Assembly (NCBI RefSeq): GCF_900091565.1
Contig: NZ_FMCV01000017.1
Span: 62,001-126,000 of the forward strand
Direction of reading: 5' to 3'
Length of the DNA: 64,000 nucleotides
DNA from: Micromonospora marina
GTDB lineage: Bacteria; Actinomycetota; Actinomycetes; Mycobacteriales; Micromonosporaceae
Below the pieces are notes generated by a model. That model was given only the letters and a program-made list of their open reading frames with translations. It ran no database searches and was not told the DNA's origin. Position 1 is the stretch's first letter, and each line of letters begins with the position of its first letter. Of the stretch, positions 1-64,000 are shown piece after piece. The position numbers and the translations under genes were made by a program.

Positions 1-931
1 CGATCTCGGAGTAGCCGGGCACGTCGTAGCCGACGGTGAAGGTGAGGATGTTCGGGTTGAACTCGCGGGCCAGCGCCACCACCGCGGTGGAGTCGATGCC
101 GCTGGACAGGAACGAGCCGACCGGCACGTCCGAGCGCATGTGCATCCGGACGCTCTCGCGCAGCGTCTCCCGGATGTCGTGGTAGAGCCGCTGCTCGTCG
201 GAGACCGGGGCCGGGCGGAACACCGGGCGGTACCAGCGGCGCACCTCGATCCGGCCGCCCGGGGTCCAGGTCAGGTACTCCCCCGAGCCGATCCGGCTGA
301 TCCCCTTGTGCAGCGTGCCCGGCTCCGGCACGTACTGCAGCGTCAGGTAGTGGCTCAGGTTGGCGGTGTCGATGCCCGCGTCACCCTGGTACGCCGAGTA
401 GGCGAACGGCAGCAGCGCCTTCTTCTCCGAGGCGAGGTAGAGGCCGTCCTGGGTCTCCAGGTAGTGCAGCGGCTTGATGCCGAAGTAGTCCCGCGCGCCG
501 AAGGCCCGCCGCTCCTGGCGGTCCCAGATCACGAACGCGAACATGCCCCGCAACTTGGTGAGCACCTGCTCACCCCAGTAGTGGTAGCCGGCGACGATCA
601 CCTCGCCGTCGCCGTTGGTGGCGAACTGGGCCCCGTGGTCGCGGATCAGCTCCTCGCGCAGCTCGATGTAGTTGTAGATCTCGCCGTTGAAGGTGAGCAG
701 GTAACGCCCGCCCGCGTACGGCAGGGGCTCGTGGCTCAGCGCCACGTCGATGATCGCCAGGCGCTTGTGCGCGAACACGCCGTCCGCGTACCGGCCGGAG
801 GCGTCGCCGACCACCTCGACCCCTGTCTCGTCCGGGCCACGGTGGTGCAGGCACTCCAGTGCGCCGGCGATGTTGTCGCGGTGGGCGGCGGCGTCGCCGC
901 GCGCGCTGAAGAAGGCCAGGAGTCCGCACAT
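1..931 (-). CDS. asnB: Asparagine synthetase (glutamine-hydrolysing), 5' part; gene runs off the left edge
   Basis: Makes asparagine from aspartate, ATP and glutamine-derived ammonia in the cytoplasm. The ATG at 931 was chosen because it gives Met-Cys-Gly, and Cys2 is the N-terminal nucleophile of the class II glutaminase domain; an ATG at 940 would bury it. Family landmarks are HRGPDE near residue 30, GEIYNY near 82 and the start of the synthetase ATP-pyrophosphatase loop SSGIDST near 276. About 310 residues are present of the 600 or more usual for the family, so the rest of the synthetase domain lies outside the window. AsnB paralogues also make antibiotics or modify peptidoglycan, so the substrate is inferred from similarity only. 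Confidence 0.93.
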   Translation of the reverse strand, partial: MCGLLAFFSARGDAAAHRDNIAGALECLHHRGPDETGVEVVGDASGRYADGVFAHKRLAIIDVALSHEPLPYAGGRYLLTFNGEIYNYIELREELIRDHGAQFATNGDGEVIVAGYHYWGEQVLTKLRGMFAFVIWDRQERRAFGARDYFGIKPLHYLETQDGLYLASEKKALLPFAYSAYQGDAGIDTANLSHYLTLQYVPEPGTLHKGISRIGSGEYLTWTPGGRIEVRRWYRPVFRPAPVSDEQRLYHDIRETLRESVRMHMRSDVPVGSFLSSGIDSTAVVALAREFNPNILTFTVGYDVPGYSEI

Positions 932-1044
932 GGCCGCCATCTTTCCACGCGCCGGAAGCCGCCGTCGCGGCACCGCAGGCACCTCCCGCTGTCGTGCGCG
1001 CGGTACCGTCGGGACCAGCGACGAGGCTCAGGGAGGGGCGGATC

Positions 1045-2520
1045 ATGGCCGAGGAGCGGACCCGGCAGGGCAAGGCGGCGGATGGCACGGAGTCGCACGA
1101 CCCGGATTTCCCGGAGGCGTTCCTGTCCTTCATGCGGCAGGGCTGGCGGGACACCGAACTGCCGGTCACCCCGCGCCCGGAGGTGCCCAACCACGCCAAG
1201 CGGCGGGCCGCGCTGGCCGAGGCCTTCCCGGGCGAGACGCTGGTCATCCCCACGGGCAACGAGAAGGTACGCGCCAACGACACCGACCACCGGTTCCGGC
1301 CGGGCAGCGACTTCGCGTACCTGACCGGCGACCTGGAGCCGGACAGCGTCCTCGTGCTGCGGCCGGGCGGCGAGGCCACGCTGTTCATGCGGCCCCGGTC
1401 GTCCCGGGCGACCGACGAGTTCTTCCGCAGCCGCCACGGTGAGCTGTGGGTGGGCCGCCGGCCGACGCTGCGGGAGAAGTCCACCGAGCTGGGCCTCCCG
1501 ACGGCCGACCTGAGCGAGCTGGACGCGGCGCTGGCCGAGCTGGCCCCGGGGCGTACCCGGGTGCTGCGCGGTTTCGACGCCCGGGTGGACGCGGCGGTGC
1601 GCCGGTACGACGGCGCGCGCACCGAGGGGCAGCCCGGCCGCGACCGGGAGCTGGCGATCGCGATCTCCGAGCTGAAGCTGGTCAAGGACGAGTGGGAGAT
1701 CGCGCAGCTCCAGGAGGCGTGCGACGCCACGGTGCGCGGCTTCGAGGACGTGGCGCGGGCGCTGCCGGCCGACCGCGGGGTCTCCGAGCGACTGCTGGAG
1801 GGCGTGTTCGCGCTGCGCGCCCGGCACGACGGCAACGACGTCGGCTACGGCTCGATCATCGGGGCCGGCGAGCACGCCACGATCCTGCACTGGGTGCACA
1901 ACCACGGCGCCACCCGTCCGGGTGAGCTGCTGCTGATGGACATGGGCGTGGAGAACCGCAACCTCTACACCGCCGACGTGACCCGGGTGTTCCCGGTCGA
2001 CGGCCGGTTTACGCCGTTGCAGCGTCAGGTCTACGACGCGGTGTACGCCGCGCAGCAGGCCGGCATCGAGATGTGCCGGCCCGGCGTGGCGTTCCGGGAC
2101 GTGCATCTGGCCTCGATGCGGGTGCTGGCCGAGGCGCTGAAGGATCTCGGGCTGCTGCCGGTGAGCGTGGACGAGGCGATGGACCCGGCCTCCACCGTCT
2201 ACCGGCGGTGGACGCTGCACGGCACCAGCCACATGCTCGGCATCGACGTGCACGACTGCGCCAACGCGCGCAAGGAGTCCTACCGCGAGGGGCCGCTCGG
2301 CGAGGGGTACGTGCTCACCGTCGAGCCGGGGCTCTACTTCCAGCCGGAGGACGAGCTGGTTCCGGAGGAGCTGCGGGGCGTCGGCGTGCGGATCGAGGAC
2401 GACATCCTGGTCACCGCCGGCAGCCCGGTGAACCTGTCGGCCGGCCTTCCACGCGCCTCTGCCGAGGTGGAGACCTGGCTGGCCGAGCAGCGTGAGGCGG
2501 GCCCCCGCCTGCCCGGCTGA
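1045..2520 (+). CDS. pepP: Aminopeptidase P family (Xaa-Pro) metallopeptidase
   Basis: Removes N-terminal residues that precede proline; cytoplasmic M24B family with a dimetal 'pita-bread' fold. The start is the ATG at 1045 behind GGGAGGGG (1031-1038); an in-frame upstream start at 994 has no comparable ribosome site. The product is 491 residues, normal for bacterial AMPP with an N-terminal AMP_N domain (about 35-190). The five metal ligands are visible: Asp299 (LLLMDMG), Asp311 (TADVTR), His396 (GTSHMLG), Glu427 (TVEPG) and Glu451 (VRIEDD). It is divergent from asnB with about 110 bp between the starts. Substrate preference is inferred from the family. Confidence 0.93.
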   Translation: MAEERTRQGKAADGTESHDPDFPEAFLSFMRQGWRDTELPVTPRPEVPNHAKRRAALAEAFPGETLVIPTGNEKVRANDTDHRFRPGSDFAYLTGDLEPDSVLVLRPGGEATLFMRPRSSRATDEFFRSRHGELWVGRRPTLREKSTELGLPTADLSELDAALAELAPGRTRVLRGFDARVDAAVRRYDGARTEGQPGRDRELAIAISELKLVKDEWEIAQLQEACDATVRGFEDVARALPADRGVSERLLEGVFALRARHDGNDVGYGSIIGAGEHATILHWVHNHGATRPGELLLMDMGVENRNLYTADVTRVFPVDGRFTPLQRQVYDAVYAAQQAGIEMCRPGVAFRDVHLASMRVLAEALKDLGLLPVSVDEAMDPASTVYRRWTLHGTSHMLGIDVHDCANARKESYREGPLGEGYVLTVEPGLYFQPEDELVPEELRGVGVRIEDDILVTAGSPVNLSAGLPRASAEVETWLAEQREAGPRLPG

Positions 2521-2710
2521 TCCCTGCGGCCGCGAACCCTTCGGGCCCCGTCACCGCGCCTGCACGGCGGGTGGTGGGGCCTGTCGCCGTCCGGGCCGTT
2601 GCCGTCCCGCTCACGTTGTTGGTCACCGACCGCCGTTCGTGGGAGGAATGCGGGCTTTTTTCGGATACGTCTTCCTCGCGAGGAAGCTTCTCATACGGTG
2701 CTGTTCAGAG

Positions 2711-2729
2711 GCTACAACCGGTTTGTAGC
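2711..2729. promoter_or_regulatory. Inverted repeat GCTACAA-N5-TTGTAGC, candidate operator
   Basis: Two perfect 7-bp arms separated by CCGGT, 55 bp upstream of the ATG of the secreted beta-helix protein. Size and spacing fit a dimeric repressor site, but no cognate regulator is adjacent. The surrounding 264-bp gap (2521-2784) holds nothing else that I recognise. Confidence 0.4.
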
Positions 2730-2784
2730 TGGTCGCCCGACCTGGGGCGAGGCGACCCGTTTGGGAAGAACCGAAAGGGCTCTC

Positions 2785-4644
2785 ATGTCGAACGACGTAA
2801 CGACACCCGACGGCGGCGCACCGATGGCGCCTCCGCCGCGGACGAACAGGCGGCGGGCGCTCTGGGTCGCCACCGGCGTGGCCGGGCTGACCGGCGTCGT
2901 CGGGCTGGCGGCGCTCGGCGGTCTCGCCGCCCGCGACGACAAGTCCGGCACCGAACCGGTGGCGGAGAACCACGCCGCCGCCCCGCAGAACGCCGGTGAC
3001 GGCTCCCGCGCCGAGGACGGCAAGGGCGAGGACGGTTACGGCAAGGACGGCAAGGGCCGTGGCCAGGAAGGCCGCGACCGCGGCGAGTGGGGCCCGGACA
3101 AGGGCAGGGACGGCAAGGACGACCACGGCAAGACCCACGAGGTCCCCTGCGACGACGACGCCCTGCTCGACGCCCTCGAACTGGCCAACCGCGACCACGG
3201 CGGCACCCTGAAGCTCGCCGAGAACTGCACCTACGAACTCGGCGTCAAGGACCGCAAGTTCGGCTCCGCCCTGCCCGAGATCAAGCAGGACGTCACCATC
3301 AAGGGCAACCACTCCACCATCAAGCGCGACGCCGAAGACACCTTCCGCATCTTCCGCGTCGTCGACGGCGGCGACCTCACCCTCAAAGACCTCACCATCT
3401 CCGGTGGCAACGCCAACGAGTTCAAGTACGGCGGCCCCACCCCGGCACCCGGCAACGGCCAGCCGCCCGCCCCGGGCAACGGCACCGGCCAGCCGCCGGC
3501 CGCCGCCCCGGCTGTCGCGGCCCCGGCCGCGGCGACCACCGCCACCACGGCAGCTGCGGCCACACCGGTGGCCGACGGCATGAACGGCGGCAAGGACGAC
3601 GACAAGCGGGCCGAAGGTGACGGCGGCGCGCTGCTCGTCGAGCGCGGCGGCAGCGCCTACCTGGACCACGTCAAGCTCGTCGACAACAGCGCCGAGGGCG
3701 ACGGCGGCGCGATCGCCAACTACGGCCGCACCTGGCTCAAGGAGAGCAAGGTCGTCAGCAACCACGCCCAGGGCGACGGCGGCGGCGTCTACAACGAGGG
3801 CATCCTCAAGGTCGAGAAGACCCACGTCGACGACAACACCGCGGCCGGCAACGGCGGCGGCATCGCCAACGGCAGCGGCCTGTCCCGCGGGCACGGCCCG
3901 GCGCCCTCCGCCGCGCCGAAGGGGAACGACAAGAAGGGCAAGCACCACGACGCCGGCATCGTCGAGATCTACGGTTCCGACCACGGCAAGGACGGCGTGA
4001 AGTCCAGCCTGTCGGACAACCGCGCCGGCAAGAACGGCGGCGGTCTGTTCAGCAGCGGAGGCACCGTCACGGTCTCCTTCACCGCGATCACGGGCAACAC
4101 CGCCGGCGAGAACGGTGGCGGCGTCTACGCCGAGAACACCGACCTCGACCTGGACAAGGTGTACGTCGCCAAGAACCACGCCGACGGCGACGGCGGCGGT
4201 GTCGTGGTCACCGGCGGCAAGCACTGGGGCTACCCGAGCAACAAGGAGCACGCCAGCGCCACGATCTCCGACAGCAAGATCGTCGACAACACCGCCAACC
4301 GCTTCGGCGGCGGCATCTACAACGGCGAGTGGCTCGTCAAGATCGAGGACGGCTTCGTCCCCCGCGAACGCGACGAGGACCACAACGCCACCCTCACCAT
4401 CCGCGACACCCTGGTCAAGGGCAACACCGCCCTCAACGGCGGCGGCATCTTCAACAACAAGGCGAAGATCACCCTGACCAAGACCCACGTCACCAAGAAC
4501 ACCGCCACCGACTCCAGCAAGCTCCACCGGGTCGCCGGCGGCGTCCTCAACAACGAAGGACGCGTCAAGCTCGACGACAAGTCCCTCATCAGCAACAACG
4601 ACCCCACCAACTGCGCCAACACCGTCGAGGACTGCTTCAACTGA
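2785..4644 (+). CDS. Secreted right-handed beta-helix (polymorphic-membrane-protein-like repeat) protein
   Basis: Predicted exported protein of 619 residues. The ATG at 2785 follows GAAAGGG (2773-2779). Residues about 20-48 are an NRRR motif plus a hydrophobic stretch, so it is a signal sequence or membrane anchor. Residues about 50-115 form a highly charged Gly/Asp/Lys linker. From about 120 onward there are repeated GGG(I/V)xN turns such as DGGGVYNEG, GNGGGIAN and NGGGIFNN, typical of parallel beta-helix proteins. A Pro/Ala/Thr-rich insertion sits near residues 215-275. Paired cysteines near both ends (VPCDD and ENC; TNC and DC) could cap the helix. No catalytic residues can be assigned; adhesion or wall binding is as likely as polysaccharide lyase activity. 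Confidence 0.8.
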   Translation: MSNDVTTPDGGAPMAPPPRTNRRRALWVATGVAGLTGVVGLAALGGLAARDDKSGTEPVAENHAAAPQNAGDGSRAEDGKGEDGYGKDGKGRGQEGRDRGEWGPDKGRDGKDDHGKTHEVPCDDDALLDALELANRDHGGTLKLAENCTYELGVKDRKFGSALPEIKQDVTIKGNHSTIKRDAEDTFRIFRVVDGGDLTLKDLTISGGNANEFKYGGPTPAPGNGQPPAPGNGTGQPPAAAPAVAAPAAATTATTAAAATPVADGMNGGKDDDKRAEGDGGALLVERGGSAYLDHVKLVDNSAEGDGGAIANYGRTWLKESKVVSNHAQGDGGGVYNEGILKVEKTHVDDNTAAGNGGGIANGSGLSRGHGPAPSAAPKGNDKKGKHHDAGIVEIYGSDHGKDGVKSSLSDNRAGKNGGGLFSSGGTVTVSFTAITGNTAGENGGGVYAENTDLDLDKVYVAKNHADGDGGGVVVTGGKHWGYPSNKEHASATISDSKIVDNTANRFGGGIYNGEWLVKIEDGFVPRERDEDHNATLTIRDTLVKGNTALNGGGIFNNKAKITLTKTHVTKNTATDSSKLHRVAGGVLNNEGRVKLDDKSLISNNDPTNCANTVEDCFN

Positions 4645-4664
4645 CCTGACGGGCCACCGGTACG

Positions 4665-4705
4665 CGACCGGCCCCCTGCCACGAGACGTGGCAGGGGGCC
4701 GGTCG
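4665..4705. terminator. Bidirectional terminator hairpin, perfect 19-bp stem, 3-nt loop
   Basis: Arms 4665-4683 and 4687-4705 are exact reverse complements with an AGA loop. It lies between the convergent stops of the beta-helix gene (4644) and the amylopullulanase (4715), where a shared terminator is expected. There is no U-tract, as is usual in high-GC actinobacteria. Confidence 0.8.
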
Positions 4706-4714
4706 GCTGTGCGG

Positions 4715-7700
4715 TCAGCTCTGGACGAACACCGCCACACTGCGCGCGGGCACGGTGAACGTGCCGGCGGCGCGGTCGAACGACGCGGTACGCAGCGCCG
4801 GGTCGGCCGAGTTCCGCAGCACCGGATGCAGTGCCACGTTCGCCCCGCGCAGCCCGGTGACTGTCTGCTTCGCCGTCTCCGGGGTGGCGTTGAAGACGAC
4901 AGTCACCGACTTCCACTTCCCGTCCAGCCCTCGCGCGTCGAGGGTCATGGTGAGCACGCCCGGGGTCTCCTTCGTCCCGGACAGCGGGAACGCCACCCGC
5001 TTCTGCACCTGCTCGGCGGTGTCGAGCCCGAACACCGGCGAGGACCGCCGGACGCGCAGCAGCTCCGCGTACCGGGCGTCGGCCAGCTCGACCGCGGCGC
5101 AGTCCGGCACCAGCTCCGGGTCGGCCAGCAGCGGCTTCGCGTACTGCCACTTGTCCTTGTTGTCGGCCTCCGGCGGCAGGCCGGCGCCGAACCCGTTGCC
5201 CTGGGCGCAGTCCCAGCGGATCTGGTTGAACCAGTCACCGGAGTTGTACGAGTTGCGGTCCAGCGACTTCGAGCGCAGCCGCTCCGAGCCGGTGGTCACG
5301 AATCCGGCACCCTGCCCGAGCGCCGTGGTCGCCAGCGCGAGCACCTGCATCCGGGCCCGGTCCTGCGCCGAGGTCCCCTGCGGCAGCTTGTACGCCAGCG
5401 CGTCGTACAGGATCTCGTTGTCGTGCGCGTCGACGTAGGTGACCGCCTCGCCCGGTGCTGCCGTGTACCCGGCCGGGGCGCCGTTGTAGTCGACCTGCGC
5501 GCCGGTGACCCGCTTGCCGCTGGAGTCGGTGAACCGGTAGCCGCGCAGGTTCCCGGTCAGACCCACCTTGATCAGGTCGTGCTGGTGCAGCAGCCGGGCC
5601 CGCTGCTCGGCGGCCGAACCGTTCACCTCGTCGCCGTTGGGGTCGGTGTAGAGGCCGGAGGCGAAGCCCTGGACCCGCGGGTTGGCGTCGAACGGGCCGC
5701 CGCCGCGCACCGCGTCGCGGAGCCGGTCGTTGAACGTGCCGACGCCGGTGCCGGCCATGTTGGCCTGAGTGGCCTGCGTGAACCGGGCGTCGTCGGCGAC
5801 CTCGCCGAAGTTCCAGCCCTCGCCGTACAGCAGGATCCTCCGGCCGTCCACGCCGTCGCGGGCGGGCGTGAGCTTGTCCAGCGCGGCCCGTACGGCCAGG
5901 ATGTTCGCCTTCGGGTGGTGGCCCATCAGGTCGAACCGGAACCCGTCGACCTTGTACGCCTTGGCCCAGGTCACCAGCGAGTCCACCACGAGCTTGCCCA
6001 TCATGGCGTGCTCCGGGGCGGTGTTGGCGCAGCAGGTGGAGTTGGCGACGGTTCCGTCCTCCAGCAGCCGGTGGTAGTAGCCCGGCACCACCTGGTCGAG
6101 CACCGACTTCGCGTCGGCGCCGGCGGCCGAGGTGTGGTTGTAGACCACGTCCATGACCACCCGCAGGCCGGCCTTGTTCACGCCGGCGACCATCCGGCGG
6201 AACTCGGTGGTGCGCTTCGCGCCGTTCGGGTCGACGGCGTACCCACCCTCGGGCACCGTGTAGTGCAGCGGGTCGTACCCCCAGTTGTAGCCGTCGGTGC
6301 CGGCCACCGCCGCGACGCACCTCTGCTGCTCGTCGGAGTCCGGCGGCAGCGCGGCCAGGTCGCAGTCCGGCCGCGCCTGGTCGGCCCGCTTCTCCGGAAT
6401 GGTGGCGAAGTCGAAGGCCGGCAGCAGGTGCAGGTGGTTGACCCCGGCGTCGCCGAGCGCCCGCAGGTGCTTCATGCCCGCCGTGCCCGGGTCGGTGAAC
6501 GCCAGGTAGGTGCCGCGCCGTTCGGCGGGGACCGTGGTGTCGGCGATGGAGAAGTCCCGCACCGACAGCTCGGAGATCTGGACCTTCGAGGCCGGCGGCG
6601 CGGCCGGTTTGCGCAGGTTCGCCCAGCCGGCCGGCGCGAGCGACGGGTCGGCCAGGTCGACGATCTGGCTGTGCGTGGAGTTCGGCGCGAGCGCCACCGA
6701 GTACGGGTCGGTCACCGACGCGGTGACCATCTTCTGCGTGGCGGGCTGCCACGCCTGCACCCGGTAGCGGTAGTAGCGGCCGTTCCACGCCTTCGTACCG
6801 CGTACCGACCAGACGCCGGTGCGGTCGTCGCGGCGCATCGCCACGGTGGCCGGCTGTGCCGTGGGCGAGTCGAACAGCTCCAGCGACACGGTCCGCGCGG
6901 TCGGCGCCCACACCGCCAGGGTGGGAACGCGGCCGGCGAACGTCGGGCCGAGCTTCGCGCCGGTCGCCGCCGCGTAGACGTCGTCGAGCACGCCGGGGAT
7001 CTGCACGCCGGTGGCGGCGAGCAGCGCGCCCTCGGCGTCCCGCTCGGTGACCACGAGCTGGCCGCGCAGCGCCGCCGGCACCCGGGCCAGGTCGGCGCGG
7101 TCCAGCGTGAAGGCGCGTGAGGCCCAGAGATGGGGGTACGCCTGCCGTTGCGCCTCGGTCAGCCCGTTGCGCTGCGCCCGCAGTCCGATGGTGGTGTACG
7201 TGCCGGTCAGCTCGCCGTCGGCGAGGCCGATCCCGCCGGCCGGGGCGACGGCGAGCGCGTACCGCCGCCCGTCGGTCGGCCCGGTGGCCCAGGCGACTGT
7301 GGACCTGTCGATCCACTGCGCCTTCTGCTTCGTCAGGTCGAGGTCCTTGGCGGCGCCGGACGTGGTGGTCGGCAGCAGCCGTCCCTTGACGCCGGCCAGG
7401 AGCCACACCTCGCGTCCGGCGGAGGCGAAGTCGAGCCGCTGGTCCTCGGGCTGATCCTTCTCGTCGCCTCGGTGGATGATGTAGCTCAGCCCGGTCGCCC
7501 CGGCGGCGAGGGGCACCCGGAAGACAGCGCCGTACGCGTCGATCTTCTCCGGTTCGAGCGGGGCGGCCCAGTCGGTCGGGGTGGCCGCGCCGTCCCACAG
7601 GTGCAGGCCCCAGCCGTCGTAGTTCCCGTCGGCCTTGCGCCAGTGGATCAGCGCCGTGTCCTGGTCCGCTGGCGGGTCTGGCTCACCGGTGGCGGCCTGC

Positions 7701-10210
7701 CGCGTCGGGTAGAGCGCCGGGTCGCCCTGCTTGACCCATACCTCACCGGTCGCGGTCACGTCGATGGTGCGGTCGGCGGCGACGTCCTTGTTGCCGTCGG
7801 CGTCGACGACGAGGAAGCCGACTGTCTTCGCGCCGGGCTTCAGTTTGACCCAGGCGAACCGGCCGTACGAGTCCGCACCGGCGAACGGCTGCCCGGCGGG
7901 CCATTCGGTCACGTACGCCGGGTCGATGTCGCCCCAGGCGTACAGCCGCCAGTCGTCGTACCCGCCGGCCGGGCGCTGGTAGTGCACGATCGCCCAGTCC
8001 CGCGACGCGCCCTGTGCCGGGGTGCCGACGGTGCCGGTGGCGCGGGCGGTGGCGGTACGGCCGTTGCCGTCGCGGACCACCGCCTTGTACTCCACCCGGC
8101 TGCCGCCGGGCAGGCCGGTCAGGTCGTGGTGCACGGTGTACGGCGCGCGGTGGGCGGTGCCCAGCAGCGTCCACCTGCCGCCCGCGACCCGGGCGGCGAA
8201 CGTGACGGTGGCGAGCGGATCGCCGGTCACCTGGGCGGTGACGGCGGCCTTGCCGGGGACCGGGTCGTCGCCGGGCTCGGTGATCGTGATCTTCGGCGCC
8301 CCGGCCTGCGGGATCGCCCGGTCGGCCTTCAGTACCACCGCCGACATGGCCGGCACGGTGACGCTCAGCGTGCCGTCCGCGCCGGCCGTCGCGCCCGCGG
8401 CGCCGCCGTACACGCCGGTGAAGCGGGTGCCGGCCGACCAGGTGTCCACGGTGACAGTCTGCGGCGTCGCGGCGTTGTTCACCGCTGCGACGTACTCGAT
8501 CCGGTCGGCGGGCAGGACGCGGGAGAACGCGAAGACGCCCGGTCCGTCGGCGGCGTACCGGGTCACCTGCACGCCGTCGCGCAGGGCCGGGTGCGCCGTC
8601 CGCAGCTCGCCCAGCTCGGCGATGGTCCGGTAGAGCGGGTGGCGGGTGTCGTACTGGTCGACGGCGTGGGTACGGCTGGTGCCGATCAGGTCGTCGTCGA
8701 GGTAGTCGGCGGTCCGCGAGGCGAACATGTCCTGCCGCGCGTCCTTGTCGCCGCCCGGCCCGGTGAAGCCCTGCTCGTCGCCGGAGTAGACGACCGGCTG
8801 GCCGCGGGTGAGGAACATCAGCTGGTGGGCGAGTCGGCTGCGGTTCAGCTGGGTGGCGTCGTCCCCGCCGGCGGCGGCGACGAACGAGCCGATCCGGCCC
8901 ATGTCGTGGTTGCCCAGGAACGTGGTGAGCCGGTTGGCGTTCGTGTCCCGAGCGGAGTACAGGTCGTCCTTGGCGTAGACGTCGGCGAGCGCCCTGGCCG
9001 AGCCGTCGGCGGCGGCGAAGCCGCGTGCCGCCTCCTGGAACGAGAAGTCGAGCGTGGCGGGCAGCCCGCCCTGCCGCACGTAGCTGGACTGGATCTCCGG
9101 CTCGGCGCTGTAGACCTCGCCGAACATGAAGAAGTCCTTCTTGCCGGCCTTCGCGGCGGCGGCGTCGATGCCACGGGCGAACTGCGGCCAGAAGTCGAGG
9201 TTGGCGTGCTTGACCGTGTCGAGGCGGAACCCGTCCACGCCGGCCTTGCCGATCCACTGGGCGTAGATGTCGGTCATGCCGCGGACCACCTCGGGACGCT
9301 CGGTCCACAGGTCGTCGAGGCCGAAGAAGTCGCCGTACTCGCTGTTCTCCCCGGCGAAGGTGGAGTCACCGCGGTTGTGGTACATGGTCGGATCGTTGAG
9401 CCACGCCGGCACCTTGACCTTCGCGTCGGCCGGGGTGGCGAACACCGGGGTGTACGGGAACGACGTCGAGTTCACCGCCGGGAACCGCCGGGTGCCGTCG
9501 GCGTAGTTGCGGTCCTCGAAGGGTCGCCCCTGCGCGTCGCGGTAGGGGGCGGTCTTCTTGTCCACGTAGCCGTACCTGTCCTCGGCGTACCGGATGACGT
9601 CGGCGGTGTGGTTGACGATGATGTCGAGGTAGACCTTGATCCCCCGGCGGTGCGCCAGGTCGACCAGCTTCTTCAGCTCGGCGTTGGTGCCGAAGTGCGG
9701 GTCGACCTGGGTGAAGTCGGTGATCCAGTAGCCGTGGTAGCCGGCCGAGACGTCCGCGCCGGTGCCCTGCACCGGCCGGTTCTTGAAGATCGGCGCGAGC
9801 CAGATGGCGGTGGTGCCGAGACCCTGGATGTAGTCCATCCGGTCGATCAGGCCCTTGAGGTCGCCACCGTGGTAGAAGCCCTTGTCGGCCGGGTCGAGGC
9901 CGGTGGTGAGCCGGTCGCCTTTCAGGCCACCGGTGTCGTTGCGCTTGTCGCCGTTGGCGAACCGGTCCGGCAGGACGAAGTAGAACTGCTCGGCCTTCTC
10001 GGTGCTGGTGCCGGCCTTGAGCAGCGCGTCGGGGGACGGCTCGCGGTTCCACTGCGGAGCGTTGCCGGCGGCCAGGACGTCGGGGGTGGCGGCCGGGGCG
10101 GTGGCGTCGGTGCCGAGCTGGTGGAGGGCCACCGGCACGCCGACGAGAGTGAGTACGAGGGAGGTGACCAGGGCGAGCAGCGGCTTGGGGGATATCGGCG
10201 GGGGTTTCAT
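4715..10210 (-). CDS. Secreted bifunctional alpha-amylase/pullulanase (two GH13 domains)
   Basis: Extracellular starch and pullulan degradation. 1831 residues; ATG at 10210 preceded by GAAAGG. Order: signal peptide (about 8-30); GH13 amylase domain (about 75-540) with catalytic Asp331 (GFRLD), Glu365 (FGEV) and Asp436 (GNHD); C-terminal beta domain and an Ig-like module (about 640-725); two PUD/CBM41-type starch-binding modules (about 735-840 and 853-955), each opening with I/L-H-W/Y and YDxWxLxxW; a CBM48-like module (about 1085-1190); then a pullulanase GH13 domain with Asp1427 (GFRFD), Glu1464 (YGEGW) and Asp1597 (DAHDN). Both active sites look intact, so it should cut alpha-1,4 and alpha-1,6 bonds. 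It is convergent with the beta-helix gene, and its promoter carries CTTGCAA boxes. Confidence 0.93.
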
Positions 10211-10265
10211 CGACGGCCTTTCTCTGGTCGCTGATTCGCCCGCACGCTAGCCCTTGCCGAAAAAT

Positions 10266-10315
10266 TCTGCAATACCTTGCAAACCCTGCCGCAACAAAGC
10301 AGACACCTTGCAAGA
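10266..10315. promoter_or_regulatory. CTTGCAA-type repeat cluster upstream of the amylopullulanase, candidate MalR-like operator
   Basis: CTTGCAAG (10308-10315, a perfect 8-bp palindrome) and CTTGCAA (10277-10283) are spaced 31 bp, close to three helical turns, with a related TTCTGCAA at 10266-10273. CTTGCA-type repeats are known operators in actinomycete amylase and maltose promoters, bound by LacI-family maltose regulators. No such regulator gene lies in the window. Confidence 0.55.
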
Positions 10316-10352
10316 GAAAACGCACACAGTGGCCCCGCCCGGGGCGCCGGAT

Positions 10353-11036
10353 CTACCGCCCGGCGCAGGGCGAGCCGTCGACGGTGCAGCTCACCGGCCG
10401 GGTGCCGGCCCGCTCGATGTGGAACCGCACCGGCACGGACTGCCCGGGCGCCAGGTCGAAACCGCTCCGGTAGGTGAACACGCCGTCGGCGAAGTCGAAC
10501 ACGCCCTGCTCGGCGCCCTCGACCCAGGCGGTGACCAGCCGGCCGCCGGGAAACTCGGCGCGCACCGTCCAGCCGTGGGGCGTACCCGCGGTGTTGACCA
10601 GCAGCACCTCGCCGATGAAGCCGCCGTCGAAGGCGTTCGGCACGCTGTACCGGCCGGTCACCGCCGACGGCGGCGCGGGAGGCGGCGGGGACGGAGCCGG
10701 CCGGGTCACGCCCCGGGGACCGGGAGTCGGCGCGGTCGGCGTCGGCCGGGCGGGCAGCACAGTGGACCGGGGCGACAGGCCCGGCACCACCGCAGCGGTG
10801 GCGGACACCGGCGACGGGCCGGTGGCGGTGACCGCCGTGGGCGTCATCGGGACCTGCGGCAGCGACATCACCGGATCCGCCGGACCGGCCGCCGGGAACG
10901 TACGCCGGCCCCGCACCGAACCGAGCGCCACCACCAGCAGGACCACCATCACGACGACGCCCGCGGCGACGAGGATCCAGGGGGACGAGGTCATGGCGGC
11001 CCCGGGCTGCGGGCCGGGACGACGCGAGCGGGACAT
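10353..11036 (-). CDS. Membrane-anchored protein with C-terminal carbohydrate-binding module (CBM2-like)
   Basis: 227 residues. ATG at 11036 behind AGGAGG, though the spacer is only 3 nt; a second ATG at 10994 is possible. Residues about 17-41 are one hydrophobic helix (SSPWILVAAGVVVMVVLLVV). A Pro/Thr/Ala-rich linker follows (about 50-125), then about 100 residues resembling CBM2, with a WTV...F motif and the terminal disulphide pair expected for the family (CTVDGSPC). It probably displays a cellulose- or chitin-binding domain on the cell surface. It is co-directional with the amylopullulanase but upstream of it, with the CTTGCAA cluster in between. No enzyme domain is present. Confidence 0.72.
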   Translation of the reverse strand: MSRSRRPGPQPGAAMTSSPWILVAAGVVVMVVLLVVALGSVRGRRTFPAAGPADPVMSLPQVPMTPTAVTATGPSPVSATAAVVPGLSPRSTVLPARPTPTAPTPGPRGVTRPAPSPPPPAPPSAVTGRYSVPNAFDGGFIGEVLLVNTAGTPHGWTVRAEFPGGRLVTAWVEGAEQGVFDFADGVFTYRSGFDLAPGQSVPVRFHIERAGTRPVSCTVDGSPCAGR

Positions 11037-11191
11037 GGTCCTCCTGTCGTGGTCCGGGCCAGCGTAGCCAGACGGACCGGATCACGGCGAACGACGGCGA
11101 CCGACCCCTGCCGCACGGGCGTGGACACCTGATACCTTGCACGCCGATCAATGACCACAATGGCTCGTCGAGCCGGCAGGACGGTTGGCAA

Positions 11192-11791
11192 GTGACTGAG
11201 TGGCAGGACAGTATCCGGCGGGCATCCACGGCGGACGCCGCCGTCGTGACCGCGATCCTCGCCGAGGCGTTCATGCGGGATCCGGTGAGCGGCTGGATCT
11301 TCCCGGCCGACGACCACCGCGCCCGGGTCCATCCCGGCTTCTTCGGGCCGTTCGTCGCGCTGGCGCTGCGCACCGGCGAGGTGCACGTCGCCGGCGACGG
11401 TCTGGGCGCCACGCTCTGGCTACCCACCGGCGAAGGACACGACGCCGACGAGGGCGACGAGTTCGACGGCATGGAGGCCGCGATCGGCACGGAGGCCATG
11501 AAGCGGTTCGGCGTGCTGGACGAGATGATGAGCGCCCGGCACCCGACCGAGCCGCACTGGTACCTGCCCTTCATCGCGGTGCACCCGGACCATCACGGCA
11601 AGGGCGTCGGCTCGGCGCTGCTGCGTAACAAGCTGGCCGAGCTGGATCAGGCCGGCACCGCCGCGTACCTGGAGGCGAGCACGCCCCGCAACGCCGCGCT
11701 GTACGAGCGGCTCGGATTCCGGCGCCGCCCGATCACGCTGGACCTGCCGGAGGGCCCCAGCCTCTACCCGATGTGGCGCGACCCGGCCTGA
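11192..11791 (+). CDS. GNAT-family N-acetyltransferase
   Basis: 199 residues; GTG start at 11192. Cytoplasmic acetyl-CoA-dependent acyltransferase fold. The acetyl-CoA binding motif A is clear at HPDHHGKGVGSALL (about residues 131-144), followed by LEASTPRN and YERLGF, the usual C-terminal part of the fold. The substrate is unknown. It is divergent from the CBM2 protein and ends at a 13-bp hairpin shared with the GPP34 gene. Confidence 0.85.
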   Translation: MTEWQDSIRRASTADAAVVTAILAEAFMRDPVSGWIFPADDHRARVHPGFFGPFVALALRTGEVHVAGDGLGATLWLPTGEGHDADEGDEFDGMEAAIGTEAMKRFGVLDEMMSARHPTEPHWYLPFIAVHPDHHGKGVGSALLRNKLAELDQAGTAAYLEASTPRNAALYERLGFRRRPITLDLPEGPSLYPMWRDPA

Positions 11792-11799
11792 TCGCGAAC

Positions 11800-11831
11800 C
11801 GTCCCGCCCCGGCTGCGCCCGGGGCGGGACG
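11800..11831. terminator. Bidirectional terminator hairpin, perfect 13-bp stem
   Basis: Arms 11800-11812 and 11819-11831 pair perfectly around a 6-nt loop. It fills the gap between the convergent GNAT (stop 11791) and GPP34 (stop 11832) genes. Confidence 0.75.
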
Positions 11832-12485
11832 TCATCGCCGTACCGTCGTGGTGGTGACGTCGAGCGCGCCCACGACGGCGGCGAGCAGCCCTTCGAGCTG
11901 AGCCGGCAGGAACCGGCGGCAGTCGCGCATCCGCGCGGCCACCTGCGGATCGAAGATGTGCGCGGCCAGCCCGACCGCCTCGGCGAGGGTCGCCAGCAGC
12001 AGCGTGCCCGGGTCCAGTTCGGCCGGGGACGAGTGCATCAGCATCGCGGTCAGCCGCACCCGCGGTGAGGCCGCCTGGTTCGGGTCGATGGCCGGCCAGC
12101 GCACCGTCCGGCCGATCAGCTTGCCCTGCTCGCGCCGGAGCACGTCGGCGGTGACCAGCCGGGTGCCCACGCGTTCGTTGATGTTGAGCTGGGTCCGCAG
12201 GTAGCGGATCCACAGCCGGGCCGGATGCGCCCCCTCGCGGCGCAGGATCTCGGTGATCAGCAGGTCGGTGAGCGGCTCCTGCCACAGCCGCGGGTCGACA
12301 GCGGCGATCCCCCCTCCGTCGAGGGCGATCCGGCCCTCGAACATCAGCTCGGCGAGCGCGGCACCGGCCAGCCCGCACTCCAGCCGGTCGACGGCGACAT
12401 GTGGCTTGCCGGTGAACTCGTCGTGTCCGATAAGGAACAGCGCATCCGCAAGCCGGTATGTGGCCTGCGCCCCGGGGTAGGTCAT
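11832..12485 (-). CDS. GPP34 (GOLPH3/Vps74-like) family protein
   Basis: 217 residues from the ATG at 12485, preceded by GAGGA at a 7-nt spacing; an upstream ATG at 12542 lacks a site. The N-terminal LADALFLIGHDEFTGK followed by LAGAALAELMFEGRIAL matches the GPP34 family, named after eukaryotic Golgi phosphoprotein 3, which binds phosphoinositide lipid. Actinobacteria carry many copies of unknown role. No signal peptide, so it is cytosolic or membrane-peripheral. Lipid binding is inferred from the eukaryotic relatives. Confidence 0.82.
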   Translation of the reverse strand: MTYPGAQATYRLADALFLIGHDEFTGKPHVAVDRLECGLAGAALAELMFEGRIALDGGGIAAVDPRLWQEPLTDLLITEILRREGAHPARLWIRYLRTQLNINERVGTRLVTADVLRREQGKLIGRTVRWPAIDPNQAASPRVRLTAMLMHSSPAELDPGTLLLATLAEAVGLAAHIFDPQVAARMRDCRRFLPAQLEGLLAAVVGALDVTTTTVRR

Positions 12486-12683
12486 GGTCCATCCTCGAAC
12501 GGTGGCCGTGATCGTCGACACGGGACGGTACGGCATGACCACGCACAGCTCAATTCCGGTAGATCACGCGCGTCCCAATCGATACCGAAGCGGGGTTGTC
12601 ACGATCAGTGATCACCAATACCCTGCTTCAGGTTGTTCCGAAGTAGACACATCAAGCCCCTCATCCCCTCCACTGGAGAAGCC

Positions 12684-14195
12684 TTGTCCTCCGATCCGTT
12701 CTTCTCCGACGGTGGGCTGCGCCGCGGTCGTCTCGGCACCGCCCACCTCGTCTTCTTCACCGTCGCCGCGTCAGCCCCGCTGACCGTTCTCGGCGGTGGC
12801 GTCACCACCATGTACGCGGTCAGCGGCAACATCGGCGCCGCGCTCGGATACGTGCTCCTCGCCGCCGTGCTCGCCGTCTTCGCCACCGGCTACGCCGCGA
12901 TGAGCCGGTACGTCGCCAACGCCGGCGCGTTCTACGCGTACATCGCCAACGGCCTCGGCCGGGCCGGCGGGGTGGCCGGCTCGGCGGTCGCACTCGCGGC
13001 GTACAACGCGATCCAGATCGGTCTGTACGGCCTGCTCGGCGCGATCCTGGGCGACTTCATGGACGCCAAGACCGGCATCAGTCTCGACTGGTGGGTCTGG
13101 GCGCTGCTGGCCTGGGTGTTCATCGGCGCGCTCGGCATGTTGCGCATCGACCTCAACGCCACCGTCCTCGCCGTGCTGCTCGTTCTCGAGTGCGTGGTCG
13201 TGCTGATCTTCGACCTGGTCGCCTTCGCCAACCCGGACGGCGGCACCGTCACCGCCACCGGCATCAGCCCCGGGCACCTGTTCGGCGCCGGCTTCGGGGC
13301 GGTGCTCGCGTTCACCATCGCCTCCTTCACCGGCTTCGAGAGCGGCGCCATCTACAGCGAGGAGGTCAAGGACCCGCGTCGCACGGTGGCCCGGGCCACC
13401 TACATCGCCGTCGCGTTCACCGGCCTGTTCTACGCGTTCTCCGCCTGGGCGCTCACCGTGCTCACCGGCCCGGAGAACGCCCCGGCGGCCAGTGCCGAGG
13501 CGGGACCGGGCATCATCTTCGGCGCGCTCGAGCAGTACACCGGTGTCGTCGTCGCCGACATCGCCAACGTCCTGTTCATCACCAGCGTCCTCGCCGCCCT
13601 GCTGTCGTTCCACAACGGCGTGGCGCGTTACCTGTTCGCGCTGGGCCGGGAGCGGGTGCTGCCGCAATTCCTCGGCGCCACCTCCAGCCGCAGCGGCGCC
13701 CCGGTCGCGGGCTCGCTGGTGCAGAGCGTGCTGGCAGTGGTGGTGTTCCTGGCGTTCGCGATGACCGGCCGCGACCCGGTCATCGACCTGTTCACCTGGC
13801 TGTCCGGCGCGGCCGCGGTCGGCGTCGTGCTGCTGATGACGCTCACCTCCGCCTCCGTGGTGGGCTTCTTCCGGGGCCGTTCCGGCCCGGAGAGCGCGTG
13901 GCAGCGGGCGATCGCCCCGGCGCTCGGGACGGTCCTGCTCACCGCCGTGCTGCTGGTGCTGCTGTTCAACTTCGACGCGCTGCTCGCCCCCGGCACCGCG
14001 AGCTACCTGAAGTGGCTGCTGCCGGCGATCCCGGTGGCGGCGGGCGTGGTCGGCCTGATCTGGGGCGCGATCCTGCGCACCAGCCGGCCGGAGACGTACC
14101 GCCGGATCGGCCAGGTCACCGAGGAGGGCCTGCACGAGCCCGGCCTGCACCCGGCCCCCGAGGCCGACCGCTGGGCCGGCGCCCACCACCGCTGA
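12684..14195 (+). CDS. APC-family amino acid permease
   Basis: Inner-membrane secondary transporter of amino acids or amines, 503 residues. The TTG at 12684 was chosen because GGAGAA (12675-12680) sits just before it; the in-frame ATG at 12633 has no such site and lengthens the tail. About 12 hydrophobic segments are seen. The first helix has the APC signature (FTVAASAPLTVLGGG) and the region ASFTGFESGAIYSEEVKDPRRTV is the typical helix 6 motif of this superfamily. The substrate is unknown. It converges on the SnoaL-like gene with a hairpin between. Confidence 0.88.
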   Translation: MSSDPFFSDGGLRRGRLGTAHLVFFTVAASAPLTVLGGGVTTMYAVSGNIGAALGYVLLAAVLAVFATGYAAMSRYVANAGAFYAYIANGLGRAGGVAGSAVALAAYNAIQIGLYGLLGAILGDFMDAKTGISLDWWVWALLAWVFIGALGMLRIDLNATVLAVLLVLECVVVLIFDLVAFANPDGGTVTATGISPGHLFGAGFGAVLAFTIASFTGFESGAIYSEEVKDPRRTVARATYIAVAFTGLFYAFSAWALTVLTGPENAPAASAEAGPGIIFGALEQYTGVVVADIANVLFITSVLAALLSFHNGVARYLFALGRERVLPQFLGATSSRSGAPVAGSLVQSVLAVVVFLAFAMTGRDPVIDLFTWLSGAAAVGVVLLMTLTSASVVGFFRGRSGPESAWQRAIAPALGTVLLTAVLLVLLFNFDALLAPGTASYLKWLLPAIPVAAGVVGLIWGAILRTSRPETYRRIGQVTEEGLHEPGLHPAPEADRWAGAHHR

Positions 14196-14203
14196 CGCCC
14201 GTG

Positions 14204-14240
14204 GGTGCGGCGGCCGGCCACGCGGCCCGGCCGCCGCACC
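14204..14240. terminator. Bidirectional terminator hairpin, 14-bp stem
   Basis: Arms 14204-14217 and 14227-14240 are exact complements around a 9-nt loop, between convergent gene ends at 14195 and 14248. Confidence 0.72.
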
Positions 14241-14247
14241 ACCACGA

Positions 14248-14649
14248 TCAGGCGGTACGGATGACGGTGCAGATGACCGGGCCCTCCTCGGTGGTGCGCA
14301 GCAGATAGCGGTAGCGCTCGCCGGGCACCGCGCCGCCCTGGCTGTCCAGGAACTCCCAGCGCACCGCCACCTCGGTGAGCAGAGCCGAGATCTGCTGCAC
14401 GTCCTCGATCTGCGCGTTCGCGGCGACGAGTTCCCGCTCCTGGTAGTCCGGCGCGGCACCGACGAAACTGAGCGCCACCGCCGCGGGCGAGGTGAACGAG
14501 AAGCTGTAGGTGTCGGCGACCACCAGCCCGGGCAGGGCGTAGCAGCTGGCGATGGCCGGCACGTCGGCGGTGGTCAGCGCCACGCCGTACCGGTCGAAGA
14601 AGTCGGAGAGCGTGTCGAGGTCGGTGGAGGCCGTCACGACGCTCCTCAT
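14248..14649 (-). CDS. SnoaL-like/NTF2-fold small protein
   Basis: 133 residues; ATG at 14649. Begins with a helix LDTLSDFFDRYGVALTTADVPAIASCY, then FVGAAPDYQERELV and strands VRWEFLD and ERYRYLLR, the pattern of alpha+beta-barrel NTF2-like proteins (SnoaL, DUF4440). Such proteins are either small enzymes or ligand binders, and no catalytic residue can be assigned. It lies 29 bp downstream of the permuted NlpC/P60-like gene on the same strand and may be co-transcribed with it. Confidence 0.65.
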   Translation of the reverse strand: MRSVVTASTDLDTLSDFFDRYGVALTTADVPAIASCYALPGLVVADTYSFSFTSPAAVALSFVGAAPDYQERELVAANAQIEDVQQISALLTEVAVRWEFLDSQGGAVPGERYRYLLRTTEEGPVICTVIRTA

Positions 14650-14678
14650 TACCGGCCCGCCCCGGCGGCAAACCTTCC

Positions 14679-15368
14679 TCAGCGCGGCGGGATCCGCACC
14701 TCGATCTCGGCACCGAGGTGCGCGCCGCCGCTGAGGGCCAGGTCGTCGCCGCTCCAGAACCGGCCCGGGTCGTACCAGTTGGGCCGCCGCCCCTCAGGCA
14801 GCAGGCCCATCGCCTCGTAGGTCACCGCGACCACCTCGGCGCAGTACGCCGTCTCCAGCGCCGCGGCGTTCTCCCTGCTGGTTTCGCCGGTCCCGCTGGT
14901 TTCGCCGGTCCCGCCCCGGAGGCCGCCGAGGCTCAGTCGGCGCGGGTGCGGGAGCCGGCCCCGGGCCCACCGCCAGGCGAGCTGTGCGGTGGACGGGAAC
15001 GGCGTCCCGTCCAGACGGGCCACGGTACGCAGCACCGCCTCCTCCATCGCCGCGTCGGCCGGTGGTTCGAGCTGGCGCAGCCAGCCCCGCTGGCCGTACC
15101 GGTTGGCCCAGACGCAGACCGCGTCCCGCAGGTCGTGCAGCTGCACGCCGCGCTGGTGGGTGCCGGTCCACATGTCCGGCAGCGAACGTCCCAGCTCGGC
15201 GTGCCACATCAGCGGCGGCATGTCGTCGAGCACCACGGCCATGCCCACGTGGTTGACCGGACTGTTCGTGGTGAGCTGGATGGCCCGGTCGGGCACGCTG
15301 CGTCCGCGGAACACCCACAGATCGCCGGTGCGGGTCAGCTCCACGGCCTCGTCCAGGCTGATGCTCAT
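14679..15368 (-). CDS. Permuted NlpC/P60-like (YiiX-type) cysteine hydrolase, putative
   Basis: 229 residues; ATG at 15368. Residues near 38-45 carry NHVGMAVV (candidate catalytic His), followed by MWHAE, and near 175 TAYCAEVVAVTYEAMGLL (candidate Cys at a helix start). This His-then-Cys order is that of circularly permuted NlpC/P60 papain-like folds. No signal peptide is seen, so a cytoplasmic amidase or lipid-modifying hydrolase is more likely than a wall enzyme. A short tandem repeat (GTGETS twice) lies near residue 155. It is divergent from a tiny membrane protein whose ribosome site abuts this start codon. Function is inferred from motif order only. Confidence 0.55.
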   Translation of the reverse strand: MSISLDEAVELTRTGDLWVFRGRSVPDRAIQLTTNSPVNHVGMAVVLDDMPPLMWHAELGRSLPDMWTGTHQRGVQLHDLRDAVCVWANRYGQRGWLRQLEPPADAAMEEAVLRTVARLDGTPFPSTAQLAWRWARGRLPHPRRLSLGGLRGGTGETSGTGETSRENAAALETAYCAEVVAVTYEAMGLLPEGRRPNWYDPGRFWSGDDLALSGGAHLGAEIEVRIPPR

Positions 15369-15381
15369 GGAGGACTACCCT

Positions 15382-15555
15382 ATGCGGATGCGGCAACGGA
15401 TGCGGTGGTGGAAGGTACTCGGTCTCGCGGGTCTCGCCGGCGTCGCGGCGACCGGGGTGGTGGTGGCGCGGGCCGAGCGGCGGCGCCGGGCGTACACCCC
15501 GGAGGAGATCCGGGACCGGCTGCGCGAACGGCACGCCAAGGCCTCGTCGTCCTGA
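15382..15555 (+). CDS. Small single-helix membrane protein (57 aa)
   Basis: The ATG at 15382 follows GGAGGA (15369-15374) at a 7-nt spacing, a good ribosome site. The 57-residue product has a basic start (MRMRQRMRWWK), one hydrophobic helix (VLGLAGLAGVAATGVVVA), a run of arginines and a short C-terminal tail with YTPEEIRDRLRERH. By the positive-inside rule both ends are basic, so orientation is uncertain. No family name is known to me. Confidence 0.7.
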   Translation: MRMRQRMRWWKVLGLAGLAGVAATGVVVARAERRRRAYTPEEIRDRLRERHAKASSS

Positions 15556-15556
15556 C

Positions 15557-15790
15557 CGGACAGTCGCGGGTGGCGGCCGGCGTCCCGCGGTCGTCGTCGT
15601 GCACGGCGTACCGGGACCGCCCGAGGCCCCCGACGCGCGGGACTGGCCGCTCTACCGGGGCTACGGTGCGCTGCTCGCCGAGGCGGGCGTGCTGGACGCG
15701 GTCCCCCGGCTCACCGTGGCGAGCCCGGACGACCTGTACGCGGTCGCCGCCCGGGTCGCCGCCACCAGCACCCCGTCTGCACCCGCCCAC
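15557..15790 (+). pseudogene. Alpha/beta-hydrolase fragment (decayed)
   Basis: Reading the frame of the codon at 15599 gives RRPAVVVVHGVPGPP, then RDWPLYRGYGALLAEAG and SPDDLYAVAARVAA. This is the beta-strand/oxyanion-loop segment and following helix of dienelactone/prolyl-oligopeptidase-type hydrolases (VVVVHGGPxP, then RDWxxYxxYGxLLAEAG). There is no start or upstream domain, and the frame runs into a palindromic repeat without catalytic Ser, Asp or His regions. It begins in another frame right at the stop of the small membrane protein, so it is a remnant rather than a gene. Confidence 0.6.
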
Positions 15791-15801
15791 CGCCCCGATC
15801 G

Positions 15802-15865
15802 CGTCGATCATGGAGTTAGCGGCGACATGTCGGGCACCGAACACCCGCCAACTTCATGATCGACG
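15802..15865. repeat. Imperfect long inverted repeat (20-bp arms, 24-nt loop)
   Basis: Arms 15802-15821 and 15846-15865 match in 18 of 20 positions (core CGTCGATCATG). It sits at the end of the hydrolase fragment and resembles in size the palindrome at 15961-16017, although the sequences differ. It may be a transcript-end hairpin or a member of a dispersed palindrome family. Confidence 0.7.
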
Positions 15866-15960
15866 GGCAGGGCAGCGCCCGGCATCGCGCGCTCCCCGTT
15901 CACCCCGCACCCGGCCCGGCGGTTCCGCCCTGCCCACCCGCTCGCCCCGATCCGCGTCGG

Positions 15961-16017
15961 TGATCAAGGAGTTTGTGTCACTGCAGGAGCCGTTACAGGA
16001 CACAAACTCCTTGATCA
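15961..16017. repeat. Perfect 19-bp inverted repeat with 19-nt loop
   Basis: Arms 15961-15979 and 15999-16017 are exact complements (core GATCAAGGAGTTTGTGTC). One arm and the loop overlap the last codons of the frameshifted DedA reading frame, whose stop is at 15993. The arms are much less GC-rich than their surroundings, which points to an inserted element rather than a simple terminator. Confidence 0.75.
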
Positions 16018-16702
16018 ACGGACGAGGCGAGCCAGGGCGAGGGCGAGCCAGGGCAGGGGGGAGCCAGGGCAGGGGCGGGCTGGTCGGAGGGCTCGGACAC
16101 GTGCAGGCGCTTGGCGCGGCGGCGCAGCCACGCGGTGCTGACCACGCCGGCCAGCACGGCCAGCACCAGCCCGGCCCAGGAGATGTCCTTGAGCCAGTGC
16201 TCGGCGGCCTGCCCGAGATAGAACAGCAGGTAGGTGGTGCCGAACGCGCACACCAGCCCGCCTGCCGCGTTGGCAACCAGGAACCGGCGGTACGGCATGC
16301 GCAGCGCCCCGGCGAGCGGCTCTCCGAGGATGCGCAGCAGCGCGACGAACCGCCCGAAGAACACCGCCCAGACGCCGTGCCGGGCGAAGCTCAGCTCGGC
16401 GCGGGCCAGGTGTGCCGGGCCGAGGTGTTTCGGGAGCGCCGTCCGAGCCGTTCCAGCAGGGGGCGGCCACCTCGGCGGCCCACGGCGTACCCGATGGAGT
16501 CGCCGAGGATGGCGCCGGTCGCCGCGGCGGCGGTCACCCATTCGGGCCCGACGGCGCCGGTGGCGGCGAGCAGCGCGGCGCTGACCAGCACGATCTCGCC
16601 GGGCAGCGGGATGCCCATGCCCTCCACGCCGATCACGCCGTCCACGAGCAGGCAGATCAGGGCCGGCGGGAGCGCGGCGAGCCGGTGCTGTACGTCGCCC
16701 AC
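15993..16702 (-). pseudogene. DedA/SNARE-associated family membrane protein, frameshifted
   Basis: DedA proteins are inner-membrane proteins linked to lipid flipping and envelope homeostasis. The GTG at 16702 opens a frame with the DedA signature GMGIPLPGEIVLVSAALLAATG and GDSIGYAVGRRGGRPLLERLG. After about residue 90 it becomes nonsense, and the expected continuation (PKHLGPAHLARAELSFARHG, then FFGRFVALLRILGEPLAGALRM) is in another frame ending at 15993. A single missing base near 16431-16436 explains the switch. Joined, the protein would be about 236 residues, normal for DedA. The C-terminus reads through the palindrome at 15961-16017. A sequencing error is the main alternative. Confidence 0.8.
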
Positions 16703-16725
16703 CCGCCGACCCTACCCGCGCCCGG

Positions 16726-17088
16726 TCAGCCGGCGGGGGCCAAGAACTCCAGCCGGTTGCCGTGCGGGTCGTACGTGTGGAACCGCCGCATGCCGGGAAT
16801 CTCGTCGTCGCCCCAGGTCACGGTGTGTCCGGCGGCGTCCAGGCGGGCGGCCAGCTCGTCCAGGTCGGGGCGCAGCAACGCGGGGTGCGCCTTGCGGGCC
16901 GGGCGGGCGGAAGTCGTCCTCGACGCCCACGTGCAGTTCGGCGTCATACCCGGTGAACCAGCAACCGCCGCGGGCGGCGAGGGCCGGGGGTTGGGCTTCT
17001 CGGTGAACCCGAGCAGGCCGGTGCAGAAGGAGCGGGAGACATCCTCGGAGCTGCGGGGGCAGGCGAGCAGGACGTGATGGATCATCAT
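16726..17088 (-). pseudogene. VOC (glyoxalase-fold) protein with two compensating frameshifts
   Basis: The ATG at 17088 follows AGGAGG. The ends read as a normal VOC protein: MIHHVLLACP...FCTGLLGFTEKPNP, and later HPALLRPDLDELAARLDAAGHTVTW then HTYDPHGNRLEFLAPAG. Between about 16910 and 16990 the expected strand (ARGGCWFTGYDAELHVGVEDDF) lies in the neighbouring frame. One base appears lost in a C-run near 16990, and a CCCG duplication near 16908 restores the frame. A 120-residue product is still encoded, but about 26 central residues, including the metal-ligand strand, are garbled. Either an inactive gene or two sequencing errors. Confidence 0.65.
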
Positions 17089-17132
17089 GGCACCTCCTCG
17101 TCCCGCAGCGTGGCACGAGGTTGCGCGGATAG

Positions 17133-17151
17133 CAAGACGGACGTACGGTTT
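17133..17151 (+). promoter_or_regulatory. Candidate AcnR operator in the aconitase promoter
   Basis: The 19-base element CAAGACGGACGTACGGTTT matches the element at 35828-35846 before acnR in 17 of 19 positions and in the same orientation. It overlaps a plausible promoter (TTGCGC at 17121-17126, 17-bp spacer, TACGGT at 17144-17149), the position expected for a repressor. The ATG of aconitase is about 105 bp downstream. Confidence 0.6.
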
Positions 17152-17256
17152 TGTAGAGACCGACGCAGGTAAGTGTTGCCTAAGCACGGCAGCGCCCCGG
17201 TCGGTGCGACAAACTGCTCAGGACTACTCACGGTCGCTGGTGTGAAGGAGTACGAC

Positions 17257-20097
<2,841 letters not shown>

Positions 20098-20101
20098 CCC
20101 T

Positions 20102-20163
20102 GGATGTAAGGAAGGGCCCCTTTGTAACAGACGTCTGTTAAAAAGGGGCCCTTCCTTACATCC
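20102..20163. repeat. 62-bp near-perfect palindrome immediately after acnA
   Basis: Arms 20102-20132 and 20133-20163 are complementary at 30 of 31 positions, with no loop (centre ACGT at 20131-20134). The only mismatch is G20124 against A20141. It starts 4 bp after the acnA stop, so it can act as a terminator, but the length and lack of a loop also fit a mobile or dispersed palindromic element. Confidence 0.8.
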
Positions 20164-20232
20164 TCAGCGCATCCGGGGTGAGGCGCTGCCTCGCACACGG
20201 ACCCTGGAACTGCTGAGAGAAGTGGCGGCGGC

Positions 20233-20406
20233 ATGGACCTGAGCGGCGCCCGGTGGCGCAAGAGCACCCGCAGCGGCGGCAACTGCGTCGAGGTCGCCGG
20301 CAACCTGTCCGGTGTGGTCGGTGTCCGCGACTCGAAGGACCCGGCCGGGCCGGTGCTCACCACCCCGGCCGCGTGGACCCGGTTCGTGACGTCGATCCGC
20401 CGCTGA
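20233..20406 (+). CDS. DUF397 protein (57 aa)
   Basis: The ATG at 20233 gives MDLSGARWRKSTRSGGNCVEVAG and then VRDSKDPAGPVLTTPAAWTRFV, the diagnostic DUF397 pattern (WRKSxxSxxxxxCVEVA ... VRDSKxPxGPxLxxxxxxWxxF). DUF397 proteins in actinobacteria usually follow an XRE-type regulator and are thought to pair with it, but no XRE gene is next to this one, so it is an orphan. The ribosome site is weak. Confidence 0.85.
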   Translation: MDLSGARWRKSTRSGGNCVEVAGNLSGVVGVRDSKDPAGPVLTTPAAWTRFVTSIRR

Positions 20407-20412
20407 GCCCGG

Positions 20413-20922
20413 TCAGGCCAGCCGCGCGGCGTACACGTGCACCGGATCCCCCGATCCGGACGTGGTCGCACGCTCGAAGCTCAGCCCGATCCGCTCCGCG
20501 ACCCGCTGCGAGGGCGTGTTGTCGGGGTGGATGATCGCGACGAGGCGGTCGACGCCCAGCCGGTAGCGCGCGTGGTCGCGACACGCGGCCGCCGCCTCCG
20601 TGGCGTACCCGTGCCCCTGCGTCGCGGTCCGCAGGTGGTAACCGACTTCGACCTCCATCACCCCGTCCACCGGCTGCGGAGTGAGACCGCAGTCGCCGAC
20701 GAACTCGCCTGTCGCCCGTGACCTGAGCACCCACAGTCCGAAGCCGTGGCCGCGGTAGAGGCCCTCGTTTCAGCGGATCCAGTCCAGGGCCTCCGTCCGG
20801 ATCCTCGGTCGCGGGTAGTAGCGCATCACGATCGGGTCGCCGAGCATGGCGGCCATGTCGTCGAGGTAGTCGACGGTCATCTCGGCGAAGGTCAGTCGTG
20901 GTTGCGGGCGGCGGATCAGCAG
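20413..20922 (-). pseudogene. RimJ/RimL-type GNAT acetyltransferase broken by an in-frame TGA
   Basis: One frame reads LLIRRPQPRLTFAEMTVDYL, AAMLGDPIVMRYYPRPRIRTEALDWIR, then TGA at 20770-20772, then NEGLYRGHGFGLWVLRSRATGEFVGDCGL, GYHLRTATQGHGYATEAAAACRDHA and IIHPDNTPSQRVAERIG. This is a complete RimJ/RimL-like protein in which the stop replaces the residue expected to be Trp (IRWNEG), a TGG to TGA change. The acetyl-CoA motif QGHGYATEA is intact downstream. An upstream TGA at 20923-20925 also removes the natural start. A GTG at 20730 could give a 105-residue fragment. Confidence 0.75.
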
Positions 20923-20975
20923 TCATCGTGGTCCCGGTCCCTTCGTCACGGCTTCGAGGCCACCGAGGCGAGTCC

Positions 20976-21206
20976 TCACGAGACGGTGTCGGAGTAGACC
21001 TCGACGTCGTAGAGCAGTTGCACGTTGCGGCGGCCGTTGGTGACGCCGACGAAGACCGGGTCACCGGCCGGGGTGCGGCCCTGGCGCCACACCTGTTCCC
21101 GGGCCGCTTCCCGCGACTCGTGATGGACACCGCCCTCGCGATGCGTCTGCAGGACGCGGCGTGCGGCGGTGGGGTCGCTGTCGAGATGGATCCGCAGCAG
21201 GGGCAT
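20976..21206 (-). CDS. Small conserved-looking protein, unknown (76 aa)
   Basis: The ATG at 21206 follows AAGGAGG at a good spacing. The 76-residue product starts MPLLRIHLDSDPTAARRVLQTHREGG and ends VFVGVTNGRRNVQLLYDVEVYSDTVS, an alpha/beta pattern without a motif that I recognise. Pro2 after the Met recalls tautomerases, but the rest does not match. It is divergent from the TetR gene across a 93-bp AT-richer gap, so it may be that regulator's target. Confidence 0.55.
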   Translation of the reverse strand: MPLLRIHLDSDPTAARRVLQTHREGGVHHESREAAREQVWRQGRTPAGDPVFVGVTNGRRNVQLLYDVEVYSDTVS

Positions 21207-21299
21207 GGCGCCCTCCTTGCCCACTGGGAGGCTGGCCTTTCGTCTGTTCAACCAGCTTATCGCTGTTAAATTGCCTGTCCAGTGAACTAGATCGGCTCC

Positions 21300-22001
21300 G
21301 TGACCGCGACCGAGCCCGGTGCGCCGGCGGCACCGGTGTGGCTGCGGGCAGAGCCGCCGCGAGTGCGGCGCAAGCCACCACTGACCCTCGAACGCATCGT
21401 GGAACTCGCGGTGTCGGTGCTGGACGAGCAGGGCATCGAGGGTCTGACGATGCGTTGTCTCGCCCAACGGCTCGACGTGACCGCCACCGCGCTCTACTGG
21501 CACGTGAAGACGAAAGACGACGTCCTGGACCTGGCCGTCGACCACATCTTCGGCGACGTGCCGGTTCCGGACGACGGCGACGACTGGACGGAGGACGTTC
21601 GCGTCCTCATTCGGGCCTGGCGCGACGCCATGCTGCGCCATCCCTGGGCACCGAAGCTGATCGGACGTCCGATGCTCGGGCCCAACGTCCTGGCGCGTAC
21701 CGAGTTCCTCCAGTCGGCGCTCGTGCGCGGTGGCTGCCGCGGTCTTCACCTCGCGGTCGCCACGAGAATGCTGGCCAACTACGTCATCGGCGCCTCGCTC
21801 ACGGAGGCCACGTGGCGCCGGACCGCGGACCCGGACATGAGAGCCGCAGCCCGCGACCACATCGCCGCGAGCGCCGAAACCTATCCGACGCTGAGCGCCT
21901 CCGGCCATCTCGACGACACCCGATGGGACGACGACCTGCTGTTCGAGGAGGGCCTCGGCGCCATCATCCGGGCGGCGGTGCGGACAGGGACGCCGGACTG
22001 A
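21300..22001 (+). CDS. TetR/AcrR-family regulator (TetR-class C-terminal domain)
   Basis: 233 residues, GTG start at 21300. After an Ala/Pro-rich N-terminus comes the HTH: LTLERIVELAVSVLDEQGIEGLTMRCLAQRLDVTATALYWHVKTKDDVLDLAVD, typical of the TetR_C subgroup that includes tetracycline-type repressors. The C-terminal ligand domain spans about 85-230. It is divergent from the small protein at 20976-21206, the usual arrangement for an autoregulated repressor and its target. The inducer is unknown. Confidence 0.88.
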   Translation: MTATEPGAPAAPVWLRAEPPRVRRKPPLTLERIVELAVSVLDEQGIEGLTMRCLAQRLDVTATALYWHVKTKDDVLDLAVDHIFGDVPVPDDGDDWTEDVRVLIRAWRDAMLRHPWAPKLIGRPMLGPNVLARTEFLQSALVRGGCRGLHLAVATRMLANYVIGASLTEATWRRTADPDMRAAARDHIAASAETYPTLSASGHLDDTRWDDDLLFEEGLGAIIRAAVRTGTPD

Positions 22002-22014
22002 CCACGCGCGCCTC

Positions 22015-22419
22015 TCAGCCGGCGACGCTCTCCAGCACTGCCTTGAGCCGGGCCAGGTCGGCCCCGACCAGTGCGGTGTCCCGGTCGAAGTCCGCGTCGC
22101 TCATGCCGGGCTGCCGCCGCAGGCTGAACACCACCTCGGTGGCGTCACCGTCGGCGATGGCACGCAGCGGCACGTACACCGTCTCACCGGAGGGCGTCAG
22201 CACCTCGTGGTCGAGCACGCCGTACTCGTTGGCCGGCGCGAACGTCAGCCGCGCCCGCCCCTGCGGGGTGTCCACGAACCAGTGGCCCTCGTCGAAGACG
22301 ACCGAACCGCCGAGACCCGGCGCCCAGCGGGTCAGGTTCGCCGGGTCGGCGGCGAAGGCGTAGACCTCCGCGACCGGGCGGTCGATGTGGATGCTGAGGT
22401 GCCGGAACTCCGTGGCCAC
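22015..22419 (-). CDS. SRPBCC (START/Bet v1-like) domain protein
   Basis: 134 residues from the GTG at 22419 (VATEFRHLSIHIDRP); a longer form from 22491 is possible but reads as low-similarity sequence. The opening I-x-R-P-V-A-E-V-Y-A-F-A-A-D-P-A-N-L-T-R-W-A-P-G is the classic polyketide-cyclase/SRPBCC helix-grip start. Such proteins bind hydrophobic ligands or act as hydrolases; the ligand is unknown. It converges on the TetR gene with only 13 bp between stops. Confidence 0.78.
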   Translation of the reverse strand: MATEFRHLSIHIDRPVAEVYAFAADPANLTRWAPGLGGSVVFDEGHWFVDTPQGRARLTFAPANEYGVLDHEVLTPSGETVYVPLRAIADGDATEVVFSLRRQPGMSDADFDRDTALVGADLARLKAVLESVAG

Positions 22420-22509
22420 GCGCCGATGATGGCACGCCTGTCGGACGCTCGCGTTACGCTGCCACCGATTCCCACCGGCACCCGGCACCACATACGAGAT
22501 CCTGCACCC

Positions 22510-23241
22510 TCACCACGGGATCGCGCCCGCGTCCTCGAAGTAGCCGCCGGTCGGTCCGTCGTCCGGCAGCGTCGCCAGCCGGATCGGGGTCGCCGCGCCC
22601 TGCTGCACGGTCCGTACGCCCCGGAAGCCGTTCAGGTCGGTCGCGGTGAAGCCGGGGCAGGCGGCGTTGACCAGGATCCTCGTGTCCGCCAGCGCCCGCG
22701 CGTACTGGATGGTCACGGCGTTGAGCATGCTCTTCGACGGCGCGTACGCCACCGACAGCGGACCGGTCTGGTTCTCGCCGGTGGAGGCGCTCTGCCGGGT
22801 CAGCGAGCCGACGCCGCTGGAGACGTTGACGATCCGCGGCGAGGCCGAGCGGCGCAGCAGCGGCAGCATCGCCTCGGTCACCCGGACCACCCCGATCACG
22901 TTCACCTCGACCGCGGTCCGGATGGTCGCGACGTCCACGTCACCCGGGTGCTGGGGCACGTCACCGGTCACACCCGCGTTGTTGACGAGCACGTCCAGGC
23001 CGCCGGCCTCCGTCTCCAGCAGCCGGGCGGCGGCGGCAACGCTCGCGTCGTCGGTCACGTCCAGCGGTACGCCGAACGCGTCCACGCCGCCCGCGCGCAG
23101 CTTCGCCACCGCGTCCGCGAGCCGCTGCTCGTCCCGGGCGCCGACGCCCACCCGCATGCCGAGCGCGCCCAGACCGGCCGCGATCTCGTACCCGATCCCC
23201 TTGTTCGCGCCGGTCACCAGCGCGATCGTCCGTTCGCTCAT
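22510..23241 (-). CDS. Short-chain dehydrogenase/reductase
   Basis: 243 residues; ATG at 23241. Classical SDR: TGANKGIG at 10-17 (NAD(P) binding), NNAG near 87, catalytic Ser in NVSSGVGSL and Tyr/Lys in YAPSK near 165. Cytoplasmic oxidoreductase resembling carbonyl-reductase-like plant and actinobacterial SDRs. It is divergent from a LysR regulator with a LysR box between them, so it is very likely that regulator's target. Confidence 0.9.
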   Translation of the reverse strand: MSERTIALVTGANKGIGYEIAAGLGALGMRVGVGARDEQRLADAVAKLRAGGVDAFGVPLDVTDDASVAAAARLLETEAGGLDVLVNNAGVTGDVPQHPGDVDVATIRTAVEVNVIGVVRVTEAMLPLLRRSASPRIVNVSSGVGSLTRQSASTGENQTGPLSVAYAPSKSMLNAVTIQYARALADTRILVNAACPGFTATDLNGFRGVRTVQQGAATPIRLATLPDDGPTGGYFEDAGAIPW

Positions 23242-23296
23242 GGGCTCGATCCTGTCCGCGCGGCGAGCGGGCCTCCAACACCGTCCCGGTAGCGAT

Positions 23297-23315
23297 CGAT
23301 ACCCAGGCGGTATCG
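23297..23315. promoter_or_regulatory. LysR-type binding box (CGATACC-N5-GGTATCG)
   Basis: A perfect 7-bp inverted repeat with a 5-bp spacer, containing the T-N11-A core typical of LysR regulators, in the 93-bp gap between the divergent SDR and lysR genes. Confidence 0.75.
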
Positions 23316-23334
23316 CCGCGGGTACGGTCGTGGG

Positions 23335-24183
23335 ATGGAGACGCGGGAGCTTCGCTACTTCGTCGCGGTCGCCGAGGAGCTGCACTTCGGCCGCGCCGCG
23401 CAGCGCCTGGGCATCGCCCAGCCGCCGCTGTCGCGGGCGATCCGGCAGCTCGAACGGCGCCTCGGCGTGACGCTGCTGGAACGGGACAGCCGCAGCGTCG
23501 CGCTCACCGCCGCCGGGTCGGTGCTGCTCCGGGAGGGCCGGGCCGCCCTCGACGCCGTGGCCGCCGCCGGCCGCCGTACCCGCCGCGCGGGTCAGGCCGC
23601 CGACGGCGGCGCGGGGCTGGTGCTGACGACCAAGGCGGGGGCGTCGAGCGAACTGCTGGCGAAACTGCTCGACGCGTACGCGGCCGAGCCCGACGCCGTC
23701 CCCGTCGAGGTCCTGCTCTGCGGTATCGGCGAGCAGGAACGGCTGCTGCGTGACGGGCGGGCCGACGTGGCGTTGCTGCACCTGCCGTTCGACTCGACCA
23801 CCGGTCTGGACAGCGAGGAACTGGTCACCGAGCAGCAGGTGGCGATCCTGCCGGCCGGGCATCCGCTGGCCCGGCTGCCGCACCTGCGGACGGCGGATCT
23901 GGAGACGCTGCCCGACCTGCCCATGCCGCGCTGGCCCCGGCCCGACGGGTCGTATCCGCCCGGTCCGGGCCCGGGGGTCCGCGATCCGGCTCAGCTGCTC
24001 CAGCTCATCGCGCTCGGCCGTACCGTGGCGGTGCTGCCGGAGTCGGCGCGGTCGCTGCTGCTCGCCGACCTGACCGCCGTGCCGGTGCCGGACGCGCCGG
24101 CGGTGACCACCGTGATCGCCTGGCCACCGCACAGCCGCTCGCGGGCGCTGGCCGCGCTGGTCCGGACCGCCACCCGGCTGTAG
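23335..24183 (+). CDS. LysR-family transcriptional regulator
   Basis: 282 residues; ATG at 23335. N-terminal winged HTH METRELRYFVAVAEELHFGRAAQRLGIAQPPLSRAIRQLERRLGVTLLER is textbook LysR, followed by a periplasmic-binding-like effector domain (about 90-280). It sits head to head with the SDR gene with its box at 23297-23315, so it probably controls the SDR and itself. The inducer is unknown. Confidence 0.92.
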   Translation: METRELRYFVAVAEELHFGRAAQRLGIAQPPLSRAIRQLERRLGVTLLERDSRSVALTAAGSVLLREGRAALDAVAAAGRRTRRAGQAADGGAGLVLTTKAGASSELLAKLLDAYAAEPDAVPVEVLLCGIGEQERLLRDGRADVALLHLPFDSTTGLDSEELVTEQQVAILPAGHPLARLPHLRTADLETLPDLPMPRWPRPDGSYPPGPGPGVRDPAQLLQLIALGRTVAVLPESARSLLLADLTAVPVPDAPAVTTVIAWPPHSRSRALAALVRTATRL

Positions 24184-24188
24184 CGGCG

Positions 24189-24671
24189 TCAGGCGGGCAG
24201 GTCCTTGCGCATCTGCTGGGTGACGACGCGGTAGCCGGACGTCTCGTACAGCCGGCGTGCTGTCTCGTTGGCGCCGAAGACGTTCAGTTCGAGCGCCTCC
24301 GCGCCGTGCTCCCGGGCCGCCCGCTCCCCGGCCGCGAGCAGCGCCCGCCCGAGGCCGCGGCCCCGATGCTCGGCGGCCACCTCGATGTCGTAGAGGAAGG
24401 CGCAGCCCGCGACACCGCGCGGGTGGTTGAGGCCAATCCAGAGGCGTCCCACCGGCGAACCGTCGGCCAGCGCGCCGAGCAGGAAGAGCATGCCGGGCGT
24501 GGCGATGCCCTGCGGCAGGAAGGCGGCGCTCTCCCGCCGGGCGCGGTCGAGCGCCTCCTCCGCAGTCCAGTTGCCGGCGGCCACGTGCTCCTGCGCGTAG
24601 CCGGCGGCCAGCTCGTCCTGCCAGCTGTCGAACTCCTCCGGGGTCATCGCCCGGACCGTCACCTCGGTCAT
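24189..24671 (-). CDS. GNAT-family N-acetyltransferase
   Basis: 160 residues from the ATG at 24671 (MTEVTVRAM), behind GGGGGA; the frame opens further upstream to 24731 without a better site. Motif A is EVAAEHRGRGLGRALLAAGERAA, followed by ALELNVFGANETARRLYETSGY, a typical acetyl-CoA fold. It begins 28 bp after the stop of the conservon GTPase on the same strand and may be the last gene of that transcript. Substrate unknown. Confidence 0.85.
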   Translation of the reverse strand: MTEVTVRAMTPEEFDSWQDELAAGYAQEHVAAGNWTAEEALDRARRESAAFLPQGIATPGMLFLLGALADGSPVGRLWIGLNHPRGVAGCAFLYDIEVAAEHRGRGLGRALLAAGERAAREHGAEALELNVFGANETARRLYETSGYRVVTQQMRKDLPA

Positions 24672-24699
24672 CCCCAGTCCCCCGTCGACGTGTGACCGC

Positions 24700-25308
24700 T
24701 CAGTCCTCGGCGGCGCGGCGGCGCGCCTCACGCAGCTTCATGGCGTGCTCCAGCAGCGTGATCAGCACCTCCTTGGCCGACTCCCGCTTGCGCGCGTCGC
24801 ACAGCACCACGGGGACGCCCGGGTCCAGGTCGAGCGCGGCCTGCACCTCGTCCAGGCGGAACTGCCTGGCGCCCTCGAAGCAGTTCACCGCCACGACGAA
24901 GGGCGTGCCACGCCCCTCGAAGTAGTCGATCGACGGGAAGCAGTCGGCCAGCCGCCGGGTGTCGGCGAGGACCACCGCACCGAGCGCGCCGAGCGCCAGC
25001 TCGTCCCAGACGAACCAGAACCGGTCCTGCCCGGGCGTGCCGAACAGGTAGAGCACGAGGTCGTCGCTGATGGTGATGCGGCCGAAGTCCATCGCCACCG
25101 TGGTGGTCGACTTCTCCTCGATGCCGGACAGGTCGTCGATGCCGATCCCGGTCTCGGTCAGCACCTCCTCGGTGCGCAGCGGCCGGGTCTCGCTGACCGC
25201 GCCGACCATCGTGGTCTTGCCGACGCCGAACCCGCCCGCGATCAGGACCTTGATCGCGGTGGGCAGCGGCGCGGCGCCCGTCGGCCGCTCAGAGCGCCCG
25301 TAGTCCAT
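24700..25308 (-). CDS. cvnD: Conservon small GTPase-like protein (CvnD)
   Basis: 202 residues; ATG at 25308. Ras-like G domain: P-loop GGFGVGKT at 25-32, switch II FGTPGQDRFWF and a degenerate G4 motif (VNCFEG in place of NKxD). Conservon GTPases bind guanine nucleotides and work at the membrane with the cognate CvnA, B and C proteins. It overlaps the end of the DUF742 gene by 20 bp, the usual conservon coupling. Conservons are known in Streptomyces to control development and secondary metabolism; here the module lies directly downstream of a terpene operon. Confidence 0.92.
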   Translation of the reverse strand: MDYGRSERPTGAAPLPTAIKVLIAGGFGVGKTTMVGAVSETRPLRTEEVLTETGIGIDDLSGIEEKSTTTVAMDFGRITISDDLVLYLFGTPGQDRFWFVWDELALGALGAVVLADTRRLADCFPSIDYFEGRGTPFVVAVNCFEGARQFRLDEVQAALDLDPGVPVVLCDARKRESAKEVLITLLEHAMKLREARRRAAED

Positions 25309-25678
25309 TGATTACCGCCTCGAAAACGTGCTCGTCGGGAAGGCCGGCGGTGGTCGCGCGCGGCTCGCGTACCTGTACCAGGCTGCGGGCGGCCAGGTCT
25401 CCGAGGAGAACCCGGACCGTGCCCACCGGCAGGTCGAGATGGGCGGCGATCTCGGCCACGGAGAGGATCCGCTGGCAGAGGCCGACGATCGCCACGTGCT
25501 CCGGGCCCAGCCCGGACTCCGACCCGACATCGGTGCGGGTCGAGGTGACCAGCGAGATCAGGTCGAACGTGCCGGTGACCGGGCGGGCCCGGCCTCCGGT
25601 GACCGCGTACGGGCGCACCACCGGGCCGGCGTGGTCGTCCACCCACTCCTGCTCCGCGGAGTCCCCCCGGCCGGTCAT
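25289..25678 (-). CDS. cvnC: DUF742 protein (CvnC)
   Basis: 129 residues; overlaps the roadblock gene by 4 bp and the GTPase gene by 20 bp. DUF742 signature: VRPYAVTGGRARP near 21-33, then HVAIVGLCQRILSVAEIAAHLDLPVGTVRVLLGDLAARSLV, which reads as a winged-helix domain. It is the third member of the conservon and thought to link the kinase-like sensor to the GTPase. Confidence 0.92.
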   Translation of the reverse strand: MTGRGDSAEQEWVDDHAGPVVRPYAVTGGRARPVTGTFDLISLVTSTRTDVGSESGLGPEHVAIVGLCQRILSVAEIAAHLDLPVGTVRVLLGDLAARSLVQVREPRATTAGLPDEHVFEAVINGLRAL

Positions 25679-26100
25679 CGTGCCGCGTTCTCGCCGACGG
25701 GCTGTTCTCGGGTCGGTGACGCGACGAACCGGCCGACCCGGGTGACGAGCATGGCCATCTCGTACGCGATCAGGCCGACGTCCGCGTCCTCCGAGGCCAG
25801 CACCGCCAGGCAGGCGTTGCGCCCGGCCGCGGTGACGAACAGGAAGGAGGACTGCATCTCGATGATGGTCTGCTGCACGTGCCCGCCACCGAACCGCTTG
25901 CCCGCGCCACGGGCCAGGCTCTGGATGCCCGCCGCCATGGCCGCCAGGTGCTCGCCGTCGTCCCGGCTCAATCCGCGGGACGAGGCCATCAACAGTCCGT
26001 CGGTGGAGAGCGCCACGGCGTGCTCCGCCTGCTTGACCCGGCCGACCAGGTCATCCAGCAGCCACGTCAGATCCGCGCTCGAAGCCGTCTTCTGCGCCAC
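25675..26100 (-). CDS. cvnB: Roadblock/LC7 domain protein (CvnB)
   Basis: 141 residues; ATG at 26100. The roadblock/LC7 fold is seen in LTWLLDDLVGRVKQAEHAVALSTDGLLMASS and GKRFGGGHVQQTIIEMQSSFLFVTAAG. Roadblock proteins act as GTPase-activating or scaffolding partners of small GTPases (compare MglB). It starts 66 bp after the CvnA stop and overlaps cvnC, so it is translated as part of the conservon. Confidence 0.93.
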   Translation of the reverse strand: MAQKTASSADLTWLLDDLVGRVKQAEHAVALSTDGLLMASSRGLSRDDGEHLAAMAAGIQSLARGAGKRFGGGHVQQTIIEMQSSFLFVTAAGRNACLAVLASEDADVGLIAYEMAMLVTRVGRFVASPTREQPVGENAAR

Positions 26101-26166
26101 TCGTCGTCCTCATCTTCCCGGCTGGTGTGCCGTCAGCTTCCGGTTTCCGTCGCGTCGACGTCCGGG

Positions 26167-28641
26167 TCAGGTAACCTGCTCGTCCGCGTCGGCCGGCCCA
26201 CCGCCGGCCTCGTGGGCTCCGCCGAGCAAGCGCGCGGCATCGGTCCGGCCGCGTCGCGTACCGCTCTGGTAGGAGCTCATCATCCGGCGCACCTGCTCCG
26301 GTGCACGCGCCGTGTCGTCGTCGGCGGCGTCGTCCGCCGCGGTCTGGTCGTGCCGCAGCTCCGGCACGAGGCTGGCCTGGCGTACCCGGACAGGCAGCCC
26401 CGCGTCGGTGACCGGCGCGGTCTCCGGCTCCGCCGCCGGCGACGCCGCTGCCGGGTCCGTCGGGGCGGCCGAGCGGCGTTCCACCACTGCCAGTTCCGTG
26501 GTGGGCCCGGCCACCGCGGGCTGCCGCTTGCGGGTACGCGCGGGCAGCCCGGAAGGGGTCAGCCGGGGCGCCTGCGCCATCGGCTCCGGCACCTGCGGGG
26601 TGGGCTCGGCCGGCTGGTCGGGTTCGGCGCCGTCGTCCGGGCCGGACGGGGTCGCGGGCCTGTCGCCGTCGCCCTCGCGCGTGCTCCGTGCCGGGTCCGG
26701 CGCGGGCGTCGCGTCCACTGCCGTCCCGGGGGCGGGAAGGGCGTCGGCCTCGTCGGCGCCGGCGGCGGTGATCAGTTCGCGCGGGATCAGCACCACTGCC
26801 GTCGTGCCGCCGTACGCGGACTCCTTGAGCTGCACCCTGACGCCGTGCCGCTCGGTGAGCCGGCTGACCACGAACAGGCCGAGCCGGGCCGCGTCGGCGA
26901 GGTTCAGCTCGGACCGGTCGACGATGCGTGCGTTGGCGGCGGCCAGTTCGTCGGCGCTCATGCCGAGGCCGCGGTCCTCGATCTCGACGGCGAAGCCGTT
27001 TGCGACGAGCTGGCCGCGGACTTCCACTGTGGTCTGAGGCGGCGAGAAGGAGAGTCCGTTCTCGATCAGCTCGGCCAGCAGGTGGATCACGTCACCGACG
27101 GCGCGGCCGGTCAGCGACACCTCGCCGAGCGGGCGCACGGTGACCCGGGTGTAGTCCTCGACCTCGGCGACCGCGCCGCGGACCACGTCGACCATCGGCA
27201 CGTTGCGCCGCCAGGCCCGGCCCGGCGTCGAGCCGGAGAGCACGATCAGGTTCTCCGCGTTGCGCCGCATCCGGGTGGCCAGGTGGTCGACCCGGAACAG
27301 GTCCTCCAGTTCCTCGGCGTCGTGTTCCCGCCGCTCCATCGCGTCCAGCAGCGTCAACTGCCGGTGCACGAGCGCCTGGGTACGTCGGGCCAGGCTGAGG
27401 AACACGTCGCGGACACTGCGGCGCAGTTCGGCCTGCTCGACGGCGGTCCGGATGGCGGTCTCCTGGACGACGTTGAACGCCTTGCCCACCTGGCCGATCT
27501 CGTCGTCGCCGAACTGCAGGGGTGGCGCCTCGCGGGCGACGTCCACCTCCTCGCCGCGGCCCAGCCGTTCCACCACGCTCGGCAGCCGTTCGTGGGCCAG
27601 CTTGAAGGCGGCCTCACGCAGCCGTTCGAGCTGGCGGACGAGCGCCCGGGCCGTGGTGATCGAGACGACCACGGAGGCGATGACGGCGATCAGGCCGAGG
27701 CCGGCGGCGAGCACCAGCCGCACGATGACGCCGACGGCGACCGGCGTGGCCCGGGAGACGATGTCCTCACCGCCGGCGAGGATCACCTCCCGCAGGTCGG
27801 CCATCGCCTTCACGGCGGCGGCCTGCCACGCGGCGGCGGTCACCGGCGGGCGCACCTCGACGCCCTTGGCCGCGAGTACCTGGTCCTGGAGCGTGCGGAG
27901 CTGCTGGAACGCGTCGCCCTCGACCATCCGGTCGAAGCGGGCGCGGTCGCCGGGGGCGAGTTCCCGGGCGGTGCGGTCGGCGAGGAACCACTGCGCGCCG
28001 ACCAGGCGGGCGAAAGCGGTCTGCTCGCCGACTGTGATCCGGTTGGCGGCGATCGCGCCGGTGAGCAGCGCGTCCTGTTGGGACAGCAGTTCCCGGGACC
28101 GGTTGAGGTCGATGAGCGCGGCGGTGTCCTTAGCGATCTCGTCGTCGTCGAGGCCGCCGAGGGCGTCGAAGACCGCGAAGATCCCGTCGACCGCCTCGTC
28201 GTACGCGATCAGCGTGCTGGTCCGGTCGATGGTCTTGCGGCCGACGTCGGCGCGTACCTGACCGAGCTGGTCCAGCTCGGTCTTCAGCTCGTCGAGCCGG
28301 CTCATCAGCTCCTCGCTGGCGGGAAGCTCGGTGCGCCAGTCCCGCACCGAGCGCCACAGCGCGCCGGCGGCCTCGTCGGTACGCGCGCGCTGAGCCTCCA
28401 GCTCCTGCAACCGGTCCGGATCGGACTCGCCGAGGTAGCGCAGCGACAGGCGGCGCTCGGCCTGCAACTCCAGCAGCAGCGGGTCGCTCGGCTCGAAGAC
28501 GCGCGCGTTGAGCGTCTGCACGCCGAGCAGGTTGAATCCGTCCCGTACGGTTACCCAAGCGGCGAACGCCCAGAGCGCGATCAGCGACGCCAGCAGCGCG
28601 ATGATCTTCGTACGGAGATTCGTACTGCGGGAACCCATCAC
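26167..28641 (-). CDS. cvnA: Conservon sensor, nitrate/nitrite-sensing-domain histidine kinase-like protein (CvnA)
   Basis: 824 residues; GTG at 28641, with an ATG codon directly after it. Membrane helices at about 12-32 and 305-330 flank an extracytoplasmic NIT-type helical domain; a HAMP-like helix pair follows, then a helical region with RRTQALVHRQLTLLDAMERREHD and an HATPase domain with N-box LLAELIENGLSFSPP and G-box VEIEDRGLGMS. The last 180 or so residues are a Pro/Ala/Glu-rich tail. In conservons this protein resembles a histidine kinase but is thought to regulate the GTPase complex. It starts 77 bp after the stop of the class II terpene cyclase on the same strand, so the two modules could share a transcript. 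Confidence 0.9.
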   Translation of the reverse strand: MMGSRSTNLRTKIIALLASLIALWAFAAWVTVRDGFNLLGVQTLNARVFEPSDPLLLELQAERRLSLRYLGESDPDRLQELEAQRARTDEAAGALWRSVRDWRTELPASEELMSRLDELKTELDQLGQVRADVGRKTIDRTSTLIAYDEAVDGIFAVFDALGGLDDDEIAKDTAALIDLNRSRELLSQQDALLTGAIAANRITVGEQTAFARLVGAQWFLADRTARELAPGDRARFDRMVEGDAFQQLRTLQDQVLAAKGVEVRPPVTAAAWQAAAVKAMADLREVILAGGEDIVSRATPVAVGVIVRLVLAAGLGLIAVIASVVVSITTARALVRQLERLREAAFKLAHERLPSVVERLGRGEEVDVAREAPPLQFGDDEIGQVGKAFNVVQETAIRTAVEQAELRRSVRDVFLSLARRTQALVHRQLTLLDAMERREHDAEELEDLFRVDHLATRMRRNAENLIVLSGSTPGRAWRRNVPMVDVVRGAVAEVEDYTRVTVRPLGEVSLTGRAVGDVIHLLAELIENGLSFSPPQTTVEVRGQLVANGFAVEIEDRGLGMSADELAAANARIVDRSELNLADAARLGLFVVSRLTERHGVRVQLKESAYGGTTAVVLIPRELITAAGADEADALPAPGTAVDATPAPDPARSTREGDGDRPATPSGPDDGAEPDQPAEPTPQVPEPMAQAPRLTPSGLPARTRKRQPAVAGPTTELAVVERRSAAPTDPAAASPAAEPETAPVTDAGLPVRVRQASLVPELRHDQTAADDAADDDTARAPEQVRRMMSSYQSGTRRGRTDAARLLGGAHEAGGGPADADEQVT

Positions 28642-28718
28642 ACCGTCCTGGCCCGGTCTTCGGTCGGTTCGGAATCCGATCGACTCCGGCGCACGCTAGC
28701 AGCCGTCGTGAACCTCAT

Positions 28719-30278
28719 TCAAGCGATCCTGATCATGGTGGGTGCGGCCGCCGTCCGGGCCGCCCCGGCGCGGCCGGAGGCCGCCAGCACCGCGGCACGC
28801 ACGATCCGCGTCGGCCGGTAGAGGTCCTTGTCGTGCCATAGTGCCGGTTCGCTGTCGCATCCGTCCAGCTCGGACAGTCGAAGACGCCCCCGCACCAGCG
28901 CCGATGTGATCCGCGGGTCGCCGGGCCGGCCCGCGTCGGCCAGGGCGAGCACCGCGTACGCGGTCTCCTCGGCGGTGCCGTCCCACCGTCCCCAGGAGCC
29001 GTCCGGGCGCTGCGTGTCCAGCAGCCAGGCCACCCCCCGCTCGACCGCGGTTCGCGCCGCGCCGTCCGGCGCGTGGTCGGCGAGCGCCAGCAGCACCGCG
29101 TAGGTGGCGTAGTACGGCGAGGCGTGCCAGCGGTCCTCCCACCGCCCGTCCGGCTCCTGCCGGTCCAGCAGCCACTCGGTGACCCGGCGCCGGGCGCCGG
29201 TGACGCCGGGCGCGCTCGGTTGCTCGCCGAGCGCGTCGAGGACGTGCGCGTTGGTGGTCAGCGACGCCCCGTCCTCTCCCGGCCAGGTGCAGAAGTGCCG
29301 TCCGGTGTCGAACCCGGCCAGCGGCGCGACGCCCGGAGCGCGACCCAGCCGGGCCAGCGCGTAGAGCGTGACGGCGGTGGTGTCGGCGTCGGCGGGCAGG
29401 CCGGGCGCGGTGGCCGCGCCGGATGGTCCGACCGCGGCGCGCAGCTCGGTCAGCACCGGCTCGGGCGCCCCGACCGGCACCCCGGCCCGGACCAGGATGC
29501 CGAGCACCCAGGCCCGTTCGAACACGGTGATCGGGCTCGCGCAGGGCACCGGCCCGGGCCGGGCGACGGCGTTGAGGTAGTCCAGCACGGGGCCGGGCTC
29601 CGGCTTGCCCAGCCAGGCGGCGGTGGCGGCGGGTGAGGCGCCGACGGCACCACTGGCCGAGGGGCGTACGCCGGGCGCGCGGTACGCCAGCTCGCCCGCC
29701 ACCTCCAGCGCGTGCGCCAGCTTCTCCGGCACCGGTCTTCCGGTGGCCAGCAGCCCGCGTACCCGGGTCAGCCGGGCCGGGTCGAGACCGGCGGGCAGCG
29801 GCAGGCGGGCCCGGCCGGCCCACTCGGCCAGCCCGGGTGGCGGCCCGGCCGGACCGTCGAGGTGCCGGTCCACAGCGGTCAGCAGCGCCGGCACGATCAG
29901 GTCGGTGGCGGGCAGGTCCGGCGGGGCGCCGTCGCGCAGGGCGCCGGTCAGATGCGCCAGTCCCCGGTGCGCGGCGGCGGCCGGCGCGGTGGCCGGACCC
30001 TCGTGGTGCAGCACGGCCAGCAGCGCCTCGACCGCGCTCAGCGTCGGCACGAGCGCGTACCCGCCGGGGCCGCCCCAGCCGCCGTCCGGGCGCTGCCGGT
30101 CCAGCAGCCAGGTCACGCGCCGGTCGTGGCCGCCGAGCCAGGGCGCGAGGGCGACCAGCCGTCCGGTCTCGTAGACCGACGGTGACGTCTGCCCCTCCGG
30201 CTCGCCGCCGAGTTCGGTGATCAGGTCGTGCGTGGCCCCGGACCGGGTGGCGGGCACCGGTCCGGCGGTGAGCGTCAC
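28719..30278 (-). CDS. Class II terpene (diterpene-type) cyclase, DxDTT variant
   Basis: 519 residues; GTG at 30278 overlaps the stop of the class I synthase by 3 bp (GTGA). Squalene-hopene/prenyltransferase-type alpha-barrel repeats: QRPDGGWGGPGGY near 70, QEPDGRWEDRW and QRPDGSWGRWDG (QW-like motifs). The acid motif is Asp297-x-Asp299-Thr-Thr, the DxD(D/T)T that starts protonation-driven cyclisation. Length fits bacterial labdane-type diphosphate synthases (about 500 residues) rather than squalene-hopene cyclase (over 600). The expected substrate is geranylgeranyl diphosphate, giving a bicyclic diphosphate for the upstream class I enzyme. No GGPP synthase is in the window. Confidence 0.82.
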   Translation of the reverse strand: MTLTAGPVPATRSGATHDLITELGGEPEGQTSPSVYETGRLVALAPWLGGHDRRVTWLLDRQRPDGGWGGPGGYALVPTLSAVEALLAVLHHEGPATAPAAAAHRGLAHLTGALRDGAPPDLPATDLIVPALLTAVDRHLDGPAGPPPGLAEWAGRARLPLPAGLDPARLTRVRGLLATGRPVPEKLAHALEVAGELAYRAPGVRPSASGAVGASPAATAAWLGKPEPGPVLDYLNAVARPGPVPCASPITVFERAWVLGILVRAGVPVGAPEPVLTELRAAVGPSGAATAPGLPADADTTAVTLYALARLGRAPGVAPLAGFDTGRHFCTWPGEDGASLTTNAHVLDALGEQPSAPGVTGARRRVTEWLLDRQEPDGRWEDRWHASPYYATYAVLLALADHAPDGAARTAVERGVAWLLDTQRPDGSWGRWDGTAEETAYAVLALADAGRPGDPRITSALVRGRLRLSELDGCDSEPALWHDKDLYRPTRIVRAAVLAASGRAGAARTAAAPTMIRIA

Positions 30279-31150
30279 CGCACGCCCCAGAAGTCGGTGT
30301 TCCGGTAGAAGCCGGTGGTGAAGCCGAGCTGCCGGGACAGGAAGTCGGCCTCCCGGGGCACCTCGCCGGCCAGCTTCGCCAGCAGGACACGGCAGTGGTC
30401 GACCTGCTCGGCGAAGCGCCGCTCGACCTCGGTCGGGTCGTCCACCAGCAGCAGCGCGTTGAGGTCGCCGGACTCGGCGTCGCGGCGGTGGGTGCCGAGG
30501 TCGTTGACCAGGCGCAGGGCGCGTTGGACCTCGTCGCCGACCTCGATCAGGCGGGCCAGCGTGGCGGCGTCGGACACCGACCCGGTGTGGATCCAGTGCG
30601 CCACGTTCACCACTGTCGCGGCGAGGTTGTCGGCGTTCGCGAGGTAGTCGGTGAGCGTGGGGCGGGCGGTGTGCCGCCAGTCCCACTCACGGGCCATCGC
30701 GTCGAGCGTGCGTGCCATCGTGTCCCGCCAGTGGCCGCGCAGTGCCGGCCAGGCGGGCGCGGCGGCGACGTCGTCGCGCAGCTCGGCGAGGAACCGGCCC
30801 AGCGGGTCGCCGGACTGGCCGCCGTCGAGCACGTCCAGGCAGACGCCGGTGATCCGGTTCACCTCGGCCCGGCTGGTGGCCTGGTGGTCGACCAGCCAGT
30901 CCACGGCAAATCCCCAGAGCACCGCGCGGTTGGTCACCGCGAGTTCGGCGGCGGTGTGCCAGGGGGCGCTGAACGCCATCGCCTGCGCGATGCTGCTGAA
31001 CAGCGTCGCGTCGAACGGGTCGCCGGGGAACAGCTCGGGGTGCGCGGCGGCGGCCTTGCGCAGGCCGCGCTGGCCCTGCGCGGCGAGCGCGCAGACCCGG
31101 CCCTGCTCCGCGGCGACGGCAAGCGGATCGGGGGTGGGTCCGTCGGTCAT
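30275..31150 (-). CDS. Class I terpene synthase with altered metal motifs
   Basis: 291 residues; ATG at 31150 overlaps the P450 stop (ATGA). All-helical class I fold. Asp84-WLV-Asp88 replaces the canonical DDxxD (second Asp is Trp) and Asn216-Asp217-x2-Thr220-x3-Asp224 is the NSE/DTE-type magnesium triad (NDxxTxxxD). It would ionise a prenyl diphosphate or a cyclic diphosphate supplied by the class II enzyme encoded next to it. It is translationally coupled on both sides (P450 before, class II cyclase after), indicating one pathway. Low similarity makes the product unpredictable. Confidence 0.78.
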   Translation of the reverse strand: MTDGPTPDPLAVAAEQGRVCALAAQGQRGLRKAAAAHPELFPGDPFDATLFSSIAQAMAFSAPWHTAAELAVTNRAVLWGFAVDWLVDHQATSRAEVNRITGVCLDVLDGGQSGDPLGRFLAELRDDVAAAPAWPALRGHWRDTMARTLDAMAREWDWRHTARPTLTDYLANADNLAATVVNVAHWIHTGSVSDAATLARLIEVGDEVQRALRLVNDLGTHRRDAESGDLNALLLVDDPTEVERRFAEQVDHCRVLLAKLAGEVPREADFLSRQLGFTTGFYRNTDFWGVR

Positions 31151-32532
31151 GCCCGCTCCGCCCGCCCGGCCGCGACGAGCGTCAGCTCGACCCGTTCGCG
31201 CGGCCGCAGCGCGGCCGCCAGCCGCAATCCGGGTACGCCGGGGCGGTGCAGCCGGAACCGGTAGCGGCTGAGCATGGTGGCGAGGATGAGCTGCGCCTCC
31301 AGGTAGAACAGGTACATGCCGAGGCACTGGTGCGGGCCGCCGCCGAACGGGAAGTGGGCGTACCGGTGCCGGGTCCGGACCCGCTCGGGGCGGAACCGTT
31401 CCGGGTCGAACTCGTCCGGGCGGTCCCAGAACTGACGCATCCGCTGGGTGATCAGCGGGCTGACCGCCATCGTCGCGCCGGGCTCGATCGGCACGCCGTC
31501 GATGACGTCCCCGTCGACCGCTCGGCGCGGGATGATCCACCCGATCGGGTAGAGCCGCAGCAGTTCGTCCAGCACCATCCGGGTGTACGTGAGCCGGCTC
31601 AGGTGCTCGCGGCGTACCGGCTCGCCGCCGAGCACCTCGTCGATCTCGGCGTAGAGCCGCTCGGCCACCTCGGGGTGCTGGTCCAGGTGGGGCCAGGCCC
31701 AGGTGAGCACGTTGATGGTGGTCTCGGTGGTGGCGGCGAACATCGCCACGGTGTCGTTGCGGACCTGCCGCTCGTCGAGTTGCCGCCCGTCGTCGGTACG
31801 GGCCTGCCAGAGCGTCGAGATGACGTCGTCGCCCTGGTCGGCGGACTCCCGCGTCTCGCGGACGATCGGCACCAGCACGTCGTCGACGATGCGCACGGCG
31901 CGGGCGAACGTGCGGTCGCCGGGCATCGGCAGGGACAGCGGCGCGAACGGCACGACGATCCGGGGGAGGACGGCGGTGGCGATCCGGTCCTGCGCCTCGA
32001 TCACGCGCAACGCGTCCGGCACCGAGATCCGGTCGGCGAAGAGCACCTTCATGATCGCCCGGCTGACGATGCGCGCCTGCTCCACGCCGATGTCGACCGG
32101 CTGCCCGGCGCGGGCCGGCTCGTCCAGTTCGTCGACGGCGTCGCGGATCGCGTCGGCCATCCCGTCGACCAGCGCCTCCACCCGCTTGGCGGTGAACATC
32201 GGCTGGAGCATCCGCCGGCTGGCCGACCAGATCTGCCCCTCGCCGAGGATCCCCTCGCCGAACAGCCGCTTGACCGGGCGCCAGAACAGCCCGTCACCGG
32301 CCCGCTCGTAGTTGTCCGCCCGGTCCCGCAGGACGTGCTGCACGTGCCGGGGGTGGGTGACCAGGTACGGCCGGAACGAGCCGAGGTTGAGCCGGACCAG
32401 ATCGCCTCCGGTACGGTTGCCGATGTCGATGAGGGCTCGGGCGGGGTCGCGGAGCACCGCGGGCAGGATCTGCCGCAGCGGCACGGTCCGGGGCCGGCCG
32501 GCGGGCCTCGGTGTGTCCGTTGGTTCGGGCAC
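31147..32532 (-). CDS. Cytochrome P450
   Basis: 461 residues; GTG at 32532 behind GAGGGAG. Heme-binding FPFGGGPHQCLG with ligand Cys403, ExxR as Glu323-LL-Arg326, and I-helix AATTETT in place of the usual AGxxT. The long N-terminal region and FPFGGG form resemble CYP102/CYP1xx-type terpene-modifying P450s. No redox partner is adjacent. As first gene of the coupled terpene operon it probably oxidises the terpene skeleton made by the two downstream enzymes. Confidence 0.9.
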   Translation of the reverse strand: MPEPTDTPRPAGRPRTVPLRQILPAVLRDPARALIDIGNRTGGDLVRLNLGSFRPYLVTHPRHVQHVLRDRADNYERAGDGLFWRPVKRLFGEGILGEGQIWSASRRMLQPMFTAKRVEALVDGMADAIRDAVDELDEPARAGQPVDIGVEQARIVSRAIMKVLFADRISVPDALRVIEAQDRIATAVLPRIVVPFAPLSLPMPGDRTFARAVRIVDDVLVPIVRETRESADQGDDVISTLWQARTDDGRQLDERQVRNDTVAMFAATTETTINVLTWAWPHLDQHPEVAERLYAEIDEVLGGEPVRREHLSRLTYTRMVLDELLRLYPIGWIIPRRAVDGDVIDGVPIEPGATMAVSPLITQRMRQFWDRPDEFDPERFRPERVRTRHRYAHFPFGGGPHQCLGMYLFYLEAQLILATMLSRYRFRLHRPGVPGLRLAAALRPRERVELTLVAAGRAERA

Positions 32533-32796
32533 CTGAACGCTCCCTCGGTTGACTCAGGGTCGCGACTCCGTATCGACCCGTGACGTTGCCCGCGAGCATG
32601 CCATCCTGAGCGGCAGATCAAAAGGCAGGTCGGAGGATATTTCACGTAACAACAATCTCTTTGTCGAAAATGGAGCCCGTGGGATGTGCGTCACTGCCGT
32701 ACACAGTGGCCGTTGCGGAGAGCGAGCGACGCTCACCTCCGCGCGGACGGCGGCAGAAAGCGGGCGCGGACCCGTCCGCTGTGCCAAGCTTCGGGC
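32533..32796. promoter_or_regulatory. Divergent promoter region between the P450 operon and DUF2630
   Basis: This 264-bp gap contains an unusually AT-rich stretch (about 32615-32675) in otherwise GC-rich DNA. It is the only upstream region of the terpene operon, so the operon promoter must be here. No convincing -35/-10 pair or operator repeat could be assigned by eye. Confidence 0.4.
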
Positions 32797-33045
32797 ATGG
32801 ACGACAAGACCATCCTCAGCCGGATCTCGGAACTCGTCGACGAGGAGCACCGGCTGCGTGCCGACGCGCAGCAGCACGAGGCCGGCACCGACGACGAGGC
32901 GCGGGAGCGGCTGCGCGCGCTGGAGGAGTCGCTGGATCAGTGCTGGGACCTGCTGCGCCGCCGCCGGGCGGCCCGTCAGGCGCACGGCGACCCGGACGCC
33001 CAGGGCGAGCGTCCGGTGCCGGAGGTCGAGCGCTACCTCCAGTGA
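32797..33045 (+). CDS. DUF2630 small protein
   Basis: 82 residues; ATG at 32797. MDDKTILSRISELVDEEHRL followed by RLRALEESLDQCWDLLRRRRAARQAHGDPD and VPEVERYLQ is the whole DUF2630 pattern. It is a predicted two-helix coiled-coil, cytosolic, common as a single copy in actinobacteria and of unknown function. It ends at a 13-bp hairpin. Confidence 0.85.
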   Translation: MDDKTILSRISELVDEEHRLRADAQQHEAGTDDEARERLRALEESLDQCWDLLRRRRAARQAHGDPDAQGERPVPEVERYLQ

Positions 33046-33059
33046 CCCGGACCGGACCG

Positions 33060-33089
33060 GCGTCCCGGGCGGTCTCCCGCCCGGGACGC
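33060..33089. terminator. Bidirectional terminator hairpin, 13-bp stem
   Basis: Arms 33060-33072 and 33077-33089 pair perfectly with a 4-nt loop, between the DUF2630 stop (33045) and the RIO kinase stop (33097). Confidence 0.75.
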
Positions 33090-33096
33090 TCGTCGG

Positions 33097-34026
33097 TCAG
33101 CGGATGCCCGCCTCCCGCAGCAGCGCCTCGGTCAGCGCCGCCGGGTCGGTCACCGTCGCGGGCATCCCGCGCGCGGTGAACCAGGCGGCCACCACCCGCA
33201 CGTCGCGGGCCAGGAAGTCGGCCCCCTGCGGGTTCGCCACCACGTCGACCACCTGCGGCAGGTCGATCATCACCAGCCGGCCCGCGTGCACCAGCAGGTT
33301 GTACGGGGACAGGTCACCGTGTGCGTACCCGGCCCGGGCGAGCACCGTCAACGCCTCCACGAGCTGGTCCCACAGGTCGCGCAACCCGTCGTCGTCGGGC
33401 CGGGTCTGGGCCAGCCGCGGCGCGGCCTCCCCCGCCTCGGCGTCGCCGACGAACTCCAGCATCAGCTCGGTGCCGAGCAGCTGCACCGGGTAGGGCACCG
33501 CGATCCGCCCGGAGGCGGCCCCGATCTCCCAGAGCTGGGACAACGCGGCGAACTCGGCCGCCGCCCACTGCCCGGCGATCATCTGCCGGCCGAACGCGGT
33601 GCGGCCGGTCATCGCCCGCATCTCGCGGGACCGGCGCACCCGGCGGCCCTCCAGGTAACCGGCGTCGCGGTGGAAGAGCCGGTGCTGGGCGTCGCGGTAC
33701 CGCTTGACCGCCAGCAGGCAGGCGCGGTCGGTGCCCGGCACGGCGCGGCGGACCAGGTGGACGTCCGCCTCCTTGCCGGTCTTGAGCACCCCGAGCTCGG
33801 TGTCGCGGGCGGCCAGCTCGGTGACCAGCCAGTCCGGATGCGGCTCGGGGCCGTGGACGGCCTGATCCCAGGAGGACCAGGCGTCCTCCGCCTCGGGCTC
33901 GGCGTCCGGGTCGGTGAGGGTCGGCGGGGTACGCCGCCCCCGCTTCAGGAAGTCGGGTTCGTCGTCGTCGAAGCGGCTCTTGCCGCGGCCACGGCGCTGC
34001 GGCGCCGGGAGGTCGTGATCGCGCAC
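33097..34026 (-). CDS. RIO-type atypical serine/threonine kinase
   Basis: 309 residues from the GTG at 34026; the frame opens upstream but without similarity. The RIO1 hallmark GVLKTGKEADVHLV (phosphate loop), the catalytic loop YAHGDLSPYNLLVH and the metal loop MIDLPQVVD are all present, so the kinase should bind ATP. Residues 1-70 are a charged, disordered N-terminus. In archaea and eukaryotes RIO kinases serve ribosome maturation; bacterial targets are unknown. Upstream, 34027-34225 holds no gene or repeat that I can see. Confidence 0.88.
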   Translation of the reverse strand: MRDHDLPAPQRRGRGKSRFDDDEPDFLKRGRRTPPTLTDPDAEPEAEDAWSSWDQAVHGPEPHPDWLVTELAARDTELGVLKTGKEADVHLVRRAVPGTDRACLLAVKRYRDAQHRLFHRDAGYLEGRRVRRSREMRAMTGRTAFGRQMIAGQWAAAEFAALSQLWEIGAASGRIAVPYPVQLLGTELMLEFVGDAEAGEAAPRLAQTRPDDDGLRDLWDQLVEALTVLARAGYAHGDLSPYNLLVHAGRLVMIDLPQVVDVVANPQGADFLARDVRVVAAWFTARGMPATVTDPAALTEALLREAGIR

Positions 34027-34225
34027 GGGTGGACATGTCCTTCGATCGAGGCTGGTGGAGGCAGGTGGAACGACCCTGCGAAAACGGCCATGACCGACCT
34101 CCTCTCCTCGACCGGGCACACCCCGGCTGCGCACTCGCGCGGCACCATGCTCGTGCGTCAACCCAGGGCGGGTCAACGGAATTTCGGCGCCGCCGCTCCC
34201 GTCGTCCGGCGTGCCGCCGCAGCGG

Positions 34226-34870
34226 TCAGCCGGCCAGCACGGCCGCGACGGCCGCGATCAGTCCGTCCTCGATCCGGGTGGGCGCGAACCTCGGGTCGGA
34301 CCAGCGGCGTCCCCGGTGCAGCCAGACGCTGGGCAGGCCCACAGCTGTCGCGCCGCCGATGTCCGCCTCCGGGCTCTCGCCGACCACCCACGCGCCGCGC
34401 AACGGCATCCGGGCCCGCTGGGCGGCGAGCGCGAAGATCCTCGGGTTGGGTTTGCTGACGCCCGCCTCCTCGGAGATCACCCAGTCGGCGACGTACCGGT
34501 CCAGGCCGGTCTTGCGGATCTTGGTGTCCTGTTGACGGGACGCGCCGTTGGTGACCACCACCGGCACCCAGCCGGCGTCGGCCGCGATCCGCAGCGCGCA
34601 GGCCACCAGCGGGTCCAGCCGCATGTGGGCCACCACGCCGTCGTGCAACTCGTCGACCAGGTCGATCGAGGGGATGCGCAGCGCGTACCGGTCGCGGATC
34701 GCGTCCGCCACGTCCCACCTGTTGGTCAGCCCGTCGGCGTCCACGGACACCAACCAGTCGAGGTCGGCCGGGGGCGCGCCGATGCCGTCCAGGAAGCGTT
34801 CTCCCCAGACGCGGAACGGCCCGTCGCGGTCCAGCAGGGTGTTGTCCAGATCGAGCAGGAGCAACGGCAC
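34226..34870 (-). CDS. HAD-superfamily hydrolase (phosphatase-like)
   Basis: 214 residues; ATG at 34870. All four HAD motifs: DLDNTLLD (nucleophile Asp near 7), VVTNGA (Ser/Thr motif), KPNPRIF (Lys) and GESPEADIGGA (acidic motif). The helical cap between motifs I and II suits small-molecule phosphatases of the YjjG/haloacid type. It lies 59 bp after the nitrilase-family gene on the same strand and may be co-transcribed with it. Confidence 0.88.
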   Translation of the reverse strand: MPLLLLDLDNTLLDRDGPFRVWGERFLDGIGAPPADLDWLVSVDADGLTNRWDVADAIRDRYALRIPSIDLVDELHDGVVAHMRLDPLVACALRIAADAGWVPVVVTNGASRQQDTKIRKTGLDRYVADWVISEEAGVSKPNPRIFALAAQRARMPLRGAWVVGESPEADIGGATAVGLPSVWLHRGRRWSDPRFAPTRIEDGLIAAVAAVLAG

Positions 34871-34929
34871 CTGGGCACCCTACGGGAAGGGCCGGAGCAC
34901 CGACAGGGGCGAGGGCCCCGCCACGGCGA

Positions 34930-35775
34930 TCAGGCGACCAGGACGGCGCGCGCCGCCCCGGCGTCGACCGGGCGGTCCCGCAGCATCGTGTGCGCCGCGC
35001 GGGTGGCGGCCAGCGCGTCCGGGTCCAGCGTGGCCACCAGCACGTCCTCGCCGGTGTCGGCGCCCCGGGCCAGCGGCCGGCCCTCCGGGTCGTACACCGC
35101 CGCGCCGCCGTTGAACCGCCACGGATCGGCGCCGCCGACCGCGTTGGCGAAGACCACGTACATCGTGTTGTCCAGCGCCCGTGCGGCGTAGTAGAGGTCG
35201 CGCCGGTGCGCCGAACCGGTCAGGTAGCCACTCGGGCAGAGGTAGCCGTGCGCGCCGTCGCCGGCCGCGGCCCGCGCGTGCTCCGGGAAGCAGCCGTCGT
35301 AGCAGACGCCCAGACCCAGCCGCCACGAGTCGACCTCGATCGTGGCACCCCCGCGGCCGGCGTCGAACAGCTCCCGCTCGCCGCTCCAGAGCTGCTGCTT
35401 GTCGTACGCGGCGGTGACCGTGCCGGCGGGGTCGACCACGAGCGAGGAGATGGTGCGCCGCAGGTCGGGGTGGCGGACGGCGGCACCGATCACCACTGCC
35501 GCGCCCGCGTCGGCGGCGGCGCAGCGCAGCGCGTCCAGCCGGGCGTCGGTCACCCGGCCGTCGGCGTCCGCGGCCACGTCCGTGGCGTCCGGGTCGGCCC
35601 CGAGCGTCGGCGGGTGGTACGCCGGCAGGAACAGCTCGGGCAGCACCACGACGCGGGCGCCCTCGGCCCGGGCGACGAGGCGGGCGGCGGCACCGGCGTT
35701 GCCGGCGACGTCGCCGGGGACCGGCTGGGCCTGGACGGCGGCGACGGTGAGCGGGCGCGTGGGAGGTGCTGACAC
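34930..35775 (-). CDS. Carbon-nitrogen hydrolase (nitrilase superfamily)
   Basis: 281 residues. The Glu-Lys-Cys triad is visible in VVLPELFLPAY, YDKQQLW and GVCYDGCFPE. It cleaves a non-peptide C-N bond of an amide or carbamoyl substrate; the substrate cannot be told from sequence (omega-amidase, N-carbamoyl hydrolase and beta-ureidopropionase are all possible). Head to head with acnR across 104 bp, so the AcnR box could also affect it. Confidence 0.88.
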   Translation of the reverse strand: MSAPPTRPLTVAAVQAQPVPGDVAGNAGAAARLVARAEGARVVVLPELFLPAYHPPTLGADPDATDVAADADGRVTDARLDALRCAAADAGAAVVIGAAVRHPDLRRTISSLVVDPAGTVTAAYDKQQLWSGERELFDAGRGGATIEVDSWRLGLGVCYDGCFPEHARAAAGDGAHGYLCPSGYLTGSAHRRDLYYAARALDNTMYVVFANAVGGADPWRFNGGAAVYDPEGRPLARGADTGEDVLVATLDPDALAATRAAHTMLRDRPVDAGAARAVLVA

Positions 35776-35827
35776 GCGCCGATCCTAACCACCCGACGGC
35801 AGCAGATGATCTTCCAGAAACGCATCT

Positions 35828-35846
35828 CAAGCCGTACGTACGGTTT
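35828..35846 (+). promoter_or_regulatory. Candidate AcnR operator in the acnR promoter
   Basis: CAAGCCGTACGTACGGTTT contains a perfect 12-bp palindrome (CCGTACGTACGG, 35832-35843), and the wider 18 bases are palindromic at 16. It matches the aconitase promoter element at 17133-17151 in 17 of 19 positions. It lies 34-52 bp before the acnR start, as for an autorepressed TetR gene. Confidence 0.65.
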
Positions 35847-35879
35847 GCGTCGGCCGGTTCCACCTGCGACGATCCGTTC

Positions 35880-36452
35880 GTGCCCAGAGTAAGTCAGGAC
35901 CAGCTCGACGCGCGCCGGCAGGAGATCCTCGCGGCGGCCCGGGCGTGTTTCGCCCGGCACGGTTACGAGGGCGCCACCGTGCGGCGGCTGGAGGAGGCCA
36001 CCGGCCTGTCCCGTGGCGCGATCTTCCACCACTTCCGGGACAAGGACTCCCTCTTCCTGGCCGTGGCCGAGGACGACGCCGCCGCAATGGTGGAGACGGT
36101 CGCCCGCAACGGTCTCGTGCAGGTCATGCACGACCTGCTGGCCCGGGCCGTCTCGCCGGACACCACCGGCTGGCTCGGCAGCCAGCTGGAGGTCTCCCGC
36201 CGGCTGCGCACCGACCCCGCCTTCGCCAAGCGCTGGGCGGAGCGGTCCGAGGCCATCGCCGAGGCCACCCGGGAGCGCCTGCTGCGCCAGCGCGAAGCGG
36301 GCGTGCTCCGCGACGACGTGCCGATCGACGTCCTCGCCCAGTTCCTGGAACTGGCCTACGACGGGCTGGTGCTGCACCTGGCGATGGGCCGGCCGGCCGG
36401 CGACCTGGCCCGGGTGCTCGACCTGGTCGAGGAGGCCGTCCGCCGGCACTGA
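35880..36452 (+). CDS. acnR: AcnR-type TetR repressor
   Basis: 190 residues; GTG at 35880. The HTH reads RRQEILAAARACFARHGYEGATVRRLEEATGLSRGAIFHHFRDKDSLFLAVAEDDA. The motif GYEGATVRRLEEATG and GAIFHHFxDK, then ARNGLVQVMHDLL and ISxxLRTDP-like SRRLRTDPAF, match AcnR, the corynebacterial repressor of aconitase. In corynebacteria and mycobacteria acnR is next to acn; here they are about 16 kb apart but share an operator-like element. Downstream is the Cys-rich membrane protein operon, same strand, 104 bp away. Confidence 0.85.
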   Translation: MPRVSQDQLDARRQEILAAARACFARHGYEGATVRRLEEATGLSRGAIFHHFRDKDSLFLAVAEDDAAAMVETVARNGLVQVMHDLLARAVSPDTTGWLGSQLEVSRRLRTDPAFAKRWAERSEAIAEATRERLLRQREAGVLRDDVPIDVLAQFLELAYDGLVLHLAMGRPAGDLARVLDLVEEAVRRH

Positions 36453-36556
36453 ACCGGCAGCGGTCTCGGTCCGGTAACTACGCCCCTCCAGGAGATCGAC
36501 TCTGGCGCGCCTGCTCCACAATGAGCCGCGACCCCTCCTCGCGACAGGAGCAGACG

Positions 36557-37468
36557 ATGACCCCCTCCGACACCTGGGGCATCCCTGGCCCCGTATTCCT
36601 GCGCTGGTACCTCCTGCTCGCCGTCGTCGTTGTCGTCGGCGCGATCGTCCACCGGCGCCGCATGCTGGAGGGCACGCCGGTCGCCGTCCACGGCGGACTG
36701 GGGCCGCAGCAGGTCGCCTTCCTCAACGGCGGCGACCAGCTCGCCGTCTGGGCCGCGCTCGGCGGGCTGCGCCACGCGGGCGTGGTCGGCGTACGGCCGG
36801 ACCGGCGGCTCACCACCGGCGGTCCACTGCCGGCCGGGGCCACCCCTGTGGACCAGGCGGTGCACCACGCGGCGAGCCGGGGCCTGCACACCCGTGAGCT
36901 GGCCGCCGACGAGTGGGTCCGGCGGGCGGTCGACGAGCTGCGCGACGACCTGGTACGCCGGGGCCTGGCACTGGACCAGGAGCGACGCCGGACGCTGCGG
37001 CGCGGCGCGCTGCTGGTCGGCTTCCTGCTCGCCATCGGCATCGTGCGCACGGTCACCGGACTGTTCAACGACCGGCCCACCGGCTGGCTGCTGCTCAGCC
37101 TGTTCCCGCTCGGCCTCGCGTTCGTGCTGCTCAACCGCGTGCCCTGGCGTACCCGGGCGGCCACCGCCGCGCTGAACGACATGCGCCGCCGGCACGCCTG
37201 GCTGCGGCCCGACGCCGGGCCCGCGTACGCCACGTACGGCCCGACCGAGGTGGCGCTGGGCGTGGCGCTGTTCGGCACCGCCACGCTCTGGACCATGGAT
37301 CCGGGCTTCGCGGAGCAGGCCGAGATCCAGCGGCAGGCGCTGGGCCACACGGGCGGCGCGAGCACCGGCACCTCGTGCGGCGGGGGCCCCACCGCCGGTG
37401 GCGCCTCCTCGTGCGGCGGCAGCTCCTGCGGCGGGGGCGGTGGCTGCGGCGGCGGGTGCGGCGGATGA
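36557..37468 (+). CDS. TIGR04222-type membrane protein with Gly/Cys-rich C-terminal tail
   Basis: 303 residues; ATG at 36557 after AGGAG. Helix near 15-32 (WYLLLAVVVVVGAIVHRRR), a soluble region with VAFLNGGDQLAVWAALGGLRHAGVV (helix-turn-helix-like), two helices near 155-190, a short segment near 230-245, then about 45 residues of Gly, Ser and Cys: five cysteines, all in S-C-G-G or G-C-G-G contexts. The pattern matches TIGR04222 proteins. It overlaps the MNIO gene by 4 bp (ATGA), and coupling to a DUF692 enzyme suggests that the Cys tail is the modification substrate, with the protein itself as membrane-held precursor. That role is inference. Confidence 0.8.
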   Translation: MTPSDTWGIPGPVFLRWYLLLAVVVVVGAIVHRRRMLEGTPVAVHGGLGPQQVAFLNGGDQLAVWAALGGLRHAGVVGVRPDRRLTTGGPLPAGATPVDQAVHHAASRGLHTRELAADEWVRRAVDELRDDLVRRGLALDQERRRTLRRGALLVGFLLAIGIVRTVTGLFNDRPTGWLLLSLFPLGLAFVLLNRVPWRTRAATAALNDMRRRHAWLRPDAGPAYATYGPTEVALGVALFGTATLWTMDPGFAEQAEIQRQALGHTGGASTGTSCGGGPTAGGASSCGGSSCGGGGGCGGGCGG

Positions 37469-38283
37469 CCGGTCCGTCCGGCGTCGGCATCGGCTGGCGT
37501 CCCGAGATCGCCGGCTTCGTCGCCGGGCTGCCGGGACTGCGCTTCGTCGAGGTGGTCGCGGAGGCGGTCGCCCCGGCCCGACCGCTCCCCGACGGGCTCA
37601 CCGAGCTGCGCGGACGCGGCGTCGACGTCGTACCCCATGGAGTGCGGCTGTCCCTCGGCGGCGCGGAACCGGTCGACCCGGCCCGGGTGGCGCACCTGGC
37701 CGGGGTGGCCGCGGCCCTGGACGCGCCGCTGGTGAGCGAGCACATCGCGTTCGTGCGGGCCGGCGGCCTGGAGGCCGGTCACCTGCTGCCGCTGCCGCGC
37801 AGCCGAGAGGCGGTCGCCGCGGTGGTGGCGAACGTACGGCGGACGCAGGCGGAGCTGCCCGTGCCGCTGGCCCTGGAACCGATCGCGGCGCTGTTCGACT
37901 GGCCGGACGACGAGCTGGACGAGGCGGACTTCCTCACCGAGATCCTCGACGCCACCGGCGCGCTGCTGCTGCTCGACGTGGCGAACGTGCACGCCAACGC
38001 CCGCAACCGGGGCGGCGACCCGGCCGCGTTGCTGGACCGGCTGCCGCTGGAACGCGTCGCCTACGTGCACGTGGCGGGCGGCGCCGAGCACGGCGGCTTC
38101 TACCACGACACGCACACCGACCCGGTGCCCGCCGCCGTGTTGGACCTGGTCCGCGAGCTGTGCGCCGGACGCCGGCCGCCCGCGCTGCTGCTGGAACGCG
38201 ACGGGCACTACCCGCCCGCCGCCGAGCTGCGCGGCGAGCTGGACGCGCTGGCCGCCGCCTCCGGTCACCCGGTGGTGACGTGA
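37465..38283 (+). CDS. DUF692 multinuclear non-heme iron oxidase (MNIO)
   Basis: 272 residues; ATG at 37465 overlaps the previous stop. TIM-barrel with the MNIO metal residues: Glu92-His93 (SEHIAFVR), Glu138 (ALEPIAAL), Asp171, Asn174, His176 (DVANVHANARN), His202 (YVHVAGG) and His214-Asp-Thr-His217 (FYHDTHTDP). MNIO enzymes use two or three iron ions to modify cysteines or other residues of ribosomal peptides, for example to oxazolone/thioamide, C-terminal amide or excised-carbon products. The neighbour encodes a Cys-rich protein; the next gene is a known DUF692 partner. Residues for metal binding are complete, so it should be active. Confidence 0.9.
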   Translation: MTGPSGVGIGWRPEIAGFVAGLPGLRFVEVVAEAVAPARPLPDGLTELRGRGVDVVPHGVRLSLGGAEPVDPARVAHLAGVAAALDAPLVSEHIAFVRAGGLEAGHLLPLPRSREAVAAVVANVRRTQAELPVPLALEPIAALFDWPDDELDEADFLTEILDATGALLLLDVANVHANARNRGGDPAALLDRLPLERVAYVHVAGGAEHGGFYHDTHTDPVPAAVLDLVRELCAGRRPPALLLERDGHYPPAAELRGELDALAAASGHPVVT

Positions 38284-38726
38284 GCGGCGACCTGGCCGCC
38301 CGGCAGGCCGAACTGGTCGCCGCGCTCGTCGCCGGTGGACCGCTGCCGCCCGGCTTCGCCCCGGCACCGGTCGCGGCGGCACGCCGGGCGCTGCTGCGCA
38401 AACGGGCCGGCGACGTGGCCCGGCACTGGCCGCTGCTCGCCGCCGGACTCGGGCCGGCCTGGCCGGCCACGTTCACCACGTGGGCCGACGGCCGTCCCAC
38501 GAACGGTTCGCTGCGCGACGGCTGGGACCTCGCCCGCGACCTGCGCGACCGGGACACGCTGCCGCCACTGGGCGCGGAGGAGCTGGCCGAACGCGAGGCC
38601 GCGAGCCGCTACGACGGCCGTCGCCCGCCCCGGCCACGCCGGCTGCCGGCCCTCGCCCGGACCGGCGGCGCCGTCGCGGTTCAGGTCGCCGGCCGGGTAC
38701 GCCTGCTGCGGCCCGCCCCACGCTGA
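38280..38726 (+). CDS. SCO6045-like partner protein of MNIO
   Basis: 148 residues; GTG at 38280 overlaps the MNIO stop (GTGA). Begins LAARQAELVAALVAGGPLPPGFAP, then VAAARRALLRKRAGDVARHWPLLAAGL and FTTWADGRPTNGSLRDGWDLARDL, a helical domain seen in actinobacterial proteins next to DUF692 genes (the S. coelicolor SCO6045 type). It occupies the place of the DUF2063 partner in proteobacterial MNIO operons, which binds the precursor peptide. A similar substrate-recognition role is inferred from position. The last 30 residues are basic and proline-rich. Confidence 0.72.
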   Translation: MSGDLAARQAELVAALVAGGPLPPGFAPAPVAAARRALLRKRAGDVARHWPLLAAGLGPAWPATFTTWADGRPTNGSLRDGWDLARDLRDRDTLPPLGAEELAEREAASRYDGRRPPRPRRLPALARTGGAVAVQVAGRVRLLRPAPR

Positions 38727-38757
38727 CAGCCACCCGCCGGTACGGCAGGATCGGTGC

Positions 38758-39519
38758 ATGGATCTCGGACTCGCCGACCGGGTGTACGTGCTCACCGGCG
38801 CCTCCGGCGGCCTCGGCTTCGCCACCGCCGAACAACTCGTCGCCGACGGTGCCCGGGTGGTCGTCTCCGCGCGTACCCCGGAACGGGTGGCCGCCGCGAT
38901 CGAAGCGCTCGGTGACCCGCAGCGGGCGATCGGGCTGACCGCCGACCTCACCGACCCCGCCACGCCGGAGCGTCTCGTCGCCGCCGCCCGCGAACACTTC
39001 GGACGCCTCGACGGCGCGCTGGTCTCCGTCGGCGGCCCACCGCCCGGCACCGCCGCCACCGTCACCGACGAGCAGTGGCGCGAGTCGTTCGAGACGGTCT
39101 TCCTGGGCAGCGTCCGGCTCGCCCGCACGGTGGCCGGCGCGCTCACCGACGGCGGCGCGATCGGGCTGGTCCTGTCCACCTCGGTACGCGGACCGCTACC
39201 CGGCCTCGGCATCTCCAACGGCCTGCGGCCGGGCCTCGCCGGCGTGGCCAAGGACATGGCCGACGAGTTCGGCCCGCACGGCGTACGCGTGGTCAGCCTG
39301 CTGCCGGGACGGATCATGACCGACCGCAACTGGGAGCTGCTGGCCGGCTCCGACGACCCCGAGCGGGCCCGCGCGCAGGCCGAGGCGGCGATCCCGCTCG
39401 GGCGCATCGGCGATCCGGCGGAGTTCGGCAGGGTCGCCGCGTTCCTGCTCTCCCCCGCCGCCGGATACGTCACCGGGATCACCGTTCCGGTCGACGGCGG
39501 CGCGCTGCGTGGGCTGTGA
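38758..39519 (+). CDS. SDR-family oxidoreductase lacking the catalytic Tyr/Lys
   Basis: 253 residues; ATG at 38758. TGASGGLG at about 13-20 binds NAD(P) and VSVGGPPPG replaces NNAG. Where classical SDRs have YxxxK, this reads LGISNGLRPGLAGVAKDMADEF: no Tyr and no Lys at the right spacing. The C-terminus PAEFGRVAAFLLSPAAGYVTGITVPVDGG is standard. This S-N-x-L-R form is a recurring SDR subgroup, so the enzyme may be catalytically altered rather than dead. 31 bp after the MNIO partner gene on the same strand, possibly in the same transcript. Confidence 0.87.
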   Translation: MDLGLADRVYVLTGASGGLGFATAEQLVADGARVVVSARTPERVAAAIEALGDPQRAIGLTADLTDPATPERLVAAAREHFGRLDGALVSVGGPPPGTAATVTDEQWRESFETVFLGSVRLARTVAGALTDGGAIGLVLSTSVRGPLPGLGISNGLRPGLAGVAKDMADEFGPHGVRVVSLLPGRIMTDRNWELLAGSDDPERARAQAEAAIPLGRIGDPAEFGRVAAFLLSPAAGYVTGITVPVDGGALRGL

Positions 39520-39616
39520 CGGTGGGTGCGGTGGCCGGGCTTTCGGCGGCGGCTCCGGTGAGCCGGGTGCGGGTGGCCGCGCCCGCGGCGAACCGGTCAC
39601 GCGAGACGGTGTGCCG

Positions 39617-40237
39617 GTGAGCGATCGACGGCGGCCGGGCGGTGGGCGGCCCGAGGCCGCGCCCGGACCGGGCACGCCCGCCCGCCGCCACCCCCGGCCC
39701 AGCCGGGAGCAGCTCGCCGCGGCGACCGACCGGCTGCTGCCCGACGTGATCGCGCCCGGACTCGACGTGCTGTTCGTCGGCATCAACCCGGGCCTGTGGT
39801 CGGCGACCACCGGCTGGCACTTCGCCCGCCCGGGCAACCGGTTCTGGCCCGCCCTGCACCGGGGTGGCTTCACGCCGCGCCTGCTGCACCCCAGCGAACA
39901 GGACACGCTTCCGGCGCTCGGCCTCGGCATCACCAACATGGTGGCCCGGGCCAGCGCCCGCGCCGACGAACTCACCGCCGGCGAGCTGGTCGACGGCGCG
40001 GCCACGCTCACCGCCAAGGTCGAGCGCTACCGGCCGCGCTGGGTGGCGGTGGTCGGGGTGACCGCGTACCGGGTCGGGTTCGCCCGGCCGAAGGCCGGCT
40101 TCGGGCCGCAGCCGGAGACACTCGCGGCGGCCCGGCTCTGGGTGCTGCCCAACCCGAGCGGCCTGAACGCCCACTTCACCCCGGAGACGCTCGGCGCCGC
40201 GTTCGCCGAGCTGCGCGCCGCGGTCGCCGGGGGCTAG
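39617..40237 (+). CDS. mug: G/U mismatch-specific DNA glycosylase (Mug)
   Basis: 206 residues from the GTG at 39617. TDG/MUG fold of the uracil-DNA glycosylase superfamily: FVGINPGLWSA (active-site loop) followed by GNRFWPAL, LGITNMV, and NPSGLNAHF (intercalation loop). It removes uracil or ethenocytosine opposite guanine; the Asn in GINPG is the Mug-type catalytic residue. The N-terminal 35 residues are Pro/Arg-rich. Cytosolic DNA repair; same-strand but not coupled to its neighbours. Confidence 0.9.
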   Translation: MSDRRRPGGGRPEAAPGPGTPARRHPRPSREQLAAATDRLLPDVIAPGLDVLFVGINPGLWSATTGWHFARPGNRFWPALHRGGFTPRLLHPSEQDTLPALGLGITNMVARASARADELTAGELVDGAATLTAKVERYRPRWVAVVGVTAYRVGFARPKAGFGPQPETLAAARLWVLPNPSGLNAHFTPETLGAAFAELRAAVAGG

Positions 40238-40301
40238 GGCTTTCGGTCGTCCGCGCCGGCTGGACCGTCGCCGGTGCCGGGAGCGCGCCCGCGCCGGTCC
40301 G

Positions 40302-42296
40302 CTAGTTGGCTGTGGCCGGGGGCATGGCCTCCTGGGCGACATAGGTGCCCATCGGGACCGTGGTCACCACCGGCTCCGGCTGGTCGGCCTCGGCGTGGGG
40401 CGCCGGCGAGTCGGTGACCGCGAACTGGGTGCGGTACAGCTCGGCGTACAGGCCGCCGACGGCCACCAGCTCGTCGTGCCGGCCGCGCTCCACGATCCGG
40501 CCCTCGTCCAGCACGAGGATCTGGTCGGCGTCGCGGACGGTGGAGAGCCGGTGCGCGATGACCAGCGCGGTACGACCGGTCAGCGCCACCGACAACGCCC
40601 GCTGCACCGCGGCCTCGCTCTCCGAGTCCAGGTGCGCGGTGGCCTCGTCGAGGATCACGATCGACGGGGCCTTGAGCAGCAGCCGGGCGATGGCGATGCG
40701 CTGCTTCTCGCCGCCGGAGAAGCGGTAGCCCCGCTCGCCGACCGTCGTGTCGAGCCCGTCCGGCAGCGCCCGGACCAGGTCGGCGACCTGCGCGCCGGCC
40801 AGCGCCGCCCAGATCTCGTCGTCGGTGGCGTCGGGCTTGGCGTAGCGCAGGTTCTCCCGGATCGTCTCGTGGAACAGGTGCGAGTCCTGGGTGACCACAC
40901 CGATCTCGTCGCGCAACGAGGCGAGCGTCGCGTCCCGTACGTCGACGCCGCCGACCAGCACCTGGCCGTCGCTGACGTCGTAGATCCGAGAGATCAGCAT
41001 GGACAGCGTCGACTTGCCCGCACCGGAGGGGCCGACCAGGGCCACCATCCGCCCCGGCTCGACGGCGAACGAGACGCCCCTGAGCACCGGCTCGTTGACC
41101 GTCCGGTCGAGGGTGGAGACCTCCTCCAGGGAGGCGAGCGACACCTCGGCGGCGCTCGGGTAGCGGAAGCGGACGTCGCGGAACTCGACCCGGCCGTTGC
41201 CGCGCGGCACCGGCACCGCGTCGGGCTTCTCGGCGATGGCCGGGCGCAGGTCGAGCACCTCGAAGACCCGGTCGAAGGAGACGAGCGCGCTCATCACGTC
41301 GACCCGGACGTTCGACAGCGCGGTCAGCGGACCGTAGAGACGGGTCAGCAGCAGCGCCAGCTTGACGACGGTGCCGGCGCTGACCGCTCCGGTGACCGCC
41401 AGCCAGCCGCCGACGCCGTACGTCAGCGCCTGGGCCAGCGACGCCACGAGCAGCATCGCGACGAAGAACGTCCGCGAGTACATCGCGGACTGGATGCCGA
41501 TGTCGCGCACCCGCTCGGCCCGGCGGGCGAACCGGTCGGCCTCCACCTCCGGCGCGCCGAACAGCTTGACCAGGAGCGCGCCCGCGACGCCGAACCGCTC
41601 GGTCATCGTCGCGTTCATCTTGGCGTCGAGGTTGTACGACTCGCGGGTGATCTCGGCCAGCCGCCGGCCGACCCGGCGGGCCGGGATGATGAAGATCGGC
41701 AGCAGCACCAGCGCCAGCACGGTGATCTGCCAGGACAGCACGAGCATCGCCCCGGCGGTCAGCACGAGCTGGATGACGTTGCTGACCACGCCGGACAGCG
41801 TCGAGGTGAACGCCCGCTGGGCGCCGAGCACGTCGTTGTTGAGCCGGCTGACCAAGGCACCGGTCTGGGTGCGGGTGAAGAACTGCAACGGCATCCGCTG
41901 GACGTGGTCGTACACCCGGGTGCGCAGGTCGAGGATGATGCCCTCGCCGATGCGGGCCGAATACCACCGCTGGACCAGGGAGAAGAGCGCGTCGGCCACG
42001 GCGAGCGCGGCGATGATCAGGGCGAGCCGGACCACAGTCGAGCGGGCGTCGGGGCCGGCCCCGGCGATCGCGTCGATGACGTCGCCGGCGAGCAGCGGCG
42101 TGGCCACGCCGATCACCGCGGCGACGATCACGGTGAGCAGGAAGACGACGATGTCGCGCCGGTAGGGCCGGGCGAACGCGACGATCCGCCGGGCGGTGCC
42201 GCGCTTGAGCTCGTGGGCGGAGACCTCGTCGCGGTTACGCAGCGACCGGAGCATGCTCCAGCCGCCCATGCCGCCGCCGGCCATGGGGTGGGACAC
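40302..42296 (-). CDS. ABC exporter (fused membrane and ATPase domains)
   Basis: 664 residues; GTG at 42296 behind GGAGGTGA. Six membrane helices between about 45 and 335, then an ATP-binding domain with Walker A GPSGAGKST, Q-loop VVTQDSH, signature FSGGEKQR, Walker B IVILDEATAHLDSESE and H-loop IAHRLSTV. Homodimeric type IV exporter of the MsbA/BmrA/LmrA kind; the substrate is unknown. A 40-residue C-terminal extension beyond the ATPase is unusual and has no clear motif. Confidence 0.94.
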   Translation of the reverse strand: MSHPMAGGGMGGWSMLRSLRNRDEVSAHELKRGTARRIVAFARPYRRDIVVFLLTVIVAAVIGVATPLLAGDVIDAIAGAGPDARSTVVRLALIIAALAVADALFSLVQRWYSARIGEGIILDLRTRVYDHVQRMPLQFFTRTQTGALVSRLNNDVLGAQRAFTSTLSGVVSNVIQLVLTAGAMLVLSWQITVLALVLLPIFIIPARRVGRRLAEITRESYNLDAKMNATMTERFGVAGALLVKLFGAPEVEADRFARRAERVRDIGIQSAMYSRTFFVAMLLVASLAQALTYGVGGWLAVTGAVSAGTVVKLALLLTRLYGPLTALSNVRVDVMSALVSFDRVFEVLDLRPAIAEKPDAVPVPRGNGRVEFRDVRFRYPSAAEVSLASLEEVSTLDRTVNEPVLRGVSFAVEPGRMVALVGPSGAGKSTLSMLISRIYDVSDGQVLVGGVDVRDATLASLRDEIGVVTQDSHLFHETIRENLRYAKPDATDDEIWAALAGAQVADLVRALPDGLDTTVGERGYRFSGGEKQRIAIARLLLKAPSIVILDEATAHLDSESEAAVQRALSVALTGRTALVIAHRLSTVRDADQILVLDEGRIVERGRHDELVAVGGLYAELYRTQFAVTDSPAPHAEADQPEPVVTTVPMGTYVAQEAMPPATAN

Positions 42297-42417
42297 TCGT
42301 CACCTCCGGGTCGTCGGGGCAGCATCAAACCGTCGGAGTCCATTCTCCCGACGCCTGTGACAACCTCGCGGGTAACCCAGATCTTCCCTGACGGTCCTTA
42401 CGGAATCGCCGTGCCGG

Positions 42418-43185
42418 CTATTCGCCCCGCCCGGCCAGGTCCCGGATCCGCCGGGTCTGCGCCTCCCGCTCGGCGCGCTGCTGCTCGGCGTGCGAGCGCC
42501 CGGCCGCGCCCGCGAGCAGCGCCTTGATCTCGATGATCGCGTCCCGGTTGTTCGCGAGGAGCCCGGCGGACAGATCACGCACGGCGCCGTCCAGCTCGTC
42601 GTTGGGCACCACGAGCGTGGCCAGGCCGATCCGGTCCGCCTCGGTGGCGTCCATCCGCCGGCCGGTGGCGCAGATCTCCAGCGCCCGGGAGTAGCCGACC
42701 AGCTCGACCAGGCGGCGCGTGCCGGCCAGGTCGGGAACCAGACCGAGGGTCACCTCGGCCATCGAGAGCTTGGCGTCGGCGGCGAGCACCCGCATGTCGC
42801 AGGCCAGCGCGAGCTGGAAGCCGGCGCCGATGGCGTGGCCCTGCACCGCGGCGATCGACACCACGTCCGGCCGGTGCAGCCAGGTGAAACCGTCCTGGTA
42901 CGCGGCGATCCGGTCGGCGCACTCCGCCTCCGGCATCGCGGCCAGCTCGGCGAAGGAGCCCGGCCCGGTCGCGCCGGCGACCGCCAGGTCCAGGCCCGCG
43001 GAGAAGGCGCGCCCCTCCGCGCGTACGACGACGACGCGCACGTCGCCGGGCAGGTCGCGGGAGAAGTCGCTCATCGCGCGCCACATCGCCGGGGTCTGTG
43101 CGTTGAGCACGTCGGGCCGGCACAACGTCACCGTCGCGACCGGCCCGTCGCAGTCGAAGCGCACTCCGGTCGTCTCGGCGGTCAC
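42418..43185 (-). CDS. Enoyl-CoA hydratase/isomerase (crotonase) family protein
   Basis: 255 residues from the GTG at 43185. Crotonase fold: oxyanion-hole residues in FSAGLDLAV and GHAIGAGFQLALACDMR, and ELVGYSRALEICATGRRMDATEADRIGL as the trimerisation region. Where enoyl-CoA hydratases have catalytic Glu residues near 117 and 137, this has MAEVTLGLVPDLAGTRRL, retaining one Glu and an Asp. It may act on a CoA thioester other than a simple enoyl-CoA. Downstream end uses a TAG stop. Confidence 0.87.
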   Translation of the reverse strand: MTAETTGVRFDCDGPVATVTLCRPDVLNAQTPAMWRAMSDFSRDLPGDVRVVVVRAEGRAFSAGLDLAVAGATGPGSFAELAAMPEAECADRIAAYQDGFTWLHRPDVVSIAAVQGHAIGAGFQLALACDMRVLAADAKLSMAEVTLGLVPDLAGTRRLVELVGYSRALEICATGRRMDATEADRIGLATLVVPNDELDGAVRDLSAGLLANNRDAIIEIKALLAGAAGRSHAEQQRAEREAQTRRIRDLAGRGE

Positions 43186-43228
43186 CGGACGCCCCGAGAC
43201 GCGCTGGTGGACGACGCTGGGGGGCGGG

Positions 43229-43456
43229 TCACGCCTTCTTCCGGCGCCGGGCGCCGCCGCGCTGGCGCAGCTGCACCCCGGACTCGGTGAGCACCCGGTG
43301 GATGAACCCGTAGGAACGGCCGGTCGAGGCCGCCAGAGCACGGATGCTCTCTCCGCCGGTGTACCGCTTTACCAGGTCTTTGGCGAGCGTCTGGCGCTCG
43401 GCCCCGACGATCCGGCGACCCTTCTCAGTGCTGGTGGCTGTGCCGGTGGCTGCCAT
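43229..43456 (-). CDS. Small helix-turn-helix protein
   Basis: 75 residues; ATG at 43456. AKDLVKRYTGGESIRALAASTGRSYGFIHRVLTESGVQLRQRGGARRRKKA is one HTH with a basic tail, highly conserved across actinobacteria as an Lsr2-independent, nucleoid- or DNA-binding small protein. Its upstream region (43457-43745) is the only long gap here and probably holds its promoter. Function is not known to me. Confidence 0.82.
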   Translation of the reverse strand: MAATGTATSTEKGRRIVGAERQTLAKDLVKRYTGGESIRALAASTGRSYGFIHRVLTESGVQLRQRGGARRRKKA

Positions 43457-43745
43457 GCTGATTCCTCACGTCCCAGACTGTGCGGTTCGGATACGGTCCC
43501 ACCTATTAGACCGCCTCGAACGATCATGCGCCAGATATCAACTATTCGCCAACCGACACGCTACGCAATGTCAGCTTCCCGATAGAGTGATCCTTCCGAC
43601 CGGCTGATTCGTACCGCCCGCACGGGAGAACCGACACCATTTCCCCGACGTGGCTGCATCGCCGCGCTACGGATACCGCCACTTCGGCGAGCTGGTGTGG
43701 ATCACGCGGATGACGGGTACACCGCCGCCGGGGGGCGCGGGACAG
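43457..43745. other. 289-bp gene-free gap upstream of the small HTH gene
   Basis: No gene, tRNA or clear hairpin found. The stretch 43500-43600 is less GC-rich than the flanks and probably contains the promoter of the HTH gene. A weak 114-residue frame crossing it is a shadow of the ABC-F gene. Confidence 0.4.
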
Positions 43746-45353
43746 TCAGGCCAGCTCGACCAGCTCCAGCAGGTCGTCGGACCAGGCGTCCTCGTCACCG
43801 TCGGGGAGCAGGATGGCGCGGTCCGGCTTGAGCGCGGTGACCGCGCCCGGGTCGTGCGTGACCAGCACGATCGCGCCCGGGTAGCGGGCGATCGCGTCGA
43901 GCACCTGCTCGCGGCTGACCGGGTCGAGGTTGTTCGTCGGCTCGTCCAGCAGCAGCACGTTGGCGCCGGAGCAGACCAGCGTGGCCAACGCCAGCCGGGT
44001 CTTCTCGCCACCGGAGAGCACCCCGGCCGGCTTGTCCACGTCCTCGCCGGAGAACAGGAACGCGCCGAGGATCTTGCGCAGGTCGGTGTCGGTCTGGTCG
44101 GACGCGGCGCTGCGCATGTGCTCCAGGATCGTCCGGTCCACGTCGAGCGTCTCGTGCTCCTGAGCGTAGTAGCCCAGCCGCAGCCCGTGCCCGGGGCGTA
44201 CCTCGCCGGTGTCCGGCTCCAGCAGCCCGCCGAGCATCCGCAGCAGCGTGGTCTTGCCGGCGCCGTTGAGGCCGAGGATGGCCACCCGGGAACCCCGGTC
44301 CACCGCCACGTCGACGTCGGTGAAGATCTCCAGCGACCCGTACGACTTGGACAGGCCGGTCGCGGTCAGCGGCGTCTTGCCGCACGGCGCGGGGCTCGGG
44401 AACCGCACCTTGGCGACCTTGTCCGCGACGCGGACCTCGTCCAGGCCGGAGAGCAGGCGCTCGGCGCGCCGGGCCATGTTCTGCGCGGCGACGGTCTTGG
44501 TGGCCTTGGCCCGCATCTTGTCCGCCTGCGCCATCAGGGCGCCGGCCTTCTTCTCGGCGTTCGCGCGCTCCCGGCGGCGGCGGCGCTCGTCGGTCTCCCG
44601 CGCCTCCAGGTACGCCTTCCAGCCCAGGTTGTACGTGTCGACCACGGAGCGGGTGGCGTCCAGGAACCAGACCTTGTTGACCACCGCCTCCAGCAGCGAC
44701 GCGTCGTGGGAGATCACGATCAGGCCGCCCTTGTGGTTGCCGAGGAAGCCGCGCAGCCAGGTGATCGAGTCGGCGTCGAGGTGGTTCGTGGGCTCGTCGA
44801 GCAGCAGGATGCCGCCGCCGTTCTCGCCGGCGTCGCGGAACAGGATCCGGGCCAGCTCGATGCGGCGGCGCTGACCGCCGGAGAGCGTGCCGATGGTCTG
44901 GGCCAGGGCCCGGTCGGGCAGGCCGAGGTTGGCGCAGATCCGGGCCGCCTCGGCCTCGGCCGCGTAGCCGCCGAGCGAGGCGAACTGGTCCTCAAGCGCG
45001 CCGTAGCGGCGGACCAGGCGCTCGTCGTCGGCACCCTCGGCGAGCTTCTCCTCCAGCTCCTTCATCTGCGCCATCAGCACGTCCAGGCCGCGGGCGGAGA
45101 GCACCCGGTCCCGGCCGGTGACGTCCAGGTCGCCGGTACGCGGGTCCTGCGGCAGGTAGCCGATGGCGCTGCGCCGCTCGATCTGGCCGCCGTACGGCTG
45201 CCCCTCCCCGGCGAGCACCTTGAGCGTGGTGGTCTTGCCGGCGCCGTTGCGGCCGACCAGGCCGATCCGGTCCCCCGGCTGCACCCGCAGGGTGGTGTCG
45301 GACAGCAGGATCCGGGAACCGGCGCGCAGTTCCAGGCCGGTGGCAGTGATCAT
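43746..45353 (-). CDS. ABC-F family ATPase (ribosome-associated)
   Basis: 535 residues; ATG at 45353. Two ATPase domains: Walker A GRNGAGKTT and GLNGAGKTT, signatures LSGGQRRR and LSGGEKTR, Walker B LLLDEPTNHLD and LLLDEPTNNLD. Between them is the charged linker (about 240-305) of the P-site tRNA-interaction motif. No membrane domain, so it acts on the ribosome: a translational factor (EttA/Uup-like) or antibiotic-resistance protein. The upstream 246 bp (45354-45599) could carry an attenuator but shows no clear one. Confidence 0.92.
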   Translation of the reverse strand: MITATGLELRAGSRILLSDTTLRVQPGDRIGLVGRNGAGKTTTLKVLAGEGQPYGGQIERRSAIGYLPQDPRTGDLDVTGRDRVLSARGLDVLMAQMKELEEKLAEGADDERLVRRYGALEDQFASLGGYAAEAEAARICANLGLPDRALAQTIGTLSGGQRRRIELARILFRDAGENGGGILLLDEPTNHLDADSITWLRGFLGNHKGGLIVISHDASLLEAVVNKVWFLDATRSVVDTYNLGWKAYLEARETDERRRRRERANAEKKAGALMAQADKMRAKATKTVAAQNMARRAERLLSGLDEVRVADKVAKVRFPSPAPCGKTPLTATGLSKSYGSLEIFTDVDVAVDRGSRVAILGLNGAGKTTLLRMLGGLLEPDTGEVRPGHGLRLGYYAQEHETLDVDRTILEHMRSAASDQTDTDLRKILGAFLFSGEDVDKPAGVLSGGEKTRLALATLVCSGANVLLLDEPTNNLDPVSREQVLDAIARYPGAIVLVTHDPGAVTALKPDRAILLPDGDEDAWSDDLLELVELA

Positions 45354-45599
45354 TTCGGAGTACTCGCTCTCGGGTCCGGAAGGGCTGATTCAGGGCACGC
45401 GAAAACGCCGGCGGGTGGTGATTTCCCGTCGGCGCGGGGCCGTTCAGCCTTCGCAGCGCAGCACGGGACAAGTGTACCGGGCCGCGCGGACTCTCTCGCC
45501 CGGATTACCGCGCAAGATCATCGGGTACCGAATTCGCCGTCCGGACCCGGTCCGGTACCGCAACCACCTCAAACGGAAACATCGGTGATCGGGGTCAAC

Positions 45600-46514
45600 A
45601 TGGAGCTGAACGAGAACGCGCGGGTCGACACCAGCCAGGTGGACGACCGGCGAGGTTCCGGCGGAGGCGGCGGGATGGGCATTCCGATCCCGATCGGCGG
45701 CGGCCGGGGCGGCATCGTGGGCATCATCATCGCCGTGGTCGTCGCCCTGGTGGGCGGCGGCTTCGGCCTCAACGCCGCCACCGGCGGCGGCGGTTCCGAA
45801 CAGGGCGACAACACCTCGCTGGAGCAGAAGTGCTCGGCGCAGGACGCGCTGGAGCAGCTCGACTGCCGCAACACGCTGTACGTCAACTCGATCCAGGCGT
45901 ACTGGCGTACCGCCATGCCGGAGGCGTTCGGCGAGCAGTACCGGCCGTCGAAGACGGTGTTCTTCAGCCAGAACGTCAGCACCGCCTGCGGTGCCGCCGA
46001 CTCGGGTGTGGGCCCGTTCTACTGCCCGGCCGACGACCAGGTCTACATCGACCTGACGTTCTACCGGCTGCTGGCCGACCAGCTCGGCGCCGAGGGCGAG
46101 TTCGCCCAGCCGTACGTGCTGGCCCACGAGTACGGCCACCACGTGCAGAACCTGCTCGGCACCGAGGCGCAGATGCGCCGCCAGCAGCAGCGCGACCCGC
46201 AGAGCGCGAACGCCCTGTCGGTGAAGCTGGAACTCCAGGCCGACTGCTACGCCGGGGCCTGGGCGAAGAACGCCACCGGCACCGCCGACGACCGCGGGCA
46301 GAAGATCTTCAAGAGCATCACCGAGCAGGACATCTCGCAGGCCATCGACGCCGCCGAGAAGATCGGCGACGACGCCATCCAGAAGCGCTCCGGCCGGCCG
46401 GTGAACCCGGACGAGTTCACCCACGGCACCTCCGAACAGCGCAAGCAGTGGTTCACCAAGGGCTACACCACCGGTGACCCGAAGTCCTGCGACACCTTCG
46501 GCGCCGGGGTCTGA
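45600..46514 (+). CDS. Neutral zinc metallopeptidase (YpfJ/KPN_02809 family)
   Basis: 304 residues; ATG at 45600. One N-terminal membrane helix (about 38-58, GIVGIIIAVVVALVGGGFGL) after a Gly-rich leader, then an extracytoplasmic domain with zinc motif HEYGHH near 180 and the third ligand in LELQADCYAGAW. Four cysteines (CSAQ, DCRN, ACGA, YCPA) probably form disulphides. Family members are membrane-anchored metalloproteases of unknown substrate. Its reading frame opens far upstream, but that part is antisense to ABC-F. Confidence 0.9.
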   Translation: MELNENARVDTSQVDDRRGSGGGGGMGIPIPIGGGRGGIVGIIIAVVVALVGGGFGLNAATGGGGSEQGDNTSLEQKCSAQDALEQLDCRNTLYVNSIQAYWRTAMPEAFGEQYRPSKTVFFSQNVSTACGAADSGVGPFYCPADDQVYIDLTFYRLLADQLGAEGEFAQPYVLAHEYGHHVQNLLGTEAQMRRQQQRDPQSANALSVKLELQADCYAGAWAKNATGTADDRGQKIFKSITEQDISQAIDAAEKIGDDAIQKRSGRPVNPDEFTHGTSEQRKQWFTKGYTTGDPKSCDTFGAGV

Positions 46515-46527
46515 TCCCCGCTGGGCG

Positions 46528-46568
46528 CATCGGCCCGCACCGCCGCAGACCGGCGGTGCGGGCCGATG
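46528..46568. terminator. Bidirectional terminator hairpin, perfect 18-bp stem
   Basis: Arms 46528-46545 and 46551-46568 are exact complements around a 5-nt loop, between the convergent metallopeptidase (46514) and RCC1 (46586) genes. Confidence 0.8.
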
Positions 46569-46585
46569 TCCGTCTCCGCGGCCGG

Positions 46586-47803
46586 TCAGGCCGGCAGTGT
46601 CACCTGGCCCGGCGTGGACCGGTTGACGGTCGTCCCGTCGCCGAGCTGGCCCCCGCTGTTGTCGCCCCAGCACCACAGAGCGGCGTCGGTACGGATCCCG
46701 CAGCCGTGGTCGGTGACCGCGAGCCCGCCGGTCCAGGTGGTGGCGGCGCCGACCTGGACGGGCGCGAACCGGTGGGTGGTGCTGCCGTCGCCCACCTGGC
46801 CGCCCGAGTTCTTGCCCCAGCACCACAGGGTGCCGTCGGTACGCGACGCGCAGGACGTGTCACTGCCGGCGGCGATCCGGGTCCACGTGGTGGCGGCGCC
46901 GATCTGCACCGGCGCGGTCCGGTATGTGCCGCTCACGCCGAGCTGCCCGTACCCGTTCTCACCCCAGCACCACAACGCGCCGGACCGGATCCCGCAGGTG
47001 TGCGCGTATCCGGCCGTGACGCCGGTCCAGCCGGTCGCGGTGCCGACCTGCGCGGGCGCCGTCTGAGGAGCCAGGTTGCCGAGCCCGAGCTGCCCGTCCG
47101 AGCTGGACCCCCAACACCAGAGCGTGCCGCCGGTCCGGATACCGCAGGTGTGCCCGAACCCGGTCGAGACGCTCACCCAGTCGGTCGCCGTACCGACCTG
47201 CAACGGGGTGTTCGCCACGTACGGCGAGGTGCCGACGCCCAGCTGCGTGGTCCGGTTGAAGCCCCAGCACCAGAGCGTGCCGTCGGTGCGGATCGCGCAG
47301 GTGTGCGTGGGGCCGGCATCGACTCCGGCCCAGGTGGTGGCGGTGCCGACCTGCACCGGGGCGCTGCGGCTGGTGGTGGTCCCGTCGCCGAGCTGGCCCC
47401 GGAAGTTCGAGCCCCAGCACCACAGTGTCCCGTCCGTGCGGACCGCGCAGGTGTGCCCCGAGCCGGCGTCGACGTTCGTCCAGGTGGCGGTGCCGACCCG
47501 GGCCGGGGTGCCGCGGTTCGTGGTGGTCCCGTCACCGAGCTGGCCGCCGTAGTTCGAGCCCCAGCACCACAGTCCCCCGCCGGTGCTGATCGCGCACGTG
47601 TGCGCGCCGCCCGTGGTGACGCTGGCTACGGTGGGCGCGGCGAGCGCGGCGCGCTCGACCGGGCCGGCAGCCGCGTTCGCCGTGCCGGCCGTGAGTGCGG
47701 TGGTGAGCACGAGGCTTCCGGCGCTCATCGCCGCCGCCGCGACGAGGAGTTTCGTCGCACGGCGCCACCGGGCCCGCAGCCGGCCGTCCTGATATCCGCT
47801 CAT
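46586..47803 (-). CDS. Secreted RCC1-repeat beta-propeller protein with paired cysteines
   Basis: 405 residues from the ATG at 47803 behind GGGAGAG. Signal peptide about 16-47 ([26 protein letters not shown], cleavage after ANA). The mature protein is seven RCC1 repeats of about 50 residues, each with an H-x-C-x6-8-LWCWG core and GQLGDGTT turn, so a seven-bladed propeller. Every blade carries two cysteines, which likely form a disulphide per blade. RCC1 folds are protein-protein interaction scaffolds; eukaryotic RCC1 activates Ran, but this one is exported. Bacterial function unknown. Upstream is an 8-bp inverted repeat at 47901-47922. Confidence 0.87.
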
Positions 47804-47900
47804 GTAGTTGTTCTCTCCCAACGATGTCGGTGCGTGATGGCGTAGGCGAAGCTGCCCCGCGGGACGCCCGGAGACCCGCCGCTTCGTGACACCGACCCTA

Positions 47901-47922
47901 TGCATCGAGTCGATTCGATGCA
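47901..47922. promoter_or_regulatory. Inverted repeat TGCATCGA-N6-TCGATGCA, candidate operator
   Basis: Perfect 8-bp arms with a 6-bp spacer, about 98 bp upstream of the RCC1 start and just after the acVLRF1 stop (47957). Its symmetry fits a dimeric regulator. No regulator gene is adjacent. Confidence 0.45.
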
Positions 47923-47956
47923 CTACCGGCGAGCAGGATCGACCGATCTTTCCGGT

Positions 47957-48595
47957 TCAGCGGACCAGGATGTGGACCGCCCGGGCGGCGGCCACGGCCG
48001 CCACCAGCACCGCGTGCCGGGGCTCCGGCACGTCGAGCAGGCGCGCCGCGCGCAGCGCCGCGAGCGGGGCCAGCCGCCGGTCGGCCAGCACCGTGTCCAC
48101 CGCCCGCCGGTCGCCGCCGCACACCAGCGCCGCCAGCGTGGCCGCCTCCGGCAGCAGCAGGCGTACGGCCAGCTCGGCCGCGTCGCCCAGGGCGGCCTTC
48201 GCCTGGTTGTCGCGCCGCCGGGCGAACCGCTGCTGGGACCAGCCACCGGCGGCGGTGCGCCCCTGCACGTACCTGGTGTCCACCTTGGAGACCACCAGGT
48301 CGGTGCCGTCGGCGACGCCGAGGGCGACCGCGCCCTTGCGGGCCAGGAGCAGGCCGAGCCGGCGGGCCGCCGTGGCGGAAGCGACGAATCCGGGTACGTC
48401 CGCCGACGCGCTCGCGCCGGGCGGGGTGTGCAGCTCGGCGGTGGCGCCGTCCGGGGCGGTGAGCAGCAGCCCGTACTCCTGGACGGTCGTCGCCGGCGGG
48501 CCGTGCCGGTCGGTGAAGCCCTCGACCCAGCGGGCGACGCGGGCCGGGTCCACGTCGACCCACCGGCCGCCTCCGGCTGCGGGTCGGCTGCTCAT
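47957..48595 (-). CDS. acVLRF1 family peptidyl-tRNA hydrolase
   Basis: 212 residues; ATG at 48595. Actinobacterial Vms1-like release factor: eRF1-type fold with VDTRYVQGRTAAGGWSQQRFARRRDNQAKAAL, where the Gly/Ser/Gln loop replaces GGQ and releases nascent chains from stalled 50S-peptidyl-tRNA. The role in ribosome-associated quality control is known for Vms1/ANKZF1 and inferred here. No other RQC gene (RqcH) is in the window. It precedes a LysE remnant on the same strand. Confidence 0.85.
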   Translation of the reverse strand: MSSRPAAGGGRWVDVDPARVARWVEGFTDRHGPPATTVQEYGLLLTAPDGATAELHTPPGASASADVPGFVASATAARRLGLLLARKGAVALGVADGTDLVVSKVDTRYVQGRTAAGGWSQQRFARRRDNQAKAALGDAAELAVRLLLPEAATLAALVCGGDRRAVDTVLADRRLAPLAALRAARLLDVPEPRHAVLVAAVAAARAVHILVR

Positions 48596-48613
48596 GGCAC
48601 GACGGTACGCGGT

Positions 48614-48778
48614 TCAACCGGACAGCAGGGTGGCGACCGCGAGGCCGGCGATCAGCGCGCTGGACACCAGGCCGGTGACCAACCGCCCGCGCGGGCCGGC
48701 CAGCACCCGGCCCACCACCGAACCGCCGCCGGCCACGAGCAGTTGCCAACTCGCCGAGGCCAGGAACGCGCCGGTCAC
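48614..48778 (-). pseudogene. LysE-type exporter C-terminal remnant
   Basis: The frame ending with TGA at 48614-48616 reads VTGAFLASASWQLLVAGGG then SVVGRVLAGPRGRLVTGLVSSALIAGLAVATLLSG, the last two helices of LysE/RhtB amino-acid exporters (about 55 of 200 residues). Upstream, 48779-48890 encodes only a short unrelated frame, so the rest of the gene is gone. A 54-residue product could still be made from the GTG at 48778 but would not be a transporter. Confidence 0.7.
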
Positions 48779-49069
48779 GACGGCGGGCGACCGGTCGAGG
48801 CGGCCGGCAGGTCGCGCTGTCGACGCGCGGCGGTGGCCGCACGGACAGAAGCCTGCTTCGGGTACGCCTCGATCATGGCGTCATTCTGGCCCGATCGCGG
48901 CTGACGCGCCTCTGGTTTCCGTGGCGCGCAGATCAGGGTCTGCGCCTCGGGGAAAGGCGGACGCTAGCCATGCCCCGGCCCGGAAGTCTGTCGCATCCGG
49001 CATGGGCGTCCAGGGTCGCGCCGCGCACACAATGGCCGGGTGTACGACCACCGGCCGAATGGGGTGTCC

Positions 49070-49816
49070 ATGACCGACGAGCAGGTCCGCAGCAACGAGA
49101 CCGTGGTGCCGATGCTGCACTGCGTGTCGCCCGAGGAGACGCTGGCGTTCTGGTCGGCCCTCGGCTTCACGGTGACCTACGAGCAGACCAGGCCGTACCT
49201 GTACCTGGCGTTCCGGTGGAGCGGGTTCGACCTCAACTACAACGGGGCGCCGGCGGGCGTCGACCCGTCGGCGGAGAGGACCGGGGGCTGCGTGGTGATG
49301 GTCGACGCGGTCGCGCCGTACCACGCGACGTTCAGCGAGGCGATGCGACGCGCCTACGGCCGGGTGCTCGTCAAGGGACAGCCCCGGATGACCCGCTACC
49401 GCCCCGGCACCTCGCGGTTCACCGTGATCGATCCATCCGGTAACTCGATCACCTTCATCCAGCGGGACGAGCCGGCAGAGCTGGAGTACGGCGGGTCGAA
49501 GCGGTTGCACGGACTGGCCCGGGCGCTCGACAACGCGCGGATCCTGCGCGAGTTCAAGAACGACGACCGCGCCGCCTTCCGGGCACTCATCCTCGGGCTG
49601 AGCCGCCACGGCGAGGCGGCGCCGACCGTCGAGCGGGCGCAGGTGCTGGCTGCGTTGATCGAACTGGCGGACCTGCTGGCCGAACGGCAGCGGGTGCCCG
49701 AGTGGGGCGCCCGGCTGCGGGCGCTTCCGCTGACCGCCGAGGAGCGCGAACAGGTGCGGCTCGACGTCGCCGACCCGACCGTGCTCGCTCCCTGGTTACC
49801 GAAGGCCGAGGCGTAG
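49070..49816 (+). CDS. VOC (bleomycin-resistance-like) protein with helical C-terminal extension
   Basis: 248 residues; ATG at 49070. The VOC domain (about 13-132) has VPMLHCVSPEETLAFWSALGF, FRWSGFDLNYNG and FTVIDPSGNSITFIQRDEP, resembling bleomycin-binding proteins rather than metal-dependent glyoxalases: the usual His/Glu ligands are not evident. Residues 135-248 add a mainly helical region with RALILGLSRHGEAAPTVERAQVLAALIELADLLAERQR. The fusion is uncommon. The preceding region 48779-49069 has no other gene. Confidence 0.78.
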   Translation: MTDEQVRSNETVVPMLHCVSPEETLAFWSALGFTVTYEQTRPYLYLAFRWSGFDLNYNGAPAGVDPSAERTGGCVVMVDAVAPYHATFSEAMRRAYGRVLVKGQPRMTRYRPGTSRFTVIDPSGNSITFIQRDEPAELEYGGSKRLHGLARALDNARILREFKNDDRAAFRALILGLSRHGEAAPTVERAQVLAALIELADLLAERQRVPEWGARLRALPLTAEEREQVRLDVADPTVLAPWLPKAEA

Positions 49817-49817
49817 A

Positions 49818-49861
49818 CACGTCGGACGCGGCACCCCCGAAGGAGTGCCGCGTCCGACGTG
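49818..49861. terminator. Bidirectional terminator hairpin, perfect 17-bp stem
   Basis: Arms 49818-49834 and 49845-49861 are exact complements with a 10-nt loop, between the VOC gene (49816) and the end of the suf operon (49877). Confidence 0.8.
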
Positions 49862-49876
49862 GTGACTGTGGGTCGG

Positions 49877-50275
49877 TCAGACGTTGAAGCCGAGGGAACG
49901 GAGCTGGTCGCGCCCCTCGTCGGTGATCTTGTCGGGGCCCCACGGCGGCAGCCACACCCAGTTGATCCGGATGTCGTTGACCAGCCCGCCGCCGGGACCG
50001 GTGGTCAGCGCCTGCCGGGCCTGGTCCTCGATCACGTCGGTCAGCGGGCAGGCCGCCGAGGTCAGCGTCATGTCCAGGGTCGCGACGTTCTCGTCGTCGA
50101 CGTGCACGCCGTACACCAGGCCCAGGTCGACCACGTTGATGCCCAGCTCGGGGTCGACGACGTCCTTCATCGCCTCCTCGATGTCACCGATCGCGGCCTT
50201 GCCGCCGGCCGGCGCCGCGGCACCGTCGGTCGCCACCGCGCCGGTCTCGGGAGTCGTGTTCGTCTCGTCGGTCAT
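49877..50275 (-). CDS. sufT: SUF-associated MIP18/DUF59 protein (SufT-like)
   Basis: 132 residues from the ATG at 50275, overlapping the sufU stop (ATGA). DUF59 core: IEEAMKDVVDPELGINVVDLGLVYGVHVD, MTLTSAACPLTDVIEDQ, and GLVNDIRINWVWLPPW; the Cys in SAACPL is the conserved metal-site residue. It helps to deliver or mature Fe-S clusters and is the last gene of the suf operon. Residues 1-30 are Ala/Thr-rich and disordered. Confidence 0.9.
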   Translation of the reverse strand: MTDETNTTPETGAVATDGAAAPAGGKAAIGDIEEAMKDVVDPELGINVVDLGLVYGVHVDDENVATLDMTLTSAACPLTDVIEDQARQALTTGPGGGLVNDIRINWVWLPPWGPDKITDEGRDQLRSLGFNV

Positions 50276-50745
50276 GCCTTCACCTCCGGGCTCACGCCCA
50301 CCCCGGCGCGTGCCGCGGCGTCCTTGAACGCCATCCACGACAATAACGCGCACTTCACCCGGGCCGGGTAGCGCGCGACACCCGCGAACGCCACCCCGTC
50401 TCCGAGCACGTCCTCGTCCGGCGTGACCTGGCCACGCCCGGACATCAACTCCACGAACGCCTCGTGCACCACAGCGGCGTCGCTCGCGGCCCTGCCGCGC
50501 AGCAGCTCGTGCAGGACGCTCGCCGACGCCTGGCTGATCGAGCAGCCCATCCCGTCGTACGAGATGTCGGTGAACACGCTGCCGTCGGTCGTCACCCGTA
50601 CGGTGATCTCGTCGCCGCAGGTCGGGTTGACGTGGTGCGCCTCGCCGACCCGGGCGGCCGGGTCCGTGGCCTCCCGCAGGCCGCGGCCGTGCGGGTGCTT
50701 GTAGTGGTCCAGGATGATGTCCTGGTAGAGAGACTCAAGCTGCAT
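50272..50745 (-). CDS. sufU: SufU Fe-S assembly/sulfur-transfer protein
   Basis: 157 residues; ATG at 50745 shares one base with the SufS stop (TGATG). Zinc/cluster cysteines: NPTCGDE near 43, MGCSISQAS near 68 and RVKCALLSW near 130, the SufU arrangement; the insertion between the second and third Cys marks SufU rather than IscU. It takes sulfur from SufS. An alternative GTG lies just upstream at 50748. Confidence 0.94.
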   Translation of the reverse strand: MQLESLYQDIILDHYKHPHGRGLREATDPAARVGEAHHVNPTCGDEITVRVTTDGSVFTDISYDGMGCSISQASASVLHELLRGRAASDAAVVHEAFVELMSGRGQVTPDEDVLGDGVAFAGVARYPARVKCALLSWMAFKDAAARAGVGVSPEVKA

Positions 50746-52049
50746 CACTGAAACACCTTCCGCACCTGCTCCAGACCCGCCACCAGGGCGTCGATCTCCG
50801 CGGTGGTGGTGTAGAGGTAGAACGACGCCCGCGTCATGGCCGGCACCCTGAAGCGGGTGCACACCGGCCTGGCGCAGTGGTGGCCCACCCGCACCTGCAC
50901 GCCGAGCGCGTCGAGCACCTGCCCGACGTCGTGCGGGTGCACGTCGCCGAGCGCGAACGAGATCGTCCCGCCCCGGCCCACCGGCACCGTCGGACCGAAG
51001 ATCCGCAGACCGGGCACTGTGGCGAGGGCGTCCAGCGCGTACGCCGTCAGCTCCTTCTCGTGCCACTGGATGGCCGGCATGCCCACCGCGGTGAGGTAGT
51101 CCACCGCAGCGCCGAGCGCCACCGCCTCGGCGATCGGCGGGGTGCCCGCCTCGAACCGGGCCGGCGGCGCGGCGAACGTCGAGCCCGCCATCGTCACCGT
51201 CTCGATCATCGAGCCGCCACCCATCACCGGAGGCATCGCGGCGAGCAGCTCGCCCCGGCCCCAGAGCACACCGATGCCGGTCGGGCCGCACATCTTGTGC
51301 CCGGTGAAGACGATGAAGTCGGCGTCGTAGCCGACCACGTCCATCGGCAGGTGCGGCACCGACTGCGAGCAGTCGAGCAGCAGCAACGCGCCGACCTCGC
51401 GGACCCGCGCGGTGATCCGCGAGGTGGCGTTGACGGTGCCGAGGATGTTCGACATGTGCACCAGCGAGACGATCTTCGTCCGCTCGGTGACCAGGTCGTC
51501 CAGGCCGGACTCGTCGAGCCGCCCCTGGTCGGTGACCGGGAACCAGCGCAGCGTCGCGCCGGTGCGCTCCGCCAGCAGCTGCCACGGGACGATGTTCGAG
51601 TGGTGCTCCATCTCGGAGATCACGATCTCGTCGCCGGGACCGAGCCGGAACCGCGGGTCGCCGTCCGCGCGCAGCGAGGCGTTGGAGAACGCGTACGCCA
51701 CGATGTTGATCGCCTCGGTGGAGTTCTTGGTGAACACCACCTCGTCCACGCTCGGCGCGTTGACGAACGCGGCGATCTTGGCCCGCGCGCCCTCGTACGC
51801 CTCGGTCGCCTCGGTACCCAGCGTGTGCACCGAGCGCGACACGTTGGCGTTGTGCAGGGCGTAGTGCTCGGCGAGCACGTCGAGCACCTGCCGCGGCTTG
51901 TGCGAGGTGTTCGCGCTGTCCAGGTAGACGAGCGGGTGACCGTTGACCTCCCGGTCGAGGATCGGGAAGTCGGCCCGCACCTTCGCCACGTCGAAGCGGG
52001 GCACGTCGGCGTACTGCGGCATGCCCGCCGGGATGGCCATCGAGGTCAT
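50745..52049 (-). CDS. sufS: SufS cysteine desulfurase
   Basis: 434 residues; ATG at 52049. PLP enzyme: Lys in FTGHKMCGPTG, conserved His in SEMEHHSNIVPW, and the catalytic Cys in RVGHHCARPVC within the short loop typical of class II (SufS) desulfurases. Supplies persulfide sulfur to SufU. It starts 8 bp after the sufC stop. Confidence 0.96.
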   Translation of the reverse strand: MTSMAIPAGMPQYADVPRFDVAKVRADFPILDREVNGHPLVYLDSANTSHKPRQVLDVLAEHYALHNANVSRSVHTLGTEATEAYEGARAKIAAFVNAPSVDEVVFTKNSTEAINIVAYAFSNASLRADGDPRFRLGPGDEIVISEMEHHSNIVPWQLLAERTGATLRWFPVTDQGRLDESGLDDLVTERTKIVSLVHMSNILGTVNATSRITARVREVGALLLLDCSQSVPHLPMDVVGYDADFIVFTGHKMCGPTGIGVLWGRGELLAAMPPVMGGGSMIETVTMAGSTFAAPPARFEAGTPPIAEAVALGAAVDYLTAVGMPAIQWHEKELTAYALDALATVPGLRIFGPTVPVGRGGTISFALGDVHPHDVGQVLDALGVQVRVGHHCARPVCTRFRVPAMTRASFYLYTTTAEIDALVAGLEQVRKVFQ

Positions 52050-52057
52050 GTCGAGTC

Positions 52058-52831
52058 TCAGGCCCGCGCCGCGCCGGCCCCGGCGACGTACCGCTCGTAG
52101 CCCTCTTCCTCGAGCTTGTCGGCCAGTTCCCGGCCGCCCTGCTCGACGATCCGGCCGGCCACGAAGACGTGCACGAAGTCGGGCTTGATGTAGCGCAGGA
52201 TGCGGGTGTAGTGGGTGATCAGCAGCAGCCCGGTGTCGCCGGTGTCGCGCACCCGGTTCACGCCCTCGCTGACCACGCGCAGCGCGTCCACGTCCAGGCC
52301 GGAGTCGGTCTCGTCGAGGATCGCCATCTTCGGCTTGAGCAGCTCCAGCTGCACGATCTCGTGCCGCTTCTTCTCACCGCCGGAGAAGCCCTCGTTGACG
52401 TTGCGCTGGGCGAACGCCGGGTCCATCTGGAGCTTCTCCATCGCGCCGCGCAGCTCGCCGGCCCAGGTGCGCAGCTTCGGCGCCTCGCCGTCGAGGGCGG
52501 TCTTGGCGGTACGCAGGAAGTTGGCCACCGACACGCCGGGGACCTCGACCGGGTACTGCATGGCCAGGAAGAGACCGGCGCGGGCGCGCTCGTCGACGGA
52601 CATGGACAGCACGTCCTCGCCGTCGAGGGTCACCTCACCGCCGGTGATCTCGTACTTCGGGTGACCGGCGATCGAGTACGCCAGCGTGGACTTGCCGGAG
52701 CCGTTCGGGCCCATGATCGCGTGCGTCTCACCGGAGCGCACGGTCAGGTCGACCCCGTGCAGGATCGGCTTGAGCTCACCCTCGGGCAGCTTGACCGACA
52801 CCTTCAGGTCGCGGATCTCCAGGGTGCTCAT
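52058..52831 (-). CDS. sufC: SufC ATPase
   Basis: 257 residues; ATG at 52831 overlaps the Rieske stop by one base. Soluble ABC ATPase: Walker A GPNGSGKST, signature FSGGEKKR, Walker B MAILDETDSGLD and the SufC-type NFLRTAK region. Drives the SufBCD scaffold. Confidence 0.96.
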   Translation of the reverse strand: MSTLEIRDLKVSVKLPEGELKPILHGVDLTVRSGETHAIMGPNGSGKSTLAYSIAGHPKYEITGGEVTLDGEDVLSMSVDERARAGLFLAMQYPVEVPGVSVANFLRTAKTALDGEAPKLRTWAGELRGAMEKLQMDPAFAQRNVNEGFSGGEKKRHEIVQLELLKPKMAILDETDSGLDVDALRVVSEGVNRVRDTGDTGLLLITHYTRILRYIKPDFVHVFVAGRIVEQGGRELADKLEEEGYERYVAGAGAARA

Positions 52832-53175
52832 CAGCGGGTCACTCCATTGCTCGGCAGCGGACGGCCATCGCCGTCCACGGGAAGGTAGATGTCGCCGTCG
52901 CGGACTTCGACGGAATAGACGGGTACGGGTTCGGTGGCGGGTAGCCCGGTGGGCTCACCGGTACGCAGGTCGAAACGGGATCCGTGCAGCCAGCATTCCA
53001 GCGTGCAGCCCTCGACCTCGCCCTCGGACAGCGCCACGGCGGCGTGCGAGCACTCGTCGTGCACCGCGTAGAACACGTCGTCCTCGCCGTGCACGATCGC
53101 GACCTGCACGCCGTCCACGTCGGCGCTGATCGCGGTGCCCTTCGGCACGTCCTCGGTGGAGCAGATCTTGCGCAT
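52831..53175 (-). CDS. Rieske-type [2Fe-2S] ferredoxin in the suf operon
   Basis: 114 residues; ATG at 53175, which shares one base with the sufD stop. Ligands ECSH and ECWLHGSRFD give the Rieske C-x-H ... C-x2-H set. It resembles biphenyl-dioxygenase-type (NirD-like) small Rieske ferredoxins. Its place between sufD and sufC is conserved in actinobacteria, so it probably supplies electrons for cluster assembly; that role is inferred. Confidence 0.93.
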   Translation of the reverse strand: MRKICSTEDVPKGTAISADVDGVQVAIVHGEDDVFYAVHDECSHAAVALSEGEVEGCTLECWLHGSRFDLRTGEPTGLPATEPVPVYSVEVRDGDIYLPVDGDGRPLPSNGVTR

Positions 53176-54317
53176 CAGGCGCCGGCCTTCGCCAGCCGGG
53201 CCTCGATGGCGTCGCCCAGGCGCTCGCGCAGGTCCTCGACCGGGATCTTGTTGATCAGCTCGGCGAAGAAGCCGCGTACCACCAGGCGCCGCGCCTCGGC
53301 CTCCGGGATGCCCCGGGCCATCAGGTAGAACAGCTGCTCGTCGTCGAACCGGCCGGTCGCGCTGGCGTGCCCGGCGCCGGCGATCTCGCCGGTCTCGATC
53401 TCCAGGTTGGGAACGGAGTCAGCCCGCGCGCCGTCGGTGAGCAGCAGGTTCCGGTTGATCTCGTACGTGTCGGTGCCCGTCGCCTCGGCGCGGATCAGCA
53501 CGTCGCCGACCCAGACCGTGTGCGCGTCGTGGCCCTGCAGCGCGCCCCGGTAGCCGACGTTGCTGCGGCAGTCCGGCACGGTGTGGTCGACCAGCTGCCG
53601 GTGCTCCAGGTGCTGGCCGGAGTCGGCGAAGTAGACGCCGTACAGCTCGGCCTCGCCGCCGCGGCCGGTGTACTCCACCGACGTGTACTGCCGGACCAGG
53701 TCGCCGCCGAGGCTGACCTGCACGTGCAGGATCCGGGCGTCGCGGCCCAGCCGCACCTTGAGGTGCTGCGCCTGCACCGCGTCGTCGGCCCAGTCGGCGA
53801 CGGTGACCAGGATCAGCTTCGCCCCGTCGCCCACCGACACCTCGACGTTGTCGGCCAGCGTGGCCGAGCCGACGTGCTCGATCACCACGGTGGCCTCGGC
53901 GAACCGGTCCACTTCGACGAAGGTGTGGCCGAAGGCGGGCGCCTCGGCGTTCTCGCCGACCACCCGCAGGCGCACCGGCCGCTCCACCACCACGTCGCGG
54001 TCGACGCGCACCAGCAGCGCACCGTCGGCCCCGCCGTACGCGAGCGCGCTGACCCGGTCGAACGGGGTGAGGACGCTGCCCACCCGGGGGTCGTCCCGGC
54101 CGATCCGGTCGACGGTGACGCCCTCGGGCAGGTCACCGTACTCGTGCCGGACCGCGCCGGTCGCGCCCTGCGCCTGCGCGGCCAGGCCGCGCAGGCGCTT
54201 GAGCGGGGTGAAGCGCCACTCCTCCTCCAGGCCGGTCAGGGCCGGGAAGTCGGCGACGTCGTACGAGCGGAGCGCCTGCGACTTGGTCGTGGGCGGCGCG
54301 GAAGCCTGGGTAGTCAT
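53175..54317 (-). CDS. sufD: SufD Fe-S scaffold subunit
   Basis: 380 residues; ATG at 54317. Beta-helix core with the SufB/D C-terminal signature: ENAEAPAFGHTFVEVD then SVPNLEIETGEIAGAGHASATGRFDDEQLFYLMARGIPEAEARRLVVRGF; the conserved His/Cys-bearing loop is partially degenerate, as usual in SufD. Forms the SufBC2D complex with SufB and SufC. 54 bp after sufB. Confidence 0.95.
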   Translation of the reverse strand: MTTQASAPPTTKSQALRSYDVADFPALTGLEEEWRFTPLKRLRGLAAQAQGATGAVRHEYGDLPEGVTVDRIGRDDPRVGSVLTPFDRVSALAYGGADGALLVRVDRDVVVERPVRLRVVGENAEAPAFGHTFVEVDRFAEATVVIEHVGSATLADNVEVSVGDGAKLILVTVADWADDAVQAQHLKVRLGRDARILHVQVSLGGDLVRQYTSVEYTGRGGEAELYGVYFADSGQHLEHRQLVDHTVPDCRSNVGYRGALQGHDAHTVWVGDVLIRAEATGTDTYEINRNLLLTDGARADSVPNLEIETGEIAGAGHASATGRFDDEQLFYLMARGIPEAEARRLVVRGFFAELINKIPVEDLRERLGDAIEARLAKAGA

Positions 54318-54371
54318 CTCTTCCTTGGTCTGTTGTGCGACGACGGTGTCATTAACCGGAGGGCGGCCAGG

Positions 54372-55802
54372 TCAGCCGACCGCACCTTCCATCTGCAGCT
54401 CGATCAGGCGGTTGAGCTCCAGCGCGTACTCCATCGGGAGCTCCTTGGCGATCGGCTCGATGAAGCCGCGCACGATCATCGCCATCGCCTCGTCCTCGCT
54501 CAGGCCCCGGCTCATCAGGTAGAAGAGCTGGTCGTCGCTGACCTTGGAGACGGTCGCCTCGTGCCCCATCGACACGTCGTCCTCGCGGATGTCGACGTAC
54601 GGGTAGGTGTCGGAGCGGGAGATCGTGTCGACCAGGAGCGCGTCGCACTTCACGGTGCTCTTGCTGCTGGTCGAGCCCTCCAGCACCTGCACCAGACCGC
54701 GGTACGAGGTGCGGCCGCCGCCCCGGGCGATCGACTTCGACACGATGGTCGAGGAGGTGTGCGGCGCGGCGTGCACCATCTTGGCGCCGGCGTCCTGGTG
54801 CTGGCCCTCACCGGCCATGGCCACCGAGAGCACCTCGCCCTTGGCGTGCTCGCCGGTCATGTAGACCGCCGGGTACTTCATGGTGACCTTGGAGCCGATG
54901 TTGCCGTCGACCCACTCCATGGTCGCGCCCTCGTGGCACACGGCGCGCTTGGTGACCAGGTTGTAGACGTTGTTCGACCAGTTCTGGATGGTCGTGTACC
55001 GGCACCGGGCGTTCTTCTTGACGATGATCTCCACGACGGCGCTGTGCAGCGAGTCGGAGGAGTAGATGGGCGCGGTGCAGCCCTCGACGTAGTGCACGTA
55101 CGCGCCCTCGTCGACGATGATCAGCGTCCGCTCGAACTGGCCCATGTTCTCCGTGTTGATCCGGAAGTAGGCCTGCAGCGGGATGTCCACGTGCACGCCC
55201 TTCGGCACGTAGATGAACGAGCCACCGGACCAGACGGAGGTGTTCAGCGCGGCGAACTTGTTGTCGCCCACCGGGATGACCGTGCCGAAGTACTCCTTGA
55301 ACAGGTCCTCGTGCTCCCTGAGCGCGGTGTCGGTGTCGAGGAAGACGACGCCCTGCTCCTCCAGGTCCTCACGGATCTGGTGGTAGACCACCTCGGACTC
55401 GTACTGCGCGGCGACGCCGGCGACCAGGCGCTGCTTCTCCGCCTCCGGGATGCCGAGCTTGTCGTAGGTGTTCTTGATGTCCTCGGGCAGGTCCTCCCAG
55501 GAGGTGGCCTGCTTCTCGGTGGACCGGACGAAGTACTTGATGTTGTCGAAGTCGATCCCGGTGAGGTCGGCGCCCCAGTTCGGCATCGGCTTGCGGTCGA
55601 ACAGGCGCAGGCCCTTGAGCCGCAGGTCGAGCATCCAGGCCGGCTCGTTCTTCTTGGCCGAGATGTCCCGGACCACCGCCTCGTTGAGGCCGCGCTGGGC
55701 GGAGGCCCCGGCGACGTCGGGGTCGGCCCAGCCGTACTCGTAACGACCGAGGGCGGCGAGCTGCTCCTCCTGGGTCAGGGGCTGGACGATCTGCTCGGTC
55801 AT
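54372..55802 (-). CDS. sufB: SufB Fe-S scaffold subunit
   Basis: 476 residues; ATG at 55802 overlaps the sufR stop (ATGA). SufB family landmarks: [67 protein letters not shown] (cluster-assembly Cys) and [22 protein letters not shown]. Scaffold for cluster building. Confidence 0.96.
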
Positions 55803-56575
55803 CTATCTGTCCTCACAGTGGTGACGGTGGAACCGGACTGGGCGGGAATGTGCGTGGTGCACACGCCGTCGCCGTGCGCGATGGTGGCTAGGCGCTGTAC
55901 GTGAGTGCCGACCAGACGGGAGATCACTGCGGTCTCGGCCTCGCACAGCTGAGGGAACTCGGCGGCCACGTGCGCCACCGGGCAGTGGTGCTGACAGAGC
56001 TGGCCGCCGGAGGCGATCGTGGACGCGTTCGCAGCGTAACCCTCGGCGGTCAGCGCGCCGGCGAGCGCCTCCGCCCGCGCGAGCGGGGCGTCTCCGGCGT
56101 CCTCCATGGCCGCCCGGCAGCGGGCCTCAAGCGCGGAGACCTGCTCGGCCGCGAACGCCGCGACCGCCTCGGTGCCGCCGGTGCGGGCGATCCAGCGCAG
56201 CGCGGCGGTGGCCATGTTGTCGTAGTGGTGGGTGCCGCAGCGACCGCGGCCCGCCTCGGTGAGCGCGAAGACCTTGGCCGGCCGGCCACGCCCGCGGCTG
56301 CCGCGCACGGTCTGGTCGCGGGCGACCACGTCACCGTCGGCGAGCATCGCGTCGAGGTGCCGGCGGATCGCGGCCGGGCTCAGGCCGAGCGCCGAGCCGA
56401 GCTGCGCGGCGGTGGTGGAACCACGTTCCAGCAGCAGCTGGGTGACCCGGTCTCGGGTCGACAGGTCGGCCGGTGCGGCCTCCCGTTCGCCACGCCGTAC
56501 GCTGCGACGTGCGCGCGAACCACCGGCGACCGGATCGGTCACCGGCGTCCGGGAGAGCGCCGCCGCGTTTTTCAC
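55799..56575 (-). CDS. sufR: SufR-type Fe-S-sensing repressor
   Basis: 258 residues from the GTG at 56575 (a TTG at 56611 is possible). Winged [47 protein letters not shown], then a C-terminal cysteine set [23 protein letters not shown] plus GDGVC, matching the 4Fe-4S site of SufR (mycobacterial Rv1460-like). First gene of the suf operon, which it probably represses when cluster supply is adequate. The 116-bp divergent gap to ctaA contains TTACGTAA (56586-56593). Confidence 0.9.
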
Positions 56576-56691
56576 AACGGCAACGTTACGTAATTCGCGG
56601 AGGGCCCGCAAACCCGGGGTCCGGTGATTCCGACCACCGGGCGGCCGGAGTCACCCGATCGGGATCAACTACGGTGCGTAGGATTCGCTCC

Positions 56692-57636
56692 GTGAAGCGA
56701 TCCGTCCGGTTTCCGGTCTCCGCCACGCTGCTGCGCCGCCTCGCGCTCGCCTCGATCATCGCGAACGTCGCGATCGTGGTCACCGGCGGGGCCGTCCGGC
56801 TCACCGCCTCCGGCCTCGGCTGCCCCACCTGGCCCCGGTGCACCGACGACTCCTACACCACCACCGCCGAGATGGGCGTGCACGGGGTGATCGAGTTCGG
56901 CAACCGGCTGCTCACCTTCGCGGTCGGGATCATCGCGCTCGCCGTGGTGCTGGCCGTGCTGGCGCACCGCCCCCGCCGCCGCGGGACGCTGCCGCTGGCC
57001 GTGGGCGTGCTCTTCGGCATCCCCGCCCAGGCGGTCCTCGGTGGCATCACCGTGCTCACCGACCTCAACCCGTGGGTGGTCGGACTGCACTTCCTCGCCT
57101 CGATGGCGGTTATCGCCGCCGCGTACGCGCTCTGGCGGCGCGTCCAGGAGCCGGACGGGCCGGTCACGCCGACCGTGCCGGCACCGCTGCGTACCCTCGC
57201 CTGGATCACCACGGCGGTCAGCGCCTCGGTGCTGGTGGTCGGCACGTGGGTGACCGGCAGCGGACCGCACGCCGGCGACCACGGCGCGGCCCGCAACGGC
57301 CTGGATCCGGCAGCGATCTCCCAGGTGCACGCCGACGGCGTCTTCCTGCTGATCGGCCTGTCGGTGGCGATGTACTTCGCGTTCCGGGCGGTCGGCGCGG
57401 CGCGGGCGGCGCGGGCGGCCGCGGTGCTGATCGCGGTCGAGCTGGGTCAGGGCGTGATCGGCTTCGTCCAGTACTTCACCAATCTGCCCGCCCTGCTGGT
57501 CGGCGCGCACATGCTCGGCTCGTGCCTGGTGCTGCTGGCCACCCTGGGCGCGCTCCGGGCGACCCGGGAGCGGCTGCCGGCCGCCCCTGAGGCACCGGCC
57601 GCGCCCGCCGCGCAACGGGTGGGCGCCGCCGCCTGA
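56692..57636 (+). CDS. ctaA: Heme A synthase (COX15/CtaA)
   Basis: 314 residues from the GTG at 56692, which lies 7 bp after TAGGAT (56679-56684), so possibly a leaderless transcript; a GTG at 56674 is the alternative. Eight hydrophobic helices; conserved histidines in MGVHGVIEFGN (with catalytic Glu), GLHFLASM, QVHADGVF and VGAHMLGS bind the hemes. The C-x5-C pair (CPTWPRC) is the regulatory disulphide of this subgroup. Converts heme O to heme A for cytochrome aa3 oxidase. Divergent from sufR, with ctaB 4.7 kb away. Confidence 0.94.
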   Translation: MKRSVRFPVSATLLRRLALASIIANVAIVVTGGAVRLTASGLGCPTWPRCTDDSYTTTAEMGVHGVIEFGNRLLTFAVGIIALAVVLAVLAHRPRRRGTLPLAVGVLFGIPAQAVLGGITVLTDLNPWVVGLHFLASMAVIAAAYALWRRVQEPDGPVTPTVPAPLRTLAWITTAVSASVLVVGTWVTGSGPHAGDHGAARNGLDPAAISQVHADGVFLLIGLSVAMYFAFRAVGAARAARAAAVLIAVELGQGVIGFVQYFTNLPALLVGAHMLGSCLVLLATLGALRATRERLPAAPEAPAAPAAQRVGAAA

Positions 57637-57708
57637 GCGGGGGCGTTACCGCGCGGCGGGAGCGGGAAAGCGGTCCGGGCCACCGACCGCCCGCCCGAGG
57701 GAGATCCC

Positions 57709-59376
57709 GTGTCGCGCAAGAGCCTCTCCACCATGACGCCGCAACGGCTGACCCCGGTCGCGGGCGCGCCGCTGTGGTGCGACGCCCGCGAGCACGGCCT
57801 GACCGGCGACGGGGTCACCAACGACCAGCCGGCCCTGGCGGCGCTGGTGGACCACCTGGGCGCCGGGTACGACGCCGACGGCCGGGCCCGGGTGATCTAC
57901 TGCCCGCCCGGGCTGTACTCGATCCGGGACGCCGGCACCGTCTGGCGCAGCGGCGTCTCGCTGCTCGGCGCCGGGCCGGCGGCGACCCGCTTCCTGCTCA
58001 GCAACGAGGGCAACCGCAGCGCACCGGTCCCGCTCGCCTTCTGGACCACGGTGCAGCACGGCGCGGACCGGGACCGGCACATCGCCGACTGCACGTTCGC
58101 CGACTTCGAGATCGACGGCTCGGGCGTGGCCCAGACGTCCTACGACTACCTGGCCAAGGGGCTGGGCCTGCAGTACGTGGTGCGCGGCGTGTTCCGCAAC
58201 CTCTACATCCACCACACCGGCGCGACCGGACTGGGCTGCGACTTCCTCCAGGACGGCCTGATCGACGGGGTGGTCGTGGTGGGGTGCGGCCGGCTGGACA
58301 ACGGCGACCAGATGGGCGGCGCCGGGATCGGCGTCGGCATCGGCGGCTGGGGCGACGTGGAGCGCCTCACCATCGCCAACTGCACCACCATCGGCAACGG
58401 CACCAACGGCATCTTCCTGGAGCTGCAGAAGGACTACTGGACCCCGCCACGCGGCATCCGGATCATCGGCTGCCACAGCCAGGCCAACCGGTTCGGCATC
58501 TCGGACTGGGGCGCGGACGGGCTGATCGTCTCCGGCTGTACCATGACCAACAACCTGGAGGCCGGCTTCGACGTGTCGGGCAACGGCACCGCGGGGGTGG
58601 CCGGGCGCGGCGGCCTGCTCACCGGCTGCGTGATCGACTCCAACGTCGGCGACGGCATCAGCATGGGCAACACCCCCGGCCCGTACGCGGTGCAGGGCAA
58701 CCGGATCAGCCGCAACGGCGGTTTCGGCTACCACGAGCACGACCTGGGCCACGGCTACCGGGGCGCGGCGGCCGACGTGGTGATCCAGGACAACGACATC
58801 CGGGAGAACGCGCTGGACGGCATCCGGATCGACCGGCCGATGCTCGACACGTCGATCGTCGGGAACCGGATCCGGGACAACGGCCGCCGCTCCGCGCCGG
58901 CCTGCTCCGGCTCCGGCGACGCGGTGCGCTACGGCCCGCGCGAGGTCACCGACGGCAACGCCGACTGGCCGGCCGGCGGGCACCGGGGCAAGGTGGTGCG
59001 GGTCGGCTCCCGCGACGCCGTGGTGTCCGACAACAGCGCCGACCGGCTCTCCCTGGCCGAGGTACGCCCGGACGGCTCCACCGGGTGGAACGCGGCCACA
59101 CCGGGGCCCGGTACGTCGTACGAGCTGCCGGACGGTCCGCCGGCGTGCGGCGGCATCACGATCGCCGCGCCGTTCGACTCGGCCACCGTGCGCGGCAACC
59201 GGATCTGGCACCGGGACGCCGACACCCAGGCGTACGGGATCTGGGTCACCGAGGCGGGCAGTTGCGTCTCCTGCGCGTTCGAGGACAACGACCTGGCCGG
59301 CACCGAGGCCGCGCTGCGGCTGGACACGCCGCCGATCGGCGGTCGCTGGGCGCGCAACCACAGCGACCGAGACTGA
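57709..59376 (+). CDS. Cytosolic right-handed beta-helix (pectate-lyase-like) protein
   Basis: 555 residues; GTG at 57709. Starts with the glycoside-hydrolase-28/pectate-lyase-like entry motif: DAREHGLTGDGVTNDQPALAALVDHLG then VIYCPPGLYSI, followed by repeated beta-helix rungs such as ADCTFADFEIDGSG, RNLYIHHTGATGLGCDFLQDG, NGTNGIFLELQ, GISDWGADGLIVSGC. No signal peptide is evident, so it may be intracellular or exported by another route. A tail-spike-like or lyase role is possible, but catalytic residues cannot be assigned. Confidence 0.82.
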   Translation: MSRKSLSTMTPQRLTPVAGAPLWCDAREHGLTGDGVTNDQPALAALVDHLGAGYDADGRARVIYCPPGLYSIRDAGTVWRSGVSLLGAGPAATRFLLSNEGNRSAPVPLAFWTTVQHGADRDRHIADCTFADFEIDGSGVAQTSYDYLAKGLGLQYVVRGVFRNLYIHHTGATGLGCDFLQDGLIDGVVVVGCGRLDNGDQMGGAGIGVGIGGWGDVERLTIANCTTIGNGTNGIFLELQKDYWTPPRGIRIIGCHSQANRFGISDWGADGLIVSGCTMTNNLEAGFDVSGNGTAGVAGRGGLLTGCVIDSNVGDGISMGNTPGPYAVQGNRISRNGGFGYHEHDLGHGYRGAAADVVIQDNDIRENALDGIRIDRPMLDTSIVGNRIRDNGRRSAPACSGSGDAVRYGPREVTDGNADWPAGGHRGKVVRVGSRDAVVSDNSADRLSLAEVRPDGSTGWNAATPGPGTSYELPDGPPACGGITIAAPFDSATVRGNRIWHRDADTQAYGIWVTEAGSCVSCAFEDNDLAGTEAALRLDTPPIGGRWARNHSDRD

Positions 59377-59597
59377 CCTCCCGGCCGCCCAGGCGGCTCA
59401 GGCGGCTCGGGCGGCTCCGGTTCAGCCGGGCCGGCGTCGGTGGCGACGACAGCACGACCGGACTGCCGTCGCTGACCGCGTGCGCGACGATCAGCGCCAG
59501 AGATCGCGATCGCGGTGCAGCAGCCAGGTGACGTGCAGGCCGAGCAGCACGATGGCGGCGACGGGCGGCAGACGCGCCGCCAGGGAGACCCTCGTGA

Positions 59598-59653
59598 CAC
59601 CCATCGCGTTCCACTCGCGGTCCGTCCCTCCCGTGAGTGGAACGCGATGGGTG
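59598..59653. repeat. Hairpin repeat 1 (perfect 19-bp arms, 18-nt loop)
   Basis: Arms 59598-59616 and 59635-59653 are exact complements. Its arms share the core CACCCAT...CGTTCCAC with the neighbouring hairpin at 59667-59730, and the loop length is the same, so the two are tandem copies of one element. Confidence 0.85.
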
Positions 59654-59666
59654 CCTGGACCCTCTT

Positions 59667-59730
59667 GAGACACCCATACCGTTCCACCCGGGGCACCAGC
59701 AGACAGCGGGTGGAACGGTATGGGTGTCTC
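59667..59730. repeat. Hairpin repeat 2 (perfect 23-bp arms, 18-nt loop)
   Basis: Arms 59667-59689 and 59708-59730 are exact complements. Thirteen bases separate it from repeat 1. Both lie in a 547-bp gap (59377-59923) without a gene; the rest of that gap is GC-rich and shows only the shadow of a possible short membrane segment near 59491-59601. Confidence 0.87.
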
Positions 59731-59923
59731 GACAGCCCCGAGACAGCCTTGCACCGCGTCGGGTGGGTGTTCGTCTGGTCGGTGTGGATGGGTGGCGCTC
59801 CGGCGGGCAGCCGGTCAGGGTCGGCGAGCTGCGTCCGCGGCCGGGCGGGTCGCGGTCCCGCTGCCGAGGCCAGGACGCCGCCAGGGCCGGCGCGCTCGCC
59901 ACAGCCGCGGCCAGTCGGGACGG

Positions 59924-60841
59924 TCAGCGGCGGCGGGCCAGGTGGGTGAGCACCGCGTCGGCGAGCCGCTCCGGGGCGCCGTCGGCGTACCCGACGAACA
60001 GGCTCGGCTCGGTCAGCTCCAGCTCGACCAGCACGGGCTCGCCGTCCGGGCCGGGGATCAGGTCGACGCGGGCGTACAGCAGCCGGTCCGGGCCGCCGGG
60101 CACCACCGCGAGCACCTTCTCGGCCACGGCACGCTGCTCCGTCGTGGCGGAGCGGGCGTCGATCCGCTCCTCCTTGTAGAGCGCGACCTCGCCCAGGTCC
60201 GGCCCGGTCAGCATGGGACCCTTGCGGATCGCGTGGCTGAACGCCGGGCCGCCGGGGCCGGCCAGGAACAGCAGCGCGGTCTCCCCGGCGGTGTCCACCG
60301 CGTCGAGGTACGGCTGGACCATGGCGACCCGCCCGGCGTCGCAGAGCCGCCGGACGTGGGCCACCGCCAGCTCGCGGTGCTCCGGGCCGGTCAGGTCGTA
60401 GCGGCCGGTGTCCCGGCTGCCCGCGCTGACCGCCGGCTTGATCACGTACTCGCCCCCGGCCGGCGGCGTCCACGCCCGCCCCGGCTCGACCCACTGAGTC
60501 GGGACGGTGGGCACACCGGCGGCAGCCAGCTCGGACAGGTAGCGCTTGTCGGTGTTCCAGGCGACCACGTCGGCCGGGTTGACCAGTGCCGGCACGGTGC
60601 GCGCCCAGGCCACGAACTCGTCCCGGCGCCGCGCGTAGTCCCACGGGGACCGGAGCACGACCAGGTCGTAGCCGGACCAGTCGACGGCCGGGTCGTCCCA
60701 GACGACGATTTCGACGGCGACGCCGCGGGCGGCGAGCGGGCCGAGCGCGAGCCGGTCGTCCGGGTCGAGGTCGGGCAGCTCGGCGCAGGTGACGAAAGCG
60801 ACCCGGGGTCTCCCCCGGGTCGACTGGTGGTGGTTGGTCAT
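59924..60841 (-). CDS. ATP-grasp ligase-like protein
   Basis: 305 residues; ATG at 60841. N-terminal pre-ATP-grasp domain (RVAFVTCAELPDLDPDDRLALGPLAARG) then VVLRSPWDYARRRDEFVAWAR and a C-terminal ATP-grasp fold: GEYVIKPAVSAGSRDTGRYDL (P-loop), VQPYLDAVDTAGETALLFLAG, and LYARVDLIPGPDGEPVLVELELTEPSLF (metal-binding Asp/Glu). It resembles the RimK/glutathione-synthetase-like family often found near peptide or amino acid pathways. Substrates unknown. Same strand and 10 bp from the next gene. Confidence 0.83.
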   Translation of the reverse strand: MTNHHQSTRGRPRVAFVTCAELPDLDPDDRLALGPLAARGVAVEIVVWDDPAVDWSGYDLVVLRSPWDYARRRDEFVAWARTVPALVNPADVVAWNTDKRYLSELAAAGVPTVPTQWVEPGRAWTPPAGGEYVIKPAVSAGSRDTGRYDLTGPEHRELAVAHVRRLCDAGRVAMVQPYLDAVDTAGETALLFLAGPGGPAFSHAIRKGPMLTGPDLGEVALYKEERIDARSATTEQRAVAEKVLAVVPGGPDRLLYARVDLIPGPDGEPVLVELELTEPSLFVGYADGAPERLADAVLTHLARRR

Positions 60842-60851
60842 TCGATATGTG

Positions 60852-61184
60852 TCAACGGGCCATCGTGCGCCGGGCCATCGACCGCCACAGGTCGTTGCTC
60901 GGACGCATCTGGTCCATCAGTTCACGCTCCCAGGCGTTCTCGACGTCGACCCCGGCCTTGGCGCAGGCCTGCCGCGCGACGTCCGTGCCGTCGGCGAACT
61001 GGTCTGCCCATACCCCGTCGGAACCCACGAGGACGATCCGTGCGCCGCGCTTGCCGACGTACTCGATGACCGCCTTCGCGCCGCCGTGCCCGGCGGCGAA
61101 CGACTTGATGCCCGCGACCAGGCCGTTGGAGGCCTGCTCGGCGGTCTTGTCAGCCGTCAGCGTCGTATCGGAACCATCTGCCAT
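60852..61184 (-). CDS. Small conserved protein, unknown (110 aa)
   Basis: 110 residues from the ATG at 61184 (MADGSDTTLTADKTAEQ). Reads KTAEQASNGLVAGIKSFAAGHGGAKAVIEYVGKRGARIVLVGSDGVWADQFADGTDVARQACAKAGVDVENAWERELMDQMRPSNDLWRSMARRT: compact alpha/beta, no signal or membrane segment. I do not recognise a family. Being 10 bp before the ATP-grasp gene suggests that the two are translated together. The 217-bp gap to ctaB (61185-61401) shows no clear element. Confidence 0.65.
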   Translation of the reverse strand: MADGSDTTLTADKTAEQASNGLVAGIKSFAAGHGGAKAVIEYVGKRGARIVLVGSDGVWADQFADGTDVARQACAKAGVDVENAWERELMDQMRPSNDLWRSMARRTMAR

Positions 61185-61401
61185 GACGCGAAGCCTAAGC
61201 AGAGTTCCACCCGGATGTGCGAGAACCATGAACTGAATGTGATGCCAATTACCCATCGGTTTAAGGAGAACCACAGGCAATTCGCCCGCACATGTCGCTT
61301 ATCTATCGGCGAAACGGACAGGCGGGATCGTCACAATCTGTCCGGGTTGAACCCCCGGGAAATCCCGAGAAAAATTTCTGATGAACGGCCGGACGGGCGG
61401 G

Positions 61402-62361
61402 TCAGATGAGCGCGTCGAGCGCGACGGCCGCGAAGAGGATCGTGAGGTACGTGGTGGACCAGTGGAACAGCCGCATCGGCTTGACCGCCTCACCGCGTGT
61501 CGCGCGCCGGCACAGCTTGTGCGCCTCGACGAGGAAGATCCCGCCGACCACGAGTGCGGTCACCCCGTAGATCGGGCTCATCCCGAGCGGCCACACCGCC
61601 AGCGAGGAGAGCACCGTCAGCCAGGAGAAGCCGATGATCTCGGCGTTGACCCGCCGGACCGAGGCCACCACCGGCAGCATCGGCACACCGGCACGGGCGT
61701 AGTCGGCCTTGTACTTGATCGCCAGCGCGTAGAAGTGCGGCATCTGCCAGAAGAAGACCACAGCGAACAGGCCCCACGCCGCCGGCGCCAGCGAACCGGT
61801 CACCGCGGCCCAGCCGATCAGCACCGGCGCGGCCCCGCAGATGCCGCCCCAGAACGTGTTGGCGGCCGTGGTCCGCTTCAGCCACAGCGTGTAGACCAGG
61901 TCGTAGTAGGCGATCGCGGCCAGCGTCAGCAGTGTCGCCGGCCAGTTCGTCGCCGCCGCCATCAGCGCCACCGAGACGGCGGCCAGCACCAGGCCGAAGA
62001 CCAGCGCGTTGCGCGGCGACACGGTGTGCGCGGGCAGCGGGCGGCGCTTGGTGCGCCGCATGAGCTGGTCGATGTCGCGGTCGATGTAGCAGTTGATGAC
62101 GCTCGCCGCGCCGGCCGCCAGCGACCCGCCGACCAGCACCACGGCGACCAGCCACAGCGACGGCATCCCGCCGTGGGCGAGCATCATCGCCGGCACTGTG
62201 GTCACCAGCAGCAGCTCGACGATCCGCGGCTTGGTCAGCGTCACGTACGCCGCCACCACGGCACGCACGTCCCGCCGGCCGCTCGCCGGCGCCTCCGCCA
62301 CCGCGCCCACCGGCGACTGCCCGGCAGGGGTGCTGACGGGGCGCTCGGTGATCATGCTCAC
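61402..62361 (-). CDS. ctaB: Protoheme IX farnesyltransferase (heme O synthase)
   Basis: 319 residues from the GTG at 62361 behind GGAAGG; an ATG two codons on is the alternative, and the longer frame upstream is not supported. UbiA-type prenyltransferase of about nine helices: [23 protein letters not shown] is the first Asp-rich motif (N-x3-D-x3-D) and [12 protein letters not shown] the second. It makes heme O, the substrate of the ctaA product. Divergent from tkt across a 263-bp gap, as in Streptomyces. Confidence 0.95.
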
Positions 62362-62624
62362 GGATTGCCACCTTCCGGCATCGGCGGGGGAGGTCGTTCG
62401 GCCCGGACCGCTGCGGGTCCACACACCGCCCCACACACTACGCGGCGTCGTTTTGGCTGCCCCGTGGACCCGGCAACGGTGCGAGCCGTCACACCTGGGG
62501 TTGAACGGCCGGACGTGCGCGATCCGTACAGAACAGCATGCCGAGATCCCCGGGCGGACGTTTAGCACCGCTCGATAGGGTCATCAGTGAGGGTTCCGCC
62601 CATCTGCCGAGGAGCACAACCATC

Positions 62625-64000
62625 GTGGCTGCCAACCGACCCGAGCTTCCCGCTCTCAACTGGTCCGACCTCGACCGCAGGGCCGTCGACACGGTCCGCG
62701 TGCTGGCCATGGACGCCGTGGAGAAATCCGGCAACGGCCACCCCGGGACGGCGATGAGCCTCGCCCCGGTGGCGTACCTGCTCTTCAACCGGGTCATGCG
62801 CCACAACCCCGCCGACCCGAACTGGGCCGGACGCGACCGGTTCGTGCTCTCCGCCGGCCACTCCAGCCTGACGCTCTACATCCAGCTCTTCCTCTCCGGC
62901 TACCCGCTGGCGCTGGACGACCTCAAGGCGCTGCGCCAGTGGGGCTCGCTCACCCCGGGCCACCCGGAGCACGGCCACACCCCGGGCGTCGAGACCACCA
63001 CCGGGCCGCTCGGTCAGGGCCTCGGCAACGCGGTCGGCATGGCCATGGCCGCCCGCCGCGAGCGCGGCCTGTTCGATCCCGAGCCGGACCGCGCCGACTC
63101 CCCGTTCCGGCACGACATCTGGTGCATCGCCTCCGACGGCGACATCGAGGAGGGCATCACCCACGAGGCCAGCGCGCTCGCCGGCCACCAGCAGCTCGGC
63201 AACCTCTGCGTGATCTACGACGACAACGAGATCTCGATCGAGGACGACACCCGCATCGCCAAGAGCGAGGACGTGGCGGCCCGCTACGAGGCGTACGGCT
63301 GGCACGTGCAGACCGTCGACTGGCGCCGCGGCGACGCCGACCAGGGCGACTACCACGAGGACGTGGAGGCGCTGTACGAGGCGCTGCTGGCCGCCAAGGC
63401 GGAGACCGGCCGGCCGTCGTTCATCGCGCTGCGCACGATCATCGGCTGGCCGGCGCCGAACAAGCAGAACACCGGCAAGATCCACGGTTCGGCGCTCGGC
63501 GCGGACGAGGTGAAGGCCACCAAGGAGATCCTCGGCTTCGACCCGCAGCGCACCTTCGCCGTCGACGAGGAGGTGCTCAAGCACGCCCGTCAGGTGATGG
63601 AGCGCGGCGCACAGGAGCAGGCCGAGTGGACCACCCGGTTCGACGCGTGGGCCCAGGCCGACCCGGAGCGCAAGGCGCTGTGGGACCGGATGTCCACCCG
63701 TACCCTGCCCACCGGCTGGACCGACGCGCTGCCCACCTTCGGCGCGGACGCCAAGGGCCTCGCCAGCCGGGCCGCCTCCGGCAAGATCCTGGAGGCCCTC
63801 GCGCCGGTGCTGCCCGAGCTGTGGGGCGGCTCGGCCGACCTGGCCGAGAGCAACAACACCACCATGAAGGGCGAGCGGTCGTTCGTCCCGGCGGCACACG
63901 CCACCAAGGACTTCCCGGGTGACGAGTACGGCCGCACGCTGCACTTCGGCATCCGCGAGCACGCCATGGGCGCGATCCTCAACGGCATCGCCCTGCACGG
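62625..64000 (+). CDS. tkt: Transketolase, N-terminal part; gene continues past the right edge
   Basis: The GTG at 62625 follows AGGAG. Carries the thiamine-diphosphate domain: GNGHPGTAMSLAPVAY, LSAGHSSLTLY, GPLGQGLGNAVGMAMA and the metal motif SDGDIEEG, DDNEISIEDD; then the start of the pyrimidine domain (LWGGSADLAESNNT, FGIREHAMGAILNG). About 458 of some 700 residues are inside the window. Central enzyme of the pentose phosphate pathway. Its neighbour ctaB is divergent. Confidence 0.96.
   Translation, partial: MAANRPELPALNWSDLDRRAVDTVRVLAMDAVEKSGNGHPGTAMSLAPVAYLLFNRVMRHNPADPNWAGRDRFVLSAGHSSLTLYIQLFLSGYPLALDDLKALRQWGSLTPGHPEHGHTPGVETTTGPLGQGLGNAVGMAMAARRERGLFDPEPDRADSPFRHDIWCIASDGDIEEGITHEASALAGHQQLGNLCVIYDDNEISIEDDTRIAKSEDVAARYEAYGWHVQTVDWRRGDADQGDYHEDVEALYEALLAAKAETGRPSFIALRTIIGWPAPNKQNTGKIHGSALGADEVKATKEILGFDPQRTFAVDEEVLKHARQVMERGAQEQAEWTTRFDAWAQADPERKALWDRMSTRTLPTGWTDALPTFGADAKGLASRAASGKILEALAPVLPELWGGSADLAESNNTTMKGERSFVPAAHATKDFPGDEYGRTLHFGIREHAMGAILNGIALH

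Follow-up and report, generated by a model that had tools for sequence, protein, structure and literature searches.

A three-gene operon in Micromonospora marina

The window that we analyzed, a 64,000-nucleotide stretch of the genome of the soil bacterium Micromonospora marina, carries a three-gene operon at positions 36557-38726 of the forward strand that is strongly conserved among the Micromonosporaceae loci we compared (Table 1). Its genes encode a TIGR04222 membrane protein (gene 1), an MNIO enzyme (gene 2), and a short third protein (gene 3). They overlap at ATGA and GTGA, as the initial annotation had read them, and the distance between their stop codons is near-constant among the family loci compared. 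TIGR04222 and MNIO each have one match in the whole genome, and the two adjoin; given that the single matches of both families sit here and that the gene order recurs across Micromonosporaceae, we conclude that the operon is more than a chance arrangement. The G+C content around it is 0.77, and none of its three genes matches a protease or exporter family in Pfam or NCBIfam.

Table 1. Positions of the operon genes and neighboring features within the window
Feature	Coordinates	Strand	Basis
TetR-family regulator, directly upstream of operon	35862..36452	+	PF00440 4.5e-17
Promoter-like element TGGCG-N3-CTGCTCCACAATG, upstream of operon	36503..36523	+	Conserved pattern; function putative
Gene 1, TIGR04222 membrane protein, 303 aa, proposed substrate	36557..37468	+	NCBIfam TIGR04222 3.9e-55, 187 bits, residues 17-245
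C-terminal Gly/Ser/Cys tail of gene 1, about residues 261-303	37337..37465	+	Cys 274, 286, 291, 297, 301
Gene 2, MNIO enzyme (DUF692, PF05114), 272 aa	37465..38283	+	PF05114 256 bits
Gene 3, PME-type 2-like MNIO partner, 148 aa, GTG start	38280..38726	+	AlphaFold2 model, structural matches, fusion

The TetR-family regulator may control the operon, and a TetR homologue lay within the fetched locus in all 35 same-genus loci and in 23 of 24 loci from other genera. The best site for the promoter-like element matched 19 to 23 of the 23 pattern positions in 34/35 same-genus loci, although 4 of those positions are N and the pattern was drawn from the same 35 loci, the window's own included. Genome-wide, the only perfect match was the operon's own site. 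A regulon for this element was considered and rejected: 12 genome matches were found at up to 3 mismatches, versus 26 for a reversed control pattern.

The membrane protein and its cysteine tail

Gene 1 belongs to the TIGR04222 family, as initially annotated, with a score well above the NCBIfam cut-off (187 versus 43 bits) and with the traits of that family: multiple membrane-spanning stretches and a C-terminal region of low complexity. Charge and hydrophobicity delimit four hydrophobic segments, the fourth of them weak, and in the AlphaFold2 model (mean pLDDT 85) most of the tail falls below 50. The predicted topology has four membrane segments with the N-terminus and the tail outside, and a folded domain, spanning roughly residues 40-150, would be cytoplasmic; both the segment analysis and the model thus back the membrane anchoring that had been proposed. 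The tail has almost no basic residues. By sequence profile, gene 1 had no significant match among solved structures (best E 0.17). Chains of GOLPH3 and Vps74 were among the VIA-align rows for its model (best Z 7.6, 152 aligned), but unrelated helical proteins scored nearly as high, Foldseek gave no significance, and a profile comparison with GPP34 (15 sequences) scored 22.6, no better than the 22.1 of the gene 3 family. We treat the GPP34/GOLPH3 resemblance as a weak lead only.

All five tail cysteines that had been reported are present, and the last three (291, 297, and 301) are part of a conserved ending in which Cys is spaced by Gly before a final CGG. Across genera, the last two to three Cys and the CGG ending are conserved, while the length and repeat number of the tail and the number and spacing of the upstream Cys vary. 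Tail Cys occurred in 70/70 MNIO-linked TIGR04222 open reading frames (ORFs) of the family, the window's own included, and at least three in 65 of them. The tail ends exactly in CGG in 60/70 linked ORFs and in 73/75 gene-3-anchored loci, two sets that share species.

The MNIO enzyme and its candidate partner

Gene 2 is the DUF692 enzyme that had been annotated, scoring 256 bits for PF05114 (MbnB_TglH_ChrH) against a gathering score of 25. Its best NCBIfam model was NF050167 (BufB), at 172 bits and so below the cut-off of 310 for that equivalog; the BufB and HvfB models scored highest in NCBIfam, above MbnB. Its sequence relatives in the PDB are 3bww and 8hci_D. In an alignment of 31 sequences, the window's included, the columns that are invariant or at least 90% conserved include His58, His93, Glu138, Asp171, Asn174, His202, Asp215, His217, and Glu244. 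Through 3bww, Asn174, Asp215, and His217 align with N175, D242, and H244 (site 3) of HvfB, which are essential residues in that enzyme; the iron-site assignments beyond these three are ones that we presume. The enzyme keeps its iron-site residues and is predicted to bind iron. The ligand list first drawn up from the window was thus right for His93, Glu138, Asp171, Asn174, His202, and His217, whereas His176 stands where the consensus is Tyr and Glu92 and His214 fall outside the conserved columns. Nor was that list complete, having overlooked His58, Asp215, and Glu244.

Gene 3 matched no Pfam or NCBIfam family (Pfam searched to E 0.5), and for the 35 sequences aligned with it there were only scattered hits to other families, none of them above chance level. 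Specifically, the DUF2063 signature of PME-type 1 partners was absent from gene 3, and across all 36 members a Pfam scan found just three hits, each a single one to a family other than DUF2063, the best at E 0.036. Of the label "SCO6045-like helical protein", the helical part is borne out: the AlphaFold2 model (mean pLDDT 95) is largely helical, with five helices followed by three strands. No Pfam or NCBIfam model supports the likeness to SCO6045. When this model was compared by VIA-align with the 231 chains ranked highest by Foldseek, the best matches were the solved MNIO partners TglI and MbnC: 8hi7_A (TglHI; Z 5.7, 135 aligned, rmsd 5.2), 8hci_A (Z 5.6), and 7dz9_C (MbnABC; Z 4.9), with the next row at Z 2.6. 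By Foldseek alone the matches were not significant, and a sequence profile found no significant match among solved structures (best E 0.57). Given its position after the MNIO, its lack of a DUF2063 signature, and a predicted fold that appears related to these partners at a modest score, we take gene 3 to be most likely a PME-type 2 partner.

In another genus, the gene 3 domain lies within the MNIO reading frame in 7/7 loci. In four of these fusion genomes (L294-L297), the final 60 residues of a nearby TIGR04222 protein are free of Cys, which comes close to the homologous operons without a Cys tail that the initial annotation had named as grounds for rejecting its proposal. In three of the four, another TIGR04222 gene away from the fusion encodes a protein with a single tail Cys, and this softens the counterexample. 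Two further fusion genomes had no TIGR04222 match, and a crude scan of ORF tails found no convincing Cys-rich precursor near the fusions.

Co-occurrence and linkage across Micromonosporaceae

We searched 200 Micromonosporaceae genomes with a match threshold of E ≤ 0.001 and found TIGR04222 in 150 and MNIO in 134. Both families occurred in 133 genomes, TIGR04222 only in 17, MNIO only in 1, and neither in 49. Among the matches listed, 116 of 149 MNIO have TIGR04222 within 3 kb upstream on the same strand; 59 of these 116 were fetched, comprising all 35 of the genus and up to about three per other genus, then thinned. Gene 3 was present in 63/65 linked family loci, and contig ends truncate the remaining two. 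A search by gene 3 alone recovered all three genes in 72/80 loci, and seven of the eight misses were at contig ends. Plantactinospora-type loci carry the MNIO and partner without an adjacent TIGR04222 gene.

TIGR04222 proteins encoded away from an MNIO gave a divided picture. Within the genus, 0/12 such paralogues had tail Cys, and their tails are RP-rich. These 12 look like one orthologous group and are therefore not independent. A motif similar to the N-terminal WG-x-S-G-P, which we had considered as an MNIO recognition signal, also occurs in these paralogues, and we rejected that candidate. Among other genera of the family, 12/12 unlinked ORFs had tail Cys, all in MNIO-bearing genomes, so linkage alone does not decide the substrate; three of these 12 are imperfect (the tail of L104 reads as 302 aa, probably owing to a frame change, and the ORFs of L097 and L105 continue past the end of their contigs). 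From the 27 unlinked matches listed, three near contig ends were left out. In MNIO-less genomes, 5/6 above-cut-off TIGR04222 proteins were without tail Cys; at L228, in this set, the family match crosses stop codons. Most TIGR04222 matches in a phylum sample were below cut-off, many on ORFs of at least 600 aa, and were left out.

A proposed modification of the tail

We consider it probable that in this operon the MNIO and its partner oxidize the tail cysteines and that the modified tail then remains anchored. The two proteins would form a complex that acts on Cys in the Gly/Ser/Cys-rich C-terminal tail of the TIGR04222 protein, and by analogy with the HvfB and bufferin systems the likeliest product would be a Cys-derived heterocycle such as 5-thiooxazole. 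Since the tail is predicted to lie outside, modification would have to precede translocation, acting on a still cytosolic tail as translation finishes or shortly afterward; the modified, probably metal-binding tail would stay attached to the membrane. That the tail is the substrate, as the initial annotation proposed, is supported by sequence: Cys goes with MNIO linkage within the genus (70/70 linked in the family versus 0/12 unlinked in the genus), and gene 3 has a partner-like predicted fold and a fusion to the MNIO. Weighing against it are the Cys-bearing unlinked ORFs of other genera, the four fusion genomes whose nearby TIGR04222 protein has a Cys-less tail, the two fusion genomes without a TIGR04222 match, and the Plantactinospora-type loci, as well as the modest structural match of gene 3 and the MNIO score below the BufB cut-off.

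An alternative that we judge unlikely is that the TIGR04222 protein is indeed the target of the MNIO and partner, but that the main change is not conversion of Cys to thiooxazole and falls, for example, on the C-terminal CGG or another residue, with the Cys serving as metal ligands or in disulfides. The near-constant CGG ending would suit this, as would the variable number and spacing of upstream Cys and the retention in another genus of MNIO-partner fusions near TIGR04222 proteins without tail Cys. However, the top NCBIfam models of the enzyme are BufB and HvfB, whose known products are Cys-derived (PMC13419390, PMC12452194), and within the genus it is Cys that sets MNIO-linked proteins apart from their unlinked paralogues.

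We think it quite unlikely that the tail is an unmodified metal-binding or disulfide-forming one, that the MNIO substrate is encoded elsewhere, and that linkage reflects a shared stress response. Such an arrangement would fit the Cys tails found away from MNIO in other genera and the Plantactinospora-type loci, but it sits poorly with the translational overlap and near-constant stop-codon distance of the genes, with the TIGR04222 match in 133 of the 134 MNIO genomes of the family sample, and with the mostly Cys-less TIGR04222 proteins of MNIO-less genomes. Very improbable, finally, is a neutral low-complexity expansion of GGC repeats with no function of its own, which the high G+C and variable tail length and repeat number would allow, but which the cross-genus conservation of the last Cys and CGG and the RP-rich, Cys-less tails of same-genus paralogues disfavor.

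Returning to oxidation of the tail cysteines, we would go further only tentatively, at somewhat less than an even chance: the MNIO may act on an integral membrane protein, not an exported peptide, in a vertically inherited, conserved Micromonosporaceae system. Its product would be a permanently anchored, heterocycle-bearing, metal-binding surface tail, modified in the short interval after translation ends and before the tail is translocated past a last helix of marginal hydrophobicity. If true, MNIO chemistry reaches beyond exported peptides to membrane proteins, and a surface-anchored modified Cys tail is conserved across much of this antibiotic-producing family.

Comparison with known systems

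The idea that such a tail is an MNIO substrate is already published. Antoine et al. (2025; PMC12452194) put TIGR04222 proteins forward as putative substrates of MNIOs, assigned PME-type 2 partners to these systems, and modeled a 300-residue Micromonospora member with a predicted exposed tail. Our operon is a further member of that kind, with the same three parts: a TIGR04222 protein with a Cys/Ser/Gly tail, an MNIO, and a PME-type 2 partner. We found no experiment in the literature on TIGR04222/MNIO systems of this kind. The 2025 survey put the share of TIGR04222 clusters with PME-type 2 at 10% or more and described many clusters as seemingly without partner genes (PMC12452194), whereas here gene 3 accompanies nearly all linked family loci and, in another genus, forms a fusion with the MNIO; both observations bear on that survey's doubt whether these clusters have partners.

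The operon resembles the bufferin and oxazolin systems (BufABC and HvfABC) in pairing an MNIO and a partner with a Cys-containing precursor, and in shared MNIO residues. In those systems the precursor carries a Sec signal peptide, and the partner is of PME-type 1, combining DUF2063 with an RRE (PMC12452194). The operon instead pairs a short partner with a proposed substrate that spans the membrane several times.

Chains of TglHI and MbnABC are the best structural matches of the gene 3 model, although at Z scores of only 5.7 and 4.9, and the operon's MNIO scores higher with the BufB and HvfB models than with MbnB. The precursors of TglHI and MbnBC are of other kinds than TIGR04222 proteins. Lastly, the natural MNIO-partner fusion resembles an artificial HvfBC fusion that gave active enzyme (PMC13419390); given this likeness, it may be a convenient reagent.

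A conserved three-gene operon

The initial annotation described three overlapping genes for a TIGR04222 membrane protein, an MNIO enzyme (DUF692) and a third protein, and in its main lines it was correct: the operon at 36557-38726 is real and strongly conserved. The genes overlap one another and all run in one direction. The gene 1 product matched NCBIfam TIGR04222 at 187 bits (cut-off 43) and has, as had been claimed, five cysteines in its C-terminal Gly/Ser/Cys tail, and the gene 2 product matched PF05114 at 256 bits; the genome has a single match to each family, both at this operon. The label SCO6045-like for the gene 3 product found no support in Pfam or NCBIfam, where this product had no match and the remaining 35 members of its alignment gave isolated chance-level hits only. 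SCO6045 itself is one entry in a transcript table in the accessible part of PMC4991794.

Features of the operon and its upstream region (window positions)
Feature	Position	Orientation or location	Assignment
Promoter-like element TGGCG-N3-CTGCTCCACAATG	36503-36523	Between TetR gene and operon	Conserved, putative
Gene 1, TIGR04222 protein	36557-37468	Codirectional with genes 2 and 3	NCBIfam TIGR04222
Gene 2, MNIO	37465-38283	Codirectional with genes 1 and 3	PF05114
Gene 3, partner	38280-38726	Codirectional with genes 1 and 2	No family match

A TetR homologue was found in 35/35 same-genus loci (the window's own counted) and 23/24 other-genus loci, a HAD neighbour in 34/35 and 21/24, and an SDR neighbour in 34/35 and 15/24. 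These kept neighbours suggest a vertically inherited locus, not a mobile biosynthetic cluster. The promoter-like element was conserved in 34 of the 35 same-genus intergenic stretches compared, and its copy here is the sole perfect match in the genome.

The genes are linked across the Micromonosporaceae

At E <= 0.001, TIGR04222 was matched in 150 of 200 family genomes and the MNIO in 134; merging the two match tables by hand gave 133 genomes with both, 17 with TIGR04222 only, 1 with MNIO only and 49 with neither. Both genes were present in 37 of 38 same-genus genomes (own genome counted), and one had neither. For 116 of the 149 listed MNIO matches, one of the 150 TIGR04222 matches listed lay on that strand, no more than 3 kb upstream. 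Some of the other 33 were at contig ends; 16 of their loci were fetched, with TIGR04222 neighbours in L122-L125, L129 and L130; in L126 and L127 the TIGR04222 neighbour was divergent. The 99 fetched stretches comprised 59 linked MNIO loci (the window's own, L066, included), 24 with an unlinked TIGR04222 gene and 16 with an unlinked MNIO. The suggested co-occurrence of the operon genes was borne out: gene 3 was also present in 63 of the 65 loci containing both others, and the two without it (L044, L067) were cut by contig ends.

Searching public genomes by gene 3 alone recovered all three genes in 72 of the 80 top-ranking loci out of 208, a set with species in common with the fetched family loci. 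The relatives named there indicate that the operon's genus is Micromonospora. Seven of the eight incomplete loci were cut by contig ends, and the eighth, L199 from Plantactinospora alkalitolerans, had MNIO and gene 3 with no adjoining TIGR04222 gene. Genome G058 is alike in this, with the MNIO behind the TetR gene (L120), and the listed TIGR04222 match of G058 sits elsewhere in the genome and is Cys-tailed (L103). L121 shares this Plantactinospora-type arrangement with L120 and L199, and such a pair standing apart from a Cys-tailed copy, as in G058, is possibly a natural trans arrangement.

Tail cysteines in MNIO-linked proteins, and a counterexample genus

Judging from comparative sequence data, we consider it fairly probable that the MNIO and its partner modify the tail cysteines of the TIGR04222 protein. 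Tail cysteines were found in all 70 TIGR04222 ORFs of MNIO-containing loci, with three or more in 65, and 60 of the 70 end exactly in CGG, as do 73 of the 75 tails of the gene-3-anchored set. Their conservation held in alignments for the last two to three, which are nearly invariant, but not for the upstream cysteines, which vary in number. Five loci (L075, L076, L077, L084, L122) have two TIGR04222 ORFs with differing tail Cys numbers ahead of one MNIO, which suggests that a single enzyme may serve two substrates.

Any tail cysteines were present in 12 of the 24 unlinked TIGR04222 ORFs. The 12 from the same genus (L091, L093-L096, L098-L100, L102, L106, L107, L110) had none, in tails of 26-27 residues; as they resemble a single orthologous group, they amount to one evolutionary comparison rather than twelve. 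The 12 from other genera all had tail cysteines, all in genomes having an MNIO, and we therefore hold modification of the tail slightly less firmly. A reading that fits both results is that one MNIO would serve several TIGR04222 proteins in trans. The 17 MNIO-less genomes with a TIGR04222 match yielded six proteins above cut-off, in five genomes; five lacked Cys in their last 70 residues, and the sixth (L212) had a single Cys beside its end.

The gene 3 profile also matched the MNIO reading frame itself in 7/7 genomes of one same-class genus (E 4e-14 or better), and in L296 its domain is the C-terminal domain within one 541-aa MNIO frame. This fusion independently indicates that the gene 3 product works together with the MNIO. 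Within this genus (L293-L299), a Cys-tailed TIGR04222 protein adjoined the MNIO only in L293, and no TIGR04222 match turned up in the genomes of L298 or L299. Operons whose first gene lacks a Cys tail, raised in the initial annotation as counting against the tail as substrate, were absent among the 70 linked ORFs, but in L294-L297 the final 60 residues of the neighbouring TIGR04222 protein were free of Cys. Three of these genomes (L294, L295, L297) have a second, distant copy that carries a single Cys in its Gly-rich tail (L318-L320); for the fourth, L296, there was none among the matches listed. A crude scan around the fusions found no convincing Cys-rich precursor. As the fusions of L294-L299 indicate, the MNIO-partner pair can be kept without a Cys tail next to it.

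Features of the three proteins

The model of the gene 3 product (pLDDT 95) begins with five helices and ends in three strands. On its own, Foldseek gave no significant match (best E 0.34; 8hci_A at rank 10). When 231 Foldseek-ranked chains were compared by VIA-align, the top rows were 8hi7_A (TglHI; Z 5.7, 135 aligned, rmsd 5.2), 8hci_A (Z 5.6) and 7dz9_C (MbnABC; Z 4.9), followed by a row at Z 2.6. We take these chains to be the partner subunits TglI and MbnC, with which the chain lengths agree.

In 31 aligned MNIOs, the window's own among them, columns invariant or >=90% conserved include His58, His93, Glu138, Asp171, Asn174, His202, Asp215, His217 and Glu244; most presumably have the iron-site roles assigned after MbnB. 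The ligands proposed earlier were thus retained at His93, Glu138, Asp171, Asn174, His202 and His217 but not at His176, where the consensus is Tyr, nor at Glu92 and His214, which are absent from the conserved list. Aligned to 3bww, Asn174, Asp215 and His217 fall at N175, D242 and H244 of HvfB. According to the available part of PMC13419390, replacing these HvfB residues abolished activity, and 3BWW and HvfB share 72.4% identity.

Averaged over 44 sequences, the TIGR04222 protein has hydrophobic segments at 13-31, 152-170, 175-193 and 229-247, the fourth being weak (mean KD 1.37). Basic residues follow the first and third segments and precede the second. The N-terminus is acidic, and Lys+Arg in the tail average 0.02 per sequence; this pattern predicts that N-terminus and tail are outside. 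Because the tail has ~57 residues, the last helix would be barely out of the ribosome at the end of synthesis, and we infer a cytosolic window in which the MNIO could act on the tail as synthesis ends. Residues ~43-260 show a weak likeness to the GOLPH3/Vps74 fold; its VIA-align score (Z 7.6) is on a par with those of unrelated helical proteins, and profile comparison gave no support.

Relation to known systems

The operon is of a kind proposed earlier in print (PMC12452194). The accessible part of that paper collects >3,500 TIGR04222 proteins, more than a quarter without C-proximal cysteines, and proposes subsets as MNIO substrates. Our searches of mostly non-subscription literature (TIGR04222, MNIO, SCO6045, and DUF692 with Micromonospora) found no experimental study of a TIGR04222-MNIO system; the accessible part of PMC5183585 places a TIGR04222-domain peptide within a predicted Pseudonocardia bacteriocin cluster. 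New here are the natural fusions of MNIO and partner, the CGG ending shared by most tails, the contrast with Cys-less paralogues within the genus, the counterexample genus and the regular presence of the partner gene.

In the same part of PMC12452194, a Micromonospora member is modelled with its tail outside, in agreement with our charge-based prediction, and PME-type 2 partners occur in at least 10% of TIGR04222-MNIO clusters. The gene 3 product, with its fold match to TglHI and MbnABC chains and its fusion to the MNIO elsewhere, fits this class. Many TIGR04222 clusters are apparently without partners there, whereas nearly all linked family loci here have one.
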